Shown: one piece after another, positions 1-64,000 of the stretch | How the letters are laid out: each line of letters begins with the position of its first letter | Numbering within the stretch: the first letter of the stretch is position 1 | Assembly (NCBI RefSeq): GCF_003634695.1 | Contig: NZ_RBWV01000017.1 | Span: 62,001-126,000, forward strand | Length of the DNA: 64,000 nt | Source: Motilibacter peucedani | Lineage (GTDB): Bacteria; Actinomycetota; Actinomycetes; Motilibacterales; Motilibacteraceae | Direction: 5' to 3' | Translations under genes and position numbers: made by a program | Notes under the pieces: generated by a model | Databases searched by the model: none | Told to the model about the DNA's origin: nothing | The model's input: the letters and a program-made list of their open reading frames with translations, nothing else

Positions 1-1041
1 GCCCGCGGTGACGCCGTAGGCCTCCGCAGGCGACCCGGCGAGCGTGTCGAGGAGCTCGCGCCCGCCGAGCGTCGCGGTCACCGCCGGGCCGAGGGGCGCG
101 GCGAGACCGCCGACCGCCGTCCACGGACGGCGCAGCTCGGGGACGGTGCGCAGCTGCCGGGCCGACGCGTACGCCACCGGCCGTCCGAGGCCGTCGACGA
201 CGGCCACTCCGGCGCCCCCGGCCCGTCGCAGCGCCTCGGACACCGGGGTGTCGCCGGGCAGCCGGAGCGGCTGGCTCAGCAGCGCGCCCGCCCTCAGGCC
301 GGGCACCCGCAGGCGCAGCTCGCTGGTCCTGGCCGCGGCGGCCGAGCTGACCCAGAGCCACGCGCCCGAGGCGGCGGCGAGCACCACCAGCGCGAGGTCG
401 AGCCGGGTCCAGCCGGCGAGCGCGGCGGCGAACGGCGCGCCCGCCACGACGAGTGCGAGGGTGCGGCCGGCGAGGGCCGCGGAGCGTACGCCGCGCAACC
501 GTCCGCCCGGCCCGCCGGAGCGCAGCGCGACGAGCACCCGGCCACCGTCGAACGGCAGGCCCGGCAGCAGGTTGACGACGCCCACGAGCAGGTTGGCGAC
601 GGCGAGCTCGAGGGCCAGGGCGCGCGCCACCCCGCCGTCGGGCGCGGCTCCCGCGGCCAGCGTCCCGAGCGCGCCCAGGACGAGCGAGCACACGGGCCCG
701 ACCGCGGCGATGGCGGCCTCGTGCCGGCGCCCGGCCGGCTCCTGCGCCAGGAGCGAGCCGCCGCCCAGCGGGCCGATCTCGATGCGCGTCACGCCGAGGC
801 CCAGGCGCCGGGCGAGCAGCGAGTGGCCGAGCTCGTGGACCAGCACGGAGGCGTAGAGGAGCACCGCGAAGGCGGCGGACACGGCGTAGGCGCCGGCACC
901 GAGGCCTGGCACCTGGTCGTCGACGACCGGCTCGAACGCCCACGTCAGGAGCGCGGCGACGGCGGCCCAGCCGCGGCGTACGACGACGGGTACGCCGCAG
1001 ACGCGTCCCAGCCGCAGCCCCCGGACCTCCGCGCCACCCAC
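1..1041 (-). CDS. M50 (site-2-type) zinc metalloprotease, C-terminal end off the window
   Basis: Intramembrane zinc protease of the M50 family, expected in the cytoplasmic membrane. Reading leftward, the protein has hydrophobic segments, the zinc motif HELGH at residues 69-73, and an LPFDGGR motif whose Asp (about residue 165) is the usual third metal ligand. The final third (about residues 245-345) looks like a CBS-type nucleotide-binding region, as in Rv2869c-unrelated 'site-2 protease with CBS' proteins. The frame is open to base 1, so the end is missing. I chose GTG at 1041 because a TACGAT -10 box lies 7 bases before it; ATG at 1050 in the same frame is the alternative. It follows the RHH gene by about 50 bases. 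Substrate unknown. Confidence 0.85.
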   Translation of the reverse strand, partial: MGGAEVRGLRLGRVCGVPVVVRRGWAAVAALLTWAFEPVVDDQVPGLGAGAYAVSAAFAVLLYASVLVHELGHSLLARRLGLGVTRIEIGPLGGGSLLAQEPAGRRHEAAIAAVGPVCSLVLGALGTLAAGAAPDGGVARALALELAVANLLVGVVNLLPGLPFDGGRVLVALRSGGPGGRLRGVRSAALAGRTLALVVAGAPFAAALAGWTRLDLALVVLAAASGAWLWVSSAAAARTSELRLRVPGLRAGALLSQPLRLPGDTPVSEALRRAGGAGVAVVDGLGRPVAYASARQLRTVPELRRPWTAVGGLAAPLGPAVTATLGGRELLDTLAGSPAEAYGVTAG

Positions 1042-1092
1042 GCAGGGCATCGTAGGCGGGCGCTGCCGCGCCCGCCCGGCCGCGAGCGGGCG

Positions 1093-1290
1093 TCAGCCGG
1101 CCGGCGGCCGCCCGCGGCGGGGCAGCGGACCGGCCTTGCGCGGCATCCGACCGGCCGTCGTCAGCGCCTGGCGCAGCAGCATCTCGATGTGGGCGTTGAC
1201 GCTGCGCAGCTCGTCACCGGCCCAGCGGCTCAGGGCGTCGTGCACCTCGGGGTCGATGCGCAGCAGCACCTGCTTGCGCTCGGGGCTCAT
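1093..1290 (-). CDS. Small ribbon-helix-helix (Arc/CopG-like) DNA-binding protein
   Basis: A 65-residue protein with the ribbon-helix-helix pattern: a beta strand around KQVLLRID (residues 6-13), two helices to about residue 45, then a basic proline/arginine tail. RHH proteins dimerise and bind tandem short operators. It starts 13 bases after the stop of the SPFH gene and is very probably cotranscribed with it. A pair of TGATATCA palindromes 11 bp apart lies just upstream of that operon, a plausible autoregulatory site (inference). No toxin gene is adjacent, so an antitoxin role is not supported. Confidence 0.8.
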
Positions 1291-1303
1291 CGGTGCAGCC
1301 GGG

Positions 1304-2218
1304 TCACGTGTAGAGGGACCCGGCGTTGACCACCGGCGAGGCCGGCTGGTCGCCGCACAGCACCACCATCAGGTTGCTCACCATGGCGGCCCGGCGCTCC
1401 TCGTCGAGGTCGACGATGCCGCCCTCGTTGAGCCGCTGCAGAGCCATCTCGACCATCCCGACAGCGCCCTCGACGATGCGCGAACGGGCCGCGACCACCG
1501 CGTTGGCCTGCTGGCGGCGCAGCATCGCCTGCGCGATCTCGGAGGCGTAGGCGAGGTGGCTGATGCGGACCTCGACGATCTCGACGCCCGCCAGCGCGAC
1601 GCGCTGCGCCACCTCGGCGGCGAGCTCGCCCGCGACGATGTCGGTGGACCCGCGCAGCGAGGTGCCGTCCTCCGTGGCGTCGTCGTAGGGGTGCGTCGTG
1701 GCGACGTGGCGCAGCGCGGACTCCGCCTGCACCGAGACGAAGTTGCGGTAGTCGTCGACCGCGTAGACCGCCTTCGAGGTGTCGGCCACCTGCCAGACGA
1801 CGATCGCGGCGATCTCGACCGGGTTGCCGTCGGCGTCGTTGACCTTGAGGTGCCGGGTCTCGAAGTTGCGCACCCGGACGCTGACCGACGAGCGCGTCGT
1901 GAGCGGGAGCACCCACGACAGCCCCGGCTTGCGCACCGTGCCGACGTAGCGGCCGAAGAACTGGATCACGCGCGTCTGCCCGGGCTGGACCACGACGATC
2001 GAGCAGAGCACGACGACGAACAGCACCGCCGGCACGAGGATCAGCGCCGGCAGCGTCGTGGAGCCGAGCACCACGGCCGCGGCGACGAGCGCGAGCAGCA
2101 GCAGCACCGCCAGCCAGGCGCCCAGGTCGCGGGCGGGGCGCTCCGAGATGTCGACGCGCGCGCCCTCGTGGCCGACGGGGACGCCCTTGGGCTCGACCGG
2201 GGTCTCCAGCACAGACAT
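1304..2218 (-). CDS. SPFH/Band-7 (stomatin/slipin-like) membrane protein
   Basis: A 304-residue member of the SPFH (stomatin, prohibitin, flotillin) family. Residues 1-30 are polar, about 32-70 form one long or two close hydrophobic segments, and the SPFH domain follows, beginning with [18 protein letters not shown] and ending in a helix-rich region rich in Ala and Arg. Family members form membrane-associated oligomers and act as scaffolds for proteases or lipid domains. The start ATG at 2218 has a GGGAGG ribosome site a few bases upstream. First gene of a minus-strand group with the RHH protein and, probably from its own promoter, the M50 protease, which suggests but does not prove a membrane-quality role. 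Confidence 0.9.
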
Positions 2219-2246
2219 CGTCGCGCTCCTCCCAGACTGCGGAAAA

Positions 2247-2267
2247 CTGATATCACTGTGATATCAC
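2247..2267. promoter_or_regulatory. Tandem TGATATCA palindromes, candidate RHH operator
   Basis: Two perfect 8-bp palindromes TGATATCA at 2248-2255 and 2259-2266, centres exactly 11 bp apart and so on the same helix face. They lie about 30 bases upstream of the SPFH start (minus strand) and about 110 bases upstream of the histidine kinase (plus strand). AT-rich palindromes stand out in this DNA. The spacing suits cooperative binding of ribbon-helix-helix dimers, and an RHH gene is second in the operon. The binding itself is inference. Confidence 0.65.
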
Positions 2268-2363
2268 TGGGCGAAGCGCGGCACAAGGGGTCTCGTCCCT
2301 GGGGATGAGGGGCACCGGGCACGATCAGCCCGGCGGGCGACGCGGGCTCGTTGCGCCGGCACG

Positions 2364-2369
2364 TACTGT
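2364..2369 (+). promoter_or_regulatory. Candidate -10 box for the leaderless histidine-kinase gene
   Basis: TACTGT ends 6 bases before GTG 2376, placing the transcription start at or next to the start codon. No clear -35 hexamer or ribosome-binding site is seen. Confidence 0.45.
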
Positions 2370-2375
2370 GCGCTG

Positions 2376-3593
2376 GTGGCAGAGGTGTGGAGCGGTGTGC
2401 GCCGGTGGTGGCACGCCCGGCCGATGGCGTTCGACGCCGCCCTCGCCGCCTGCCTCGTCGCCCTCGGGCTGGCCACGATGTCCGCCGAGGTGCGCGCCAG
2501 CCTCGACACCGCCGACGAGGTGCCCGACCTGCACCCGGTGGGCGTCACGGCGGTCGCACTGCTCCTGAGCTACACCCTGCCGGTCGCGCTGCGCAGGCGT
2601 ACGCCGGTGGTCGCCTTCTGCTGCGTCGTGACCGGCGTGTGCGTCGCCTACGGGACGCACTACCCGGCCGAGGTAGGCAGCGTGTCGGCGCTCGTCGTGC
2701 TCTACACGGTCGGCGTCCTGCTCGAGCGGGCGCAGGCGGTCACGCTGCTAGGGCTGGCGCTCGCCGCCTACGTCGTCGTCACCCTCGTCGACGGGGTGGC
2801 CGACACCTTCTGGACCTCGTTCCTGAGCGCCGGGATCTACGTCGCGGCATGGGCCCTGGGCCGCAGCATCCGCTACCGCCGTGCCTACACCGCCGAGCTC
2901 GAGTCGCGCGCCCAGCGGCTCGAGAGCGAGCGCGAGGCTGACCTGCGGGCGACGCTCGCGGAGGAGCGCTCCCGCATCGCCCGCGAGCTGCACGACGTCG
3001 TCGCGCACTCCCTGTCGGTCATGACGGTGCAGGCGGCGGCGGCGCAGCGCACGGTCGACCGCGACGTCGCCCGCAGCAAGGAGGCCATGGCCGCGGTCGA
3101 GTCGACCGGCCGGGCGGCCCTCGGCGAGATGCGCCGCATCGTCGGCGTCCTGCGCGAGGAGGGCCAGACCACGGCCGAGCTGGCCCCCTCCCCCGGCATG
3201 GCCGACCTGCCCGCACTCGTCGGCCAGGTGCGCGAGGCCGGGCTCGCGGTCGACGTCGACCTCTGCGACCCGCCGCTGCACGTGCCTGCCGGCGTCGACC
3301 TCACCGTCTACCGCATCGTCCAGGAGGCGCTGACCAACACCTTGAAGCACGCGGGCCCCGCCGCCGCTGTCGTGCGGGTGGCGTGCGAGCCGGGCGCCAT
3401 CTGCGTCGCGGTCGAGGACTCCGGGCGCGGCGCGGCCGCAGTCGCCGCTCCCCCGGGCACGCGCTCGGGCCACGGCCTGGTCGGCATGCAGGAGCGCGTC
3501 GCGCTCTACGGCGGATCGTTGCGCGTCGGCCCGCGGGCGGGCGGCGGCTACGCGGTGCACGCCCGCATCCCGGTCGACGCGGTCGCGCCGTGA
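2376..3593 (+). CDS. NarL-type sensor histidine kinase
   Basis: A 405-residue membrane sensor kinase of the HisKA_3/DesK group. The N-terminal ~165 residues hold four to five hydrophobic segments with little between them and no extracytoplasmic sensor domain. The dimerisation/phosphoacceptor helix carries ARELHDVVAHSLSVM with His206. The C-terminal HATPase_c domain shows the N box (IVQEALTNTLKHA) and a G box (GHGLVGMQERVALYGG). The GTG start has a -10-like TACTGT just upstream. It is followed 52 bases later by a LuxR-type response regulator, its obvious partner. The stimulus and targets cannot be told from sequence. Confidence 0.92.
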   Translation: MAEVWSGVRRWWHARPMAFDAALAACLVALGLATMSAEVRASLDTADEVPDLHPVGVTAVALLLSYTLPVALRRRTPVVAFCCVVTGVCVAYGTHYPAEVGSVSALVVLYTVGVLLERAQAVTLLGLALAAYVVVTLVDGVADTFWTSFLSAGIYVAAWALGRSIRYRRAYTAELESRAQRLESEREADLRATLAEERSRIARELHDVVAHSLSVMTVQAAAAQRTVDRDVARSKEAMAAVESTGRAALGEMRRIVGVLREEGQTTAELAPSPGMADLPALVGQVREAGLAVDVDLCDPPLHVPAGVDLTVYRIVQEALTNTLKHAGPAAAVVRVACEPGAICVAVEDSGRGAAAVAAPPGTRSGHGLVGMQERVALYGGSLRVGPRAGGGYAVHARIPVDAVAP

Positions 3594-3645
3594 CCGGGCC
3601 CGCTCGAGGCGCATACGTGTGCGCCGCGTACGCCAGACTCGAGCC

Positions 3646-4332
3646 ATGACGCCTCCCCCGGGCCCGGCGGTCCGCACGATGCTCGTCGACGACCAGCCGC
3701 TGCTGCGTACCGGTTTCCGCATGATCCTCGAGGCCGAGGACGGCATCGAGGTCGTCGGCGAGGCCGCCGACGGCGTCGAGGCGGTGGAGCGGGCGCGCCA
3801 GCTGCGTCCGGACGTCGTGCTCATGGACATCCGCATGCCGCGCATGGACGGCGTCGAGGCGACCCGCCGCATCGTCGCCGACCCGGGCGTCGACGCGCGG
3901 GTGCTGGTGCTCACGACCTTCGACCTCGACGAGTACGTCGTGGAGGCCCTGCGCGCAGGCGCCAGCGCCTTCCTGCTCAAGGACGCCCCGGCCGACGACC
4001 TGGTGGCGGCGATCCGAGTGGTGGCGGCCGGCGACGCCGTGGTGGCGCCGCGGGTGACGCGTCGACTGCTCGACCGCTTCGCTGCGTCGCTGCCGACGGG
4101 TACGCCCGTGGTGCCCGACACGCTGTCGCGGCTGACCGAGCGGGAGCTCGAGGTGCTGCGGCTCGTCGCACGTGGCCTGTCGAACGGCGAGATCGCGGCC
4201 GAGCTCTTCGTCTCCGAGACGACGGTCAAGACGCACGTCGGCCACGTGTTGACCAAGCTCGACCTGCGAGACCGCGTGCAGGCGTGCGTGTTCGCCTATG
4301 AGAGCGGGCTTGTGCGGCCGGGCGGGGCCTGA
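3646..4332 (+). CDS. NarL/FixJ-family response regulator
   Basis: A 228-residue response regulator: receiver domain (residues 10-125) with acidic pair DD at 15-16, phosphoacceptor Asp61 in VVLMDIRMP and conserved Lys in SAFLLKDAP, then a LuxR-type helix-turn-helix at about 150-215 (LTERELEVLRLVARGLSNGEIAAEL). ATG 3646 is preferred over an upstream in-frame start at 3619 because the receiver begins directly after it and a CAGACT -10-like box ends 6 bases before it. It pairs with the upstream kinase. The next gene is a MarR regulator with its own promoter. Confidence 0.92.
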   Translation: MTPPPGPAVRTMLVDDQPLLRTGFRMILEAEDGIEVVGEAADGVEAVERARQLRPDVVLMDIRMPRMDGVEATRRIVADPGVDARVLVLTTFDLDEYVVEALRAGASAFLLKDAPADDLVAAIRVVAAGDAVVAPRVTRRLLDRFAASLPTGTPVVPDTLSRLTERELEVLRLVARGLSNGEIAAELFVSETTVKTHVGHVLTKLDLRDRVQACVFAYESGLVRPGGA

Positions 4333-4433
4333 CGCGGGTGGCTCCGGCGCCCCGCGCGGCGCGTCGGTCGTAGCTGTGCGTCCTGTGTCGCCATGACGAC
4401 ATCTGACGCACACCTACGTCGTTCCGGCGGCTC

Positions 4434-4472
4434 GAGCATGCTCTCGCGATTTACATAAGACGCTTATACAGT
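4434..4472 (+). promoter_or_regulatory. Promoter/operator region of the MarR-MFS operon
   Basis: Contains the palindrome GAGCATGCTC (4434-4443), the inverted repeat ATAAG-ACG-CTTAT (4455-4467), and a TACAGT -10 candidate (4467-4472) that ends 7 bases before GTG 4480. The ATAAG/CTTAT repeat overlaps the core promoter and has the size of a MarR operator, so autorepression is likely (inference). No Shine-Dalgarno site separates the box from the start, suggesting a leaderless message. Confidence 0.55.
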
Positions 4473-4479
4473 TGAGTGC

Positions 4480-4956
4480 GTGACCGACGCAGCGGACCTG
4501 GAGCTCGCAAGGGTTCTCGAGCAGCTCGTCCGGGTCGTGCGACGGCTGGCCACGGAGGGCGAGCTCAGCCTGCCGGCTGCTGCGGCGCTGTCACGGCTGG
4601 TGCACGGCGGCCCGTCCCGGCTCACGGACCTCGCTGCGAGCGAGGGCGTGAGCCAGCCGGGCATGACCCAGCTGGTGACTACTCTCGAGCGCGCAGGCCT
4701 CGTCACCCGCGCCCCCTCGCCCGACGACGGCCGGGTAGTGCTCGTCTCGGCCACTGCCGACGGCGAGGCGCTCATCGGCCGGCGGCGCACGGAGCGCGCC
4801 GACGCGCTGCGCCGCCTGCTCGACCAGCTCTCCCCGGACGACCGCGGTGCCGTACGCCGGGCCACTCCCGCGCTCGACCGTCTCACTTCGCTCGGCCAGA
4901 GCGCCACCACTCCACGTACCACCACACCACGCACCACCACTGGAGATCCGCAGTGA
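4480..4956 (+). CDS. MarR-family transcriptional regulator
   Basis: A 158-residue winged-helix regulator: dimerisation helices at each end, wing helix-turn-helix at about residues 45-90 (LTDLAASEGVSQPGMTQLVTTLERAGLVTR) and the typical wing SPDDGRVVLVSATADG. The last ~20 residues repeat TTPRTTT, from a short ACC-rich DNA repeat (about 4905-4943). Its stop overlaps the start of the MFS gene by 4 bases, so the two are translationally coupled. Family logic suggests repression of the transporter relieved by a small ligand. An inverted repeat over the promoter is the likely site. Confidence 0.9.
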   Translation: MTDAADLELARVLEQLVRVVRRLATEGELSLPAAAALSRLVHGGPSRLTDLAASEGVSQPGMTQLVTTLERAGLVTRAPSPDDGRVVLVSATADGEALIGRRRTERADALRRLLDQLSPDDRGAVRRATPALDRLTSLGQSATTPRTTTPRTTTGDPQ

Positions 4957-6686
4957 CCGCTTCCTCTGCGCACGCGACGACGGCCAGCCCGTTCACACAG
5001 CCCCGTGCCGTCTGGGCCGTCGCCTTCGCGTGCGTCATCTCGTTCATGGGCATCGGCCTGGTCGACCCGATCCTGCCGGCCCTCTCCGAGCAGCTGCACG
5101 CGACGCCGAGCCAGGTGTCGCTGCTGTTCACCAGCTACCTGGTGGTCACCGCGGTGGCGATGCTCGTGGTGGGCGCGGTGTCGAGCCGCATCGGCGCCAA
5201 GCGCACGCTGGTGGTCGGGCTCTCGATCATCGTGGTCTTCGCCGCCCTCGCCGGCACGGCCGGCAGCGTCAACGGCATCGTCGGCTTCCGGGCCGGCTGG
5301 GGCCTGGGCAACGCCCTCTTCATCGCCACCAGCCTCGCCGTGATCGTCGCCTCGGCGAGCGGCGGGTTCGCGGGCGCGATCATCCTCTACGAGACGGCCC
5401 TCGGCCTCGGCATCGCCGTCGGGCCGCTGCTCGGCGGCGAGCTGGGCAGCATCAGCTGGCGCGGGCCGTTCTACGGCGTCGCCGTCCTCATGGGTATCGC
5501 GCTCGTCGCGACCGTGCTGTTCGTGCCCTCGCTGCCCACGCCGGCGACGCCGACCCCGCTCACCGCGCCGCTCGCGGCGCTGCGCCACCGCGGCCTGCTG
5601 ACCATGGGCCTGACGGCGCTGCTCTACAACTGGGGCTTCTTCACGATGCTCGGCTACGCGCCCTACCCCATGGAGCTCAGCGCGATCCGGCTCGGCTACG
5701 TGTTCTTCGCCTGGGGCGTCCTCGTGGCGGTCTTCAGCGTCTTCGTCGCACCTCGCCTGCAGGGCCGCTTCGGCACCGCCAAGGTGCTCTACGCGAACCT
5801 GCTGGCCCTGGGCGTGGTGCTGGCCGCGATCGGCGCGGGTGTCGACCGCAGCTGGGTCGTCATCGTGGCCGTCATCGTCAGCGGCGCGTTCATCGGCATC
5901 AACAACACCCTCACGACGCAGGCCGTCATGCTCGTGTCGCCCGTCGAGCGCCCGGTCGCGTCGTCGGCCTACGGATTCGTGCGGTTCATCGGCGGCGGCC
6001 TCGCGCCCTACGCCGCCGGCAAGCTCGCCGACCACTGGGACCTCAGCGTGCCGTTCTACGTCGGCGCCGCCGCGTTCGTCCTCGCCATCGCGGTGCTGGC
6101 CACCGGCCACCGGCTGCTCGAGGCGGCGGAGCAGGGCCAGTCCGAGGCCGACGAGGTGCTGCAGCCGACGTTGGAGCCGGTGGGCACCGCGGCCGAGCGC
6201 GGCACGCGTCCGGTCGTCGTGGCGGTCGGCTCCACCTCCGACGCAGAGGGCGTCGTGAGCGCCGCGGCCGAGATCGCCCGGACCAGCGGCAGCCCCCTCG
6301 AGGTGGTGCACGTCCGCGAGACCGCGGTGGTGGAGGAGCTCGCCATCACCCCCGAGGACGAGCGGGACGCCCGCGCCCGGCTGGTCGGCCACCTCGACCG
6401 GCTCGCGGCCGACGGCGTACGCGCCAGCGGCCTGCTCCTGCACAGCGTCGGCGACCACGCGGCCGCCGGCCGGGTGCTCGCCCAGCACGCGGACGAGGTC
6501 GACGCCCGCCTGGTGGCCGTCGGCTCGTCGCCGCGGGGTGCCGCCGCCCAGCTGGCCGAGGGCAGCCTCACCACGGCGCTGACCCGCAGCGTCCACCGCT
6601 CGGTCGTGCTGCTGCGCAGCGGAGAGCCGGCGCGCGAGCTGCGCGCCGACCCGGCCGGCGGCCTCGTCGGCCACCCGGCCGGCTAG
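4953..6686 (+). CDS. MFS transporter fused to a C-terminal universal stress protein domain
   Basis: A 577-residue protein. Residues 1-395 are a 12-segment major facilitator of the DHA1 drug/metabolite exporter type (FMGIGLVDPILPAL in segment 1; SSRIGAKRTL in loop 2-3). After a linker, about residues 418-570 form a Rossmann-like UspA domain starting TRPVVVAVGSTSDAEG and ending with the nucleotide-loop-like AVGSSPRG...EGSLTTAL and RSVVLLR. Membrane export with a cytosolic nucleotide-sensing domain is implied. GTG 4953 overlaps the MarR stop by 4 bases. The frame is open further upstream, but that part is the shadow of the MarR gene. Substrate unknown. Confidence 0.9.
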   Translation: MTASSAHATTASPFTQPRAVWAVAFACVISFMGIGLVDPILPALSEQLHATPSQVSLLFTSYLVVTAVAMLVVGAVSSRIGAKRTLVVGLSIIVVFAALAGTAGSVNGIVGFRAGWGLGNALFIATSLAVIVASASGGFAGAIILYETALGLGIAVGPLLGGELGSISWRGPFYGVAVLMGIALVATVLFVPSLPTPATPTPLTAPLAALRHRGLLTMGLTALLYNWGFFTMLGYAPYPMELSAIRLGYVFFAWGVLVAVFSVFVAPRLQGRFGTAKVLYANLLALGVVLAAIGAGVDRSWVVIVAVIVSGAFIGINNTLTTQAVMLVSPVERPVASSAYGFVRFIGGGLAPYAAGKLADHWDLSVPFYVGAAAFVLAIAVLATGHRLLEAAEQGQSEADEVLQPTLEPVGTAAERGTRPVVVAVGSTSDAEGVVSAAAEIARTSGSPLEVVHVRETAVVEELAITPEDERDARARLVGHLDRLAADGVRASGLLLHSVGDHAAAGRVLAQHADEVDARLVAVGSSPRGAAAQLAEGSLTTALTRSVHRSVVLLRSGEPARELRADPAGGLVGHPAG

Positions 6687-6708
6687 CACGGCCCACCGCG
6701 GGACCGCA

Positions 6709-6737
6709 CGTCCCCCAGGGGTCCTCCCTGGGGGACG
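6709..6737 (+). terminator. Stem-loop terminator after the MarR-MFS operon
   Basis: Perfect 12-bp inverted repeat CGTCCCCCAGGG (6709-6720) and CCCTGGGGGACG (6726-6737) with a 5-base loop, 22 bases after the MFS stop. No T-run follows, as is common in actinomycetes. Confidence 0.75.
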
Positions 6738-6882
6738 TCGTGCGTCCCAGGGTCGTCCGGCTCGCTCCTCCACCCCAGGTAGGAGACCGGATCCCCGCCT
6801 GGAGGACGACGTCATGCCTCCCGGTGATCACTAGGTTCGTCGGCGACGACAACAGGACTGGCGACAACGGGGAGCAACAGCG

Positions 6883-7647
6883 ATGACCACCTCCACCCTC
6901 GACCTGACGGGGACAGCCGCACGAGCCGTGCACCTGTCGAAGGTCTACGGCACCGGCGACACCCGGGTCGTGGCGCTCGACGACGTGTCGGTCGACTTCG
7001 CGACCGGGCAGTACACCGCGATCATGGGCCCCTCCGGCTCGGGCAAGTCGACCCTGATGCACTGCGTCGCCGGGCTCGACGACGCCACGGGCGGCAGCAT
7101 CCTGATCGGCGACACCGACCTGACGAGCCTCAACGACAAGGCCCTCACCCGGCTGCGCCGCGACAAGATCGGCTTCATCTTCCAGTCGTTCAACCTGCTG
7201 CCGACGCTGACGGCGCTCGAGAACATCACGCTGCCCATGGACATCGCCGGGCGCAAGCCCGACAAGGAGTGGCTCGACACGGTCATCGACACCGTCGGCC
7301 TGCGCGACCGCCTCGGGCACAAGCCGACCCAGCTCTCCGGCGGCCAGCAGCAGCGCGTCGCGTGCGCCCGTGCGCTCGCGAGCCGGCCGCAGATCGTGTT
7401 CGCCGACGAGCCGACGGGCAACCTGGACTCGCGCGCCGGCGCCGAGGTGCTGGGCTTCCTGCGCCGCAGCGTGCGCGAGATGGGCCAGACCATCGTCATG
7501 GTCACCCACGACCCGGTGGCCGCCGCCTACGCCGACCGCGTGCTGTTCCTGGCCGACGGCCGGGTGGTCGACGAGATGGCGGCCCCGACCGCCGAGTCGG
7601 TGCTCGAGCGCATGAAGCAGTTCGACGGCCTCGGCCGGAGGTCCTGA
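6883..7647 (+). CDS. ABC transporter ATP-binding protein, MacB/LolD type
   Basis: A 254-residue ABC ATPase with Walker A GPSGSGKS (residues 49-56), Q-loop in FIFQSFNLLPTLTALEN, signature LSGGQQQR, Walker B IVFADEPTGNLDS and the switch His in VMVTHDP. The GNLDS and 'FNLLPTL' features place it with MacB/LolD/FtsE-like ATPases that drive mechanotransmission permeases rather than classical transport. It is followed after 5 bases by an FtsX/MacB permease, its partner. About 145 bases lie between the upstream terminator and this start, so it should have its own promoter, which I could not pin down. Confidence 0.95.
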   Translation: MTTSTLDLTGTAARAVHLSKVYGTGDTRVVALDDVSVDFATGQYTAIMGPSGSGKSTLMHCVAGLDDATGGSILIGDTDLTSLNDKALTRLRRDKIGFIFQSFNLLPTLTALENITLPMDIAGRKPDKEWLDTVIDTVGLRDRLGHKPTQLSGGQQQRVACARALASRPQIVFADEPTGNLDSRAGAEVLGFLRRSVREMGQTIVMVTHDPVAAAYADRVLFLADGRVVDEMAAPTAESVLERMKQFDGLGRRS

Positions 7648-7652
7648 CCCCC

Positions 7653-10151
7653 ATGCTGCGCGCCACGTTCCGGAGCCTGCTCGCCCGCAAGGTGCGGCTC
7701 GTCCTCTCGGCCCTCGCCATCGTCATCGGCGTCGGCTTCGTCTCGGGAGCCTTCGTGCTCACCGACTCGCTGTCGAAGACCTTCGACTCGCTGTTCACCG
7801 ACGTCAACAAGAGCATCGCCGTCGCGGTGCGCGGGAAGTCCACGACGACCAGCGACACGCGTACGCCGGTGCCCGTCGCGCTCGCGGACACCGTCGCGCA
7901 CGTCGACGGCGTCAAGGAGGCGCACGGCCAGGTCGTCGGCTCGGCGACCATCGTCGACAAGGACGGCGACGCCGTCGGCTCGGCCGGGCCGCCCACCTTC
8001 GGCTTCAACTGGGTCGGCGGCACGCTCGAGACCGGGCACTTCACGGCCGGCGGCCCGCCCACGACCGACGACCAGGTCGTGCTCAACGGGCTCGCCGCCG
8101 AGAAGGGCCACTACACCGTCGGCGACCGGGTGCCCGTGCTCACCGACGGGCCCGCCAAGACCTACACCGTCTCCGGCGTGCTCGGCTACGACCGCGGCCG
8201 CAAGTCCCTCGGCGGCGAGACCTCGGTGTGGTTCACGGAAGCGGAGTCGCACCAGGTGCTCAACCGCGCCGGCACCTACGACGAGATCGACCTCGTCGCG
8301 AAGCCCGGCGTCTCGCAGGACGAGCTGCTGCAGCGGGTCGACCGCGTGCTGCCCAGCGGCACCGAAGCTCTGACCGGCACCGCCCTCGCGGCCGAGCAGA
8401 CCGACGACATCAAGAGCGGGCTGAAGATCTTCAACACCGTCCTGCTGGTCTTCGCCGCCATCGCGCTGTTCGTCGGCGCGTTCATCATCTTCAACACCTT
8501 CTCGATGCTGGTGGCGCAGCGGACGCGCGAGCTGGCGCTGCTGCGCGCGATCGGCGCCTCGCGGGGTCAGGTGATCCGCTCAGTGCTGGCCGAGGCGGTC
8601 GTCGTCGGCTTCATCGCCAGCGCGCTGGGGCTCGCGGCCGGCATCGGCATCTCCTACGGCCTCAAGGCCCTGCTCTCGGGCTTCGGGGTCGACCTGCCCG
8701 ACGCTCCGACGGTCATCGCGCTGCGTACGGTGCTGGTGTCCTTCGCGGTGGGCATCCTGGTGACCGCGGTCGCCGCCCTGCTGCCGGCCCGGAGGGGATC
8801 GCGCATCGCGCCCGTCGCGGCGCTGCGCGACGCGGCCACGGCGGACCGTCCGCTCGGACGGCAGGCGGTCGCCGGCGCGGGCCTGCTCGCGGTGGGGATC
8901 GTCGGCATCGTGGCGGGCCTCAACGGCGCGCCGCTGATCTGGCTGGGACTCGGCACGCTCGTCGCGTTCCTCGGCATCTCCGCGCTCTCGCCGCTGCTCG
9001 CCCGTCCGATCGCCGGCACGGTGGGGCTGCTGTTCCGCCGCGGCATGCCGGGCCGGCTCGGCGGCCAGAACACCGTCCGCAACCCGCGCCGCACCGCGGT
9101 CACCGCCTCGGCGCTGATGATCGGGCTCGCCCTGATCAGCGGCGTGAGCGTCCTCGGTGCGTCGTTCAAGGCCAGCGTCTCGAAGATCGCCACCGACAGC
9201 GTGGGAGCCGACTTCCTGCTCGACACCGACAACGGCGGGTTCCCCGACACGGTCGTCGACGCGGCGCGCGGTGTGCCGGGCGTCAGCGCGGTCGCGCCGC
9301 TGAAGGGCGACAACGTACGCACCGGCGGCAAGGGCGTCTACGTCCTCGCCATCCCCAGTGACGCGGTCGGGCGCGGCATCCTGCTGGCGAAGGACGCGGG
9401 CAAGCCCGACGGCGTGCAGGGGAACCAGCTGCTGGTCTCGAAGAAGGTGGCCGACGACCGCGGGCTCTCGGTGGGCTCGAGCGTGCCGATCTCGTTCTCC
9501 GACGGGTCGACAGGGCAGTTCCAGGTCCGCGGCATCTACAAGGACAACGCGCTTGCGGGCGACTACATCCTCTCCGACGCGCAGGCGACGCACTTCGCCT
9601 CGCAGCGCAGCTTCGCCGCGCTGGTGCAGGTGAAGGACGGCGCGCAGCTCGCCTCGGTACGCAGTGGTCTGGACAAGGTCACCAAGGCCTACCCGACGAT
9701 CTCGGTCGAGGACCGCTCGGAGTTCGTGAAGAAGGCGCAGGACCAGGTGGGTCAGCTGGTCAACCTGCTCAGCATCCTGCTCGCCCTCTCGGTGCTCATC
9801 GCCATCCTGGGCGTGGTCAACACCCTGGCGCTCTCGGTCATCGAGCGGACGCGTGAGCTCGGTCTGCTGAGGGCGGTGGGCATGAGCCGGCGGCAGGTCA
9901 AGCGGATGATCCGCGTGGAGTCGGTGGTGATCTGCGTGTTCGGCGGGATCCTCGGCCTGGTCGTGGGCACGGCGATCGGCGTCGCGCTCCAGCGGGCGCT
10001 GGCCGGGCAGGGCATCACCGAGCTCGGCATCCCGACGGGCAGCCTCGTGGTCTACCTCGTGGTCGCGGCCCTGGCAGGGGTGCTCGCCGCGGTGCTGCCG
10101 GCGCGACGGGCGGCACGGCTCGACGTGCTGCAGGCGATCGCGACCGACTGA
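7653..10151 (+). CDS. ABC transporter permease with two FtsX/MacB domains
   Basis: An 832-residue permease. One hydrophobic helix (residues 15-40) precedes a large extracytoplasmic MacB-type domain, then the first FtsX core (about 255-390, three helices with QRTRELALLRAIGASRGQV), a linker helix pair, a second periplasmic domain and a second FtsX core at the end (ERTRELGLLRAVGMSRRQVKRM, then PARRAARLDVLQAIATD). Such proteins couple cytosolic ATP hydrolysis to work outside the membrane, such as efflux or lipid/peptide release. ATG 7653 has GGAGG upstream and follows the ATPase gene by 5 bases. An open frame runs further upstream but lies inside the ATPase gene. Confidence 0.93.
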   Translation: MLRATFRSLLARKVRLVLSALAIVIGVGFVSGAFVLTDSLSKTFDSLFTDVNKSIAVAVRGKSTTTSDTRTPVPVALADTVAHVDGVKEAHGQVVGSATIVDKDGDAVGSAGPPTFGFNWVGGTLETGHFTAGGPPTTDDQVVLNGLAAEKGHYTVGDRVPVLTDGPAKTYTVSGVLGYDRGRKSLGGETSVWFTEAESHQVLNRAGTYDEIDLVAKPGVSQDELLQRVDRVLPSGTEALTGTALAAEQTDDIKSGLKIFNTVLLVFAAIALFVGAFIIFNTFSMLVAQRTRELALLRAIGASRGQVIRSVLAEAVVVGFIASALGLAAGIGISYGLKALLSGFGVDLPDAPTVIALRTVLVSFAVGILVTAVAALLPARRGSRIAPVAALRDAATADRPLGRQAVAGAGLLAVGIVGIVAGLNGAPLIWLGLGTLVAFLGISALSPLLARPIAGTVGLLFRRGMPGRLGGQNTVRNPRRTAVTASALMIGLALISGVSVLGASFKASVSKIATDSVGADFLLDTDNGGFPDTVVDAARGVPGVSAVAPLKGDNVRTGGKGVYVLAIPSDAVGRGILLAKDAGKPDGVQGNQLLVSKKVADDRGLSVGSSVPISFSDGSTGQFQVRGIYKDNALAGDYILSDAQATHFASQRSFAALVQVKDGAQLASVRSGLDKVTKAYPTISVEDRSEFVKKAQDQVGQLVNLLSILLALSVLIAILGVVNTLALSVIERTRELGLLRAVGMSRRQVKRMIRVESVVICVFGGILGLVVGTAIGVALQRALAGQGITELGIPTGSLVVYLVVAALAGVLAAVLPARRAARLDVLQAIATD

Positions 10152-10158
10152 GGCCCCC

Positions 10159-10164
10159 TAGGCT
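10159..10164 (+). promoter_or_regulatory. Candidate -10 box TAGGCT
   Basis: TAGGCT ends 6 bases before ATG 10171 with no ribosome-binding site between, so the small membrane protein gene is probably also transcribed as a leaderless message. Confidence 0.5.
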
Positions 10165-10170
10165 GCCGGC

Positions 10171-10530
10171 ATGGTGCTCCGACTCGCGCTCCGCTGGCTC
10201 GTGCTGGTCCTCGCCATCTGGTTGGCCGCCTGGATCGTGCCGGGCATCCAGGTGAGCGGGGGCTGGGCGACCTACCTGTGGGTGGCGCTGCTCTTCGGCC
10301 TCGTCAACGCGGTGATCGGGCCGGTGCTGCGGGTGCTGGCGTTCCCGCTGACGCTGCTCACGCTGGGGCTGTTCGCCCTCGTGGTCAACGCGGCACTGGT
10401 CGGCATCACCGCGAAGCTGACCGTGCACCTCGACGTCGACGGCTTCTGGGCCGCGGTGCTGGGGGCGCTGGTCATCTCGATCGTCTCGACGGTCCTCAAC
10501 CGCGTCGTGCGCGACGTCGGCGAGGACTGA
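10171..10530 (+). CDS. Four-helix membrane protein, phage-holin-like family (YvlD/DUF360 type)
   Basis: A 119-residue, very hydrophobic protein with four predicted membrane helices at roughly residues 5-25, 32-52, 55-78 and 88-110. The pattern (WLAAWIVPGIQVSGGWATYLWVALLFGLVNAVIGP) matches the widespread 'phage holin family' protein of Gram-positive bacteria, which despite the name is a chromosomal gene of unknown role. It follows the FtsX permease by 19 bases but has its own -10-like box. A stem-loop lies directly after its stop. Confidence 0.85.
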   Translation: MVLRLALRWLVLVLAIWLAAWIVPGIQVSGGWATYLWVALLFGLVNAVIGPVLRVLAFPLTLLTLGLFALVVNAALVGITAKLTVHLDVDGFWAAVLGALVISIVSTVLNRVVRDVGED

Positions 10531-10535
10531 GGCCC

Positions 10536-10567
10536 CCGCTGCGTCAGGCGCTCGCCTGGCGCAGCGG
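10536..10567. terminator. Bidirectional stem-loop between convergent genes
   Basis: Arms CCGCTGCGTCAGGC (10536-10549) and GCCTGGCGCAGCGG (10554-10567) pair over 14 positions with one T/G wobble and a 4-base loop. The hairpin sits between the 4-TM protein and the HAD gene and overlaps the last codons of the latter. Confidence 0.65.
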
Positions 10568-11227
10568 CGCGTCGACCAGACCACGCAGGAAGTCGAGATC
10601 GACCTGCTCGAGCGAGCCGACGAGCGTACGCGTCGGTGCCGGCTCGACGCTCCCGAGGCTCGGCACCGCGAGCACGGCACAGCCGGCGGCCTCGCCGGCG
10701 CGCACGCCGGTCGGCGAGTCCTCGATGACCACGCAGCCGCGCGGGTCGACGCCGAGCCGGCGGGCGGCCTCGAGGTAGGCGTCGGGAGCGGGCTTCATGT
10801 TCGGCACCTCGTCACCGGCGACGGTGGTGTCGAACCGGTCGTGGCCCACGGCGTCGAGCACGGCGTCGGCGAGCGAGCGGTAGGACGCGGTCACCAGCGC
10901 GCACGGCACGCCTGCGGCGCGTACGGACTCGAGCAGCTCGCGCGCACCCGGCATCCAGTGGACCGGAGAGGTACGCAGTCGCCGCTCCATGTCGGTCAGC
11001 ATCCACTGCGCGACCTCGTCGACGCCCATGTCGTCGCGACCGGCCCGGGCGAGCAGCATGGCCGCCGTCGTCGTGAGCTGCCCGCCCAGCGCCGCCTCCT
11101 GGTCAGCCTCGGTCCAGACACCTCCGAGCTCGGAGCAGATGGCGAGCTCGCTCTCGAACCAGAGCTCCTCGCTGGAGACGAGCGTGCCGTCCATGTCGAA
11201 GAACACGGCTTGCAGGGCAGAGGACAC
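10544..11227 (-). CDS. HAD-superfamily hydrolase (beta-phosphoglucomutase-like)
   Basis: A 227-residue HAD subfamily IA protein: motif I FFDMDGTLVSSEE at residues 9-21 with the nucleophile Asp, an alpha-helical cap, motif II in ALVTASYRS, Lys in motif III (PNMKPAPDAYL), and motif IV VVIEDSPTGVRAG. Such enzymes dephosphorylate sugar phosphates or nucleotides, or interconvert hexose phosphates; the substrate cannot be told. It lies downstream of metH on the same strand, a neighbourhood seen in other actinomycetes, but a long hairpin separates the two. Confidence 0.88.
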   Translation of the reverse strand: MSSALQAVFFDMDGTLVSSEELWFESELAICSELGGVWTEADQEAALGGQLTTTAAMLLARAGRDDMGVDEVAQWMLTDMERRLRTSPVHWMPGARELLESVRAAGVPCALVTASYRSLADAVLDAVGHDRFDTTVAGDEVPNMKPAPDAYLEAARRLGVDPRGCVVIEDSPTGVRAGEAAGCAVLAVPSLGSVEPAPTRTLVGSLEQVDLDFLRGLVDAPLRQASA

Positions 11228-11250
11228 GGTCGGCCTTTCGCAGGGGCGTG

Positions 11251-11318
11251 GTGTCCGAAGCGCGGTGTCCGAAGCCGCGTGCGCGGAGCGGCAGCTCAGC
11301 GCACGACGGCTTCGGACA

Positions 11319-11319
<1 letters not shown>
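11251..11319 (-). terminator. Long metH-HAD intergenic hairpin with a duplicated arm
   Basis: GTGTCCGAAGCCG (11265-11277) pairs with CGGCTTCGGACAC (11307-11319), and the stem continues inward as CGTGCGC (11278-11284) with GCGCACG (11299-11305). That makes 20 bp with a single bulged base and a 14-base loop. It begins at the metH stop codon. A second copy of the distal arm, GTGTCCGAAGC, lies at 11251-11261 and could pair instead with 11309-11319. No T-run. Likely a terminator or attenuator between metH and the HAD gene. Confidence 0.65.
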
Positions 11320-14789
<3,470 letters not shown>

Positions 14790-14823
14790 GGGCACCTCCG
14801 GGTGGAGCGGGCAGGCCAGCAGG

Positions 14824-14842
14824 CGCGCCACGGGGTGGCGCG
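14824..14842 (-). promoter_or_regulatory. Hairpin in the metH leader
   Basis: Perfect 8-bp inverted repeat CGCGCCAC/GTGGCGCG (14824-14831 and 14835-14842) with a 3-base loop, about 35 bases upstream of the metH GTG and just downstream of its predicted transcription start. It is too small for a cobalamin or SAM riboswitch. Function unknown. Confidence 0.45.
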
Positions 14843-14849
14843 TGGGGCC

Positions 14850-14880
14850 CAGCCTACGCGGCGGGCGCGAGCGTAGGCTG
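14850..14880. promoter_or_regulatory. Divergent, mirror-image -10 boxes for metH and PAC2
   Basis: CAGCCTACGC (14850-14859) and GCGTAGGCTG (14871-14880) form a perfect 10-bp inverted repeat. Read outward, each arm carries TAGGCT, the -10 sequence recurring before several genes here: TAGGCT at 14874-14879 for PAC2 and on the minus strand at 14851-14856 for metH. The two promoters therefore overlap back to back. Confidence 0.55.
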
Positions 14881-14926
14881 TGCTGACCCGGTGTCGCGCC
14901 CGCCGACCCGGACCGAGGAGTTGCGC

Positions 14927-15790
14927 GTGATCGAGCTCGAAGGCGTCCCCGAGCTGGTGGACCCTGTGCTCATCGCGGCCTTCGAGGGCTGGAACGACGC
15001 AGGCGAGGCGGCGACCGGAGCGGTCGAGCACCTCGAGCGCGTCTGGGACGCCTCCCCCGTCGCGGCCATCGACCCCGACGACTACTACGACTTCCAGGTC
15101 AACCGCCCGATGGTCTCCATCGACGACGACGGCACCCGCCACGTCACGTGGCCCACGACGCGGCTCTCGTGGGCCCGGCTGCCGGGCACCGGCCGCGACG
15201 TCGTCCTGGTGCGCGGCATCGAGCCCAACATGCGCTGGCGCGCGTTCACCGCCGAGGTGCTCGCCCTCGCCTCCGACCTCGGCGTCGAGATGGTCGTCAC
15301 CCTCGGCGCGCTGCTGGCCGACGCGCCCCACACCCGGCCCATCCCGGTCACCGGCTCGGCGACCGACGCGGGGCTGGCGCGCCAGCTCGGCGTGGAGGTC
15401 TCCACCTACGAGGGCCCGACCGGCATCGTCGGCGTGCTGCAGGACGCGGCCGGCCGCGTCGGCATGCCCGCGGTGTCGCTGTGGGCCGCGGTCCCCCACT
15501 ACGTCGCCCAGCCGCCGTCGCCCAAGGCGACCCTCGCGCTCCTGCGCGGCGTCGAGGACCTGCTCGACCTGAGCATCCCGCTCGGCGAGCTGCCCGAGGA
15601 CGCCCGCGCCTGGGAGCACGGGGTCGACGAGCTGGCGGCCGAGGACTCCGAGGTCGCCGACTACGTCCGCGGGCTCGAGGAGGCCAAGGACACCGCCGAG
15701 CTGCCCGAGGCGAGCGGCGAGGCCATCGCCAAGGAGTTCGAGCGCTACCTGCGCCGCCGCGGCGACGGGCCGCCCACCGCGCACGGCTGA
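14927..15790 (+). CDS. PAC2-family protein
   Basis: A 287-residue protein of the PAC2 family, named for archaeal and eukaryotic proteasome-assembly chaperones. Family features seen: IELEGVPELVDPVLIAAFEGWNDAGEAAT at the start, VRGIEPNMRW, and the VTLGALLADAPHTRP segment typical of the actinobacterial branch. Residues 230-287 are acidic and helical. Actinobacterial members sit next to mshC and metH, as here, and have been linked by homology to proteasome or ATPase biology without a settled function. GTG 14927 has GAGGAG 6 bases upstream; GTG 14891 is an alternative in frame but has no ribosome site. Confidence 0.9.
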   Translation: MIELEGVPELVDPVLIAAFEGWNDAGEAATGAVEHLERVWDASPVAAIDPDDYYDFQVNRPMVSIDDDGTRHVTWPTTRLSWARLPGTGRDVVLVRGIEPNMRWRAFTAEVLALASDLGVEMVVTLGALLADAPHTRPIPVTGSATDAGLARQLGVEVSTYEGPTGIVGVLQDAAGRVGMPAVSLWAAVPHYVAQPPSPKATLALLRGVEDLLDLSIPLGELPEDARAWEHGVDELAAEDSEVADYVRGLEEAKDTAELPEASGEAIAKEFERYLRRRGDGPPTAHG

Positions 15791-15821
15791 CGGGCGCGGC
15801 GGCGACGGGCCCCTCGACCGG

Positions 15822-17045
15822 CTAGAGGCGTACGCCGAGCAGCGCGTCGACCGTGCGCGCGACCAGGCCGGCGGCGCCCGGCACGTCGCCCTCGCCGCGC
15901 AGCGCCGCCTCGGCCCACGCGTCGACGGCGCCGAGGGCGCGCGGGGAGTCGAGGTCGTCGGCCATCGCGCGGCGCACCTGCTCGAGCACCGGCTCGGGCG
16001 CCGGGCCCTCGTTCATGGCGAGCGCGTCGCGCCAGGTGCGCAGGCGCTGCTCGGCCTGCTCGAGCCCGGCCGGCGTCCACTCCCAGTCGGAGCGGTAGTG
16101 GTGGGCCAGCAGCGCCAGCCGGACGGCGGCGGGGTCGCGCCCCTCGGCGCGCAGCCTCGAGACGAGCACGAGGTTGCCGCGCGACTTGGACATCTTGGCC
16201 CCGTCGTAGCCCACCATCCCGGCGTGCGAGTAGGCGCGCGCGAAGGGCGATCCGAGCGCGTGGGAGTGCGCCGCGCTCATCTCGTGGTGGGGGAAGACCA
16301 GGTCGCTGCCGCCGCCCTGCAGGTCGAAGCCGGCGCCGAGCGCGTCGAGGGCGATGACCGTGCACTCGATGTGCCAGCCGGGGCGCCCGCGCCCGACGGG
16401 CGAGTCCCACGCCGGCTCGCCGGGCCGCTCGGCGCGCCACAGCAGCGGGTCGAGCGGGTTGCGCTTGCCCGGGCGCTCGGGGTCGCCGCCGCGCTCGGCC
16501 GACAGGGCCACCGCCTCGGCGTCGGACAAGTGCGAGACCGACCCGAACTCCGGGTCGCTCTTGACGTCGAAGTAGACGTCGCCGTCGTCCAGGGCGTAGG
16601 CGGTGCCGGCCTCGAGCAGCCGGGCCACGGCGGCCGCGACGGCCGGCACGACGTCGGTCACCGCGACGTAGGCGTCCGGCGGGATCACGCCGAGCGCGGC
16701 CATGTCCTCGCGGAACAGCGCCACCTCGCTCGCCGCGAGCTCGCGCCAGTCGACGCCCGTGGCGGCGGCGCGCTCGAGCAGCGGGTCGTCGACGTCGGTG
16801 ACGTTCTGGGCGTAGCGCACGGTCGAGCCGGCGTCGCGCCAGACGCGCTGGACGAGGTCGAAGGCGACGTAGGTCGCCGCGTGGCCCATGTGCGTCGCGT
16901 CGTAGGGCGTGATGCCGCAGACGTAGAGGCTGCTGCGCTCCCCGCCTCCGACGGCGACGGGGGCACCGGTCGCGGAGTCGTGGAGCACCAGGCCGTAGCC
17001 GGTGCCGGGGAGTTCGGGGACCGCGGGGGCCGGCCAGGCGAGCAC
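15822..17045 (-). CDS. mshC: Mycothiol ligase MshC (L-cysteine:GlcN-inositol ligase)
   Basis: A 407-residue class-I tRNA-synthetase-like enzyme that joins cysteine to glucosaminyl-inositol with ATP, the penultimate step of mycothiol synthesis. It resembles CysRS but is shorter: zinc Cys in [18 protein letters not shown] (HIGH-like signature), second zinc site [22 protein letters not shown], and KMSKSRGN. MshC rather than CysRS is indicated by the N-terminal [16 protein letters not shown]-type start, the absence of the CysRS anticodon domain, and the flanking SCO1664/DUF3090/uppP genes. A TAGGCT box ends 6 bases before GTG 17045, so it is probably leaderless and separately transcribed. Confidence 0.95.
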
Positions 17046-17051
17046 CGCGCA

Positions 17052-17057
17052 AGCCTA
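17052..17057 (-). promoter_or_regulatory. -10 box TAGGCT for mshC
   Basis: On the minus strand TAGGCT ends 6 bases before GTG 17045. The 65-base gap to the SCO1664-like gene leaves room for an independent promoter. No SigR-type element was recognised. Confidence 0.5.
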
Positions 17058-17110
17058 GTTCGCCGCTGCCGGGCGCCCGACCGCGCCCGGTCCCAGAACC
17101 CCTCGGACGC

Positions 17111-17959
17111 CTAGAACGCCGGCCAGGGGATCGCCGGCCACCCCTCCGAGGGCAGCGGCATGCTGCCGGCACGGAGCAGGCGGCGTACGCGTCGGGTCGT
17201 GACCGCGACCTCGGCGCGGGTCAGGTGCCCGGCCATCGCGGCGCCGAGGGAGCCGCCGAGGGCGGCCTCGACGCGGGTGAGCGCCTCGACGTCCTCCGGG
17301 CGCAGTCGGCGGGCCGCCCAGCCCCACAGCACCGTGCGCAGCTTCTCCTCGACGTTGAAGCTGATGCCGTGGTCGACGCCGTGCACCGGATCGTCGGGCG
17401 CCGGCCCGACCGGCAGGATGTGGCCGCCCTTGCGGTCGGCGTTGTTGACCACGACGTCGAAGACGGCCATCGAGCGCAGCCGCGGGTCGTCGGCGTGGGC
17501 GAGCACCACCTGCTCGCCCTCGTTGCCGCGGGCGTCGAGGACGGCGCACCAGCCCCGTGGCATCGCCGGGCGCGGGAGGATGTCGACGAGCTCGACGGTG
17601 TCGTCGGTGTCGACCCAGAGCTGCACCATGCCCGGGCCGAACGGCCCGTCGCGGTGGACGGTGGGCGGCACGACGCCCCAGCCGCCCGCCTCCGAGACGA
17701 GGTAGGCGGCGACCTCCCGGCCGGCCAGCGTGCCGTCGGGGAAGTCCCACAGCGGGCGCTCGCCGGCAACCGGCTTGTAGATGCACGACGAGCTGACGCC
17801 CGCGTGGGAGATGCGGGCGAACAGCGTCGCGTTGGACGCGTCGACCATGCGGCCCTCGACCTCGATGGTGCCGTGGCGAAGCAGCTCGAGCGCGTCGGCG
17901 GTCTCGAGGCGGACGCCGTCGCCGGCGCCGCCCCCGCTGCCCTGGCTGCTCTGGCTCAC
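17111..17959 (-). CDS. SCO1664-family protein with PI3/4-kinase-like fold
   Basis: A 282-residue member of the actinobacterial SCO1664 family, related to the HipA/PI3K-like kinase fold. After a short linker the protein has ELLRHGTIEVEGRMVDASNATLF, a nucleotide-loop-like CIYKPVAGERPLWDFPDGTLA with the conserved Lys, a catalytic-loop-like VVVNNADRKGGHILP and a metal-binding-like VHGVDHGISFN. The kinase residues therefore look retained. GTG 17959 lies 10 bases after the DUF3090 stop; the frame is open further upstream only as a shadow. Substrate unknown. It is cotranscribed with DUF3090, the histidine phosphatase and uppP. Confidence 0.88.
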   Translation of the reverse strand: MSQSSQGSGGGAGDGVRLETADALELLRHGTIEVEGRMVDASNATLFARISHAGVSSSCIYKPVAGERPLWDFPDGTLAGREVAAYLVSEAGGWGVVPPTVHRDGPFGPGMVQLWVDTDDTVELVDILPRPAMPRGWCAVLDARGNEGEQVVLAHADDPRLRSMAVFDVVVNNADRKGGHILPVGPAPDDPVHGVDHGISFNVEEKLRTVLWGWAARRLRPEDVEALTRVEAALGGSLGAAMAGHLTRAEVAVTTRRVRRLLRAGSMPLPSEGWPAIPWPAF

Positions 17960-17969
17960 GCGACCAGTG

Positions 17970-18536
17970 TCATCTCCGGTAGCCGTTCGCGCGCGGGCAG
18001 ATGTGCCCGCCCGGGTCGAGCGGCAGCCCGCAGAAGGGGCACGCCGGCCGGCCCGAGGCCACCAGCGCCTTGGCCCGCTTGGCGAACGCGCGCCCGGCCG
18101 CACCGGACATCCGCACGCGGAGCAGGTCGGGACCCTCGGGGGAGTCGTCGTCGGAGAGCGGCTCCTCGGCGGCCTCGTCGTCCTCGACCAGCGCCTGCGC
18201 CTCGACGACCAGCTGCTCGGTGTCGGCGTCCCAGGCCAGGGCCATCGTCCCGACGCGGAACTCCTCGGTGACGGGGAGCTCGAGCGGGCCGTCGTCGTCG
18301 AGGTCGGCCGGGGCGACCGCGGGCACGGCGGCCGTGCCGGCCGTGCGCCGGACGACCTCGTCGAGGAGGTCCTCGACCCGGTCGGCGAGCGCGGCCACCT
18401 GCCCCTTCTCCAGCGCCACCGTGGTGGTGCGGCCGAAGGCGGTGGCCTGCAGGTAGAACGCGCGGGCCCCGGGCTCGCCGATGGTCCCGGCGACGAAGCG
18501 CTCGGGCGGGTCGTACTCGAACAGCTGTCGTGGCAC
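17970..18536 (-). CDS. DUF3090-family protein with C-terminal zinc-ribbon-like motif
   Basis: A 188-residue member of the actinobacterial DUF3090 family. It opens with the family start PRQLFEYDPPERFVAGTIGEPGARAFYLQA and ends with a CPFCG...GHICPRANGYRR motif, a CxxC plus HxC arrangement likely to bind zinc. The middle is rich in Asp and Glu. No activity is established for the family. It lies 23 bases after the phosphatase gene and 10 before the SCO1664-like gene, an order kept in many actinomycetes, so the products probably act together. Confidence 0.9.
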   Translation of the reverse strand: MPRQLFEYDPPERFVAGTIGEPGARAFYLQATAFGRTTTVALEKGQVAALADRVEDLLDEVVRRTAGTAAVPAVAPADLDDDGPLELPVTEEFRVGTMALAWDADTEQLVVEAQALVEDDEAAEEPLSDDDSPEGPDLLRVRMSGAAGRAFAKRAKALVASGRPACPFCGLPLDPGGHICPRANGYRR

Positions 18537-18559
18537 CAGGAGAGCCTATCCGCGGGCCG

Positions 18560-19258
18560 TCAGGCGGGTCCGGACCCGCCGCCGACGACGGCGTCGGCGC
18601 TGCTCGCGGCCGACCGCCGGCTGCGCCTCTTGCGCGCCGGAGGAGCGAGCCACGACAGGTCGGGCCCGGCGTCGTTCATGCGCAAGACGAACGGGCGGGT
18701 CGAGGTGTAGCGCACGACCGAGACCGAGCACGGGTCGACGACGATGCGCTGGAAGGCGTCGAGGTGCATGCCCAGCGCGTCGGCCAGCACCGCCTTGATG
18801 ACGTCACCGTGCGACACGGCCAGCCAGACCGCGTCGTCGGGCAGCGCGGCGCCGGTCTCGCGCACGGCCGTGACCGCACGGGTCTGCACCTCGAGCAGCG
18901 ACTCCCCGCCGGGGAAGCGCATGCCGCTCGGGTGGTCCTGGACGACCTTCCACAGCGGGTCCTTGGCGAGGACCTTGAGCTCCTTGCCGGTCCAGTCGCC
19001 GTAGCCGCACTCCCCCAGGCGGGCGTCGTCGCGGCGGGGCACCTCGCGCCCGGCGAGCAGCGCGTCGGCGGTCTCCTGGCAGCGCTGCAGCGGGCTGACG
19101 ACCGCGGCGGCGAGGGGTACGCCGGCGAGCCGCGCGCCCGTCGCGACCGCCTGCGCGCGCCCGGTGTCGTCGAGGCCCACGCCCTCGCTCCACCCGGCGA
19201 GCACGCCGGAGGCGTTGGCCGTCGTACGCCCGTGCCGGACCAGGACCACGGTGCTCAC
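18560..19258 (-). CDS. Histidine-phosphatase (phosphoglycerate-mutase-like) protein, MSMEG_4193 type
   Basis: A 232-residue histidine-phosphatase superfamily protein: STVVLVRHGRTTAN with the catalytic His of the RHG motif at residues 8-10, SPLQRCQETADALL, acid residue in RLGECGYGDWTGKEL and the second His in AVSHGDVIKAVLAD. The last 30 residues are Arg/Ser-rich. GTG 19258 overlaps the uppP stop by 4 bases, so the pair is translationally coupled. A longer open frame upstream lies within uppP. Probably a phosphatase for a small molecule or for a product of the neighbouring kinase-like protein (inference). Confidence 0.9.
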   Translation of the reverse strand: MSTVVLVRHGRTTANASGVLAGWSEGVGLDDTGRAQAVATGARLAGVPLAAAVVSPLQRCQETADALLAGREVPRRDDARLGECGYGDWTGKELKVLAKDPLWKVVQDHPSGMRFPGGESLLEVQTRAVTAVRETGAALPDDAVWLAVSHGDVIKAVLADALGMHLDAFQRIVVDPCSVSVVRYTSTRPFVLRMNDAGPDLSWLAPPARKRRSRRSAASSADAVVGGGSGPA

Positions 19259-20112
19259 GTCGCGTCGATCCAGCCGGCCGCGACCGACACCAGCACGACC
19301 ACGCCGACGACCACCCGGTAGGGCACGAACTTCGCGATGCTGTTGGAGGCCACGAAGCGCAGCAGCCAGGCGACCGCGGCGTAGCCGACGGCGAAGGACA
19401 CCACCGTCCCGATGAGCAGGTTGCCGGCGCCGATCTGCGTAGCGTCGGCGGCGGGGTGGAGCGCCTTGGGCAGCTCGAGCACGCCCGCGGCGAGCAGGAT
19501 CGGGATGGCCAGGAAGAACGAGAGCCGGGTCGCGGCGACGCGGTCGACGCCCAGCCACAGCGCCGTCGAGATCGTCGCGCCCGAGCGGGAGACGCCGGGG
19601 AAGAGCACCGCCAGCACCTGGGAGAGGCCGACGACCACGCCGTCGCGCAGGGTCAGCTGCGCCTCGCCGCGCTCCTGGCGCCCGTGCTTCTCGGCCCACC
19701 ACATCGCACCGGACCAGATGACCAGCGAGGCGCCGACGATGTAGAGGCTGCGCAGCGGGCCCTCGACCAGCTTCTGCGCGGCCAGGCCGATGATGCCGGC
19801 CGGGATGGTGCCCGCCACGACGTACATCGCCAGCCGGAAGTCGAGCGAGCGCCGCTCCTCGGGGTCGCGGATCCCGCGCACGACGGCCGTGACCATGCGA
19901 ATGATCTCGGCGCGGAAGAACAGGATGACGGCGAGGATGGCGCCGACCTGGATGACGGCGGTGAACGCGGTCACGCCGTCGTCGTCGACCTTCAGCCCGA
20001 GCAGGCTCTCGACGATGGTGAGGTGGCCGGTCGAGGACACGGGCAGGAACTCGGTGAGCCCCTCGACCACCCCCAGCACGGCGGCCTGCAGGGCGTTCAT
20101 CGAGTCGGTCAT
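19255..20112 (-). CDS. uppP: Undecaprenyl-diphosphatase (BacA/UppP type)
   Basis: A 285-residue membrane enzyme that removes the beta phosphate of undecaprenyl diphosphate so the lipid carrier can be reused in cell-wall synthesis. Family motifs are present: VEGLTEFLPVSSTGHL near the start (catalytic Glu and SSTGH) and FPGVSRSGATI in the second half (Arg-Ser-Gly). About eight membrane helices, with the usual inverted topology repeat. ATG 20112 is preferred over ATG 20160 because AGGAG lies 6 bases before it. First gene of the uppP, phosphatase, DUF3090, SCO1664 run. Confidence 0.95.
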   Translation of the reverse strand: MTDSMNALQAAVLGVVEGLTEFLPVSSTGHLTIVESLLGLKVDDDGVTAFTAVIQVGAILAVILFFRAEIIRMVTAVVRGIRDPEERRSLDFRLAMYVVAGTIPAGIIGLAAQKLVEGPLRSLYIVGASLVIWSGAMWWAEKHGRQERGEAQLTLRDGVVVGLSQVLAVLFPGVSRSGATISTALWLGVDRVAATRLSFFLAIPILLAAGVLELPKALHPAADATQIGAGNLLIGTVVSFAVGYAAVAWLLRFVASNSIAKFVPYRVVVGVVVLVSVAAGWIDAT

Positions 20113-20273
20113 GCGGTCTCCTGGCGAAGGGGTCACGGACGGGTCGGCGGGCGGGCGCACTGCCCGACCGTCATTGACCCGGCACCGCCTCGACCGGGGC
20201 GAAGACTACCGGGCCGGACCTGACATCGACCTGAACCGCGCGCGCCGCGTCAGGCAGGTCCCCCGCCCGCCGC

Positions 20274-20279
20274 TAGGCT
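20274..20279 (+). promoter_or_regulatory. -10 box TAGGCT for the aldo/keto reductase operon
   Basis: TAGGCT ends 8 bases before GTG 20288; no ribosome-binding site between. The remaining ~160-base gap to uppP holds only short imperfect repeats. Confidence 0.5.
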
Positions 20280-20287
20280 CGCGACCC

Positions 20288-21223
20288 GTGGAGATCCGGC
20301 AGGTGGGACGCAGCGGGCTGCGGGTCTCGAGGCTCGGCCTCGGCACCTCGACGTGGGGCCGCGAGGTCGACGAGCTCGACGCCTCCGACCTGCTGCGCGC
20401 CTTCCGCGACGGCGGCGGCACCCTGCTGCAGACCTCCCCCGACGACGGCGCCGGCGCGGCCGAGTCGGTCGTGGGTGCGCTGCTCGCCGGCGCGCACGCC
20501 GGCGCCGACCTGGTGCTCGCCTCCCGCTCGTCGGCCGCGGCCGGGCGCTCGCGCCGCGGCCTGCTCCGCGGGCTCGACGCCTCGCTCGCCCGGCTCGGCA
20601 CCGGCGCTGTCGACCTCTGGCTGCTGCACGGCTGGAGCGACGACGTGCCCGTCGACGAGGCGCTCTCGGCGGCCGACGCCGCTGTGAGCAGCGGGCGCGC
20701 CGCCTACGTCGGGCTCTCCGGCACCACCGGGTGGCAGGCCGCGCGGGCGGCCACGCTGCAGGAGGCGCTGCACCGCACACCGCTGGTGGCGGCCGAGGCG
20801 GAGTGGTCGCTGGTGGCCCGACGGGCCGAGCAGGAGCTGGTGCCGGCCAGCACGTCGCTCGGGCTCGGCGTCCTCGCCGGTGCTCCGCTGGGCCGCGGCG
20901 TGCTCACGGGCAAGTACCGCCACGGCATCCCGTCGGACTCGCGGGCCGCGTCGTCGGGCTCGGGCCCCGAGCTCGAGTCGCTGCTGCACGGCCGCGCGCG
21001 CTCGGTCACCGACGCGGTCGCGACCGCCGCCGACGGCCTCGGCACCACCCCGCTCGCGGTGTCGCTCGGCTGGCTGCTCGCCCGCCCGGGCCTCAGCGCC
21101 GGGGTCGTCGGCGCGCGCACACCGGCCCAGCTGCGTACCTCCCTGGCCGCCGAAGCGGCCCCCGAGCTGCCGCCCGCCATCGTCTCGGCGCTCGACGACG
21201 TGTCGGCCGCGCCGCGCGCGTGA
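20288..21223 (+). CDS. Aldo/keto reductase
   Basis: A 311-residue (beta/alpha)8 oxidoreductase of the AKR superfamily. It starts VEIRQVGRSGLRVSRLGLGTSTWG, has an LARLGTGAVDLWLLHGWSDDVP strand 4 region with the active-site His, and ends in a GVVGARTPAQLRTSLAA NADPH-binding region. The catalytic Tyr/Lys region is divergent, with SSAAAGRSRRG in place of the usual KTG segment, so activity is not certain. GTG 20288 sits behind a TAGGCT box. Its stop overlaps the next gene by 4 bases. It belongs to a syntenic actinobacterial block with the following genes. Confidence 0.88.
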   Translation: MEIRQVGRSGLRVSRLGLGTSTWGREVDELDASDLLRAFRDGGGTLLQTSPDDGAGAAESVVGALLAGAHAGADLVLASRSSAAAGRSRRGLLRGLDASLARLGTGAVDLWLLHGWSDDVPVDEALSAADAAVSSGRAAYVGLSGTTGWQAARAATLQEALHRTPLVAAEAEWSLVARRAEQELVPASTSLGLGVLAGAPLGRGVLTGKYRHGIPSDSRAASSGSGPELESLLHGRARSVTDAVATAADGLGTTPLAVSLGWLLARPGLSAGVVGARTPAQLRTSLAAEAAPELPPAIVSALDDVSAAPRA

Positions 21224-22320
21224 GCGAGGGGCTGCTGGGCGACGCGTGGTCCGCGGCGCTGCTGGCACCGGGGGGTACGCCGGGGCGCGCCGCCGCTGCG
21301 GGCCCGCCGCCGCCCGACGGCGTGCGGGCGGCCGCCCTCGCGTGCTGGCTGCTGTCGCGGGCTGCTCGCGACGGGTCGACCTGGCTGCCGGCCGAGGTGC
21401 TCGTCCGCGCGCTCGGGGCGCTGGAGGTCGGCGACCCGGCCGCCGGGCTGCGCGGGGCGCTCGACGCGGGCGCCGTCGCACTGCTCGACGACGGCGTGCT
21501 GGCGCTGCCCGGCCTGGCGCTGCTCGAGCAGGACGCCGCCGAGGAGGTCGAGCGGCTGCTGGTCACCGAGGGCAGCGTGCGCGTCGTGGTCGGGCCGCGC
21601 GGCGAGGCGCGCGACGCGGCCGTCGCCGCCCTGCCGGGCGAGCCCGACCTCGTGCTCGACGACGCCGAGCGGCTGGACCTCGCGTCGTTCGCCGAGCAGC
21701 TCGCCGAGGTGCCCGAGGGCGGCTCGGTCGTGGTGGCCGGCGACCCCGACCTGCCCGCCGCGACGCCGGGGGCGGTCCTGCGCGACCTGGCCGCGAGCGC
21801 GTCGCTGGAGGTGGTGCGGGTCGACGCGCCGCCGGCGGACGCCTCGGCGCTCGAGCAGCTGCGCGCGGCGGTGCGGGCCGGCGTCCTGCCGCCGCCGGAA
21901 GCGCTGGCCACCCCGGAGCGCAGCGTGGTCGTGGTGCCGGTCGACACCGACGAGCGGGCTGCGGCGCGCGCTGCCCAGCTGATGGAGGCCTCGATCCCCC
22001 GGGCGTTCGGCGTGGCGGCCGGCGAGGTGCTCGTGCTCTCGCCGCTGGTCCGCGGCGCGGCGGGCGTGCGGGCCCTGGGTGCCGCGACCCCCGCCCGGGT
22101 GGAGCCGGCGGCCGGCTGGGGCGAGGACGCCGAGGCCGTGGTGCTGGTGCTGCCGCCCTCGGCGGCCGGCGCCGTCCGCCGTGACCTGGTGCTCGGCGCC
22201 CTGCACCGCGCCCGCCGGCACGTCTCGCTGGTCACCGGGCTCGGTGCCGCGCTCCCCGCGGCGGTGGCGCTGCCGGCCCGGCCACGGCGTACGCGGCTGG
22301 GCCGTCTGCTCGAGGAGTGA
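21220..22320 (+). CDS. Degenerate RecD-like helicase-fold protein
   Basis: A 366-residue protein. Residues 1-115 form a helical region like the helix-hairpin-helix/winged part that precedes the motor in RecD2 proteins. Residues 120-366 resemble the RecD2 motor in outline: VRVVVGPRGEARDAAVAAL stands where Walker A (GxxGTGKT) should be and lacks the GKT. DLVLDDAERLD stands at Walker B without the DE pair. The C-terminal VLSPLVRGAAGVRAL matches the RecD2 'SPxxRGxxGV' segment. It is therefore unlikely to hydrolyse ATP in the normal way. It overlaps the reductase stop by 4 bases. Assignment rests on motif order and needs a profile search. Confidence 0.65.
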   Translation: MSEGLLGDAWSAALLAPGGTPGRAAAAGPPPPDGVRAAALACWLLSRAARDGSTWLPAEVLVRALGALEVGDPAAGLRGALDAGAVALLDDGVLALPGLALLEQDAAEEVERLLVTEGSVRVVVGPRGEARDAAVAALPGEPDLVLDDAERLDLASFAEQLAEVPEGGSVVVAGDPDLPAATPGAVLRDLAASASLEVVRVDAPPADASALEQLRAAVRAGVLPPPEALATPERSVVVVPVDTDERAAARAAQLMEASIPRAFGVAAGEVLVLSPLVRGAAGVRALGAATPARVEPAAGWGEDAEAVVLVLPPSAAGAVRRDLVLGALHRARRHVSLVTGLGAALPAAVALPARPRRTRLGRLLEE

Positions 22321-22321
22321 G

Positions 22322-22684
22322 CTAGCGGCGCCCGTCGCCCAGGTCGCTGACCTCGACGTCCTCGTCGCCCTCGTCGTCGTCCTCGTCCAGCTCGTCGTCG
22401 AGCTCGTCCTCGTCGTCGTCCTCGTCGTCGTCGAACTCGTCGTCCTCGACGACCTCGAACGGGACGACCTCGTCGTAGACGTCGTAGAGCGTGTCCTCGT
22501 AGTCGAGGAAGGCGGTGCGCAGCTCGCCGAAGGCCTCGGCGACGCGGGGGTCGGCCTCGCCCGAGCGGGTCTCGACCGTGCGCAGGTGCCGGTCGAAGGC
22601 GGTCACGAAGGCCCGGGCAGCGGTGCGGACGTCCTCCTCGGTGGGGTCGGGGAGGTGCGAGCCAGGGGCGTCGGGTGCGGGCAC
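22322..22684 (-). CDS. Hypothetical protein with extremely acidic C-terminus
   Basis: A 120-residue soluble protein. Residues 15-75 form a predicted helical domain (TAARAFVTAFDRHLRTVETRSGEADPRV). From about residue 80 nearly every residue is Asp or Glu, encoded by GTC/CTC-repeat DNA on the plus strand (22330-22450). It ends 1 base from the convergent RecD-like gene. Similar short acidic proteins occur at this place in other actinomycetes with no assigned function. The acidic tail could bind a basic partner such as a DNA-binding protein (inference). Confidence 0.7.
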   Translation of the reverse strand: MPAPDAPGSHLPDPTEEDVRTAARAFVTAFDRHLRTVETRSGEADPRVAEAFGELRTAFLDYEDTLYDVYDEVVPFEVVEDDEFDDDEDDDEDELDDELDEDDDEGDEDVEVSDLGDGRR

Positions 22685-22722
22685 AGCCGGAACGCTACCG
22701 CTCCGGGGCCCTGCGCCGCCCC

Positions 22723-22728
22723 TACAGT
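22723..22728 (+). promoter_or_regulatory. -10 box TACAGT for the DUF5703 gene
   Basis: TACAGT ends 6 bases before GTG 22735. The same hexamer stands before the MarR gene at 4480. Confidence 0.5.
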
Positions 22729-22734
22729 GGTCGG

Positions 22735-22920
22735 GTGCGTGAGTGGGAGACCCGGACCTTGTCGATGCCGCGGGGCACGACCCGCGGTGACGCGCGCCGC
22801 TTCCTGACCGAGCAGGCGGAGTACGGCCACTGGGAGCTGGCGCGGCTGCGGCTCTACCCCGACGGCCGCCGCTGGGTCGAGCTGCGCCGTCGGGTCATCC
22901 GCGTCACCCGCACCGCCTGA
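22735..22920 (+). CDS. DUF5703-family small protein
   Basis: A 61-residue basic protein of the actinobacterial DUF5703 family, recognised by REWETRTLSMPRGTTRGDARRFLTEQAEYGHWELARLRLYPDGRR. One or two beta strands and a helix; no membrane segment. Function unknown. GTG 22735 is chosen from the -10 box directly before it and the family start. It lies between the acidic protein and the ANTAR regulator, the usual place for this gene. Confidence 0.88.
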   Translation: MREWETRTLSMPRGTTRGDARRFLTEQAEYGHWELARLRLYPDGRRWVELRRRVIRVTRTA

Positions 22921-23003
22921 CGCAACCCCCAGGACCGCGATGAGGGAGGCGGGGGGTCGGGGCAGGGGGCGTCGCGGACGGCGCTGCGGGGAACATCCAG
23001 GGG

Positions 23004-23726
23004 ATGAGCGAGCCGATGGCGGTGCCCTCCGAGCTGGTCGCCGTCTTCGCGCGCATGAACGGGCTGCTCATCAGCTCCGAGACCGTCGACACCGCGCTGC
23101 GGCTGGTGACGGTGCTGGCCCTCGAGGCGGTGCCGGGCGCGTCGGGCGTCGGCATCACGCTCGTCGACCGCGACGGCACCCGCCAGACCGCGGCGGCGAC
23201 CGGCCCCGACGTCGAGCGGGCTGACGAGCTGCAGTACGACCTGGACGAGGGCCCCTGCCTGGCCGCCTACCGCAGCCGCACGATGGTGCGCGTCGACGAC
23301 ACGGCGACCGACCGACGTTGGCCGCGCTGGGCGGCCCGCGCGCAGGACATCGGTTTCGGGTCGGCGCTCAGCACCCCGCTCGTCGCCGGCGACGTGGTGG
23401 TCGGCGTGATCAAGGTCTACGCGGCGGAGCCCGGCGCGCTCGGCGACCGCGCCGCGTACCTGCTCGGGCTCTTCAGCGTGCAGGCGGCGCTGCTGCTCGC
23501 CAACGTGCAGGCCTACGACGCGTCGGAGCGGCTGTCCGAGGGCTTGAAGGACGCGCTGCGCGCCCGCGAGCTCGGCGCGCTCGCCCGGGGCATCCTCATG
23601 TCCTCGAGAGGGCTCGACGAGGCGGGGGCCTTCGCCGAGCTGGTGTCGATGGCCAACCAGGAGCACCGCCCCGTCGAGAGCGTGGCCCGCGCTCTGGTCG
23701 AGTCGACCGCCCGGCGCGAGCGGTGA
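23004..23726 (+). CDS. GAF-ANTAR RNA-binding regulator
   Basis: A 240-residue cytosolic regulator. Residues 15-165 form a GAF sensor domain (VGITLVDRDGTRQTAAATG, DEGPCLAAYRS, STPLVAGDVVVGVIKVYA). Residues 175-236 are an ANTAR domain (LGALARGILMSSRGLDEAGAFAELVSMANQEHRPVESVARALV). ANTAR proteins bind paired hexaloop hairpins in nascent RNA and prevent termination. No response-regulator receiver is present, so the ligand of the GAF domain is the likely switch. ATG 23004. It overlaps the next gene by 4 bases. RNA targets are not obvious in this window. Confidence 0.92.
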   Translation: MSEPMAVPSELVAVFARMNGLLISSETVDTALRLVTVLALEAVPGASGVGITLVDRDGTRQTAAATGPDVERADELQYDLDEGPCLAAYRSRTMVRVDDTATDRRWPRWAARAQDIGFGSALSTPLVAGDVVVGVIKVYAAEPGALGDRAAYLLGLFSVQAALLLANVQAYDASERLSEGLKDALRARELGALARGILMSSRGLDEAGAFAELVSMANQEHRPVESVARALVESTARRER

Positions 23727-23983
23727 GCGAGCCCGAGGACCGCGCGGAGCTGCAGCGCCGCGCGCTCGCCGCCGCGCTCGCCCGCAAGGCGGTGACGCTC
23801 TCGTCGGTGTGGCTGCGCTACTTCTCGCTGGGCGGCGAGGCCGACGAGCTCGAGGTCGAGGGATGGCTCCAGGGGTTGGTCCAGCTCCCGGCCATGCAGC
23901 GCGACATGCTCGCGCAGGCCGTCAACGAGCGCCTCGACGAGCTGGCCGAGGCGCTGCGGGTGCCCTCGTCCCGCGAGCCCTAG
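23723..23983 (+). CDS. Small helical protein coupled to the ANTAR regulator
   Basis: An 86-residue soluble protein, mostly helical: alanine-rich N-terminus, WLRYFSLGGEADELEVEGWLQGLVQLPAMQRDMLAQAVNERLDEL. The GTG start overlaps the ANTAR gene stop (GTGA), so expression is coupled. I do not know the family function. Genes of this size and pattern follow GAF-ANTAR genes in other actinomycetes, so a partner or modulator of the regulator is a reasonable guess, no more. Confidence 0.75.
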   Translation: MSEPEDRAELQRRALAAALARKAVTLSSVWLRYFSLGGEADELEVEGWLQGLVQLPAMQRDMLAQAVNERLDELAEALRVPSSREP

Positions 23984-24023
23984 CGGCGGCTCGCGACGGC
24001 CGTCGAGACGGACGGCCGTCCCC

Positions 24024-25355
24024 TCAGAGGCTGTCGAGCAGGCGGTCGAGCACGCGTACGCCGAACTGCAGGCCGTCGACCGGCACCCGCTCGTCGACGC
24101 CGTGGAACATGCCGCTGAAGTCGAGGTCGGCGGGCATCCGCAGCGGGGCGAAGCCGTAGCCGGTGATGCCCAGCGGCGTGAAGGACTTGGTGTCGGTGCC
24201 GCCGGAGAGGCAGTAGGGGACGACGCGGGCGCCGGGGTCCTCGGCGAGCAGCGCGGCCTCCATCTTCTCCCAGAGCGCGCCGCCGGGGTCGACCTCGACG
24301 GCGATGTCGTGGGCGACGAACTCGCGCGTGACGTTCGGGCCGAGCAGCTCGTCGACGGTGGCGAAGAACTCGTCCTCGTAGCCGGGGAGGAAGCGGCCGT
24401 CGACCTGCGCGAAGGCCTCCTGCGGGATGACGTTGGCCTTGTAGCCGGCCTGGAGCACGGTCGGGTTGGTGGTGTTGCGCAGCGTCGCGCCGACGATGCG
24501 CGCGAGCGCGCCGAGCTCGGTGAGCAGTGCGCTCGGGTCGTCGGGGTCGAAGGCGACGCCGGTCTCCTCGCTGACGGCCTCGAGGAACAGCCGCACGGTC
24601 TTGGTCATGCGCAGCGGCCACTGGTACTGGCCCAGGCGGGTCACCGCGGCGCACAGCTCGGTGACGGCGTTGTCGGTGGCGACCATGGAGCCGTGGCCCG
24701 CCCGCCCGGCCGCGCGCAGGCGCATCCAGGCCAGGCCCTTCTCGGCGGTCTCGATCGCGTAGAACCGCTTGCCGCCGGCGTGGACGGAGAAGCCGCCGAC
24801 CTCGCTGATCGCCTCGGTGCAGCCCTCCAGCAGGTCGGCGTGGTGGTCGGCGACGAAGTGGGCGCCCTTGTGGCCGCTGGCCTCCTCGTCGGCGAGGAAC
24901 GCGACGACGACCGGCCGCGCGGGCCGGCGGCCCTCGCGCAGCCGGGCGCGCAGCACGGCCAGGATCATCGCGTCCATGTCCTTCATGTCGACGGCGCCAC
25001 GGCCCCAGACGCAGCCGTCCTGCACCTCCCCGGAGAACGGGTCGACCTGCCAGTCCTCCGCGCGCGCCGGCACCACGTCGAGGTGGCCGTGCAGCAGCAG
25101 GGCGTCGGTGCGACTCGGGTCGGAGCCCTCGATGCGCGCGACGACGCTGGCGCGGCCGGGCTCGCTCTCCACCATCACCGGGTCGAGCCCCACCTCGGCG
25201 AGCAGCTCGGCGACCCGCTCGGCGGCCACCCGCTCCCCCGGCCCCGAACCGTCGCCGTAGTTGGAGGTGTCGATGCGGATGAGCTCCGAGCACAGCTCGA
25301 CGACCTCGTCCTCGGGGTCGACTCGGGTGCTCGACGGGCTCGCCTCGGTGCTCAT
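24024..25355 (-). CDS. M20-family metallopeptidase/deacylase
   Basis: A 443-residue M20 di-zinc hydrolase (ArgE/DapE/carboxypeptidase-like). Metal and catalytic motifs: LLLHGHLDVVPA (His ligand and catalytic Asp), GRGAVDMKDMD (bridging Asp), LADEEASGHKGA (general base Glu and ligand), FVAHDIAVEV and near the end SGGTDTKSFTPLGI (His of the family usually here is replaced by the Asp-Thr context). A dimerisation lid domain lies between residues ~185 and 310. ATG 25355 is preferred; ATG 25364, three codons upstream, is the alternative. Acts in the cytosol on an N-acyl amino acid or dipeptide; substrate not determined. Confidence 0.9.
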   Translation of the reverse strand: MSTEASPSSTRVDPEDEVVELCSELIRIDTSNYGDGSGPGERVAAERVAELLAEVGLDPVMVESEPGRASVVARIEGSDPSRTDALLLHGHLDVVPARAEDWQVDPFSGEVQDGCVWGRGAVDMKDMDAMILAVLRARLREGRRPARPVVVAFLADEEASGHKGAHFVADHHADLLEGCTEAISEVGGFSVHAGGKRFYAIETAEKGLAWMRLRAAGRAGHGSMVATDNAVTELCAAVTRLGQYQWPLRMTKTVRLFLEAVSEETGVAFDPDDPSALLTELGALARIVGATLRNTTNPTVLQAGYKANVIPQEAFAQVDGRFLPGYEDEFFATVDELLGPNVTREFVAHDIAVEVDPGGALWEKMEAALLAEDPGARVVPYCLSGGTDTKSFTPLGITGYGFAPLRMPADLDFSGMFHGVDERVPVDGLQFGVRVLDRLLDSL

Positions 25356-25444
25356 GGGCGCCATCCTGCCAGGGCGGGTGCCGAGCCCTGCTATCGTCTA
25401 CGTCTGCCGCAAGGCCGTCACTCCGGTGCCGGGTCGAGCGGCAT

Positions 25445-25529
25445 GTCCGGGTGGCGGAATGGCAGACGCGCTAGCTTGAGGTGCTAGTGCCCTTTATCGG
25501 GCGTGGGGGTTCAAGTCCCCCCTCGGACA
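25445..25529 (+). tRNA. tRNA-Leu (anticodon GAG)
   Basis: 85-nt class-II tRNA. Acceptor stem GTCCGGG/CTCGGAC, D-arm with GGAATGGCAGACGC, anticodon stem CTAGC/GCTAG around loop TTGAGGT (anticodon GAG), long variable arm TGCCCTTTATCGGGCGT and T-arm GGGGG-TTCAAGT-CCCCC, discriminator A. CCA is not encoded. It reads CTC/CTT leucine codons. Confidence 0.97.
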
Positions 25530-25564
25530 CACCTCGTGCACCACAGCTCCTCGCAGGATCCCCC

Positions 25565-25596
25565 AGGCCCTGCGCGACTCCCGTCGCGCGGGGCCT
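25565..25596. terminator. Stem-loop after tRNA-Leu, between convergent genes
   Basis: AGGCCCTGCGCGA (25565-25577) and TCGCGCGGGGCCT (25584-25596) pair over 13 positions with one T/G wobble and a 6-base loop. It lies between the tRNA and the convergent MFS gene stop at 25615, so it can serve both. Confidence 0.7.
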
Positions 25597-25614
25597 CGTG
25601 CGTCGCAGGCCCTG

Positions 25615-27375
25615 CTACGCCCGCTCGTCGCCCTGCCGGGCCGCGGGCGCGGCCCGGTCGAGCCGGGCGTCCACGACGGCGTCCCAGGTGGCCAGCACTG
25701 CGGGAGAGGCCATCGCCGCCAGGAAGTCCTCGCGCTCCAGCGCCTGCAGCACCACGTCGCTGCGAGCGACGACGCTCGCCGTGCGCGGCACGTCGCGGAG
25801 CAGCGCGATCTCCCCGAACGCGTCGCCGGGTCCCAGGCGCCCGACCTCCGCACCGTCGACCAGCACCGACAGGGTGCCGGCCTCGACGACCCAGTAGGAG
25901 CTGCCGGCCTCGCCCTGGCGGACCACGACCTCGCCCTCTCCGGCGTCCTGGCGTCGCAGCCGCAGCGCGAGCCGTTCCAGCTCGGGTCCCGGCAGGAGCT
26001 CGAACGCCGGGAGCGCGCGCAGCAGCGCCACCCCACCGGCCGGGCCGCCCAGCGTGCGGTCGAGGCGGTGCAGGCCGGGCAGGACGACCAGGACGAGCAG
26101 GCACACCGGCAGTGCCAGCGCGACCAGGGCCCACCGCGTGCCTGCGGCGTCGGCGACGGGAGCCGCCACGGCGGCACCGGCGCACGATGCGAGCACCGAC
26201 AGGGTCTGACGCAGCGCGAAGGCGTTGCCCAGCAAGGGGTCGGGCACACCGCGCTGCAGCAGCGTGATGCTCGCGACGTCGAAGACCGCGTTGCCGGCGC
26301 CGACCGCGGCGAGCAGGACCAGCGCGGCCGGCAGGTCCGGCGCGCCGCTGACCAGGACGAGGGGCACGGCCCACAGCGACAGGCCCGCCGCCACGAGCAT
26401 GCCGAGCCGTGACGACCCGGCCAGCGCGAACATGCAGAGCGAGGCGAGCAGCCCGCCGACCCCGAACGCCGAGGTCAGCAGTCCCACAGCGGCGTCGCCC
26501 CCGCCGAGGGTGTCCGACACCGGCGCGTAGAGTACCCGCAGCGCGCCGGACAGCGCAGCCTGCGGCAGGAGCAGCCCGAGCACCAGACGGGGAACCGGGA
26601 GCCGGAGCAGGAGGAGCAGCGACGGGCGGGGACCGTCGCGGGACCCCTCGAACGGCGGGAGGGGGTCTGCGGGACGGCCGGCGGACAGCCGGAGCACCAG
26701 CATCCGGCCCGAGCCGAGCAGGAGCAGGCCAGCTGCGGCGACGAAGGCGGCGACCGGGCCGGCGAGCGCGATGCAGGCGGCCGCGACCACCGGTCCGAGC
26801 AGCACGCCCAGCCCGTCGACCGCCGTGCACATCACGTTGGCAGCGGTGAGCTGCCGCAGCCCGCGGGTGACGCGGGGAAGGACCGCCAGCTGGGCCGTCC
26901 GGAAGCTGCGGGCCGCCACGGTCATGACGAGCCCGCAGCCCACGAGCGCCGGGAGCGAACCGACGGACGCCGCACTCGCGCCGGCGGCGAGCGCACCCGC
27001 CGCCGCGGCCACCGCCATGAGCGAGTAGGGCGTGGCCCGCCGCATCCACAGGGCGATCAGCGGCCCGGTCACGACGCTGGGCAGGGCGCGCAGCACCACG
27101 GCGAGGGCGACACCGCCTGCGCCGGCCTGCCGGTACGCCGCGACCGTCAGCGCGACGGTCGCGAGGGACACCGACGCGGTGACCGCCGCCCAGGCGAGCT
27201 GGATCGCGGCGAGCTCGGGCGCCGCCGCCGTCGTGCGCACCGCCGCCCAGCAGGCGGTTCCGGCCGTCCGCGCGGCGGTCCGGGCCCCGCTGCGGCTCTC
27301 CGGCACCGCTCCGCCCCGGCGCTCCGTCATAGCGGGCGACGATAGGGGCTCCTGTGCCGAGCCGGTGCTTGCCAT
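25615..27375 (-). CDS. MFS transporter with C-terminal cyclic-nucleotide-binding domain
   Basis: A 586-residue protein. About residues 40-430 are an MFS transporter of the MFS_3/enterobactin-exporter type with twelve or so membrane helices. Residues ~445-560 are a cNMP-binding (CAP_ED) domain whose phosphate-binding cassette FGEIALLRDVPRTASV keeps the Gly-Glu and Arg needed for cAMP/cGMP binding. Transport gated by a cyclic nucleotide is therefore plausible. ATG 27375 is preferred because a TACAAC box on the minus strand ends 7 bases before it; ATG 27330 is an alternative. Divergent from a DHA2 exporter across a shared inverted repeat. Confidence 0.88.
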   Translation of the reverse strand: MASTGSAQEPLSSPAMTERRGGAVPESRSGARTAARTAGTACWAAVRTTAAAPELAAIQLAWAAVTASVSLATVALTVAAYRQAGAGGVALAVVLRALPSVVTGPLIALWMRRATPYSLMAVAAAAGALAAGASAASVGSLPALVGCGLVMTVAARSFRTAQLAVLPRVTRGLRQLTAANVMCTAVDGLGVLLGPVVAAACIALAGPVAAFVAAAGLLLLGSGRMLVLRLSAGRPADPLPPFEGSRDGPRPSLLLLLRLPVPRLVLGLLLPQAALSGALRVLYAPVSDTLGGGDAAVGLLTSAFGVGGLLASLCMFALAGSSRLGMLVAAGLSLWAVPLVLVSGAPDLPAALVLLAAVGAGNAVFDVASITLLQRGVPDPLLGNAFALRQTLSVLASCAGAAVAAPVADAAGTRWALVALALPVCLLVLVVLPGLHRLDRTLGGPAGGVALLRALPAFELLPGPELERLALRLRRQDAGEGEVVVRQGEAGSSYWVVEAGTLSVLVDGAEVGRLGPGDAFGEIALLRDVPRTASVVARSDVVLQALEREDFLAAMASPAVLATWDAVVDARLDRAAPAARQGDERA

Positions 27376-27416
27376 CCGACCGTTGTAGTCGCACAATGGT
27401 GGTGTGACTACAACGG
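27369..27416. promoter_or_regulatory. Shared divergent promoter/operator with 15-bp inverted repeat
   Basis: CCGTTGTAGTCGCAC (27380-27394) and GTGTGACTACAACGG (27402-27416) are inverted repeats with one mismatch and a 7-base spacer. Plus-strand promoter TTGCCA (27369-27374), 17 bp, CACAAT (27392-27397), ending 6 bases before GTG 27404. Minus-strand -10 candidate TACAAC (27388-27383) ends 7 bases before ATG 27375. The repeat covers both -10 boxes and the plus start codon. A MarR repressor is encoded in the plus operon and is the obvious binder (inference). Confidence 0.7.
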
Positions 27417-28831
27417 ATGACCGGCGCTGGCTGGTGCTCGGCGTCTGCTGCATGAGCCTGCTGCTGGTGAGCCTCGACGTGACGATCGTCAACGTCGCGC
27501 TGCCCGCCGTCAGCCGCGACTTCCACGCACCACTCAGTGGCCTGCAGTGGATCGTCGACGCCTACACGCTCGTGCTGGCGATGCTGCTGATGCTCTCGGG
27601 CTCGCTCGGCGACCGCCTCGGCAGGAAGCGGGTCTTCCGCACGGGGCTCGTCCTCTTCACCGCGGGGTCGCTGCTCTGCAGCCTGGCGCCGGCGCTCTGG
27701 GCACTGGTGCTGTTCCGCATGGTGCAGGCGGTGGGCGGCTCGATGCTGAACCCGGTGGCCATGGCGATCCTCGTCAACACCTTCCGCGACCCGCGCGAGC
27801 GCGCTCGCGCCATCGGCGTCTGGGGCGGTGTCGTCGGGGTCAGCATGGCGCTCGGCCCGCTGGTCGGCGGAGCGCTCGTCGACTCGCTCGGGTGGCGCGC
27901 GGTCTTCTGGGTCAACGTGCCCATCGGCATCCTCGCCCTCGTGCTGACGAACCTGGTCGTCCCGGAGTCGCGCGCCGCACGCGCCCGGGCCCTGGACCCG
28001 ACGGGCCAGGCCCTGGTCGTCGTGTTCCTGGGGTCGTTGACCTACGCGATCATCGAGGCGCCCGAGCGCGGGTGGACCTCACCGGGCAGCCTCGGGCTCT
28101 ACGCCGTCGCGGCAGCCGCACTGGTCGCGCTGCTGGTCGTCGAGCTGCGCCTGAGCGAACCCTTGCTGGAGCTGCGGTTCTTCCGCTCGGTGCCGTTCAC
28201 CGCGGCGACGGTCACCGCGGTCGCGGCGTTCGCCGTCCTCGGCACCTTCCTGTTCGTCAACACCCTCTACCTGCAGCAGGTACGCGGCTGCTCCCCCGTC
28301 GAGGCCGGCCTCCGCACGCTGCCCATGGCGCTGGTCGCCGGGGTCTGCGCCCCGCTCTCCGGGCGGCTGGTCGCGAGCCGCGGCCCACGCGTACCCCTCG
28401 TGCTCGCCGGCGTCGCGACCGTCGCGGGATCGGCGCTGCTGCTGCGGCTCTCGCCGCAGACCTCGACAGGCCACTTGCTGCTGGCGTACGCACTGGTGGG
28501 CCTCGGCTTCGGGCTCGTGAACGCGCCGATCACCAACACCGCCACCTCGGGGATGCCGCGCTCGCAGGCCGGCGTGGCCGCGGCGGTCGCCTCGACCAGT
28601 CGGCAGGTGGGGGCGTCGCTCGGCGTCGCGGTCAGCGGGTCGCTCGTGGCGGGCACGTCGGGCGCGGCCTTCGCGCGGGCGAGCCACGCCGTCTGGGGCG
28701 TCACCGCCGGCTGCGGAGTCGTGGTCGCGGTGCTGGGCGTGCTGGCCACCGGACCGGGCGCGCTGCGCACTGCCGCCCGCGTCAGCGCCGGTTTCGAGGA
28801 GGAGGGGTCGCGTGAGCTCGCCGACGCCTGA
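27404..28831 (+). CDS. DHA2 (EmrB/QacA-type) MFS drug exporter
   Basis: A 475-residue, 14-helix proton-coupled multidrug exporter of the DHA2 family. Motif D1 LVSLDVTIVNVALPAVSRDF in helix 1, motif A SGSLGDRLGRKRVFRTG between helices 2 and 3, motif C GVVGVSMALGPLVGGALVD in helix 5, and QWIVDAYTL in helix 2. GTG 27404 lies at the predicted transcription start, so the message is leaderless. It is followed by a MarR gene that overlaps its end by 20 bases. Antimicrobials or toxic aromatics are typical substrates; the real one is unknown. Confidence 0.93.
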   Translation: MTTTDDRRWLVLGVCCMSLLLVSLDVTIVNVALPAVSRDFHAPLSGLQWIVDAYTLVLAMLLMLSGSLGDRLGRKRVFRTGLVLFTAGSLLCSLAPALWALVLFRMVQAVGGSMLNPVAMAILVNTFRDPRERARAIGVWGGVVGVSMALGPLVGGALVDSLGWRAVFWVNVPIGILALVLTNLVVPESRAARARALDPTGQALVVVFLGSLTYAIIEAPERGWTSPGSLGLYAVAAAALVALLVVELRLSEPLLELRFFRSVPFTAATVTAVAAFAVLGTFLFVNTLYLQQVRGCSPVEAGLRTLPMALVAGVCAPLSGRLVASRGPRVPLVLAGVATVAGSALLLRLSPQTSTGHLLLAYALVGLGFGLVNAPITNTATSGMPRSQAGVAAAVASTSRQVGASLGVAVSGSLVAGTSGAAFARASHAVWGVTAGCGVVVAVLGVLATGPGALRTAARVSAGFEEEGSRELADA

Positions 28832-29258
28832 GCAGGTGTGGGCCCAGCTGCAGGGGTTCGTCGAGGCGTACGCGGCGCGCCGCCAGCTCCGCGAGCACCT
28901 CGGGCTCGCGCTGGGCACCGGGCGTGGCCGGATCAAGCTGCTCATGCTGCTCGAGGACGGCCCGCGGGCCCACAGCGAGCTGGCCGAGGCGCTCCAGGTG
29001 GACCGGCCCTACACCACGGTCATCGTCAACTCGCTGGAGGCGCTCGGCCTCGTCGAGCGGACGGCCGACCCGGCCGACCGCCGGCGCAAGCTCGTCGCCC
29101 TCACCGACAAGGGCACCGAGACCCTGGCCGAGGCACGGGCGGTCATCGGCGCCGCGCCTCCCCCGCTGCAGCAGCTGACCGCGACCGAGCTCACCGAGCT
29201 GGCCGCCCTGCTGACGAGGTTGGACCCCCCTGCAGACCGGGCCGCCGCTCAGGGCTGA
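28812..29258 (+). CDS. MarR-family regulator of the divergent transporter pair
   Basis: A 148-residue winged-helix MarR protein: winged HTH around residues 45-95 (HSELAEALQVDRPYTTVIVNSLEALGLVERTADPADRRRKLVALTDKG), helical dimerisation ends. GTG 28812 overlaps the exporter gene by 20 bases and has GGAGGAGGGG upstream. The 15-bp inverted repeat at 27380-27416 is the likely operator. Its 3' end overlaps the convergent eutC gene by 68 bases. Confidence 0.92.
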   Translation: MSSPTPEQVWAQLQGFVEAYAARRQLREHLGLALGTGRGRIKLLMLLEDGPRAHSELAEALQVDRPYTTVIVNSLEALGLVERTADPADRRRKLVALTDKGTETLAEARAVIGAAPPPLQQLTATELTELAALLTRLDPPADRAAAQG

Positions 29259-29988
29259 GCCGCGAGGCGACGGCGGCCAGGACGGCTTCCGCGGCCCGGT
29301 GCGCGGGGAGGCCCTGCCGGTGGCCCGCGCTGATGCCGGAGAGCACCACCCGGTCGGCGTCGGTCTGCCCGGGCCCGGGACGCCAGGCGACGTAGGCGGA
29401 CAGGCTCTCGGCGTAGGCGAGACCTGGCCGCTCCCCCACCAGCAGCACCGCCGCGCGCGGGCGCAGCACCTCGCCCACGTCGTTGAGCACGCCCACCCGG
29501 CACCTGCGCACCAGGACCGGCAGACCCACCGACCAGCCGGCGTCACGCGCAGCGGCCAGCAGCGCCGGCAGGACGACGGGCACGTGCACCGCCACGGCCG
29601 CGGCCGACAGCCCGTCGCCCACGACCACCTGCAGGTCGACGTCGGCGGGGCACCGGTCGCGGACCAGCCCGCGGTCGTCCTCGTCGAGCAGGCGCCCGAG
29701 GTCGGGACGGCGAAGGTGCTCCTGCAGCGTGCGGGCGCGCGAGGAGACCACGAGCGCGCCGACGTCGCGCAGGGCTGCGGCCAGCGGCCCGTCCTCGAGG
29801 TCGAGCGGCGCGGTGACGGCGTCCCGAGCGGCGGCGTGGTCGGCGCGGAGGGTGAGCAGCGTACGCGTGGAGTAGGACGTGCCGGCCCGGCCGACGAGCA
29901 GCCTCGCCGGCGTGACACCGGCGACCCGGGCGCGCACCGCGGCCAACGACTCCAGCTCGCGCGCCCCGAAGAGCTCGTCGCCCGTCAT
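29191..29988 (-). CDS. eutC: Ethanolamine ammonia-lyase small subunit EutC
   Basis: A 265-residue partner of EutB that helps bind adenosylcobalamin. The lyase converts ethanolamine to acetaldehyde and ammonia. Family features: TPARLLVGRAGTSYSTRTLLTLRADHAAARDAV near the start, VVGDGLSAAAV in the middle, and LLVGERPGLAYAESLSAYVAWRPGPGQTDADR near the end. ATG 29988 overlaps the eutB stop by 4 bases. Its end overlaps the convergent MarR gene. No EutA reactivase or microcompartment shell gene is nearby. Confidence 0.94.
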   Translation of the reverse strand: MTGDELFGARELESLAAVRARVAGVTPARLLVGRAGTSYSTRTLLTLRADHAAARDAVTAPLDLEDGPLAAALRDVGALVVSSRARTLQEHLRRPDLGRLLDEDDRGLVRDRCPADVDLQVVVGDGLSAAAVAVHVPVVLPALLAAARDAGWSVGLPVLVRRCRVGVLNDVGEVLRPRAAVLLVGERPGLAYAESLSAYVAWRPGPGQTDADRVVLSGISAGHRQGLPAHRAAEAVLAAVASRLSPERRPGLQGGPTSSAGRPAR

Positions 29989-31376
29989 GCGGTCAGCTCC
30001 GCCAGCACGCGTCCGGGCGCGCCCCCGGGGAGGGCGGACGCGGACGTGTCGACGAGCGCACCGCCCCTCCACAGCCCTGCTGCCTCCAGCCACTCCACGA
30101 GCTCACGCCCCGGGCGGAGCCCGAGGACGCGGCGCGCCGTGGCGACGTCGTGGTAGCTGGTGGACTGGTAGTGGAGCATGACGTCGTCGCTGGCGGGGAC
30201 GCCCATCACGAACGTGCAGCCCGCCGACGCCAGCAGCAGCAGCAGGTCGTCGTTGCTGTCCTGGTCGGCGTCGACGTGGTTGGTGTAGCAGATGTCGCAC
30301 CCCATGGGCAGGCCCATGAGCTTGCCGACGAAGTGGTCCTCGAGCCCCGCGCGGGTGATCTGCCTGGCATCGGCGAGGTACTCCGGGCCGATGAAGCCGA
30401 CGACCGAGTTGACCAGGAAGGGGTCGAAGAGCCGCGCGACGGCCTGTGCGCGCGCCTCGCAGACGAGCTGGTCGGTGCCCGCGTGCGCCTCTGCGGAGAG
30501 CGCACTGCCCTGCCCGGTCTCGAAGTAGGTGACGTGCTCGCCCGCGTAGCCGCGGCCGCGGTGCGACTCGAGCGCCGCCTCCCGCCCCTCCGCCAGCAGC
30601 GCCAGGTCGATGCCGAAGCTCGCGTTGGCCGCGGTGGTCCCGGCGACCGACTGGAAGAGCAGGTCCACCGGCGCGCCCCGCTCGAGGGCCGCCAGCTGCG
30701 TCGTGACATGGGCCAGGACGCAGGTCTGGGTCGGCAGGGCCAGGCGGTCCACGAAGGCGGCCAGGCCGTGCAGGACCGCGGCGCAGGAGTCCACGGAGTC
30801 GGTCGCCGGGTTGACGCCGATGAGGGCGTCGCCGCAGCCGAGCAGCAGGCCGTCGAGCGCGGAGAGGAGGATGCCGCGTACGTCGTCGGCCGGGTGGTTC
30901 GGCTGCACCCGGCAGCCGAGCACCCCCGGCTCGCCCATGGTCGTGCGGCACGTGGTGATCACCCGCAACGGGTGGGCGGCGGCGACCAGGTCGAGGTTGC
31001 TCATCAGCTTCGCCGTCGCGGCAGCCACTTCTGGCGTGATCGCGCCCGCGAGCCGTGGCCAGTCCTGCGCGAAGGACGGGTGCAGCACCAGCTCACGCAG
31101 CTCGCCGACCGTGAGGGAGGCGATCTCGGCGAAGGCGTCGCTGTCGTGGGCGGCGAGCAGCGCCTCGGTGGTGCTGTCGTCGATGACCGGGTCGGCGACG
31201 ATGTCGCCGAGCCGCACGTCGGCCAGCGCTGTCTTGGCCGCCACCCGCTCGCGCCGGCTGCCGGCGGCGATGCCCGCGAGCTGGTCGCCGGACTTCTCCT
31301 CGTTGGCCTTGGCGAGCAGCTCGCGCAGGTCGGCGAAGCGGAAGGTCTCACCGCGTACGCTCGCGGACCACGTCAT
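29985..31376 (-). CDS. eutB: Ethanolamine ammonia-lyase large subunit EutB
   Basis: A 463-residue TIM-barrel catalytic subunit of adenosylcobalamin-dependent ethanolamine ammonia-lyase, the normal length for the family. Recognised by MSNLDLVAAAHPLRV, CRVQPNHPADDVRGI, VNPATDSVDSC, the active-site segment TYFETGQGSALSAEAHAG with the substrate Glu, and VNSVVGFIGPEYL, MGLPMGCDICYTNHVDADQD. ATG 31376 overlaps the amidase stop by 4 bases; longer upstream frame is shadow. It is coupled to eutC. Adenosylcobalamin is required; the genome's use of B12 is supported by metH. Confidence 0.96.
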   Translation of the reverse strand: MTWSASVRGETFRFADLRELLAKANEEKSGDQLAGIAAGSRRERVAAKTALADVRLGDIVADPVIDDSTTEALLAAHDSDAFAEIASLTVGELRELVLHPSFAQDWPRLAGAITPEVAAATAKLMSNLDLVAAAHPLRVITTCRTTMGEPGVLGCRVQPNHPADDVRGILLSALDGLLLGCGDALIGVNPATDSVDSCAAVLHGLAAFVDRLALPTQTCVLAHVTTQLAALERGAPVDLLFQSVAGTTAANASFGIDLALLAEGREAALESHRGRGYAGEHVTYFETGQGSALSAEAHAGTDQLVCEARAQAVARLFDPFLVNSVVGFIGPEYLADARQITRAGLEDHFVGKLMGLPMGCDICYTNHVDADQDSNDDLLLLLASAGCTFVMGVPASDDVMLHYQSTSYHDVATARRVLGLRPGRELVEWLEAAGLWRGGALVDTSASALPGGAPGRVLAELTA

Positions 31377-32377
31377 GCCCGGCCCCCGAGCGCCTGAAGC
31401 CGCTCGTGCGCGCCGCCCATCACGCTGACCGCGCCCAGCACCGACTTCGGCACCTTCGCGACGACCGAGTAGTCGGTGTCGACGACGTTGGCAACGGGCG
31501 TCAGCGCGGTCTGCGACACCAGCTGGTAGGCGTCGAGCAACGAGAGGCCCGTCAGCTCGGCCACCCAGGCGACCAGCTCGGCGTGCGCGATGCGGAACGC
31601 GTCCTCGAGCGGACGCGCTGAGCCGACGACCATGATGTGGGTGTCGTCCTCCAGCCGCGGCCACGCCGGCCCGACGCCCTTGACGAGGTCGACGGCCACG
31701 ACGGTGTCCATGGCGCACTCGACGGCGACCCCGCAGGTCTCGCCCTCGCCCTGCCTCGCGTGGCCGTCGCCGAGGCTCAGCATCGCCCCGGGGACGTTGA
31801 CGCCCAGGTAGCACGTGGTGCCGGCCCGCATCTCCGGCGTGTCCATGTTGCCTCCCCAGGACCCGGGGGTCAGCGACGACCGGACCTCACCGAGGGGCGG
31901 GGCGACTCCCACGGTCCCGTGCATCGGGTCCAGCGGTAGGTCGGCCGTGAAGGGCGAGTCGAGCGCCGCGTAGCGGACGACGCCGCCCGGGACGTCGATC
32001 TCGTAGACCCATGTCCGCTCCTGGAGCGCCGGCTGCAGCGTCATCGTGCGCCCGGTCGAGGTCAGCGCCCCGAAGAACGGCACGGTGCTGCTCACCCCGC
32101 GGGCGTAGCGCGGGGTGATGGAGGCGAAGTGGACCGCCACGGCATCGCCCGGCTCGGCTCCCTCCACCCAGAAGGGCCCTGTCTGAGGGTTGAGGTAGCG
32201 CGGGTCGACCCGCTGGCTGGCCAGGTGGTCCACGGAGGTGACCCGGCCGCCGAAGCAGTCGAGCGTCCAGGTGTCCAGCAGGCTGCCCGGCGCGAGCGTG
32301 GCGACCGGGGCCGCCCCGCCGAACGTGTAGACCTGTCCGGCGGGGTCGGCCTCGGGGTCGGGCTCCCAGCGCAGCAC
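31373..32377 (-). CDS. Acetamidase/formamidase-family hydrolase
   Basis: A 334-residue member of the FmdA/AmdA family, cytosolic enzymes that hydrolyse formamide, acetamide and related small amides to ammonia and the acid. Family signatures: RYARGVSSTVPFFGAL, DLPLDPMHGTVGVAP, PGSWGGNMDTPEM and GVNVPGAMLSLGDGHARQGEGETCGVAVE. GTG 32377 lies 5 bases after the permease stop and has no strong ribosome site, so coupling to the permease is likely. It overlaps eutB by 4 bases. Its presence suggests that the transported compound is an amide or N-acyl amine, or that amides are by-products (inference). Confidence 0.9.
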   Translation of the reverse strand: MLRWEPDPEADPAGQVYTFGGAAPVATLAPGSLLDTWTLDCFGGRVTSVDHLASQRVDPRYLNPQTGPFWVEGAEPGDAVAVHFASITPRYARGVSSTVPFFGALTSTGRTMTLQPALQERTWVYEIDVPGGVVRYAALDSPFTADLPLDPMHGTVGVAPPLGEVRSSLTPGSWGGNMDTPEMRAGTTCYLGVNVPGAMLSLGDGHARQGEGETCGVAVECAMDTVVAVDLVKGVGPAWPRLEDDTHIMVVGSARPLEDAFRIAHAELVAWVAELTGLSLLDAYQLVSQTALTPVANVVDTDYSVVAKVPKSVLGAVSVMGGAHERLQALGGRA

Positions 32378-32382
32378 GCCGC

Positions 32383-33987
32383 TCAGACCGCGACCCGGTC
32401 GGAGAGGTGTGCCGGTGTCTCGTGCTCCATGACGGTGCGACCGATGCGGTCGTAGCTGGCGCGGTCGCGCGACCGGATGACGAGCGCGCAGACCAGACCG
32501 AGCAGGAACACCCCGACCACGAGGTAGGGCGTGGCCTTGAACACCGGACTGCCGGATGCGGCACCCGCCGCGAAGTCCAGGTTCTGGAAGAGCAGGAAGA
32601 CCACGTAGCCCATGGCGACAGCGCCCACGAGCGGGCAGAGGAGCGTGCGCCACCACGACGCGGTCTCCGGGTGCTCCTTCTTGACGTGGAAGTACCAGAT
32701 GACCGACACCGAGCAGATGCCCTGCACGATCATGATGGCCATCGTCCCGAGGATCGCCATCAGCCCGTAGAGGTGGATGTAGGCGACGTCCGGCGCGGCC
32801 TTGGTCGGGTGCTGCAGCCAGAAGAAGCCGAGCGTGATGGCGAGCGTGACGACGCTCTGCACGACAGAGGCGATGTGCGGCGACCCGTGGGTGGGGTGCG
32901 TCGAGCCGAGCGTGCGGGCGAGGCCGGCGCTGTGGCCCTCGCGCGCCAACGCGTACAGGTAGCGGGAGGCGGCGTTGTGGAACGCCAGTGCGCAGGCGAA
33001 GGAGCCGGTGACGGTCAGCACCTTGTAGACGTCGAGGGACGCCGAGCCGAGCAGCGCCTTGGTGGGCTCGAAGAACAGGTCGAACGCGTTGCCGGTGGAG
33101 CCGCGCGAGACGTCCACCGACTTGGCCGACCCGTTGGCAGCGAGGACCATCCACGACACGAACGTGTAGAACAGCCCGAGCCCGATGACGGCCATGAGGG
33201 TGGCGCGAGGCACGATCTTCCTCGGGTTGCGCGACTCCTCGCCGTAGACCGCGGTGGTCTCGAAGCCCACCCAGGACCAGAAGGCGAAGAAGAGCCCGAG
33301 CCCGGCCGTGCCGACGATCGCGCCGTCTGCACTGGTGGGCGCGGAGGAGAAGGCCTTCGCCGGGTTGATGGCGCTGGGCAGGAAGCCGTCCGGGCCGCCA
33401 CCGTCGAAGAGGATGCGCACGGCGAGGATCGCCAGCAGCGCCACCTCCGTGACGAGGAAGACACCGAGCACGATGCCCGAAAGGCTGATGTCGAAGTAGC
33501 CGAGGGCGGCGATCACCACGATGCACGCCAGGGCGTAGGCGATCCAGCTGATCGACGGGCCGTCGAAGGCCTCGACCGTGGTCTTGGCGAAGGAGGAGAA
33601 GATGCCGACCAGGGAGGCCTCGAAGACCACGTAGGCCATGGTGGCGAGGAATCCCGACGCCATTCCCCATGCCTGTCCGAGGCCGTGGGAGATGAACCCG
33701 TAGAACGCGCCGGTGGCCGTGATGTGCTTGGCCATCGCGACGTAGCCGACGGAGAAGACGGTGAGCACGACGGTGGCGAAGAAGAAGCCCGCGGGCGCCC
33801 CGACACCGTTGCCGTAGCCCACCGCGATGGGCAGGTTGCCGGTCATCGCCGTGATGGGCGCCGCGTTGGCGAGCGCCATGAACAGGACGCCCACGAGCCC
33901 GACGGCTCCGGGCTTGAGGCGCTGGACACCCTCGCGCTGCGCCGGCAGGGCCGGCGTGGCGGACGAGGTCTGGGTCTGCGCGGTCAT
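32383..33987 (-). CDS. APC-superfamily amine/amino-acid permease
   Basis: A 534-residue permease with about 12-14 membrane helices and the APC signature in helix 1 (LKPGAVGLVGVLFMALANAAPITAMTGNLPIAVGYGNG). Other APC features: helix 6 FFAFWSWVGFETTAVYGEESRNPRKIVPRA. First gene of the permease-amidase-eutBC operon. The substrate is probably an amine or amide handled by the downstream enzymes; it is not a typical EAT-type ethanolamine permease sequence as far as I can judge. ATG 33987 has GGGAGG 8 bases upstream, but that site can be paired in a leader hairpin. Confidence 0.92.
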   Translation of the reverse strand: MTAQTQTSSATPALPAQREGVQRLKPGAVGLVGVLFMALANAAPITAMTGNLPIAVGYGNGVGAPAGFFFATVVLTVFSVGYVAMAKHITATGAFYGFISHGLGQAWGMASGFLATMAYVVFEASLVGIFSSFAKTTVEAFDGPSISWIAYALACIVVIAALGYFDISLSGIVLGVFLVTEVALLAILAVRILFDGGGPDGFLPSAINPAKAFSSAPTSADGAIVGTAGLGLFFAFWSWVGFETTAVYGEESRNPRKIVPRATLMAVIGLGLFYTFVSWMVLAANGSAKSVDVSRGSTGNAFDLFFEPTKALLGSASLDVYKVLTVTGSFACALAFHNAASRYLYALAREGHSAGLARTLGSTHPTHGSPHIASVVQSVVTLAITLGFFWLQHPTKAAPDVAYIHLYGLMAILGTMAIMIVQGICSVSVIWYFHVKKEHPETASWWRTLLCPLVGAVAMGYVVFLLFQNLDFAAGAASGSPVFKATPYLVVGVFLLGLVCALVIRSRDRASYDRIGRTVMEHETPAHLSDRVAV

Positions 33988-33989
33988 CC

Positions 33990-34047
33990 GGCAGCCCTCC
34001 CTTCCGGTATGCGGTGGCTGCGATGCTGACGGGCGCGGGAGGCTGCC
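33990..34047 (-). promoter_or_regulatory. Leader hairpin that pairs the permease ribosome-binding site
   Basis: In the minus-strand message GGCAGCCTCCC (from 34047-34037) can pair with GGGAGGGCTGCC (from 34001-33990), 11 bp with one bulged G, enclosing a 35-base loop. The second arm contains the whole Shine-Dalgarno sequence GGGAGG and ends 2 bases before ATG 33987. This could lower translation unless something opens it. It matches no riboswitch class I recognise. Confidence 0.55.
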
Positions 34048-34064
34048 ACAAGGCCGACGAGCAA

Positions 34065-34081
34065 GCCTTTTCACGCCTTTT
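34065..34081 (+). repeat. Two GCCTTTT direct repeats 10 bp apart
   Basis: GCCTTTT at 34065-34071 and 34075-34081, one helical turn apart, in the divergent region between the permease and the class-III PLP enzyme, 50-60 bases before ATG 34129. Unusually T-rich for this DNA. Possible binding site for the GntR regulator at 37204 or part of a promoter. Confidence 0.4.
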
Positions 34082-34128
34082 ACATCAGCCGTCCCTGCCG
34101 GAAACACTTCCCGCACGATCCTGGGCGC

Positions 34129-35403
34129 ATGACGACGGTGACGACCCTGCTGCCGGACCTGCCGATCGACAAGGACGAGGTCCTCGAGCTCTCCGACCGG
34201 TTCTGGAACCCGGGCAAGACGCGCTTCTGGTCGGACGCGGGCGTGCCGCTCGTCATCGGCGAGCGCTCGGGCTACGTGCTGACCGACATGGCCGGGCGCG
34301 AGCTGGTGGACATGCACCTCAACGGCGGCACCTACAACCTGGGCCACCGCAACCCCGAGCTGACCGCGACCCTCGTCGAGGCGCTGGGCCGCTTCGACAT
34401 CGGCAACCACCACTTCCCGTCCGTCGCCCGCGCGGCGCTGGCGAGGGAGCTCGTCGCCAGCGCGCCGCCGGGGCTGAAGCACGTCGCCTACGGCAGCGGC
34501 GGTGGCGAGGCCATCGACATCGCGCTCAAGAGCGCGCGCTACGCCACCAAGCGGCGCAAGATCGTCTCGATCGTCAAGGGCTACCACGGCCACACCGGTC
34601 TCGCTGTCGCCACGGGTGACGCGAGGTACGCCGAGATCTTCCTCGCCGACCAGCCGGACGAGTTCGTGCAGGTGCCGTTCAACGACCTCGAGGCGATGGA
34701 GGCGGCACTCGCCCCCGGTGACGCCGCGGCCGTCATCCTCGAGACGATCCCCGCGACCTACGGCTTCCCCATGCCGGCACCCGGCTATCTGCGCGCCGTC
34801 AAGGACCTCTGCGACCTGCACGGCACGCTCTACGTCGCCGACGAGGTGCAGACGGGGCTCATGCGCACCGGCGAGCTGTGGGCCATCAGCAAGCACGACG
34901 TGCAGCCCGACGTCCTGGTGACGGCGAAGGGGCTCTCGGGCGGGCTCTACCCCGTCTCGGCCGTCCTGCTCGGAGAGAGGGCGGGCGGCTGGCTCGAGGA
35001 GGACGGGTTCGCCCACATCTCGACGTTCGGCGGCGCGGAGCTCGGCTGCGTGGTGGCGCTCAAGGTGCTCGAGATGACCCAGCGCGTCGAGACTGCGGTG
35101 CGGGTAGCCGAGCTCTCGGCGCTGTTCGCCGAGCGGCTGGGCGCGCTGCGTGACGCGTTCCCCGACTGGCTCGTCGAGGTCCGCCAGGACGGGCTCGTCA
35201 TGGGCCTGGTCTTCGCCACGGCCGAGGGCGCCAAGCCGGTCATGCGCGCGCTCTACGAGTCCGGCGTCTGGGCGATCTTCTCCTCGCTCGACCCACGCGT
35301 CCTGCAGTGGAAGCCGGGCCTGCTCCTCGACGACGAGACCGCGCTGCGGGTGCTGGACCGGCTGGAGGCCGCCGTGGCCCGCACCGCGGAGGGGCACGCG
35401 TGA
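34129..35403 (+). CDS. Class-III PLP-dependent aminotransferase (or phospho-lyase)
   Basis: A 424-residue fold-type-I PLP enzyme of class III. Features: GYVLTDMAGRELVDMHLNGGTYNLGHRNPEL, phosphate-loop GSGGGEAIDIALKSAR, KGYHGHTG, Asp in LYVADEVQTGLMRTG, Schiff-base Lys267 in VLVTAKGLSGGLYP. Class III covers omega-amine aminotransferases and also the phospho-lyases that split phosphoethanolamine or phosphohydroxylysine. The next gene is an APH-type kinase, and kinase plus class-III enzyme is the arrangement of those phospho-lyase pathways. Aminotransferase is the safe call; phospho-lyase is a specific hypothesis. ATG 34129 heads a plus-strand operon divergent from the eut operon. Confidence 0.88.
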   Translation: MTTVTTLLPDLPIDKDEVLELSDRFWNPGKTRFWSDAGVPLVIGERSGYVLTDMAGRELVDMHLNGGTYNLGHRNPELTATLVEALGRFDIGNHHFPSVARAALARELVASAPPGLKHVAYGSGGGEAIDIALKSARYATKRRKIVSIVKGYHGHTGLAVATGDARYAEIFLADQPDEFVQVPFNDLEAMEAALAPGDAAAVILETIPATYGFPMPAPGYLRAVKDLCDLHGTLYVADEVQTGLMRTGELWAISKHDVQPDVLVTAKGLSGGLYPVSAVLLGERAGGWLEEDGFAHISTFGGAELGCVVALKVLEMTQRVETAVRVAELSALFAERLGALRDAFPDWLVEVRQDGLVMGLVFATAEGAKPVMRALYESGVWAIFSSLDPRVLQWKPGLLLDDETALRVLDRLEAAVARTAEGHA

Positions 35404-36392
35404 CCGCGCAGCCCGCCGCCGCTCCGGCGACCTGGGAGGAGCAGGCGGCCAGGGCGCTTCCCTGCTACGGGCTCGAGGGAAGTGCGGTCCGCCTGCTCAG
35501 CGTCTCCGAGAACGCGACCTTCCTCGTCCAGCCAGAGGGCGCCGAAGCCCTGGTGCTGCGGCTGAACCGTCCGGGCTACCACTCCCGCGACGCGATCGAG
35601 AGCGAGCTCGCGTGGGTCTCCGCGCTCCGCGCGGAGGGGGTGGTGCGTACGCCGCCGGTCATTCCCACCGTGTCGGGCGAGCGCGTCGCGGTGCTCGCGC
35701 CGGGCGGGCGCCACGCGGTCCTCTTCGCGCACGTGCCCGGCGTGCACCCGGACGAGACCAGGCTGCTGCCCTCGTTCCCACGCCTGGGCGCACTCACCGC
35801 GCGCCTGCACGCCCATGCCCGGGGCTGGTCCCGGCCGACCGGCTTCCAGCGGTTCCGCTGGGACGCTGACACGTCGATCGGCAGCGGCGGGCACTGGGGC
35901 CGGTGGCAGGACGGGCTGGGCGTCGGCCGCTCGGAGCTCGAGGTGCTCGGTGCCGCCGCCGGGCTGGTGCGGCGCAGGCTCGCGGGCTACGGCGACGACC
36001 CGGACCGGTTCGGGCTCGTGCACGCGGACATGCGGCTGGCGAACCTGCTGGTGGACGGCGACGACGTGACGGTCATCGACTTCGACGACTGCGGGTTCAG
36101 CTGGTACCTCTACGACCTGGCCGCCTCGCTGTCGTTCATCGAGCACCTCCCGGAGGCGCCCGAGCTCGTCGCCGCCTGGGTCGACGGCTACCGCAGCGAG
36201 GCGCCGTTGAGCGACGGGGACGAGGCCATGCTGCCCACCTTCGTCATGCTGCGCCGGATCCTGCTGCTCGCGTGGATCGGCTCGCACTCGGAGACCGAGC
36301 AGGCCCGGGCCATGGGCGTCGGGTTCACGCGCGACAGTTGCGAGCTGGCCGAGCGCTTCCTCACCTCGGGCGGCGGGTCGCTCTGGCCATGA
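35400..36392 (+). CDS. APH-family small-molecule kinase
   Basis: A 330-residue aminoglycoside-phosphotransferase-fold protein of the HomoSer/choline/ethanolamine/hydroxylysine kinase type. Catalytic loop VHADMRLANLLVDGDDV with Asp210, metal site VIDFDDCGFSWYLYDLA. N-lobe nucleotide region SVSENATFLVQPEGAEALVLRLNRPGY. GTG 35400 overlaps the PLP-enzyme stop by 4 bases. Placed beside eutBC and a class-III PLP enzyme, an amino-alcohol such as ethanolamine or hydroxylysine is a reasonable substrate (inference). It would feed a phospho-lyase. Confidence 0.86.
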   Translation: MTAQPAAAPATWEEQAARALPCYGLEGSAVRLLSVSENATFLVQPEGAEALVLRLNRPGYHSRDAIESELAWVSALRAEGVVRTPPVIPTVSGERVAVLAPGGRHAVLFAHVPGVHPDETRLLPSFPRLGALTARLHAHARGWSRPTGFQRFRWDADTSIGSGGHWGRWQDGLGVGRSELEVLGAAAGLVRRRLAGYGDDPDRFGLVHADMRLANLLVDGDDVTVIDFDDCGFSWYLYDLAASLSFIEHLPEAPELVAAWVDGYRSEAPLSDGDEAMLPTFVMLRRILLLAWIGSHSETEQARAMGVGFTRDSCELAERFLTSGGGSLWP

Positions 36393-36436
36393 CCGGCACC
36401 CTCCCGCACACGGACCAGAAGGCAGGTGGCAGCAGG

Positions 36437-37207
36437 ATGTTCGACGTCGACGGCCTCTCCATAGTGGTCACAGGTGGTACGCGTGGCATCGGCCGCGGCA
36501 TCGCCGCGGTCTTCGCGCGGGCGGGCGCGCAGGTGCTCATCACCGGGCGCGACGAGGAGCGCGGACACCTGGCGGCGAAGGAGCTGGGCGAGCTCGGCGG
36601 CCGGGTGTCGTTCGTCGCCGCGGAGGCCGCGAGCGCGGCCGACGCCCAGGAGGTGGCTGCTGCGGCTGCCGACCGCCACGGCGGGCTCGACGTCCTCTGC
36701 GCCAACGCGGGCATCTTCCCCGAGTCGCCGCTGTCGACGATGAGCGAGGCCGACATGGACCTCGTCTACGCCACCAACGTCAAGGGCACGATGCTCGCTG
36801 TGCGCGCCTGCCTGCCCCTGCTCGTCGCGAGCGGCCGGGGTCGCGTGGTGCTGACCTCCTCGATCACCGGTCCGGTGACGGGCTATCCCGGCTGGGCGCA
36901 CTACGGCGCGAGCAAGGCCGCGCAGCTCGGCTACATGCGCACGGCGGCGGTCGAGCTGGCACCGCACGGCATCACCGTCAACGCGGTGCTCCCCGGCAAC
37001 ATCGCCACCGAGGGACTCGCCGAGATGGGCGAGGACTACCTGCGCTCCACCGAAGCCGTCATCCCCCTCCGCCGGCTCGGCTCCGTGGAGGACATCGGGC
37101 ACGCAGCGCTGTTCTTCGCCTCGCGCGAGGCGGGCTACGTGACCGGGCAGGCGCTGGTGGTCGACGGGGGCCAGGTGCTGCCCGAGTCGCCCTCGGCCCT
37201 GGCGTGA
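36437..37207 (+). CDS. Short-chain dehydrogenase/reductase of the amine cluster
   Basis: A 256-residue classical SDR: TGGTRGIGRGIA cofactor motif, CANAG (NNAG variant), Ser in VVLTSSITGPVTGYPGW, YGASK catalytic Tyr/Lys, and the C-terminal GYVTGQALVVDGGQ. No acidic residue follows strand 2 (LITGRDEE has Arg), favouring NADP. ATG 36437 has AGGTGG 8 bases upstream; ATG 36389, which overlaps the kinase stop by 4 bases, would add 16 residues and fits the coupling seen elsewhere in this operon. It probably oxidises or reduces an aldehyde, alcohol or keto product of the cluster. Confidence 0.88.
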   Translation: MFDVDGLSIVVTGGTRGIGRGIAAVFARAGAQVLITGRDEERGHLAAKELGELGGRVSFVAAEAASAADAQEVAAAAADRHGGLDVLCANAGIFPESPLSTMSEADMDLVYATNVKGTMLAVRACLPLLVASGRGRVVLTSSITGPVTGYPGWAHYGASKAAQLGYMRTAAVELAPHGITVNAVLPGNIATEGLAEMGEDYLRSTEAVIPLRRLGSVEDIGHAALFFASREAGYVTGQALVVDGGQVLPESPSALA

Positions 37208-38007
37208 CGGGCGCCGCCGGGGTCGACACCGCGCCCGGCGCCGTGCGGGCGCGCCTGGGCAGCACGGCGGAGCAGGTGCGGCACCGGCTGCTGGTGCTGG
37301 CCGCTGCCCCCGGGCAAGGCCCCGGGTCGCGGCTCGGCGGTGAGCGCGGGCTCGCACAGCAGCTGTCGTGCAGCCGCTCGACGCTGCGCCAGGCGCTCGC
37401 GTCGCTCGAGGACGAGGGCGTGGTGCGCCGGGTCCCCGGGCGCCGCGGCGGCACGTACGTCGCGGGACCTCGCGTGCAGCGCGACCTCGGCCTCCTGCGC
37501 GGTGTGCCGGCGATGCTCACCGAGCAGGGCTTCGCCGCCGCGACGCGCGTGCTCGCGGTGCGCGTCGTCGCCGCCTCCCTGCGGACCGGCACCGAGCTGC
37601 GCCTGGCGCCCGGCGCGCCGGTGGTGGAGGTCCTGCGACTGCGCTCGGCCGACGAGGTGCCCCTCTCGATCGAGCAGGCGGTGCTCCCGGCGGCGCGGTT
37701 CCCCGACCTGCCGCGACGCCGCCTCGACGGCTCGCTCTACGAGCTGCTGGCCGGGGCCTACGGCGTGCGCCTGGGCGCGGCCGACGAGCGGATCACCGCC
37801 GTGGCCGCCGGTCCCCAGGAGGCGACCACGCTGGGGGTGGCGGTCGGCGCTCCCCTGCTGGCGATCACGCGCACGACGGTCGACGCCGACGGCTCGCCCT
37901 TCGAGCACGCCCACGACCTGTTCCGCGCCGACCGGGTCGAGCTGCGGGTGACGAGCTCCGGCGAGCTGACGGACGCACAGCGGACCACGGCGTACGCCCG
38001 CTGCTAG
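37204..38007 (+). CDS. GntR/HutC-family regulator (UTRA ligand domain)
   Basis: A 267-residue regulator: N-terminal GntR winged helix (about residues 20-90: LGGERGLAQQLSCSRSTLRQALASLEDEGVVRRVPGRRGGTYV) and C-terminal UTRA ligand-binding domain (about 100-255: LRLAPGAPVVEVLRLRSADEVPLSIEQAVLPAARFPDL, ending LLAITRTTVDADGSPFEHAHDLFRADRVEL). GTG 37204 overlaps the SDR stop by 4 bases. It is the only regulator in the amine cluster and presumably controls the divergent promoter region 33988-34128 in response to a pathway compound. Confidence 0.92.
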   Translation: MTGAAGVDTAPGAVRARLGSTAEQVRHRLLVLAAAPGQGPGSRLGGERGLAQQLSCSRSTLRQALASLEDEGVVRRVPGRRGGTYVAGPRVQRDLGLLRGVPAMLTEQGFAAATRVLAVRVVAASLRTGTELRLAPGAPVVEVLRLRSADEVPLSIEQAVLPAARFPDLPRRRLDGSLYELLAGAYGVRLGAADERITAVAAGPQEATTLGVAVGAPLLAITRTTVDADGSPFEHAHDLFRADRVELRVTSSGELTDAQRTTAYARC

Positions 38008-38010
38008 CGT
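38005..38010 (+). promoter_or_regulatory. -10 box TAGCGT for the VOC gene
   Basis: TAGCGT includes the GntR stop codon and ends 7 bases before GTG 38018, suggesting a leaderless start distinct from the GntR operon. Confidence 0.45.
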
Positions 38011-38017
38011 GCGCCGG

Positions 38018-38398
38018 GTGCACCGGAGCCGGTTCTCGACCCTGTTGATCGACACGCCCGCCGCCCAGGCCGGGTCCACTGCGGGCTTCTGGTCGTCGGC
38101 CCTGGGCGTGCCGGCCCGGCCGGTGGAGGGCGAGGAGCAGTTCACCGACCTGCCCGGCGCGTTCCCCGACCTCGTCGTGTCGGTCCAGGCGGTCGACGAC
38201 GCGCCGCGCTTCCACATCGACATCGAGACCGACGACCTCGACGCGGAGACCGCGCGCCTGCTCGCCCTCGGGGCCGTGGAGGTCGGGCGCTGGCTCGACT
38301 GCAGGACGCTGCGGGCGCCGGGCGGCCACCTGCTCTGCGTGATACCGCAGCACAGCGACGACGAGACGTTCGCGCGGCTGGCCCGCACCTGGCCCTGA
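38018..38398 (+). CDS. VOC/glyoxalase-like protein
   Basis: A 126-residue protein of the vicinal-oxygen-chelate fold: two beta-alpha-beta-beta-beta modules with RSRFSTLLIDTP, AGFWSSALGVPARP and FHIDIETDDLDAETARLLALGAVEVGRW, APGGHLLCVIP. The metal ligands are only partly as in true glyoxalases, so it may be a binding protein. GTG 38018 follows a -10 box by 7 bases; GTG 38009 is in frame. Adjacent to the amine cluster but with its own promoter, so membership is doubtful. Confidence 0.8.
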   Translation: MHRSRFSTLLIDTPAAQAGSTAGFWSSALGVPARPVEGEEQFTDLPGAFPDLVVSVQAVDDAPRFHIDIETDDLDAETARLLALGAVEVGRWLDCRTLRAPGGHLLCVIPQHSDDETFARLARTWP

Positions 38399-38405
38399 CG
38401 GCCGC

Positions 38406-39320
38406 TCAGGCCCAGCGGAGCACGAGCGGGTCCCTGCGCCGGGCCAGCTCGACCAGCTCGGCGCGCACCACGGGCGAGGGCTCGGGGAACGGCGACCGGC
38501 AGCGCGCCGAGCCGATGACGCCGCCCTCGGCGAGCAGCACCTTGGCGGCGGCGAGGCCGACCTGCCGGTTCTCGTAGTGGATGAGCGGGAGCACCGCCTC
38601 CCACCGCGCGACGGCCGCGTCGCGCTCGCCCGCTGCGTAGTCCGCGACGACGGCGGCCAGCACGTCGGGCACCGACGCCGAGCTCATCGTGGCGGTGACG
38701 CCGGCGTCGAGGTCGGGGACCAGCGTGATCGCCTCCTCGCCGTCGTAGAGCCCGGGGAGGTCGTCGCCGGCGGCGGTGGCCAGCGCGCGTACCTTCTCGG
38801 CCGTGCGGGGCATCTCGATCTTCGCGTGGCGCAGCTGCGGCACCCGTCGGGCGAGCTCGGCGATCAGGTCGACGGACAGCAGCGTCGGGCTCATGGGTGC
38901 GTCCTGGATTATGACGTCGACCGCGAGGCCGTCGGTGACCCGCTCGAACCAGTCGACGACAGCGCGCGCGGGCACGGACATCGTGGCGCCGAAGAACGGC
39001 GGCATGAGCATCACGACGTCGGCACCGCGCCGCTCGGCGTCGAGGCAGCGCTGACGGGCGATGCGTGCGCTGTAGGAGCTGGTCGTCACGATGACCGGCA
39101 CGCGGCCGGCCACGTGGCCCATCGTGGTCTCCAGCACCGCGAGGCGCTCGTCATCGCTGAGCGAGAACTGCTCGGAGTAGTTCGCCAGCACGCAGATCGC
39201 CGCTGAGCCCGCGTCGACGAGGAAGTCGGTGACCCGCCGCTGCCCGTCGAGGTCGAGCCGCTCGTCCTCGTCGAAGACCGTGGGCGCGACGGGGATGACG
39301 CCGCGCAGCACCTCAGCCAC
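38406..39320 (-). CDS. DapA-superfamily enzyme, probable L-2-keto-3-deoxyarabonate dehydratase
   Basis: A 304-residue aldolase-fold enzyme of the DHDPS/NAL superfamily. The Schiff-base Lys is in LRHAKIEMPRT. The usual 'YNxP' Tyr is replaced by IIQDAPMSPT and the GTTGE turn by LANYSEQFSLSDDE. These replacements, with DGEEAITLVPDLDAG, IHYENRQVGLAAAK and the C-terminal RRDPLVLRWA, are the pattern I recall for L-2-keto-3-deoxyarabonate dehydratase of the non-phosphorylative L-arabinose pathway (makes alpha-ketoglutarate semialdehyde). No other gene of that pathway is adjacent. It starts at GTG 39320. Confidence 0.78.
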   Translation of the reverse strand: MAEVLRGVIPVAPTVFDEDERLDLDGQRRVTDFLVDAGSAAICVLANYSEQFSLSDDERLAVLETTMGHVAGRVPVIVTTSSYSARIARQRCLDAERRGADVVMLMPPFFGATMSVPARAVVDWFERVTDGLAVDVIIQDAPMSPTLLSVDLIAELARRVPQLRHAKIEMPRTAEKVRALATAAGDDLPGLYDGEEAITLVPDLDAGVTATMSSASVPDVLAAVVADYAAGERDAAVARWEAVLPLIHYENRQVGLAAAKVLLAEGGVIGSARCRSPFPEPSPVVRAELVELARRRDPLVLRWA

Positions 39321-39332
39321 GAGCTGCCTCGC

Positions 39333-40379
39333 TCACGGCACGCACGGCAGGTTGCTGGTGCCGGCAGCCGCACCGGTGTCGTCGCACCGCACCACGGTGC
39401 CCAGCGCGGGGTCGGCTGGCTCGACAGCCACCACGTAGCCGGGGACCCCGCCCTGGACGGTGTTGCCCGCGAAGAGGTTGCCCGTGCCCCAGCCGGGGAG
39501 CACCGAGTGCACCTGGAAGGCGTCGCGGCACGGGGCGGCTGTCGGGCACGCGGTCGCCGGGCCGGTGCCGCGGTTGCCGCTGACGGTCCAGCCGTTGCCC
39601 TTCACGTCGACCCACGAGTCGGCGAACTGGCCTCCGGCGTAGGCAGTGTTGCGGAAGGTGTTGGCGCGGATCACGCCTCCGGTGGTGCCCTCCTTGACGT
39701 CGACCGCCTCGGCGGTGGTGTCGGAGAACGCGTTGCGCTCGACGACCACCCGGTCGCTGCGGTCGGGGCCGTGCCCGCCGTGCTCGCCGAAGCGGACGCC
39801 CTTGTGCTTCGAGCGCCAGTTGGTGTGGGCCGAGCCGACGTAGACGCCCTCCCCGAACTGCGCCTTGACGCGGCCGGTGCGGCGGACCGTGGAGCGGCGG
39901 ACGACGCCGTCGGACGAGGACGAGCGGAAGTGGATGCCCTCGGCACCGACGTCGTGGACGTCGACCGAGTCGATGACGGTGCCCACCGAGCCGTCGAGCA
40001 CGATGCCCTTGTCGGCCCGCGCGACGGTGAGGCCGACGACCCGCCAGTGGTCGCCGGTGATCCAGAGGCCGTAGTGGCCGGACACCCCGCCGCCGGTCAC
40101 GACCGCGCGCCGGCTGCCCTTGAGCGTGATCGGCTCGCGGGCGGTGCCGTTGCGGCTGGCGGTGAAGCCCCGGTGGGTGTCGTAGGTGCCGTCGGCCAGC
40201 GAGACGACGTCGCCGGGCCGGGCGTGCGCGAGCGCGGCGACCAACTGCGCCGACGTGGCGACGCGGACGACCTGGGCGCGGGCGGTCGCGGCGTTCGCTG
40301 CCGGGGCGGCGGCGGTCACGAGAGCTGCGACGGCCCCGAGGGCGACGAGCGGACGCAGGACGGGGAGCCTGAGGTGCAC
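39333..40379 (-). CDS. Secreted right-handed parallel beta-helix protein
   Basis: A 348-residue exported protein: signal peptide at residues 1-31 (basic start, hydrophobic core LRPLVALGAVAALVTAA, cleavage after AANA). The mature part starts with VVRVATSAQLVAALAHARPGDVVSLADGTY, the usual start of pectate-lyase/NosD-like beta helices, then repeating beta-helix turns (VVRRSTVRR, VVVERNAFSDTTAEAVDVKEGT, VIRANTF). Catalytic pectate-lyase residues cannot be confirmed. Probably binds or cleaves polysaccharide outside the cell. GTG 40379 has a modest AAGGG site; 12 bases separate it from the dehydratase gene. Confidence 0.85.
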   Translation of the reverse strand: MHLRLPVLRPLVALGAVAALVTAAAPAANAATARAQVVRVATSAQLVAALAHARPGDVVSLADGTYDTHRGFTASRNGTAREPITLKGSRRAVVTGGGVSGHYGLWITGDHWRVVGLTVARADKGIVLDGSVGTVIDSVDVHDVGAEGIHFRSSSSDGVVRRSTVRRTGRVKAQFGEGVYVGSAHTNWRSKHKGVRFGEHGGHGPDRSDRVVVERNAFSDTTAEAVDVKEGTTGGVIRANTFRNTAYAGGQFADSWVDVKGNGWTVSGNRGTGPATACPTAAPCRDAFQVHSVLPGWGTGNLFAGNTVQGGVPGYVVAVEPADPALGTVVRCDDTGAAAGTSNLPCVP

Positions 40380-40451
40380 GGAGCGGGGCCCTTCTGGGAC
40401 GGCGGCGGAGCCGTGCCAGCATCGCACGGCTCCTCGCCAGCGGGCCGGACC

Positions 40452-43400
40452 TCAGGCGGCGAGGTGCCCCCACCGCTCGGCCAGCTCGCCCCACGTGCCG
40501 CTCGCCACGACGCGGCCGTCCTCCAGGACCACCACCCGGTCGGCGCGTGCCAGCGCCGAGCGCTTGGAGCTGGTGCCGATCACCGTGGTGCCCTTGCGGC
40601 GCAGCCCCTCCCACAGCTCGAGCTCGGTGCGGGCGTCGAGCGCGCTCGACACGTCGTCGGCGACGAGCAGCTCGGCCTCTGCGGCCAGCGCCCGCGCGAG
40701 CGCCAGGCGCTGCACCTGACCGCCCGACAGGCGTACGCCGCGCTGCCCGACGACCACGCCGTCGCCGCCCGCCGCGGCGAGGTCGGCGTGCAGCCGCGCG
40801 GTCTCGAACGCCGGCTTGGCGTTGCGGTCGTGGTCGAGCGTGACGTTGTCGACGAAGGAGACCGACAGCACGCGCGGCACCTGCCCGACGTAGGCGACCT
40901 GCCCCGGGCGCAGGAAGTCCTCGGGCGAGGTGACCTCCTGCCCGTTCCAGAGCACCCGGCCCTCGTGGTCGACGAGGCCCGCGAGGCTGCGCAGCAGGCT
41001 CGACTTGCCGGAGCCGACGCGGCCCGCGAGCAGCACGACGTCGCCGCGGTCGACGGTCAGGTCGACCTCCTCGACGCCGACGGTCCCGTCGTCGTGCACG
41101 GCGGTGAAGCCCTCGAGCTGCAGCCGGCGCAGCGGCACCCGCGACGGGCTCTCGGGCAGCGGGGCGGTGCCCTTCACCAGGTCGACGCCCGGCGGCAGGC
41201 TCACCAGGTCGGGCGTGCCGGCGTACTGCGCCGCCGCCTGCAGCCAGCGGTTGGCCACGGGCGCCTCGGTGACGGCGGCGCCCATGACGATGCCGAACCA
41301 GCCGTAGCCGCTGACTGACGTCGCGACCAGCAGTGCGCCGGCGACACCCCACTGCCCGGCGGCGTAGGCCGCCCACGCGGCGACGACGCCGCCCTGCACG
41401 AGCACCTGCGGCACGCCGTTGAGCAGCGTGCGTACGCGCCACTCACGGATGTGGACGGCGATCCGTCGCCGGTCGACCGAGCGCAGGTGGTGCTCGACCG
41501 CCGCGGTCGCGCCGGCGAGCTTGATCGTGCGGCTCGCCTCCAGCGCGGAGGCCAGAGCACGGCCGAACTCCGCGCGCTGGTCACCGGCCAGTCGCGCGGC
41601 CCGGCCGGCAAGCGGCGCGCCACCCGCTGAGACCAGTGCAGACAACAGCAGCACACCAGCGACCACTGCGAGAGCCAGCCAGCTGCCGCTGAGGATCGCG
41701 GTGGCGGTCACCGCGACGACGGCGAGGACGATGTCGACCCAGCGGTCGGCGTACCAGACCAGCCGGTCGGAGTCGAGGGCGCGCGCGGTGACCTCGCCGG
41801 CCGACGACTGCTCCAGCCGCTGCTGCATGGTCTGGCCGCGCAGCACCGCGAGCCGCAGGCGCAGGCTCACCCCGACCCACCACAGCGGGTAGATGCGCAC
41901 GGCGAAGGCGACCGCGAACGGGCCGATGATGACGCACACGGCGAGCACGGTCGCGGCCGCCCACGGCGTCTGGCCGGCGCGCAGGTCGGCGACGAGCTTG
42001 CCCCACAGCCAGCCGGTGAAGGCGCCCGAGACGCCGACCAGCGAGGTGAGCCCGAAGCCGATGGCCCCGAGCAGGCCCCAGCGCCGGTGGGTGCCCAGCA
42101 CCCGCAGCATCGTGCGGGGCAGGCTCGGCCGCACGGGGTGCACCGGGCGCGGCTCGCGCCGGCGCTCGGTGCGGCTCAGCGGCGCTGCGCGCTCGCCGGT
42201 GGTCTGCTCGACGCCGGCGGCCGCGAGCAGCTCGTGGAACGGGCCCGGCTCGGCGGCCAGCACGGCCCGCGGGCCGCTCTGCACCACTCGGCCGGCGTCG
42301 AGCACGGCGACCGAGTCGCAGCGCTCGGTCGTGGCGAGCCGGTGGGCCACGACCAGGCCGGTGCGCCCCGCGAGGAGCTTCTCGGAGGCGCGCACGACCA
42401 GGCGCTCGGTCTCGGGGTCCATGCGCGCGGTCGCCTCGTCGAGCACGACGACGCGGACGTCGCGGACCAGCAGCCGCGCGAACGCCACCAGCTGCTGCTC
42501 CCCCGCCGACAGCGTCACGCCGTCGGGGCCGAGCAGGGTGTCGAGCCCGTCGGGCAGCGCAGCGAGCCACTCGCCGAGCTCGAGCGCGTCGAACGCGGCC
42601 TCGACCTGCTCGCGCGCCACCGGCGCGAACAGCGTGACGTTCTCCAGCAGGGAGGCGGCGAGCAGCTCGGTGCGTTGGGTGACGACCCCGACGGCGCGGC
42701 GCAGGGACTCGAGCTCGGTGTCGCACACGTCCTGCCCGCAGACGAGGACGGTGCCGGGCGGCGGCTCGACGGCGCGCGAGACGAACGAGGTCAGCGTCGA
42801 CTTGCCCGACCCGGTGCGGCCCACGAGGGCGCAGGTCGTGCCGGCGGGCACGACCAGGTCGACGTCGCGCAGCGCGAAGGACGGGCCCTCCTCGTCGGCG
42901 AAGGCGAAGGTGAGCTCGCGGAAGCGGACGTCGGCGGGTGCGTCCGGGAGCGGCCGTCCGCCCACCGGCTCCTGCGGCGTCTCGAGCAGGCTGCTGATGC
43001 GCGTGAGCGCTCCCAGGCCGGCCTGGATCTCTGGCAGGTGGTGCGCGACCTGGTTGAGCTGGCCGACGAAGCTGCTGGCCAGCAGCCAGATCGTCACCAG
43101 TCCGCCGACCTCCAGCGTGCTGCTCGAGACCAGCGCCACGCCACCCACTGCGAGCGCCGCGAGCATGCCCTGCACGACCAGCCCGGTGCGCAGGGTCGTG
43201 GTGCCGGAGGCGGTGGCGGTGGCGCGTACCCGCTCGAAGAGCGCGGCGCAGCGCGACGCGTACTGCCTGAGCACGTGCGCCTGGCCGAGCGCGGTCCGCA
43301 CGTCGTCGCGCCCGGCGACCGCCTCCTCGAACTGGGCGGCGTGCTCCGACCAGGCGATCTCCTCGGCCAGCTTGCGCTCGGCGATGATCCGGGCGCTCGG

Positions 43401-43904
43401 GCGTGCGCCGAGCCACGCCGCACCTGCGGCCAGGGGGAACGCGACCCAGGAGCCCGGCCAGCTCAGCCCGGCGACGAGCCAGGCGAGCACGCTGCGGAGC
43501 AGGGCGCGTACGACGTTGACGCCGGTCGTGCGCATCAGCCGGCCGGTCTGGTTGACGTCGTCGTCGACGCGGTCGATGACCTCGCCGACCGCCTGCTCCT
43601 GCAGGGTGCGCAGCGGCTGGCCGAGCGCGGCGCCCAGCAGGTCGACGCGCAGCACGTGCTCGGCGCGGCCGACGACGTCGGAGGCGACGGTCGCCCCGAG
43701 CGCGTCGAGGACCCCCGAGCCGAGCAGGAAGACGGCCAGCACGGCGACCAGCGCCCAGCGCGACCCGGTGCCGCCGGCGAGGCGGCCGCCGACCACGGCT
43801 CCGGCCGTCTCGGCCGCCGCGGCGAGGGTCAGCAGCACCAGCGCCACGGTCAGCCCGCGGCGTCCGAGCCGTCGCCAGTCGAGCGGTGCGGGACGGGCAG
43901 GCAC
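40452..43904 (-). CDS. Single-chain ABC exporter (TMD-NBD-TMD-NBD)
   Basis: An 1150-residue full ABC exporter in one polypeptide. TMD1 (residues ~10-300), NBD1 with Walker A GRTGSGKS (about 358), signature LSAGEQQL and Walker B VVVLDEATARMD; TMD2 (~590-880), NBD2 with Walker A GRVGSGKS (about 963), LSGGQVQR and LLVADDVSSALD, where the catalytic Glu is Asp. The two ATP sites are therefore unequal. NBD1 has the non-canonical SAGEQ signature, which would face the NBD2 site. GTG 43904 has GGAG 7 bases upstream. It may export a lipid, peptide or drug. A hairpin separates it from the GNAT gene. Confidence 0.92.
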   Translation of the reverse strand: MPARPAPLDWRRLGRRGLTVALVLLTLAAAAETAGAVVGGRLAGGTGSRWALVAVLAVFLLGSGVLDALGATVASDVVGRAEHVLRVDLLGAALGQPLRTLQEQAVGEVIDRVDDDVNQTGRLMRTTGVNVVRALLRSVLAWLVAGLSWPGSWVAFPLAAGAAWLGARPSARIIAERKLAEEIAWSEHAAQFEEAVAGRDDVRTALGQAHVLRQYASRCAALFERVRATATASGTTTLRTGLVVQGMLAALAVGGVALVSSSTLEVGGLVTIWLLASSFVGQLNQVAHHLPEIQAGLGALTRISSLLETPQEPVGGRPLPDAPADVRFRELTFAFADEEGPSFALRDVDLVVPAGTTCALVGRTGSGKSTLTSFVSRAVEPPPGTVLVCGQDVCDTELESLRRAVGVVTQRTELLAASLLENVTLFAPVAREQVEAAFDALELGEWLAALPDGLDTLLGPDGVTLSAGEQQLVAFARLLVRDVRVVVLDEATARMDPETERLVVRASEKLLAGRTGLVVAHRLATTERCDSVAVLDAGRVVQSGPRAVLAAEPGPFHELLAAAGVEQTTGERAAPLSRTERRREPRPVHPVRPSLPRTMLRVLGTHRRWGLLGAIGFGLTSLVGVSGAFTGWLWGKLVADLRAGQTPWAAATVLAVCVIIGPFAVAFAVRIYPLWWVGVSLRLRLAVLRGQTMQQRLEQSSAGEVTARALDSDRLVWYADRWVDIVLAVVAVTATAILSGSWLALAVVAGVLLLSALVSAGGAPLAGRAARLAGDQRAEFGRALASALEASRTIKLAGATAAVEHHLRSVDRRRIAVHIREWRVRTLLNGVPQVLVQGGVVAAWAAYAAGQWGVAGALLVATSVSGYGWFGIVMGAAVTEAPVANRWLQAAAQYAGTPDLVSLPPGVDLVKGTAPLPESPSRVPLRRLQLEGFTAVHDDGTVGVEEVDLTVDRGDVVLLAGRVGSGKSSLLRSLAGLVDHEGRVLWNGQEVTSPEDFLRPGQVAYVGQVPRVLSVSFVDNVTLDHDRNAKPAFETARLHADLAAAGGDGVVVGQRGVRLSGGQVQRLALARALAAEAELLVADDVSSALDARTELELWEGLRRKGTTVIGTSSKRSALARADRVVVLEDGRVVASGTWGELAERWGHLAA

Positions 43905-43980
43905 AGGGATGCTCCGGAGTCGGGGGCTGCAGCGTGGGAAGCGCTCGGCGTCGTAGCCGGGCGCCTGCTCCTGGCGGCCC

Positions 43981-43997
43981 GGCAGCGCGGCGCTGCC
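43981..43997 (-). terminator. Small hairpin between the GNAT gene and the ABC exporter
   Basis: GGCAGCG (43981-43987) and CGCTGCC (43991-43997), 7-bp stem with 3-base loop, directly after the GNAT stop codon (44002). Short; weak terminator candidate. Confidence 0.4.
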
Positions 43998-44001
43998 CAG
44001 G

Positions 44002-44547
44002 CTACCGGCCCGGGGTGCCCCGGCGCTCCTGCGTTTCTGCGCTGCTCCTCGGAGAGCGACCCTGCTCCTGCTCCGGCCGGAGGACCTTCTCGAAGCAGAG
44101 CGAGAACGGCACGACCTCGTAGGGCGGGTAGATCGGGATGGGCGTCCAGCCGAGCTTCTCGTAGAGCGCCACCGCGTCCGGCTGCCGGTCACCGGTCTGC
44201 AGGATCATCCGCGCTGCCCCGCCGGCGCGCGCCACCTCGAGCCCGGCGTCGACCAGTGCGGTGGCGACGCCGCGGCCGCGGGCCGCACCCGTGACGACCA
44301 GCCGCTTGAGCTCCCACTCGTCGCCGTGCCGGCGCACCGCCACGTGGCCCAGGGCGCTGCCGTCGTCGTCGAGCGCGAGCAGGGTGGCAGCGAGGTCGGC
44401 GGCCTCGACGTGGAGAGCACGCGCGACCGCGTCGGGGTCGGGGTTGGGCCGGTCGCCGTAGCGCTCGAGCATCTCGGCGTCCATCTGGCGGCGCAGCTCG
44501 ACCGCCCGCTCGTCGTCCCAGTCGACCTGCTCGATGCGTACGCCCAC
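44002..44547 (-). CDS. GNAT-family N-acetyltransferase
   Basis: A 181-residue GNAT protein: acetyl-CoA loop LKRLVVTGAARGRGVATALVDAGLEVAR, then MILQTGDRQPDAVALYEKLGWTPIPIYPPY, typical of the small-molecule acetyltransferases of the RimI/PhnO-like class. The C-terminal 20 residues are polar. GTG 44547 is chosen because a CACACT box ends 6 bases before it. Substrate unknown. Confidence 0.88.
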   Translation of the reverse strand: MGVRIEQVDWDDERAVELRRQMDAEMLERYGDRPNPDPDAVARALHVEAADLAATLLALDDDGSALGHVAVRRHGDEWELKRLVVTGAARGRGVATALVDAGLEVARAGGAARMILQTGDRQPDAVALYEKLGWTPIPIYPPYEVVPFSLCFEKVLRPEQEQGRSPRSSAETQERRGTPGR

Positions 44548-44553
44548 CCCGAC

Positions 44554-44559
44554 AGTGTG
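44554..44559 (-). promoter_or_regulatory. -10 candidate CACACT for the GNAT gene
   Basis: On the minus strand CACACT ends 6 bases before GTG 44547 and resembles CACAAT and CAGACT used in front of other leaderless starts here. Confidence 0.35.
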
Positions 44560-44584
44560 CCGGGGCGTCCCTGGTGCCTCGGCG

Positions 44585-45931
44585 TCAGGCCCCGGCGGCG
44601 CGCAGGGCGGCGGCGACGAGGTCGTCGCGGCCGACGATCTTGGTGCGCCCGCGGCCGAGGCTCTCGCCCAGGGCGAGCTCCGCCTGCTCGATCGCGCGCC
44701 ACCCCGACCAGGTGACGACGTGGACGCCGCGCGAGGCGAGCAGCTCCAGCGCGTCGCCCGTCCCACCCGGCTGAGGCAGCCGGCCGGCCGCGGCGTCCTC
44801 GAGCAGCGTCGCCACCGTCTCGTGGGCGTCGTGCTTGTTGGTGCCGATGACGCCGCTGGGGCCGCGCTTGATCCAGCCGGCGACGTAGACGCCGGGCACC
44901 GGCTCGCCGGCCGCGTCGACGACCCGTCCGCGCTCGTGCGGGATCGTGCCGGAGCGCTCGTCGAACGGCAGACCCGGCACGGCCACGCCGCGGTAGCCGA
45001 CCGACGCCACCACCATGCCGGCCTCGACGCGCTCGGTCTCGCCGGTGCCGGTGGCGCCGCCGTGCCCGTCGAGCACGCAGCGCTCGAGCTCGACGCCCGC
45101 GACGCGCTCGGTGCCCAGCACCCGGACCGGGCGCTGGAGGAAGCGGACGCGCAGCGTACGGCTGGCGCCGGCGCGCGGGCGCTGCGCCCACTCGCGCACG
45201 ACGTCGAGGTTGCGCCGTGCGCCGGGCTCTGCGGCGAGCCGCTGCTCCCCCGCCGCGTCGACCGCGAGCTCGGCCGGCTCGACGACGACGTCGACGCCGG
45301 TCAGCGAGCCGAGCTCCTTGAGCTCCTTGGTCGTCCAGCGCGCCTCGGCCGGCCCGCGCCGCCCGACCAGCGAGACCGACTCGATGGGGCTGGCGCGCAG
45401 CACGTCGAGAACGTGCGGCGGCACGTCGGTGCGGGCGAGCTCGTCGGCGGGGCGGAGCAGGATGCGGGCGACGTCGACGGCCACGTTGCCCATGCCGACC
45501 ACGACGACGTGCCGGGCAGTGTCGGTGAAGGCGTCGATGCGGGTGTCGGGGTGGCCGCAGTACCACGACACCAGCTCGGTGGCGGTGAAGCTGCCGGGGA
45601 GCCCGTCGCCTGGGATGCCGAGCCCGCGTCCGGCGGAGGAGCCCGACGAGACGAGGACGGCGTCGTAGCGCGCGCCGAGCTCCTCGAGCGTGATGTCGGT
45701 GCCGACCTCGACGTTGCCGAGGAACCGGACGTCCGGGGAGTCGAAGACCTTGGCCAGCGAGGCGCTGATGGAGCGGATCTTCTCGTGGTCGGGTGCCACG
45801 CCGTAGCGGACCAGGCCGTAGGGACAGGGCACGCGGTCGTAGACGTCGACCTGCGCCGGCCCGTGCGCCACCAGCGACTCGGCGGCGTAGATCCCCGCCG
45901 GGCCGGAGCCGACGACGGCCACCCGGAGCAC
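44585..45931 (-). CDS. fprA: Ferredoxin/flavodoxin-NADP+ reductase, FprA (adrenodoxin-reductase) type
   Basis: A 448-residue FAD enzyme of the adrenodoxin reductase/FprA family, passing electrons between NADPH and ferredoxin. FAD site VAVVGSGPAGIYAAESLV at residues 4-21; CPYGLVRYGVAPDHEKIRS; NADP site VVVVGMGNVAVDVARIL; C-terminal VYVAGWIKRGPSGVIGTNKHDAHETV. Normal family length. It probably feeds P450s or other ferredoxin-linked enzymes. GTG 45931; a GAGAGT -10-like box lies 6 bases before it. Confidence 0.94.
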   Translation of the reverse strand: MLRVAVVGSGPAGIYAAESLVAHGPAQVDVYDRVPCPYGLVRYGVAPDHEKIRSISASLAKVFDSPDVRFLGNVEVGTDITLEELGARYDAVLVSSGSSAGRGLGIPGDGLPGSFTATELVSWYCGHPDTRIDAFTDTARHVVVVGMGNVAVDVARILLRPADELARTDVPPHVLDVLRASPIESVSLVGRRGPAEARWTTKELKELGSLTGVDVVVEPAELAVDAAGEQRLAAEPGARRNLDVVREWAQRPRAGASRTLRVRFLQRPVRVLGTERVAGVELERCVLDGHGGATGTGETERVEAGMVVASVGYRGVAVPGLPFDERSGTIPHERGRVVDAAGEPVPGVYVAGWIKRGPSGVIGTNKHDAHETVATLLEDAAAGRLPQPGGTGDALELLASRGVHVVTWSGWRAIEQAELALGESLGRGRTKIVGRDDLVAAALRAAGA

Positions 45932-45980
45932 GCGGTCACTCTCGCACCCGGCCCGTACGCCGCGCCACCCGCCCCGGCGG

Positions 45981-47369
45981 TCAGACGGCCGGACGGCCCG
46001 GGCGCGGCCGGACGTAGACGGCCCAGGTCACGGCGCAGCACACCGCGTAGTAGGCGAGGAAGGCGACGTAGGCGCGGTCGCCGGCCCCGGTGTCGAGGAA
46101 CGACTGGCGGAACGCGAGGTTGACCAGCACGCCGCCGAAGGCGCCGATCGCGCCGGCGAGCCCGATGAGGGCGCCGGAGCGGCGACGCGCCAGGAAGTCC
46201 TGCTGCTGCGGGTCGGCACCGGCTGCCTTCGCCGCCGAGGCCTTCGCGCGGAACAGCGCCGGGATCATCTTGTAGACCGAGCCGTTGCCGATGCCCGAGA
46301 AGGTGAACAGCCCGACGAACCCGACGAGGAAGAAGCCGAGCGAGTGCTGTGTCGAGGCGACCAGGACGACGACCGCTGAGGCGGCCATCGCGGCGAAGTT
46401 GGCCAGCGACACCCGAGCCCCGCCGAACCGGTCGGCGAGCAGGCCGCCCAGCGGCCGCACCAGCGAGCCGAGCAGCGGGCCGAGGAAGGTGAGCGAGGCC
46501 GCCTTGACCGGCGTGTCGAACTCGGAGTGGAACTGCACGGTCAGCACCTGGCCGAAGGCGAAGCCGAAGCCGATGAACGAGCCGAAGGTGCCGATGTAGA
46601 GCAGCGAGACGACCCAGGTGTGCGGCTCGGAGAGGATCTCGCGCATCGCGCCCTTCTCGTTGCGGGCCTGGGCGAGGTTGTCCATCGTGAGGGCCGCACC
46701 GAGCGCTGCCACCACGACGAGCGGCAGGTAGACGCCCAGCAGGATCCGCGGGTGCTCCTTGCCGGCCGTGGCCAGCACGAGCAGGCCGACCAGCTGCACG
46801 ACCGCGACGCCGACGTTGCCGCCCCCGGCGTTGAGCCCGAGGGCCCAGCCCTTCTTGCGCTCGGGGTAGAACGCGTTGATGTTCGTCATCGACGACGCGA
46901 AGTTGCCGCCGCCGACGCCTGCCAGCGCGGCCACGACCAGCAGCGTGCCCAACGAGACCCCCGGCCGCAGCACCGCGGCACCGGCGACGAGCGGCACGAG
47001 CAGCAGCAGCGCCGACACGACCGTCCAGTTGCGGCCGCCGAAGCGCGCCACGGCGAAGGTGTAGGGCAGGCGCAGCACCGACCCGACGGCGGTCGGCGTC
47101 GAGGTGAGCAGGAACTTCTGAGCGGGCGTGAAGCCGTACTTCGGCCCGAGGAAGAGCACGAGCACCGACCACATCGACCACACCGAGAACCCGATGTGCT
47201 CGCTGAAGATGGAGAAGCCGAGGTTGCGGCGGGCCACCCGCTCGCCGGTGGCGGCCCAGAACACCGGGTCCTCGGGGCGCCAGTCCTCGATCCACCGGCC
47301 CCGGCGCTGGGCCGGGACGGCGAGGCGGGTCGGCTGAAGGTCGAGCTGTGGCTGCGTGGTTGCTGTCAT
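45981..47369 (-). CDS. narK: Nitrate/nitrite MFS transporter (NarK type)
   Basis: A 462-residue MFS protein with 12 helices and both nitrate signatures: GVGGGNFASSMTNINAFYPERKKGWALGLNAGGGNVG in helix 5 and FTFSGIGNGSVYKMIPALF in helix 11. These Gly-rich segments define nitrate/nitrite porters. Nitrate reductase genes are not in the window. ATG 47369 is 7 bases after a TAGCGT -10 box on the minus strand. The fprA gene follows after 50 bases, but a functional link is not clear. Confidence 0.93.
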   Translation of the reverse strand: MTATTQPQLDLQPTRLAVPAQRRGRWIEDWRPEDPVFWAATGERVARRNLGFSIFSEHIGFSVWSMWSVLVLFLGPKYGFTPAQKFLLTSTPTAVGSVLRLPYTFAVARFGGRNWTVVSALLLLVPLVAGAAVLRPGVSLGTLLVVAALAGVGGGNFASSMTNINAFYPERKKGWALGLNAGGGNVGVAVVQLVGLLVLATAGKEHPRILLGVYLPLVVVAALGAALTMDNLAQARNEKGAMREILSEPHTWVVSLLYIGTFGSFIGFGFAFGQVLTVQFHSEFDTPVKAASLTFLGPLLGSLVRPLGGLLADRFGGARVSLANFAAMAASAVVVLVASTQHSLGFFLVGFVGLFTFSGIGNGSVYKMIPALFRAKASAAKAAGADPQQQDFLARRRSGALIGLAGAIGAFGGVLVNLAFRQSFLDTGAGDRAYVAFLAYYAVCCAVTWAVYVRPRPGRPAV

Positions 47370-47376
47370 GTGCCGG

Positions 47377-47382
47377 ACGCTA
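47377..47382 (-). promoter_or_regulatory. -10 box TAGCGT for narK
   Basis: Minus-strand TAGCGT ends 7 bases before ATG 47369 with no ribosome site between; leaderless transcription likely. Confidence 0.5.
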
Positions 47383-47428
47383 GGGACGCGCCGTTTCGGC
47401 TCGATGCGGCCCGCTTGTCGTTCGTGCA

Positions 47429-47472
47429 ACGGTCTCCGCACGCCCGGGCGCTCCGGCGCGTGAGGAGACCGT
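47429..47472 (-). terminator. Stem-loop after the GH30 gene
   Basis: ACGGTCTCC (47429-47437) and GGAGACCGT (47464-47472) form a perfect 9-bp stem; inner bases CACGC/GCGTG can extend it. It lies 17 bases after the GH30 stop (47489) and separates it from narK. Confidence 0.65.
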
Positions 47473-47488
47473 CCCTCGAGCGACCCGC

Positions 47489-49420
47489 TCAGTCGTAGAA
47501 GCGCAGGTCGGCGATGCTCCACCAGCTGCCGCTGGAGCCGGTGGAGGTGATGCGCACGTAGCGGGCCCGGGTGCGCGGCACGTCGACGTCGGTCACCTGG
47601 CCTGTGCCGACCCCGGTGGCCACCGTGCGCCAGGTCGTGCCGTCGTCGCTCACCGACAGCGCCCAGGAGCGGGCGTAGTCGCCGAGGTTGCCGCCGCTGT
47701 CGACGGACACCCGTCGGAAGTGCGTGCGCTCGCCGAGGTCGACCGTGAGGTGCTGCCCGGGCGCCTGCGCCTGGCCGCTCGACCACCGCGTCGAGCCGTC
47801 GCCGTCGACCGCGGCCGCCGGGCCCTCGCCGGCCGGGCTGGCCGTGGCGGTCGCGCCGGAGGTGTCGAGCAGGTCGAGCTTGTCGTCGAGCACGCGGCTG
47901 CGCGGCCACGTGAACGTCGCGAGCGACCCGCCCGGCAGCGTGTAGTCGAACGACCGACCGCCCTGCGCCACGGTGAAGCTGCGGGGGTCGTCGTTCTCGT
48001 TGTGCACCACGAGGGCGGTGGAGCCGTCGGGGTTGCGGAACGCGACGTCGGTGAGCTGGCCGTTCCAGCCCGGCGTGCCGTAGGAGCTCGACGCGATGCG
48101 CACGGCCCCGGGCTGCACGAACTTCGACAGGTGGCCGATCGTGTAGTACTCCGCGTCGGTGGTGACCGAGCCGTCGGGCTGCAGCGTCACCAGGCCGGTG
48201 CACGTGTCGCACCCGCCGTTGTGCGGGCCACCGGTGCTGTCGAGGGCGACGTTCCAGGTCACGACGGACTTGGCCCAGTTGCGGGTGGTGCCGACGGTCA
48301 GGGTGCGCGCGTGCCAGGTGAGCGTGCCACGGAAGACCTGTGCGGGCGTGTCGGTCGGGCCGTGGGAGCCCGAGCACTCGGTGAACCAGATCCCCTTGCC
48401 GGGGTGCGCGGCGTGCAGGGCGCTCTGCGCGCCCGGGTCGCCGGAGTAGCAGTGGTACGCGGTCCCCGCCACCCACTGCGCGGCCGGGCTGTCGAGGACC
48501 TCGTAGGGGTAGTCGGTCTCCGGGCTCTCCCCCGGCGGCGTCGTGGCCACGTCGTCGGGGTGCGTCGACCAGTTGTGGTCGTAGGCGAGGATCTTGGTGC
48601 GGGGGCTCGCCGCCTGGAGCATCGGGCCGAGCGCCTCGATGACGGCGACCTCCTGGCGCACCGGCATGTCGGTGCCCGGGTAGGCCTTCGGCGCACGGTT
48701 CTGCGGCTCGTTCTGGACCGAGAGGTAGTCGACCGGGACGCCGGCCGCTGCGTAGGCCTGCACGAACCTCACCAGGTAGCGGGCGTAGGCGTCGTAGACC
48801 GCGGGGTCGTCCTTCAGCCGGCCGCCGACCAGCGAGTCCCCCGTCTTCATCCACGCCGGCGGGCTCCACGGCGTCGCCATGACCTTCAGCGACGGGTTCA
48901 GCGCCTTGGCCTGTCGGAGCAGGGGCAGCACCTGGGCCTCGTCATGGGCGACCGAGAAGTGCGCGAGCGGGAAGTCCGTCTGCCCGGGCGCGACGTCGTC
49001 GTAGGTGTAGTGCGTCGGCGAGGCGGTGAAGTCCGACGAGCCGACCGGCTGGCGGAGGAAGCTGATGCCGATGCCCTGCACCGGGTCGAACAGCGAGCGC
49101 ATCGTCGCGTCGCGCTGCGCCTGCGGCAGCGACGACAGCACGGCGGCCGAGGAGTCGGTGAGGGCGGCGCCGAAGCCGTCCATGCTCTGGTAGGTCGCGC
49201 TGGGGTCGACGCGGATCGTGACCTGCGAGGTGTCGTGGGCGGTGAACGGCACGGGCGAGCGCTCGTGGAGCAGCTCGGCCCGGTCGACGGTCGTCACCCA
49301 CACCCGCGCCTGCGGCACGGGGTCGCTGTAGGAGCTGGCGGCCTGCACGGCGGGTGCGCCGGCCAGGCAGAGGGCGACGGCCGAGCCGGCGGCTGCGGTC
49401 GCGACGGTGCGACGCCTCAT
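47489..49420 (-). CDS. Secreted GH30-family glycoside hydrolase with discoidin (CBM32-like) domain
   Basis: A 643-residue exported enzyme. Signal peptide residues 1-28. GH30 clan-A barrel (about 60-450) with acid/base Glu238 in SVQNEPQNR and nucleophile Glu348 in WFTECSGSHG, followed by the GH30 beta domain (GAVRIASSS...FTVAQGGRSFDYTLPGGSLATFTW). Residues ~510-643 form an F5/8-type C domain (ATASPAGEGPAAAVDGDGSTRWSSG). GH30 members cleave beta-glucosidic, beta-1,6-glucan, xylan or fucosidic links; the specificity is open. ATG 49420 has GGGAG 6 bases upstream. Divergent from a Tat-exported barrel protein. Confidence 0.92.
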   Translation of the reverse strand: MRRRTVATAAAGSAVALCLAGAPAVQAASSYSDPVPQARVWVTTVDRAELLHERSPVPFTAHDTSQVTIRVDPSATYQSMDGFGAALTDSSAAVLSSLPQAQRDATMRSLFDPVQGIGISFLRQPVGSSDFTASPTHYTYDDVAPGQTDFPLAHFSVAHDEAQVLPLLRQAKALNPSLKVMATPWSPPAWMKTGDSLVGGRLKDDPAVYDAYARYLVRFVQAYAAAGVPVDYLSVQNEPQNRAPKAYPGTDMPVRQEVAVIEALGPMLQAASPRTKILAYDHNWSTHPDDVATTPPGESPETDYPYEVLDSPAAQWVAGTAYHCYSGDPGAQSALHAAHPGKGIWFTECSGSHGPTDTPAQVFRGTLTWHARTLTVGTTRNWAKSVVTWNVALDSTGGPHNGGCDTCTGLVTLQPDGSVTTDAEYYTIGHLSKFVQPGAVRIASSSYGTPGWNGQLTDVAFRNPDGSTALVVHNENDDPRSFTVAQGGRSFDYTLPGGSLATFTWPRSRVLDDKLDLLDTSGATATASPAGEGPAAAVDGDGSTRWSSGQAQAPGQHLTVDLGERTHFRRVSVDSGGNLGDYARSWALSVSDDGTTWRTVATGVGTGQVTDVDVPRTRARYVRITSTGSSGSWWSIADLRFYD

Positions 49421-49473
49421 GGTGATCTCCCTCGGGTCTCGGGACGACCCTGCTAGCAAACACCCGGACGCCC

Positions 49474-49502
49474 TTGACAACCCGGTCGGGGTCGTCTGGA
49501 GT
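49474..49502 (+). promoter_or_regulatory. Weak -35/-10 pair before the Tat-exported protein
   Basis: TTGACA (49474-49479), 17 bp, TGGAGT (49497-49502), giving a leader of about 30 bases to ATG 49537. The -35 is a perfect hexamer and the -10 is poor. Confidence 0.4.
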
Positions 49503-49536
49503 GTGCCGGTCGACCTAGTCGAGGAGCCGCACAGCG

Positions 49537-50937
49537 ATGACGCGTGCCACGTACGACCCCGCCCCCCTCCTCTCCCGCCGCGCGGTCATCGGCGGCTCCC
49601 TCGCGCTCGCAGCCGGCCTGGCCGGTGGACTGCCCGCTGCGTCCGCAGCGCCGGCAGGGCCGACCACGCCCCGCGGACTCGCTCCGGGCAGGTCGCAGGA
49701 CGCCGCCTGTGCGTTCCTCGACGCGATGACCGACCGGTGGGCCGGCCCGGGCGCACCACGCCTGGCGCAGAGCTACTCCGACCAGAACGGGCTGTTCAGC
49801 ACGGCGTTCGTCTACGACAACGCCCTCGCGGTCTGCGCCTACCTCGGCGGCACGCGCAAGGCCACACGGACCCGGGCCGTGCAGCTCGGTGACGGCCTGC
49901 TCTACGCCATGGACCACGACCCGGGCTACTCCGACGGCCGGCTGCGTCAGGCCTACAACGTCGGGCCCTACACGTTCTACGACGGCAGCCCGCAGCCCTA
50001 CGGGTTCGTGCTGCCCGACGGCGACGCCAACATCGGCTGGCAGTTCGGCTTCCTCGGCACCGCGGTCGGCGACATGGCGTGGCCGGGCATCGCGCTCGTC
50101 CAGCTCGGCGCCCGCGAGAAGGAGGAGCGGTTCACCGCCGGCGCCGTCCGGATCGCCCGCTGGATCGTCGACAACGCGTACTCCACGCTGCCGCTCGGCG
50201 GCTTCTCCTTCGGGGTGGACGCGGCGAACCACAAGGTCCTGGCGCACTCCACCGAGCACAACATCGACTGCTACGCCTTCTTCACCATGCTCACCGAGCT
50301 GACCGGCGACGGGCAGTGGACCGAGCACGCGGAGCACGCCCTCGCCTTCGTCGAGGAGATGTGGGAGCCGGGCGGCGGGTTCTTCTACACCGGCAGCAAC
50401 GACGGCATCGCGATCAACCCGAGCCCGAAGCCGCTCGACGTGCAGACCTGGAGCTGGCTGGCCCTGCGCGACGACCGCTTCGCCGCGAGCCTCGACTGGG
50501 CGGGGTCCACCCTCGCCGTGACGGACACGCCGACCTCACCGGGCAGCCAGCTGCCTGCCGGCACGACGTTCACCGGCGTCACGTTCAGCGACGTCAGCAA
50601 GACCTCCGGCGCGTCCTACAACGGCCTGCCGGTCGACCCTGACGGAGTCTGGCTCGAGGGGACCGGCCAGCTGGTCTGTGCGCTGGTGGACCGGGACCAG
50701 GAGGGCGACTCCGCGAGGGCGCAGGCGCTGCTGGCGCAGGTGCGCGGGGTGCAGGCCACGCTCGGGGGCGGGCAGACCGTCGGTGGGCAGCCGGTGAGCG
50801 GTGGCATCGTCGCCGCCAGCTCGCTGCTCGACACCGGCTTCGGCTTCAGCTACGCCCAGTCCCAGCACGTGGGCGCCACGTCCTGGTACCTCATGGGGAG
50901 CCGGCACAAGAACCCGATGCAGTACCGCGAGCTGTAG
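49537..50937 (+). CDS. Tat-exported alpha-barrel protein, probable carbohydrate-active enzyme
   Basis: A 466-residue protein with a twin-arginine signal (SRRAVIGG at residues 13-20, hydrophobic core to about 38), so exported folded. The mature part looks like an (alpha/alpha)n barrel of the six-hairpin glycosidase kind: FLDAMTDRWAGPGAPRLAQSYSDQNGLFSTAFVYDNALAVCAYL, DGLLYAMDHDPGYSDGRLRQAYN, HNIDCYAFFTMLTELTGDGQW, SWLALRDDRF. No GH family can be named from sight. It is divergent from a GH30 gene, which suggests carbohydrate work. ATG 49537. Its end overlaps the convergent methyltransferase by 47 bases. Confidence 0.75.
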   Translation: MTRATYDPAPLLSRRAVIGGSLALAAGLAGGLPAASAAPAGPTTPRGLAPGRSQDAACAFLDAMTDRWAGPGAPRLAQSYSDQNGLFSTAFVYDNALAVCAYLGGTRKATRTRAVQLGDGLLYAMDHDPGYSDGRLRQAYNVGPYTFYDGSPQPYGFVLPDGDANIGWQFGFLGTAVGDMAWPGIALVQLGAREKEERFTAGAVRIARWIVDNAYSTLPLGGFSFGVDAANHKVLAHSTEHNIDCYAFFTMLTELTGDGQWTEHAEHALAFVEEMWEPGGGFFYTGSNDGIAINPSPKPLDVQTWSWLALRDDRFAASLDWAGSTLAVTDTPTSPGSQLPAGTTFTGVTFSDVSKTSGASYNGLPVDPDGVWLEGTGQLVCALVDRDQEGDSARAQALLAQVRGVQATLGGGQTVGGQPVSGGIVAASSLLDTGFGFSYAQSQHVGATSWYLMGSRHKNPMQYREL

Positions 50938-51712
50938 GCGGGGTGCCGACGACCACCGTCGCGTCGAGCTCCTCGGAGCGCACCACGTGCGCGACCAGGC
51001 CGGCGTCGCGGAAGGCGCGCAGCGTACGCGGCGCCTGCTCCTCGCCGGTCTCGACCAGCAGCGAGCCCCCAGGGACGAGCCAGTCGCGCGAGCCGGCGGC
51101 GACCCGCCGCTGCACGTCGACGCCGTCGCGGCCGCCGTCGAGCGCGACCCGCGGCTCGTGGTCGCGCGCCTCGCGCGGCATCAGCTCGATGGCGGCGGTG
51201 GGCACGTACGGCGCGTTGCAGACGACCACGTCGACCCGGCCGCGCAGCCGGCCGGGAAGTGGTGCGTAGAGGTCTCCGGTGTGGACAGTGCCTGGACCGA
51301 GCAGGTTGGCGGCGGCGCAGGCGGTGGCCACCGGGTCGACGTCGACGGCGTGGACCTCGAGATCGGGTACGCGTGCGGTGACCGCCGCGGCGACCGCGCC
51401 GCACCCGCAGCAGAGGTCGACCAGCACTCCCCCGGCGGGCACGAGAGCCGCCGCGCGCTCGACGAGCAGCGCCGTACGCCGCCTCGGCACGAAGACTCCC
51501 GGTGCGACCGCGAGCCGCAGGCCGCAGAACTCGACCCACCCGAGCACCTGCTCGAGCGGGCGTCCGGCCACCCGCTCGTCGACCAGCGCGTCGAGGTGGT
51601 CGCGGTCGCGGGCGGCGGAGGTGAGCAGCGCCGCCTCGTCCTCGGCGAACACGCACCCGGCGGCCCGCAGGCGCGCCACGAGGGCGTCCTGTGGATCGAG
51701 GTGCCGCGGCAT
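50891..51712 (-). CDS. HemK-like putative protein N5-glutamine methyltransferase (NAPY variant)
   Basis: A 273-residue SAM methyltransferase of the HemK/PrmC type. SAM-binding VLVDLCCGCGAVAAAVTARVPD; motif IV is CNAPYVPT instead of the NPPY that positions the glutamine amide in PrmC. This variant is regular in an actinobacterial subgroup annotated as 'putative protein N5-glutamine methyltransferase', distinct from the true release-factor enzyme. ATG 51712. Its 3' end lies inside the convergent Tat-protein gene. Target unknown. Confidence 0.88.
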   Translation of the reverse strand: MPRHLDPQDALVARLRAAGCVFAEDEAALLTSAARDRDHLDALVDERVAGRPLEQVLGWVEFCGLRLAVAPGVFVPRRRTALLVERAAALVPAGGVLVDLCCGCGAVAAAVTARVPDLEVHAVDVDPVATACAAANLLGPGTVHTGDLYAPLPGRLRGRVDVVVCNAPYVPTAAIELMPREARDHEPRVALDGGRDGVDVQRRVAAGSRDWLVPGGSLLVETGEEQAPRTLRAFRDAGLVAHVVRSEELDATVVVGTPPTARGTASGSCAGSP

Positions 51713-51777
51713 CGGGGCCTTCCGTTAGCCTGCGGAGCACTCGGCTCCGGTAGCAGGCCCACGATAGGAGATCGCCC

Positions 51778-52638
51778 GTGTTCCTGATGCGCATCGGCCC
51801 CGTCGGCGAGGAGCGGGCGGCCGTCCGGGTGGGCGACGACGCCTACGTCGACGTGTCCGACGAGGTGGGCGACTTCGACGAGCGCTTCTTCGGGAGCGGC
51901 GGGATGAGCCGGCTGCCCGAGGTCGTGGAGCGCCTCCTCGCCGCGGGGACGCAGCGCCCGGTCGCGGGCCAGCGAGTGGGTGCGCCGATCGCCCGGCCGC
52001 ACCAGATCCTGTGCATCGGGCTCAACTACAGCGACCACGCGGCGGAGACCGGGCAGGCCGTGCCGGCCGAGCCGATCGTCTTCACCAAGTCGCCCAACAC
52101 CCTCATCGGCCCCGACGACGACGTGCACGTCCCCCGCGGCTCCGAGAAGACCGACTGGGAGGTCGAGCTCGGCATCGTCATCGGGCAGCGCTGCCGCTAC
52201 CTGCCCGACGAGGCCGCAGCCGCGGCTGCGATCGCGGGCTACGTCACCGTCAACGACGTCAGCGAGCGCGCCTTCCAGATGGAGCGCGGCGGCCAGTGGG
52301 TCAAGGGCAAGTCCTGCGAGACGTTCAACCCGTGCGGCCCGGTGCTGGCGACGCCCGACGAGGTGCCCGACCTCGCAGACCTGCCGATGTGGCTCGACGT
52401 CAACGGCGTGCGCCGGCAGACCGGGTCGACCGCGACGATGCTCTTCGGCCCGCACTTCATCGTCCACTACCTGAGCCAGTTCATGGTGCTCGAGCCGGGC
52501 GACCTCATCAACACCGGCACCCCGCCCGGTGTCGGCATGGGCCAGCGGCCGCCGGTGTTCCTGCGCCCCGGCGACGTCATGGAGCTCGGCATCTCCGTGC
52601 TCGGCAGCCAGCGCCAGCAGGTGGTCGCCGCGCCATGA
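51778..52638 (+). CDS. Fumarylacetoacetate-hydrolase-family enzyme
   Basis: A 286-residue FAH-fold hydrolase. Metal-binding motif DWEVELGIVIG (Glu-x-Glu) and Asp in GYVTVNDVSERAFQ, KGKSCETFNPCGPVLATPDEV, PGDLINTGTPPGVGMG. Members split 2,4-diketo-acids; with the coupled dehydrogenases the likely substrate is a 2,4-diketo-3-deoxy-sugar acid (as in the L-fucose or L-rhamnose oxidative routes), giving pyruvate plus a hydroxy acid. GTG 51778 has GGAG upstream. It overlaps the dehydrogenase gene by 4 bases. Confidence 0.88.
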   Translation: MFLMRIGPVGEERAAVRVGDDAYVDVSDEVGDFDERFFGSGGMSRLPEVVERLLAAGTQRPVAGQRVGAPIARPHQILCIGLNYSDHAAETGQAVPAEPIVFTKSPNTLIGPDDDVHVPRGSEKTDWEVELGIVIGQRCRYLPDEAAAAAAIAGYVTVNDVSERAFQMERGGQWVKGKSCETFNPCGPVLATPDEVPDLADLPMWLDVNGVRRQTGSTATMLFGPHFIVHYLSQFMVLEPGDLINTGTPPGVGMGQRPPVFLRPGDVMELGISVLGSQRQQVVAAP

Positions 52639-53648
52639 GGGCGCTCGTCCTGACGGGCCCGCGCGCCGCGGAGGTGGTCGACGTCGACCCGCCGTCGGCC
52701 GGGCCGCGTCAGGCCGTCGTCGACGTCGAGCGCGTGGGCGTGTGCGGCACCGACCACGAGCTGTGGACCGGCGAGATGACCTACCTGCACTCGGGCCAGG
52801 CGTCCTACCCGCTGCGTCCCGGCCACGAGTGGTGCGGCGTGGTGTCAGCGGTCGGGTCCTCGGACGACGAGGCGTGGCTGGGCCGGCGCGTCACGGGCGA
52901 CACGATGCTCGGGTGCGGCCGCTGCTCCCGCTGCCTCGACGGGCGCCAGCACGTGTGCGAGGACCGCTACGAGGTCGGCATCCGCCACGGCTGGCACGGC
53001 GCGCTCGCCGAGCAGCTGCTCATGCCGGTGGGCGCGCTGCGTACGCTGCCCGCCGCCATCGACGCGACGGCTGGAGCGCTCGTGGAGCCGGGCGCCAACG
53101 CCGTGCGCGCGGTGCGTGCGACGGGAGCCGAGCGGGGCCGGCGGGTGCTCGTCTGGGGGCCGGGGACGATCGGCCTGCTCTGCGCCCAGTTCGCGCTGGC
53201 CTCCGGCATGGAGGTGCACGTCGCGGGCGTCACGGCGGAGTCGCTCGAGCTCGCCCGCGGCCTGGGCGTCACGGGCACCTGGCCGGCCGACGAGCTGCCC
53301 GCGCTGCCCTTCGACGCGATGCTCGATGCGAGCAACGGTGCCGAGGTGCCGGCCAGGGCGCTCGAGCTGGTCGAGCCGGGCGGCCGGGTCGTCTGCATCG
53401 GGCTGGCGTCGAGGCCGTCGCTGGTCGACACCCGCGCGATGGTGCTCAAGGACGTGACGACGGTCGGCGTGCTGAGCGGCTCGGGCGGCTTCGAGGGCGC
53501 GATCGAGCACTACGCCGACGGCCGGGTCGACCCGAGGCCGCTGGTGGCGGCGACGGTGGGGCTCGACGGCGCGGCCGCGGCGCTGGCCGGCCAGCGGCTT
53601 GCCGCTGCCGGGCGCGGACCGAAGATCCACATCGACCCCAGGCTCTGA
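52635..53648 (+). CDS. Zinc-dependent medium-chain alcohol/sugar dehydrogenase
   Basis: A 337-residue MDR dehydrogenase. Catalytic zinc ligands in VGVCGTDHELW and RPGHEWCGVV; structural zinc Cys in CGRCSRCLDGRQHVCED; cofactor loop VLVWGPGTIGLLCAQFALASGMEV. The order with a FAH-family hydrolase and an SDR suggests oxidation of a sugar or sugar acid. ATG 52635 overlaps the hydrolase stop by 4 bases (ATGA), so translation is coupled. Substrate not determined. Confidence 0.9.
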   Translation: MRALVLTGPRAAEVVDVDPPSAGPRQAVVDVERVGVCGTDHELWTGEMTYLHSGQASYPLRPGHEWCGVVSAVGSSDDEAWLGRRVTGDTMLGCGRCSRCLDGRQHVCEDRYEVGIRHGWHGALAEQLLMPVGALRTLPAAIDATAGALVEPGANAVRAVRATGAERGRRVLVWGPGTIGLLCAQFALASGMEVHVAGVTAESLELARGLGVTGTWPADELPALPFDAMLDASNGAEVPARALELVEPGGRVVCIGLASRPSLVDTRAMVLKDVTTVGVLSGSGGFEGAIEHYADGRVDPRPLVAATVGLDGAAAALAGQRLAAAGRGPKIHIDPRL

Positions 53649-53663
53649 GCGGGAGGCGGCACG

Positions 53664-54416
53664 ATGGATGACTACGCGGGACTGGTAGCAGTGGTCACTG
53701 GTGGCGCCAGTGGTATCGGCGCGGCGACCGCCGATCTGCTCGCCGACCGCGGCGCACGGGTCGCCGTGCTCGACCGCGACCTGTCGACGGCCGAGCCGCG
53801 CCACCTGGGCGTCGAGTGCGACGTGACCGACCGAGCCTCGGTGGACGCTGCCGTGGGCCGAGTGGTCGCCGAGCTCGGTGGTCTCGACGTCTGCATCAAC
53901 AACGCGGGCATCGGCGCCCAGGGCGACGTCGCGGCCAACGACGACGACGAGTGGCACCGGGTGCTCGACGTCAACGTCGTCGGCATCGCCCGGGTCACCG
54001 CCGCGGCACTGCCCCACCTGCGCCGGTCGCGGGCCGCCGCCGTGGTAGCCACCTCCTCGGTGGTCGCCCGCGTCGGTCTGCCGCAGCGGGCGCTCTACGG
54101 CGCGAGCAAGGGCGCGGTCCTCGCGCTGACGCTCGCGATGGCCGCCGACCACGTCGCCGAGGGCATCCGGGTCAACTGCGTGGCGCCCGGCACCGCCGAC
54201 ACGCCATGGGTGGGCCGGCTGCTCGACGCAGCCGACGACCCGGCCGCCGCGGCCGCCCAGCTGCGGGCGCGCCAGCCGATGGGCCGGCTCGTCACTGCCG
54301 CCGAGGTCGCTTCGGCGATCGCCTACCTCGGGAGCCCGCTCTCGGGGTCGACGACCGGCACGGTGCTCACCGTGGACGGCGGGCTCAGCGCCCTGCGCCT
54401 GCCGCCGCGGAGCTGA
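53664..54416 (+). CDS. Short-chain dehydrogenase/reductase (sugar-acid operon)
   Basis: A 250-residue classical SDR: TGGASGIGAAT cofactor site, Asp in VAVLDRDLS after strand 2 (NAD preference), NNAG, TSSVVARVGLPQRALYGASKG catalytic Ser/Tyr/Lys, TTGTVLTVDGG at the end. ATG 53664 has GGGAGG 8 bases upstream and follows the MDR gene by 15 bases. Likely the aldose 1-dehydrogenase or 2-keto-3-deoxy-acid 4-dehydrogenase of the same route. Confidence 0.9.
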   Translation: MDDYAGLVAVVTGGASGIGAATADLLADRGARVAVLDRDLSTAEPRHLGVECDVTDRASVDAAVGRVVAELGGLDVCINNAGIGAQGDVAANDDDEWHRVLDVNVVGIARVTAAALPHLRRSRAAAVVATSSVVARVGLPQRALYGASKGAVLALTLAMAADHVAEGIRVNCVAPGTADTPWVGRLLDAADDPAAAAAQLRARQPMGRLVTAAEVASAIAYLGSPLSGSTTGTVLTVDGGLSALRLPPRS

Positions 54417-54423
54417 GCGGGCG

Positions 54424-55248
54424 TCACAGCAGGGCGCGCAGTTGCCCCAGCCACTGCGCCGCCAGCCGCTGCCCGTCCGGCAGCTGGTCGGCGGGGTCGA
54501 GGCGCCACGCGGTGATCATCGCCAGCACGAGCAGCCGGCACTCGTGCAGCAGGGTCTCGTCGACACCCGGGTAGTGGTCGGCGACCGCCTCGGGTGCGTG
54601 GGCGAGGTCGAGCTCGACCGGCCCCCGGCAGCACGTCTCGAAGTCGATGAACAGCGGCCCGTCAGAGGTGTCGAGGACGTTGCCGGGGTGCGGCTCGCCG
54701 TGCAGCAGCTGCTGCCGCCCGCTGTGCTCGTCGAGGACGCGGCGACCCCGGCCCAGGACCTCGGTGAGCAGGGCCCGGTCACCGGCAGGGACCTCCCGCG
54801 TCCGGTCCGGAGCCTGGAGCACGCGCAGTGCATCCTCGACCCGGTGGACCGCGTGCGGCGCGTCGACGTCGAGTCTGCGGAACCCGGCGTGCAGCCTCGC
54901 GAGCGCATCCGCGTAGTCGCCGGGAGGCAGCGCCTTCCCTGTCGCAGCGTCGTAGGACGTCCACAGCGTGATGACGAAGCCGTTCCGCAGCCGCACGCCG
55001 GGCGCCACGCGCGGGTCGAGCGCCACCACCGGCGCACCCGCCAGGGCGAGCCCGCGCGCGACCTGCACCTCCAGCGCCGCGGCCTGCCGTCGCTCGGGCG
55101 CGATCCGCGCCACCACGTCGCACGGCAGGAGGCGCACGGTCAGCTTGTCGGAGTCGTTGAGGACCACCGTGTCGGTGACCGGCAGGCCGAGCTGCGAAGC
55201 GGTCGCGGTGGCCGCCGCCACGGCACGAGCGGCTTCCTCGGGGTGCAT
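54424..55248 (-). CDS. APH-family phosphotransferase-like protein
   Basis: A 274-residue aminoglycoside-phosphotransferase-fold protein: catalytic loop LLHGEPHPGNVLDTSDGPLFIDFETC keeps the HGxxHxxN and DFE motifs. ATG 55248 overlaps the hrpA stop (TGA 55250-55248), so it is translated with the helicase. It differs from the kinase at 35400 in the N-lobe. The substrate is unknown; actinobacterial members of this group are sometimes aminoglycoside or macrolide kinases, often small-molecule kinases. Convergent with the SDR gene 7 bases away. Confidence 0.8.
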   Translation of the reverse strand: MHPEEAARAVAAATATASQLGLPVTDTVVLNDSDKLTVRLLPCDVVARIAPERRQAAALEVQVARGLALAGAPVVALDPRVAPGVRLRNGFVITLWTSYDAATGKALPPGDYADALARLHAGFRRLDVDAPHAVHRVEDALRVLQAPDRTREVPAGDRALLTEVLGRGRRVLDEHSGRQQLLHGEPHPGNVLDTSDGPLFIDFETCCRGPVELDLAHAPEAVADHYPGVDETLLHECRLLVLAMITAWRLDPADQLPDGQRLAAQWLGQLRALL

Positions 55249-58200
55249 CAGCCCTGCGGACTCGACGGCCGCAGTGCGGCGACCGCCTTCGCGATGCGCT
55301 GCTCCGACACGGGGGTCGGTGTGCCCAGCTGCTGGGCGAACAGGCTGACCCTGAGCTCCTCGAGCATCCAGCGCACGGCGACGACGTCGGGGTCGCCGTG
55401 CCGCTCGCGCGGCAGCTTGGCGACGCGGTCGTCGTAGAGCTGGCGGGCGCGGGCGACCTGCGCCATACGTACGGCGTCGGCGCGCGGGTCGTCGGGCAAC
55501 CGCTCCAGACGGCGGGTGACGGCCCGCAGGTAGCGCGGCAGGTGCGGCAGCTGGGAGAGCCCGGTGGCGGTCACGAACCCGTTGAAGACGAGATCGGAGA
55601 GCTGGCGCTGCACGTCGGAGAGCGCCGGCAGCAGGGCGACGCTCGTGATGCGCCGCAGGCGCGACTCCGCCTCGCGCACTGCGTCGAGCGCCTGCTCGAC
55701 GTCGCCCAGGGCGCGCAGAACGGTGTCGGCGAGGTCGGCGCGCACGGCGTCGCGCAGGCGGCGGAAGGCCGGCTCGTCCCACGCCGGACCGCCGTGGCGG
55801 CGCACGAGCTCGTCGACCGACGCGACGGTGCAGTCGTCGAGCAGGGCGGCCACGCTGCCGTGCGGCGAGCGCGCGAGCACCAGCTTGCTGGAGTTGGACA
55901 GCCCGGACACGACCGGCTTGACCGGCGAGGGGATGCTGAGCAGGAGGAGCCGGCGCGTGCCCAGGGGCATCGCGTCGTGCTGCTCTCGAGCGGAGCTGAG
56001 CACCCGCAGCGCCACGGTGGCACCCTCGTCGACGAGCGAGGGGAAGCCCTCGACCTTGAGACCGCCGAGCACCTCAGTGGTCTTGCCTGGTATTACCCCT
56101 CCTGGCCAGTCGGTGAGACCGCTGCGCTCGAGGTCGCTCCCGGCGCGTGACAGGGTCGCCTGCACCGACGGCGCGAGCTTCGCCCTCAGGGCAGCGAGGT
56201 CCTTGCCCTCACCGAGCTTCTTGCCCTTGTCGTCGACGACGACGAAGGTCATCCGGAGGTGGCCGGGGAGCTTCGAGAGGTCCCAGTCGCCGCGGTCGAG
56301 CGGCACGCCGGCCATGCTCTCGAGCTCGCGCTCGAGCGCGTCGAGCAGCGGCTCCTTGCGCGGGACCATCCGGGGCAGCACAGCAGCGGCGTAGTTGGGG
56401 GCGGGCACGAAGCTGCGGCGGATCGCCTTGGGCAGCGAGCGGATCAGCTCGGTCACGACCTGCTCGCGCAGACCCGGAACCTGCCAGTCGAAGTCGTCGG
56501 CCCGCACGCGGTTGAGGGCGGCGATCGGGATCTGCGCGGTGACGCCGTCGTCGGCGGTGCCCGGCTCGAACGAGTAGGTCAGCGGGAAGACGAGGTCGCC
56601 CTGCCGCCACGCGTCGGGGTAGTCGGCGCCGACGTCGGTGCCCTCGGGTGCGCTCACGAGCATCTCGGGGGTGAAGGTCAGCAGGTCGGGCTGGTCCCGC
56701 TTGGTCTTCTTCCACCACGAGTCGAAGTGCCTGCCGGACACGACGTCCTTGCCGACGCGCGTGTCGTAGAAGTCGAAGAGCTCGTCGTCGCTGACGACGA
56801 GGCCACGACGGCGTACGCGGTGCTCGAGCTCCCCCGCCTCGGCCAGGAGGCTGCGGTTGTGCTCGAAGAACGCGTGGTGCGTGCGCCAGTCGCCCTCGAC
56901 GAGCGCGTGCCGGATGAACATCTCTCGGCACAGCTGCGGGTCGACCTTCGAGTAGCCGACGCGGCGCTGCGCGACCAGCGGCAGGCCGTAGAGCAGCACG
57001 CGCTCGTAGGCCATCACCGCGGCGCGGTCCTTCGACCAGTGCGGCTCGCTGTAGGTGCGCTTGACGAGGTGCTCGGCGAGCTTCTCGGCCCACTCGGGCT
57101 CGATCTTGGCCGCCACGCGCCCGAACAGCCGCGAGGTCTCGACCAGCTCGGCGGCCATCACCCACTGCGGCTGCTTGCGCGCCAGCGCCGAGCCCGGCCA
57201 CAGCGCGAAGCGCGCGCCGCGCGCGCCCTGGTAGTCGCGCGTCGACGCGTCGCGGAGTCCGAGGTGCGAGAGCAGCCCGGCGAGCAGGCTGAGGTGCACG
57301 CGCTGCGGGTCGGCCGGCTCCTCGTTGCGGGCGAGCCCGATCGAGCGCGCGGTCTGGCGCAGCTGGGAGAAGACGTCCTGCCACTCGCGCACCCGCAGGT
57401 AGTTGAGGAACTCGCTTCGGCACAGGCGCCGGAAAGCGCTGGACGACAGGGCGTCCTGCTGCTCCTGCACGTAGTCCCAGAGCCGCAGGATCGAGGCGAA
57501 GTCCGACTCCTTGTCGGCGAAGCGCGCGTGCTTCTCGTCGGCGGCCTGCTGCTTGTCGACAGGGCGTTCGCGCGGGTCCTGGATCGAGAGCGCGGCCGTG
57601 ACGACCATGACCTCGCGCAGGCAGCCGTTGCGCTCGGCCTCCAGCACCATGCGCCCGAGGCGCGGGTCGAGCGGCAGCGCCGCGAGGCGGCGGCCGACGT
57701 CGGTCAGCGTACGGTTCGAGCCCTCCCCGGGCCCGAGCGCACCGAGCTCCTCGAGCAGGGCGACACCGTCGCGCACCTGTCGGCTGTCGGGCGGCTCGAC
57801 GAACGGGAACCGCTCGATCTCGCCCAGGCCCAGCGCCGTCATCTGCAGGATGACCGAGGCGAGGTTGGTGCGCAGGATCTCGGGGTCGGTGAACTCGGGG
57901 CGCGAGTCGAAGTCGGCCTCGGAGTAGAGCCGGATGCAGACGCCGGCCTCGACGCGGCCGCAGCGGCCCTTGCGCTGGTTGGCCGACGCCTGCGACACCG
58001 GTTCGATCGGCAGTCGCTGCACCTTGAGCCGCGAGCTGTAGCGCGAGATGCGCGCGGTGCCGGGGTCGACGACGTAGCGGATGCCAGGCACCGTCAGCGA
58101 GGTCTCAGCGACGTTGGTCGCCAGCACGACGCGACGGCCGGTGTGCGAGGAGAAGACGCGGTGCTGCTCGGCGGCGGACAGCCGCGCGTAGAGCGGGAGG

Positions 58201-59174
58201 ATCTCGGTGAAGCGGAGGTCGAGCTTGCCGAGAGCGTCTGCAGCGTCGCGGATCTCGCGCTCGCCGCTGAGGAAGACCAGGATGTCGCCCGGGCCTTCGG
58301 CGCTGAGCTCCTGCACGGCGTCGCCGATGGCCGTCATCAGGTCGCGCGGCTCGGTCCCCTCGGCGTCGTCGTCGTCGGCCGACTCCACGAGCGGGCGGTA
58401 GCGCGTCTCGACCGGGAAGGTGCGGCCCGAGACCTCGACGACGGGCGCGCCGTCGAAGTGCTGCGAGAAGCGCTCGGTGTCGATCGTCGCCGAGGTGACG
58501 ACGACCTTGAGGTCGGGCCGGCGCGGCAGCAGCTGCTTGAGGTAGCCCAGCAGGAAGTCGATGTTGAGGCTGCGCTCGTGCGCCTCGTCGATGATGATCG
58601 TGTCGTAGGCGAGCAGGTCGCGGTCGTTCTGCAGCTCCGCCAGCAGGATGCCGTCGGTCATCACCTTGACCAGCGAGTCGCTGCCGCCGCGGTCGGTGAA
58701 GCGGACCTTGAAGCCGATCGACTCCCCCAGCTCCTGGCCGAGCTCCTCGGCGATGCGCTCGGCGACCGCCCGCGCCGCGATGCGGCGGGGTTGGGTGTGG
58801 CCGATGGTGCCGCGCACTCCTCTGCCGAGCTCGAGGCACATCTTGGGCAGCTGGGTCGTCTTGCCGGAGCCGGTCTCGCCGGCGACGATCACGACCTGGT
58901 TGTCGCGGATGGCGGCGAGGATGTCGTCGCGGCGCTGGCTGACCGGGAGGTCGGGGTAGCGGACGACGGGTACGGTCGCGGCGCGGTCCGCGAGCCGCTG
59001 CTCGGCGCTCGCGACGGCCTTCGCGACCTCGTCGAGCGCACCGGTACGCCGCGCCGCGTCGCGCACGCGGCGTGCACCGTCGAGCCGGCGCTGCAGGCGA
59101 CGGGCGTCGCGGGTGGCCAAGCCGCGTACCCGGGTCTGCAGGTCGGAGACCGGGTTCTCGTGGACGCTCGCCAT
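55248..59174 (-). CDS. hrpA: DEAH-box ATP-dependent RNA helicase HrpA
   Basis: A 1308-residue helicase, the normal length for HrpA. Motif I GETGSGKT (about residue 100), motif II DEAH (about 195), III VTSATIDTERF, VI QRKGRCGRVEAG, then the winged-helix/ratchet, OB-fold and long DUF3418 C-terminal region. It unwinds structured RNA and, by family knowledge in E. coli, splits collided ribosomes. ATG 59174 is preferred over an open-frame start at 59249. The adjacent APH-like gene overlaps its end. Confidence 0.95.
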   Translation of the reverse strand: MASVHENPVSDLQTRVRGLATRDARRLQRRLDGARRVRDAARRTGALDEVAKAVASAEQRLADRAATVPVVRYPDLPVSQRRDDILAAIRDNQVVIVAGETGSGKTTQLPKMCLELGRGVRGTIGHTQPRRIAARAVAERIAEELGQELGESIGFKVRFTDRGGSDSLVKVMTDGILLAELQNDRDLLAYDTIIIDEAHERSLNIDFLLGYLKQLLPRRPDLKVVVTSATIDTERFSQHFDGAPVVEVSGRTFPVETRYRPLVESADDDDAEGTEPRDLMTAIGDAVQELSAEGPGDILVFLSGEREIRDAADALGKLDLRFTEILPLYARLSAAEQHRVFSSHTGRRVVLATNVAETSLTVPGIRYVVDPGTARISRYSSRLKVQRLPIEPVSQASANQRKGRCGRVEAGVCIRLYSEADFDSRPEFTDPEILRTNLASVILQMTALGLGEIERFPFVEPPDSRQVRDGVALLEELGALGPGEGSNRTLTDVGRRLAALPLDPRLGRMVLEAERNGCLREVMVVTAALSIQDPRERPVDKQQAADEKHARFADKESDFASILRLWDYVQEQQDALSSSAFRRLCRSEFLNYLRVREWQDVFSQLRQTARSIGLARNEEPADPQRVHLSLLAGLLSHLGLRDASTRDYQGARGARFALWPGSALARKQPQWVMAAELVETSRLFGRVAAKIEPEWAEKLAEHLVKRTYSEPHWSKDRAAVMAYERVLLYGLPLVAQRRVGYSKVDPQLCREMFIRHALVEGDWRTHHAFFEHNRSLLAEAGELEHRVRRRGLVVSDDELFDFYDTRVGKDVVSGRHFDSWWKKTKRDQPDLLTFTPEMLVSAPEGTDVGADYPDAWRQGDLVFPLTYSFEPGTADDGVTAQIPIAALNRVRADDFDWQVPGLREQVVTELIRSLPKAIRRSFVPAPNYAAAVLPRMVPRKEPLLDALERELESMAGVPLDRGDWDLSKLPGHLRMTFVVVDDKGKKLGEGKDLAALRAKLAPSVQATLSRAGSDLERSGLTDWPGGVIPGKTTEVLGGLKVEGFPSLVDEGATVALRVLSSAREQHDAMPLGTRRLLLLSIPSPVKPVVSGLSNSSKLVLARSPHGSVAALLDDCTVASVDELVRRHGGPAWDEPAFRRLRDAVRADLADTVLRALGDVEQALDAVREAESRLRRITSVALLPALSDVQRQLSDLVFNGFVTATGLSQLPHLPRYLRAVTRRLERLPDDPRADAVRMAQVARARQLYDDRVAKLPRERHGDPDVVAVRWMLEELRVSLFAQQLGTPTPVSEQRIAKAVAALRPSSPQG

Positions 59175-59234
59175 CTCGCTCTCGAGTCTAGGTGCCTCTG
59201 CGAGGTACCCCTCCTCGTGGCGGGTCGAGCGCCG

Positions 59235-59240
59235 TAGGCT
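59235..59240 (+). promoter_or_regulatory. -10 box TAGGCT upstream of the Gfo/Idh/MocA gene
   Basis: TAGGCT at 59235-59240 would start transcription about 50 bases before GTG 59298, which has its own AGGAGG site. Same hexamer as before metH, PAC2, mshC and the aldo/keto reductase. Confidence 0.45.
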
Positions 59241-59297
59241 GCGACGCACCCCGGTGCCGGTTGCCCGGGTCTACCGACGGCACAGCAGGAGGCACAC

Positions 59298-60320
59298 GTG
59301 GTGGACAGCGGCGAAGGGGTGCGCTGGGGCATCGTCGGCACGGGCGGCATCGCCCGCGCCTTCGCGAAGGACCTGGCCCTGCTGCCGGACGCGGTGGTCG
59401 GCGCGGTCGGGTCGCGCTCGTCCGAGGGTGCCGACTCGTTCGCGGCCTTCCTCGAGGAGTCCACCGGCACCCGCGTCGCAGACGCCCACCGGCACGCGAG
59501 CTACGACGCCCTCGTGAGCGACGACGCCGTCGACGCGGTCTACGTCGCGACCCCGCACCCCGGCCACGCCGACGCCGCGCGCCTGGCCCTCGAGGCCGGC
59601 AAGGCGGTGCTGGTCGAGAAGCCCTTCACCCTCAACGCCGCCGAGGCGCAGGAGCTCGTCGACCTCGCGCGCTCGCGCGGCCAGTTCCTCATGGAGGCGA
59701 TGTGGACCCGCTTCCTGCCCCACATGGGCCGGGTGCGCGAGATCCTCGCCTCCGGCTCCCTCGGCGACGTCGTGACCGTCACGGCCGACCACGGCCAGTG
59801 GTTCGAGGAGGACGCCTCGCACCGGCTGTTCGCCCCTGAGCTGGGCGGCGGAGCGCTGCTCGACCTCGGCATCTACCCCGTGTCGTTCGCGTCGTTCGTG
59901 CTCGGCACCCCCTCGCGGGTCACCGCGCGGTCGTCGGAGGCCTTCACCGGCGTCGACGCCAACACCTCGATCCTGCTCGAGCACGCCGGCGGGGCGTCGG
60001 CGCTGGTCAGCACGACGCTCTCGGCCGCCACGGCCAACGTCGCGGCGGTCAACGGCACCGAGGCGCGGATCGAGATCGACCGTACGTGGTACACCCCCAC
60101 CTCCTTCCGCGTGACCTCGCGCGACGGCGAGGTGCTCGAGCGCTACGACCAGCCGCACGAGGGCCACGGGCTGCGCCACCAGGCGGCCGAGGTCGGTCGG
60201 TGCCTGGCGTCCGGCGCGCCGGAGAGCGAGCTGCTGCCTCTCGACGAGACCGTCGCGATCATGCGGACGCTCGACGAGGTGCGCAGCCAGATCGGGCTGG
60301 TCTACCCGCAGGAGCGCTGA
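59298..60320 (+). CDS. Gfo/Idh/MocA-family oxidoreductase
   Basis: A 340-residue NAD(P)-dependent dehydrogenase: Rossmann motif WGIVGTGGIARAFAKDL, VYVATPHPGHADAA, catalytic EKPFTLNAAEAQELV, C-terminal substrate domain with GGGALLDLGIYPVSFASFVLG (Asp and His-type region as in dimeric dihydrodiol/1,5-anhydrofructose-type enzymes). Oxidises sugars, inositols or trans-dihydrodiols; the true substrate is unknown. GTG 59298 has AGGAGG 6 bases upstream. Confidence 0.92.
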   Translation: MVDSGEGVRWGIVGTGGIARAFAKDLALLPDAVVGAVGSRSSEGADSFAAFLEESTGTRVADAHRHASYDALVSDDAVDAVYVATPHPGHADAARLALEAGKAVLVEKPFTLNAAEAQELVDLARSRGQFLMEAMWTRFLPHMGRVREILASGSLGDVVTVTADHGQWFEEDASHRLFAPELGGGALLDLGIYPVSFASFVLGTPSRVTARSSEAFTGVDANTSILLEHAGGASALVSTTLSAATANVAAVNGTEARIEIDRTWYTPTSFRVTSRDGEVLERYDQPHEGHGLRHQAAEVGRCLASGAPESELLPLDETVAIMRTLDEVRSQIGLVYPQER

Positions 60321-60379
60321 CACGCGGTACGCCGTGGCCGCCCGCTGCTGCTTTGCCCGCGCGGTCGACCGTTCGGGTC

Positions 60380-60424
60380 TTGCGGCTGCCTCGACCCTCC
60401 GGTAGCATTCGAACACACGTTCGA
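60380..60424 (+). promoter_or_regulatory. Promoter with LexA (SOS) box for the DUF222/HNH gene
   Basis: -35 TTGCGG (60380-60385), 17 bp, -10 TAGCAT (60403-60408), directly followed by TCGAACACACGTTCGA (60409-60424). That 16-mer is a perfect match to the actinobacterial SOS-box consensus TCGAAC-N4-GTTCGA, placed where bound LexA would block the start site. Confidence 0.85.
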
Positions 60425-60436
60425 ACGGCGGGTGGG

Positions 60437-62119
60437 GTGGTGGCGGTGGAGCGAGGTGCGGGGCCTTCTCTGGTCGACCTGATGCCGCCGCCGGACGCGA
60501 CGTGGTTAGGGGAGCTGGTGGACCCGGAGCTCGTGGAGTGGGTCGACTGGTCGGACCCGCGCTGGGCCGACGAGCAGTGGACCCCCGAGTCGTCGATCCC
60601 GGAGGGCTCGTTCCCGGAGGAGCCGGGGCGGGTGGGCTGGGCGCCGGGCGATGAGCTTTTGCTGCAGCTGGCGGGCCCGGGCCGGGTGTCGGGCGAGGCG
60701 CTGGCCGGGGTGGCGCCCTCGCCGGGGCTGGTCGCGGCGTTGTGCACGCTGGACGACCCGCGGGACCCGGCCGCCGAGGTGTGGTGGATCGACCCGGGCG
60801 GCCCGCGGTGCGAGTCCCGGGCGCTCGACGAGGCCGAGCTGAGCGTGGGGGTCGCGCAGGCGTGGGACCGGGTCGCGGCGTGGGCGTGCGCGCAGCGGGA
60901 GACCGCGGTGCAGCGCGCCCGGGCGCTGATGGTCTCGATGCCGGCGCCGGACCCGGTGGGGGTGCCGCGCTGGTCCGGCGCGGAAGCCGCCGCCGGTGAG
61001 CTCGCCGCCGCGCTGCGGATCTCCCCGCGCTCGATCGACGCCCGCCTCGAGCGCGGCGCCCGCCTGCACGCCGCGCACCCGGGCACCCGGTGGCTGCTCG
61101 AACGCGGCCTGCTGACCTGGGCGCACGCCCAGGCGGTGGTCGAGGTGTGCGCGCCGCTGACCGACCCCGCGCACCTCGCGGCGGTCGAGGCGCGGGTACT
61201 TGCCGCCGCGCCGGAGCAGACCCCGGCGCAGCTGCGGCGCTCGCTGGTGCGGGCGGTCGCCCGGGTCGACCCGGCCGGGCACGCCGCCCGCCACACCGCC
61301 GCGGCCGAGTCGGTCGGGGTGCGGATGGTCCCGCTCCCCGACGCCCTGGTGATGATCACCGCGGTGCTGCCCGCCCCGGCCGGGCAGACCGTCCTCGGCG
61401 CCCTCGACACCCTGGCCACCGCCCTACGCGCCACCACCAGCACCACCGAGAACGACGCCACCACCAGCCGGGACGGCGACACCGCCGGCGGTGTCGGAGC
61501 GGGCGCGGGTCGGTCGGGGTCACGCAGGCGGGTGGGTGCGGCTGAGCGCGCCGACGCGCTCGTCGCGCTCGCCGCCGCGCTCGCCGCCCACCCCGAACTC
61601 ATCCCCGGGGTGCTGGCCGCGGAGCCGGCCCGCCCGCTGGTGCGGGTCACGATCAGCGCCGACACCCTGCTCGGCCTCACGCAGCACCCCGGTGAGCTCG
61701 CCGGCTACGGCCCGATCCCGGCCGGCATGGCGCGCGCGCTGGCCGCGGACGGCACCTGGGCCCGGTTCGTCACCGACCCGGCCACCGGGCAGCTGCTCGA
61801 CGCGACCCCGCACCGCTACACCCCCAGCGGGCGGACCCGCGCCTTCGTCGTCGCCCGCGACCAGACCTGCCGACACCCCGGCTGCTCCGCACCCGCCGAG
61901 ACCGCCGACCTGGACCACACAAGACCGTTCAACCACCAGGACCCCGCCCGCGGCGGCCCCACCACCACCATCAACCTCGGACCGCGCTGCCGACGCCACC
62001 ACAACCTCAAGACCTGGCACGGCTGGCGCACCTGGACCACCCCCGACGGAGCCATCGCCCACCGCACACCACTCGGCCGCACCTACACCATCCCCGTCCC
62101 ACCCCAACCCACCGTGTAG
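60437..62119 (+). CDS. DUF222/HNH-endonuclease protein (13E12-repeat family)
   Basis: A 560-residue protein. Large DUF222 region (about residues 140-400: SRALDEAELSVGVAQAWDRVAAWACAQRE, ISPRSIDARLERGARLHAAHPGTRWLLERGLLTWAHAQAVVEV), Gly/Ser-rich linker near 345-360, and a C-terminal HNH nuclease (CRHPGCSAPAETADLDHTRPFNH...LGPRCRRHHNLKTWHGW) with Cys zinc ligands and the HH of the HNH core. The family is abundant in actinobacterial genomes and some mycobacterial copies carry LexA boxes, as here. GTG 60437 is a best guess; GTG 60440 and 60446 are alternatives. Function in vivo unknown. Confidence 0.88.
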   Translation: MVAVERGAGPSLVDLMPPPDATWLGELVDPELVEWVDWSDPRWADEQWTPESSIPEGSFPEEPGRVGWAPGDELLLQLAGPGRVSGEALAGVAPSPGLVAALCTLDDPRDPAAEVWWIDPGGPRCESRALDEAELSVGVAQAWDRVAAWACAQRETAVQRARALMVSMPAPDPVGVPRWSGAEAAAGELAAALRISPRSIDARLERGARLHAAHPGTRWLLERGLLTWAHAQAVVEVCAPLTDPAHLAAVEARVLAAAPEQTPAQLRRSLVRAVARVDPAGHAARHTAAAESVGVRMVPLPDALVMITAVLPAPAGQTVLGALDTLATALRATTSTTENDATTSRDGDTAGGVGAGAGRSGSRRRVGAAERADALVALAAALAAHPELIPGVLAAEPARPLVRVTISADTLLGLTQHPGELAGYGPIPAGMARALAADGTWARFVTDPATGQLLDATPHRYTPSGRTRAFVVARDQTCRHPGCSAPAETADLDHTRPFNHQDPARGGPTTTINLGPRCRRHHNLKTWHGWRTWTTPDGAIAHRTPLGRTYTIPVPPQPTV

Positions 62120-62159
62120 CCGGTCAGGGCGAGGGTGGCGGAGCGCGTGACGCCCGCGC

Positions 62160-63068
62160 TCAGCCGGCGGACGCGCGCGCCTCGGTGAGGGCGGCCTCGG
62201 CAGCGATGACCTCCTGCGCGGCTGCCTCGGCGGCGGCCTGGGCCTGAGCGTCCCGCTCCTCCGCCTCGCCGAGAGCCGCCCTCACCCGCTCGAGCTCCGC
62301 GCGCGCCTCGTCCGCCTCCGTCACCCGCACGCGGTGAGCCTCCCGGGTCGCGCGCAGGTCCTCCTCCGCCTTGGCCACCGCCTCACGGCGACGACGCTCA
62401 GCCTCCTTGCGCTCGGCCTCCTTGCGCTCGGCCGCCTCGGCGCGCTCGGCCTCCCGACGCGCGGCCGTCCCGCCCGCCGCCGCCTCGCCTGCGGCGCCCT
62501 TTCCCTCCCCTGCCTCGCCGCCAGCCCCCTCACCCGCCGGCACCCTCGCAGCCCCACCCCCGACGGGGGCCGCGCCACCTCCAGCAGCCCCTAGCGCCGG
62601 CCCGAACCCCGCGTACTCCAGCGGCTTCACCAGCGTGCCGGCGAGCACCTGCGCGGCAGCGTCCTCGTCGGACAACGCCGCCTCGAGCGTCTGCTCGAGC
62701 TCGCGGACCGCGTCGGCGGTCACCCGCCCGCCAGCCGCCTGGCCGCTGTGCGCAGCCTGCCGGCCCAGCGCGGCGACGACGGTGTGCCGCTCGCGCGAGA
62801 AGGCGCGCAGCGAGTCGGCGTCGAGCGAGGTGCTCGCCTTGCGCAGCTGGGCCCCGAGGGCGAGCAGCTGCGCGACCGCGGGGCGGTCCTCGCGCACCAG
62901 GCGGTTGACGAGCCAGGCCGACACCGTGGGGCGGTGCAGCGCCGAGATCCGCTTGGCCAGAGCAGCGTCGCCGGAGCCCTTGGCGGCGCGGGCGTGCTCG
63001 TCGCGGCGCTTGACGAACCCCTCGGGCGGCTCGGTGAAGAGCTCGTCGAGCACCTGCTCGAAGTCCAT
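62160..63068 (-). CDS. Hypothetical coiled-coil protein
   Basis: A 302-residue protein. Residues 1-150 are a compact helical domain (FEQVLDELFTEPPEGFVKRRDEHARAAKGSGDAALAKRISALHRPTVSAWLVNRL). Residues 155-200 are a Gly/Ala-rich linker, and 205-295 a long coiled coil of Ala, Glu, Arg (ERKEAERKEAERRRREAVAKAEEDL). No catalytic motif. The N-terminal domain is typical of an actinobacterial hypothetical family of unknown role. ATG 63068. Convergent with the DUF222/HNH gene. Confidence 0.75.
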   Translation of the reverse strand: MDFEQVLDELFTEPPEGFVKRRDEHARAAKGSGDAALAKRISALHRPTVSAWLVNRLVREDRPAVAQLLALGAQLRKASTSLDADSLRAFSRERHTVVAALGRQAAHSGQAAGGRVTADAVRELEQTLEAALSDEDAAAQVLAGTLVKPLEYAGFGPALGAAGGGAAPVGGGAARVPAGEGAGGEAGEGKGAAGEAAAGGTAARREAERAEAAERKEAERKEAERRRREAVAKAEEDLRATREAHRVRVTEADEARAELERVRAALGEAEERDAQAQAAAEAAAQEVIAAEAALTEARASAG

Positions 63069-63115
63069 GGCGACACCCTGCCACCCGCCGACCGTCGCCC
63101 GGGGCAGCGCTGCGG

Positions 63116-63121
63116 CAGACT
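63116..63121 (+). promoter_or_regulatory. -10 candidate CAGACT
   Basis: CAGACT ends 7 bases before ATG 63129; identical hexamer stands 6 bases before the response regulator start at 3646. Confidence 0.4.
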
Positions 63122-63128
63122 CTGCGCC

Positions 63129-64000
63129 ATGGCGACGGGCACCGTGCGATCGCTCGTGCGCCAGCTGGCGGCGGTCGACCGCTCGCTGCTGCTCCCGGGC
63201 GCGGCAGTGCGGGCGGCCGTCGGCGTGGCGGTCGTGCTCGTCGTGGGCGTGGCAGCCGGGTCGCCGGCGTCCGCGGTGGCCGCGGCAGCCGGGGCGTTCT
63301 CGGTCGGCATCGCCTCGATCCAGGGCGCCTACCGCAGCCGGGTGCAGGCGACGGTCGCCACGAGCATCGCGATGGCGCTCTCGACCCTGGTCGGCGCCTT
63401 CGTCGTGCGGTGGGAGCCGCTCGCGGTCGGCACCGTCGCGGTGTGGGCGTTCGCGGCCGGCATGGCCACGGCGTTCGGCCCGCCGGGCACGGTCGTCGGG
63501 CTGCAGGCGGCGGTCGCCCTGCTCATCGCCGGCGACTTCGCCATGACCGCGCGCGAGGCCGTGACGCGCTCGCTGCTCGTGCTCGCCGGCGGCCTCCTGC
63601 AGACCGCCCTCGTCGTCGCGGTGTGGCCGCTGCGCTCCTACGCCGCCGAGCGGCGCGCCGTCGCAGCCGTCTACCGCGCGCTCGCCGACTACGCGGGCCA
63701 GGCGGTGGGCGCACCCGGTGACGTGCCGCCCCCGCGGGCCGACGAGCTGAGCGCCGCAGCGGCCGTGCTCGGCGACCCCAACCCGTTCGGCCGCGACGGT
63801 CCGCGCGCGGGGTTCCGCGCGCTGGTGGACATCGCCGGCCGCGTGCGGCTCGAGCTGTCAGCGCTCACGCACGCCCGTGCCCGCGCGCTCGGGAGGCGGA
63901 GGGACGACGACGTACGCAGCATCGACGCCGCCCTCGGCCAGCTGGCCGTCGACCTCGGCGGCGTCGCCGACGAGCTGCTTCCGTGGTTCCCGCACGAGGC
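63129..64000 (+). CDS. FUSC-like membrane protein (aromatic-acid-exporter type), 3' end off the window
   Basis: At least 290 residues, continuing past the window. Six or so hydrophobic segments in the first ~180 residues (LLLPGAAVRAAVGVAVVLVVG, AAAAGAFSVGIASIQGAYRSRVQATVATSIAMALSTLVGA, ALLIAGDFAMTAREAVTRSLLVLAGGLLQTALVVAVWPLR), then a cytosolic helical region beginning SYAAERRAVAAVYRALADYAG. This matches the FUSC/YccS-like half. Function is inferred only as membrane transport. A CAGACT -10 candidate precedes the ATG. Confidence 0.82.
   Translation, partial: MATGTVRSLVRQLAAVDRSLLLPGAAVRAAVGVAVVLVVGVAAGSPASAVAAAAGAFSVGIASIQGAYRSRVQATVATSIAMALSTLVGAFVVRWEPLAVGTVAVWAFAAGMATAFGPPGTVVGLQAAVALLIAGDFAMTAREAVTRSLLVLAGGLLQTALVVAVWPLRSYAAERRAVAAVYRALADYAGQAVGAPGDVPPPRADELSAAAAVLGDPNPFGRDGPRAGFRALVDIAGRVRLELSALTHARARALGRRRDDDVRSIDAALGQLAVDLGGVADELLPWFPHE

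What the first reader, a model, noticed from the sequence alone, without database searches (positions are those of the whole stretch)
29191..38007. Divergent amine-utilisation cluster combining EutBC, an amidase and a kinase/class-III PLP pair
Seen: two divergent, tightly coupled operons. Minus: APC permease, acetamidase/formamidase, EutB, EutC. Plus: class-III PLP enzyme, APH-fold kinase, SDR, GntR/UTRA regulator. Known: EutBC turns ethanolamine into acetaldehyde and ammonia; class-III enzymes next to APH kinases include phospho-lyases that do the same to phosphoethanolamine or act on phosphohydroxylysine (human AGXT2L1/ETNPPL and AGXT2L2 with hydroxylysine kinase). Inference: the cluster degrades one amino-alcohol or its amide by two alternative routes, one B12-dependent and one not, without EutA, aldehyde dehydrogenase or a microcompartment. 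The amidase would release the amine from an N-acyl form.
Basis: partly seen in the sequence, partly recalled or inferred. Interest (0 to 1): 0.7.

Follow-up and report, generated by a model that had tools for sequence, protein, structure and literature searches.

The report
Shell-free aminopropanol degradation cluster with EutBC
This actinobacterial gene cluster most likely breaks down small amino-alcohols (1-amino-2-propanol, related to aminoacetone, and ethanolamine); it is a version of a known bacterial-microcompartment pathway that lacks the protein shell and has a vitamin-B12 enzyme beside it.

Summary
In detail: permease-amidase-EutB-EutC diverge from class-III PLP enzyme-kinase-SDR-GntR. 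The ethanolamine/ETNPPL reading is only partly right. Kinase, SDR, PLP enzyme, permease and GntR are relatives of the core of the RMM/AAUM (aminoacetone utilization) microcompartment; most related loci carry shell and aldehyde-dehydrogenase genes between PLP enzyme and kinase. The window and six other distinct loci lack the shell and carry EutBC. The kinase route therefore probably uses 1-amino-2-propanol, giving propionaldehyde; EutBC probably handles ethanolamine. The PLP enzyme is not in the ETNPPL/A1RDF1 phospho-lyase clade (AU p 2e-8) but beside putrescine transaminases. Yet it lacks the Glu/Arg pair of 2-oxoglutarate transaminases (98 of 98 and 97 of 97 orthologues), and in five genomes an A1RDF1-type protein stands beside the same kinase family. 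That suggests a separately evolved phospho-lyase. Nothing was assayed. The genome has no methylmalonyl-CoA mutase or PrpD match, which counts against full use of C3 carbon. The shell-free EutBC loci branch first in the PLP trees, but the alternative is not rejected (p 0.20). New variant of a known kind.

The parts
29191..29988 (-). eutC, ethanolamine ammonia-lyase small subunit
   Evidence: PF05985 223 bits; PDB EAL light chains 126-127 bits; NCBIfam EutC equivalog 218 bits, below its 230 cut-off
29985..31376 (-). eutB, ethanolamine ammonia-lyase large subunit; member of a separate EutB clade, most of it linked to the kinase
   Evidence: PF06751 610 bits; 2qez 480 and 3abo 459 bits; clade 100/100 and pocket residues kept
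31373..32377 (-). acetamidase/formamidase-family protein (role unknown; also in shell-bearing loci)
   Evidence: PF03069 74 bits; 5ubu 216 bits; 45 bits against the FmdA equivalog cut-off of 500
32383..33987 (-). APC-superfamily permease, probable amino-alcohol importer
   Evidence: PF00324 63 bits; divergent partner of the PLP gene in 21 of 22 class loci
33988..34128 (.). 141-base divergent intergenic region, expected promoter/operator region; no sigma-70-like site and no inverted repeat found
34129..35403 (+). class-III PLP enzyme, probable 1-amino-2-propanol-phosphate phospho-lyase of its own lineage (counterpart of the RMM/AAUM 'aminotransferase')
   Evidence: PF00202 217 bits; orthologues at 62-85% identity; tree and residues
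35400..36392 (+). APH-fold kinase, relative of the RMM/AAUM aminopropanol kinase
   Evidence: 6ef6 314 bits, next PDB hit 68; assignment of 6ef6 recalled
36389..37207 (+). SDR, relative of 1-amino-2-propanol dehydrogenase / aminoacetone reductase
   Evidence: 3pk0, 3rih, 6ci9, 6ci8 at 312-323 bits, next hit 159; assignment of 6ci8/6ci9 recalled
37204..38007 (+). GntR/UTRA regulator
   Evidence: PF00392, PF07702; relatives in 18 of 26 shell-free and 43 of 44 shell-bearing full-flank loci
38009..38398 (+). glyoxalase-like protein, possible last gene of the plus operon; no match in related loci
   Evidence: PF18029 63 bits; no match in 23 loci, 11 with the PLP cassette

Best explanation
A shell-free version of the RMM/AAUM aminoacetone / 1-amino-2-propanol pathway, joined to ethanolamine ammonia-lyase. 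The permease imports small amino-alcohols. The SDR interconverts aminoacetone and 1-amino-2-propanol. The kinase phosphorylates 1-amino-2-propanol with ATP. The class-III PLP enzyme eliminates phosphate and ammonia to give propionaldehyde. EutBC with adenosylcobalamin turns the C2 homologue ethanolamine into acetaldehyde and ammonia. The aldehydes go to dehydrogenases encoded elsewhere in the genome, without a protein shell. GntR probably controls the divergent promoters. Shown by sequence: homology, gene order, residue changes, interchange of lyases. Inferred: every reaction and substrate.
For: Kinase: 6ef6 at 314 bits, next PDB hit 68. SDR: 6ci9/6ci8 at 312 bits, with 3pk0 and 3rih slightly higher and the next hit at 159. 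That 6ef6 and 6ci8/6ci9 are the M. smegmatis aminopropanol kinase and dehydrogenase is recalled; the PDB table gives generic names, and I saw the two papers only as references. The same cassette with shell genes in 42 of 67 distinct full-flank loci, none of the 42 with EutB; 25 without shell, 8 of them with EutB. RMM1/RMM2 are described with this gene list, and amino-2-propanol is said to induce the dehydrogenase through GntR (PMC4207490, passages). PLP: T210 in 98 of 98, Q393 and K395 in 97 of 97 orthologues (one gap), where PatA-like, YgjG and ArgD rows have E and R; in human OAT that pair is Glu235/Arg413, and Arg413 takes part in 2-oxoglutarate binding (PMC9136103, passages; the correspondence of positions is my alignment plus recall). 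Five of 54 kinase-bearing genomes have an A1RDF1/ETNPPL-type protein beside the kinase, four of them with SDR and GntR and three also with the permease. EutB pocket residues as in E. coli (list of positions recalled). Cobalamin adenosyltransferase present.
Against: No assay. The PLP enzyme is rejected as one clade with the known phospho-lyases, and its closest solved relatives are putrescine and acetylornithine transaminases. An omega-transaminase of the same genome also has Q at the 393 position, and the 46% relative L025 already has T and Q, so these residues alone do not prove the activity. The genome shows no methylmalonyl-CoA mutase and no MmgE/PrpD match, so use of propionyl-CoA as carbon is unclear. 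Of the 33 kinase loci, 23 had none of the searched lyases (20 with the kinase alone, one with the amidase, two with SDR). Role of the amidase unexplained.
Confidence: 0.62

Rival explanations
1. One reading: one amino-alcohol, ethanolamine, by two routes (EutBC, and ethanolamine kinase plus phosphoethanolamine lyase).
For: EutBC with the recalled pocket residues intact; A1RDF1-type proteins, whose PDB entry 5g4i is named phospholyase, sit beside the same kinase family in five genomes.
Against: Kinase and SDR are close to the proteins recalled as RMM aminopropanol enzymes; ethanolamine would need no SDR; the PLP enzyme is outside the ETNPPL/A1RDF1 clade.
Confidence: 0.15
2. The PLP enzyme is a transaminase of aminopropanol or aminoacetone (lactaldehyde or methylglyoxal as product), as proposed for RMM by Axen 2014 and for Aut by the 2019 gut study; the kinase does something else.
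For: Groups with putrescine transaminases; proposals read as passages; a glyoxalase-like gene follows GntR.
Against: Absence of the Glu/Arg pair in all orthologues with a letter there; A1RDF1-type proteins in its place beside the kinase in five genomes; kinase present in 44 of 44 shell-bearing and 26 of 26 shell-free full-flank loci.
Confidence: 0.17
3. EutBC here has shifted to 1-amino-2-propanol (or 2-aminopropanol), so both routes act on a C3 substrate.
For: A distinct EutB clade, 13 rows at 100/100, with Ser at the E. coli Thr325 position in 13 of 13 against Thr in 20 of 20 other rows; 10 of the 13 lie beside the kinase; in three genomes of family f18 EutB (EutC seen in two) faces kinase-SDR without the PLP gene.
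Against: Recalled substrate-contact residues unchanged; 1-amino-2-propanol is a cofactor-cleaving substrate analogue of Salmonella EAL (PMC12670283, passages).
Confidence: 0.2
4. Two neighbouring, functionally separate operons (ethanolamine use; aminopropanol use) that merely share a site.
For: In genome G289 EutB lies about 1 Mb from a shell-type locus without it; EutB without the cassette is common (24 of 31 EutB genomes have no PLP gene within 10 kb).
Against: Linkage kept in two families and in a rearranged form; nearly dedicated EutB clade.
Confidence: 0.12

Closest known systems
RMM1/RMM2 (AAUM, Aut) aminoacetone / 1-amino-2-propanol utilization microcompartment
   Same: Permease, class-III PLP enzyme, APH kinase, SDR, GntR; divergent order; amidase and a B12-dependent enzyme beside part of the loci
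   Different: No shell genes, no AldDH between PLP and kinase; EutBC instead of a diol dehydratase
Ethanolamine utilization by EutBC without microcompartment
   Same: EutB-EutC with a permease
   Different: No EutA in the genome; separate EutB clade; linked to kinase/SDR/PLP
Ethanolamine-phosphate phospho-lyases (human ETNPPL 6tor, A1RDF1 5g4i, PRK06149 fusions)
   Same: Class III fold, partner APH kinase, absence of the transaminase Glu/Arg pair, basic residue before the Pro (K395)
   Different: Different clade (AU p 2e-8); Q instead of K at 393
PbfA, (R)-1-hydroxy-2-aminoethylphosphonate ammonia-lyase
   Same: A class-III eliminating lyase that is not a transaminase (PMC8154272, passages)
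   Different: Other substrate; the PbfA NCBIfam model gives 167 bits against a 525 cut-off
Putrescine aminotransferase YgjG/PatA
   Same: Nearest solved sequence and fold; sister group
   Different: The cluster enzyme lacks their Glu and Arg and has K395

Membership tests
RMM/AAUM locus | Homologous kinase, SDR, PLP enzyme, permease, GntR in conserved order | tested here: met
RMM/AAUM locus | BMC shell proteins | tested here: not met
   no PF00936 match in the whole genome; E. coli and Synechococcus controls positive
RMM/AAUM locus | Core aldehyde dehydrogenase in the locus | tested here: not met
   no Aldedh match inside the window; eight elsewhere in the genome
RMM/AAUM locus | Activity on 1-amino-2-propanol | not testable with these tools
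   inferred from similarity to 6ef6 and 6ci9, whose functions are recalled
ETNPPL/A1RDF1 phospho-lyase family | Falls in the clade | tested here: not met
   AU p 2.1e-8
ETNPPL/A1RDF1 phospho-lyase family | Absence of the Glu/Arg pair and a basic residue before the Pro | tested here: met
   shared by convergence if the clade test is right
ETNPPL/A1RDF1 phospho-lyase family | Phospho-lyase activity | not testable with these tools
   no assay
2-oxoglutarate-dependent class-III transaminase | Glu235/Arg413-type pair (OAT numbering) | tested here: not met
   T210 in 98 of 98, Q393 in 97 of 97
Ethanolamine ammonia-lyase | EutB and EutC with substrate-contact residues | tested here: met
   residue list recalled
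Ethanolamine ammonia-lyase | Reactivase EutA (usual, not strictly defining) | tested here: not met

The most novel reading that the evidence does not exclude
The cluster is a surviving shell-free form of the kit from which the AAU microcompartment arose: its PLP enzyme is a phospho-lyase that evolved from putrescine-type transaminases independently of ETNPPL/A1RDF1; shell and aldehyde-dehydrogenase genes were inserted later between lyase and kinase; and in the EutBC form the kinase/lyase pair also clears 1-amino-2-propanol, a homologue that would otherwise stall the B12 enzyme in a genome without EutA.
Probability: 0.22. Interest if true: 0.7.

Novelty: new variant of a known kind. Interest (0 to 1): 0.5.

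Why it matters
The class-III enzyme of the AAU microcompartment has been proposed to be an aminotransferase (passages), and a 2021 paper counted ethanolamine-phosphate phospho-lyase and one close relative as the only documented eliminating enzymes of class III before its own PbfA (passages). A cassette in which two unrelated class-III lineages stand beside the same kinase family gives a direct test of that enzyme. The shell-free, EutBC-paired loci offer a natural comparison for the question of what a metabolosome shell adds, since similar enzymes occur with and without it.

Tried and rejected
Ethanolamine-only reading and hydroxylysine reading: not supported by the kinase and SDR relationships. 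Membership of the PLP enzyme in ETNPPL/A1RDF1: tested and rejected. A firm shell-first or shell-later root: the EutBC/shell-free rows branch first, but the fork that leaves out the EutBC rows and L125 has support 95/42, and a tree with the EutBC rows held with the shell-bearing rows is not rejected (p 0.203); the outgroup branch is long. Operator search in the divergent region: nothing in the window. Literature: the listings in the held library showed no paper on a shell-free EutBC form or on this phospho-lyase; one search returned no paper at all. The key kinase paper (JBC 2018) is not held. My recollection of its abstract, not read here, is that it mentions a non-microcompartment paralogue and a candidate phospho-lyase, so part of this may be in print. 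The structure model (mean pLDDT 75) gave only class-III neighbours, YgjG first, in the 50 rows listed. Rows L181 and L184 were read on the wrong strand; one search reads them correctly, and what 64 and 66 say of them is void. Row L026 was left out. Loci L113, L117 and L127 proved to be copies of L041, L047 and L042. One search printed its counts before it stopped with an error at the tree step; the tree was redone on 52 chosen rows.
Full report
Observation. The eight genes are real and lie at 29191-38007. Minus strand: permease, amidase, eutB, eutC. Plus strand: class-III PLP enzyme, APH kinase, SDR, GntR. Consecutive genes overlap by four bases except permease and amidase; the divergent gap is 141 bases. 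At the thresholds used, the PLP gene (E<=1e-60), the kinase (E<=1e-40) and EutB each give one match in the genome, which is 4.19 Mb in 17 contigs.

Relatives of the PLP gene. Of 296 class genomes, own included, 25 had a match at E<=1e-60; 23 of them, own included, hold an orthologue (62-85% identity to the window's), the other two at 46-50%. In the fetched loci L003-L024 the permease gene is divergent to it in 21 of 22. Fetching wider flanks showed a second layout. In L043 there lie, between PLP and kinase, an aldehyde dehydrogenase, two BMC-domain proteins, one EutN/CcmL protein and two ORFs without a Pfam match; beyond the permease lie a fused large-medium diol dehydratase, its small subunit and a reactivase. 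I identify this with the RMM/AAUM microcompartment. Axen et al. 2014 (PMC4207490, passages) list aminotransferase, phosphotransferase, short-chain dehydrogenase, permease and GntR for RMM1 and say that RMM2 has diol dehydratase genes in addition. Later papers name it aminoacetone utilization (PMC8156839 and PMC8007038, passages) or Aut (PMC6620236, passages).

Enzyme identity. The kinase's best solved relative is 6ef6 at 314 bits, the next 68. The SDR's are 3pk0, 3rih, 6ci9 and 6ci8 at 312-323 bits, then 159. I recall 6ef6 and 6ci8/6ci9 as the aminopropanol kinase and dehydrogenase of M. smegmatis; the PDB table gives only generic names, and I saw the two papers only in reference lists.

Distribution. 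With the class loci, 103 loci were tallied, 70 of them with at least 6 and 7 kb held on the two sides of the PLP gene. In the 70, the kinase is in all; SDR in 68; permease in 65; aldehyde dehydrogenase in 44 of 44 shell-bearing and 1 of 26 shell-free. After removal of identical PLP sequences 67 remain: 42 with shell genes (20 with diol dehydratase, none with EutB) and 25 without (14 diol dehydratase, 7 EutB, 1 both, 3 neither). A B12-dependent eliminase thus stands beside 22 of 25 shell-free and 20 of 42 shell-bearing loci (Fisher p 0.0014; rows are related, so this is not a true probability, and a gene beyond the held flank would be missed). The seven EutB-only rows are the window, its genus mate G079 and five loci of genus g64, family f18 (G241, G110, G197, G099, G131); the G241 locus has the same PLP and kinase sequences as one of Frankia nepalensis CN7. 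The row with both is Actinoplanes subtropicus, whose EutB is of the ordinary type.

EutB. Of 296 class genomes, 31 have EutB above the cut-off. Seven have the PLP gene and nine the kinase within 10 kb; a tenth, G038, has a kinase that one search does not list. In a tree of 33 rows the linked EutBs lie in one clade of 13 (100/100), ten of them linked; the other three are G206, G171 and G259. The positions that I recall as contacting substrate (160, 162, 193, 287, 329, 362, 392 of E. coli) are unchanged in the window; position 325 is Ser in 13 of 13 clade rows and Thr in 20 of 20 others. In three loci of family f18, genus g37, EutB faces kinase and SDR with no PLP or permease match (L163, L164, L165; EutC seen in L163 and L165, L164 being at a contig end).

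What the PLP enzyme is. The tree (34 rows) joins it with PatA-like proteins and YgjG and rejects one clade with ETNPPL, A1RDF1, PRK06149 and the displaced forms (AU p 2.1e-8). Yet T210 is in 98 of 98 and Q393 and K395 in 97 of 97 orthologues (one gap), where PatA-like, YgjG and ArgD rows have Glu and Arg. In human ornithine aminotransferase Arg413 pairs with Glu235 and takes part in 2-oxoglutarate binding (PMC9136103, passages). The known phospho-lyases and their relatives here have Asn, Thr, Cys or Ser and then Lys, and Lys or Arg two residues on. Against reading too much into it: an omega-transaminase of the own genome also has Ser and Gln, own L184 has Val with Arg, and the 46% relative L025 already has Thr and Gln but not the Lys.

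Displacement. Kinase homologues occur in 54 of 296 genomes at E<=1e-40. I fetched the 33 loci not yet seen. In five (G078, G003, G158, G230, G281) an A1RDF1/ETNPPL-type protein of 43-48% identity sits beside the kinase; four also have SDR and GntR, and three the permease too; the G281 contig ends about 1.9 kb beyond the kinase without an SDR match. All five fall in the phospho-lyase clade, on the A1RDF1 side. Five more loci are shell-type pieces (L188, L196, L218, L219, L220). The remaining 23 had none of the searched lyases: 20 with the kinase alone, one with the amidase (L189), two with SDR (L216, L217).

Mechanism and its limits. From this I infer aminoacetone to 1-amino-2-propanol (SDR), to its phosphate (kinase), to propionaldehyde (PLP enzyme), and ethanolamine to acetaldehyde (EutBC). 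Against a simple carbon route, the own genome has no methylmalonyl-CoA mutase and no MmgE/PrpD match (E. coli among the positive controls), while it has a cobalamin adenosyltransferase and eight Aldedh matches. Salmonella EAL with 1-amino-2-propanol gives stable cob(II)alamin (PMC12670283, passages), which makes a shared C3 substrate less likely and suggests that clearing aminopropanol could protect EutBC; this last step is a guess.

Evolution. In PLP trees rooted on more distant class-III relatives, and in a five-protein tree whose outgroup has the PLP protein only, the EutBC-linked, shell-free rows of the window genus and g64 branch first. A tree with these rows held with the shell-bearing ones is 23 log units worse but not rejected (p 0.203). 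Shell-free Mycobacteriaceae loci lie inside shell-bearing ones, which looks like later loss.

Verdict. The sequence finding is sound, the ethanolamine/ETNPPL story is partly right, and the cluster is best filed as a shell-free, EutBC-bearing variant of the RMM/AAUM pathway.

Noticed in passing
window 38009-38398: Glyoxalase-like gene one base after the GntR stop; no match in 23 loci, 11 with the PLP cassette. Would fit methylglyoxal arising from aminoacetone.
   Followed up: partly
own genome G000: No methylmalonyl-CoA mutase and no MmgE/PrpD match although a cobalamin adenosyltransferase is present; fate of propionyl-CoA unclear.
   Followed up: partly
L163:5551-9988, L164:27-3644, L165:3706-8352: Family f18, genus g37: EutB(C) divergent from kinase-SDR but no PLP or permease match.
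   Followed up: partly
L168:8146-9525 and L162: Divergent EutB proteins; the L168 one has lost most of the recalled substrate-contact residues, possibly a decayed or altered enzyme.
   Followed up: no
L083:8172-20903: Actinoplanes subtropicus carries diol dehydratase and an ordinary-type EutBC next to the shell-free aminopropanol cassette.
   Followed up: no
L217 from 7515 on: Kinase-SDR pair with a match to only 19% of the permease beside it; may be a decaying locus.
   Followed up: no
L043:11505-13760: Diol dehydratase large and medium subunits fused in one reading frame in a shell-type locus.
   Followed up: no
L106, L107: MAG contigs titled Bifidobacterium breve carry RMM loci that group with uncultured actinobacteria in the PLP tree; the titles may be wrong.
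   Followed up: no
window 25615-27492: ORF with MFS transporter and cyclic-nucleotide-binding domains in one frame.
   Followed up: no
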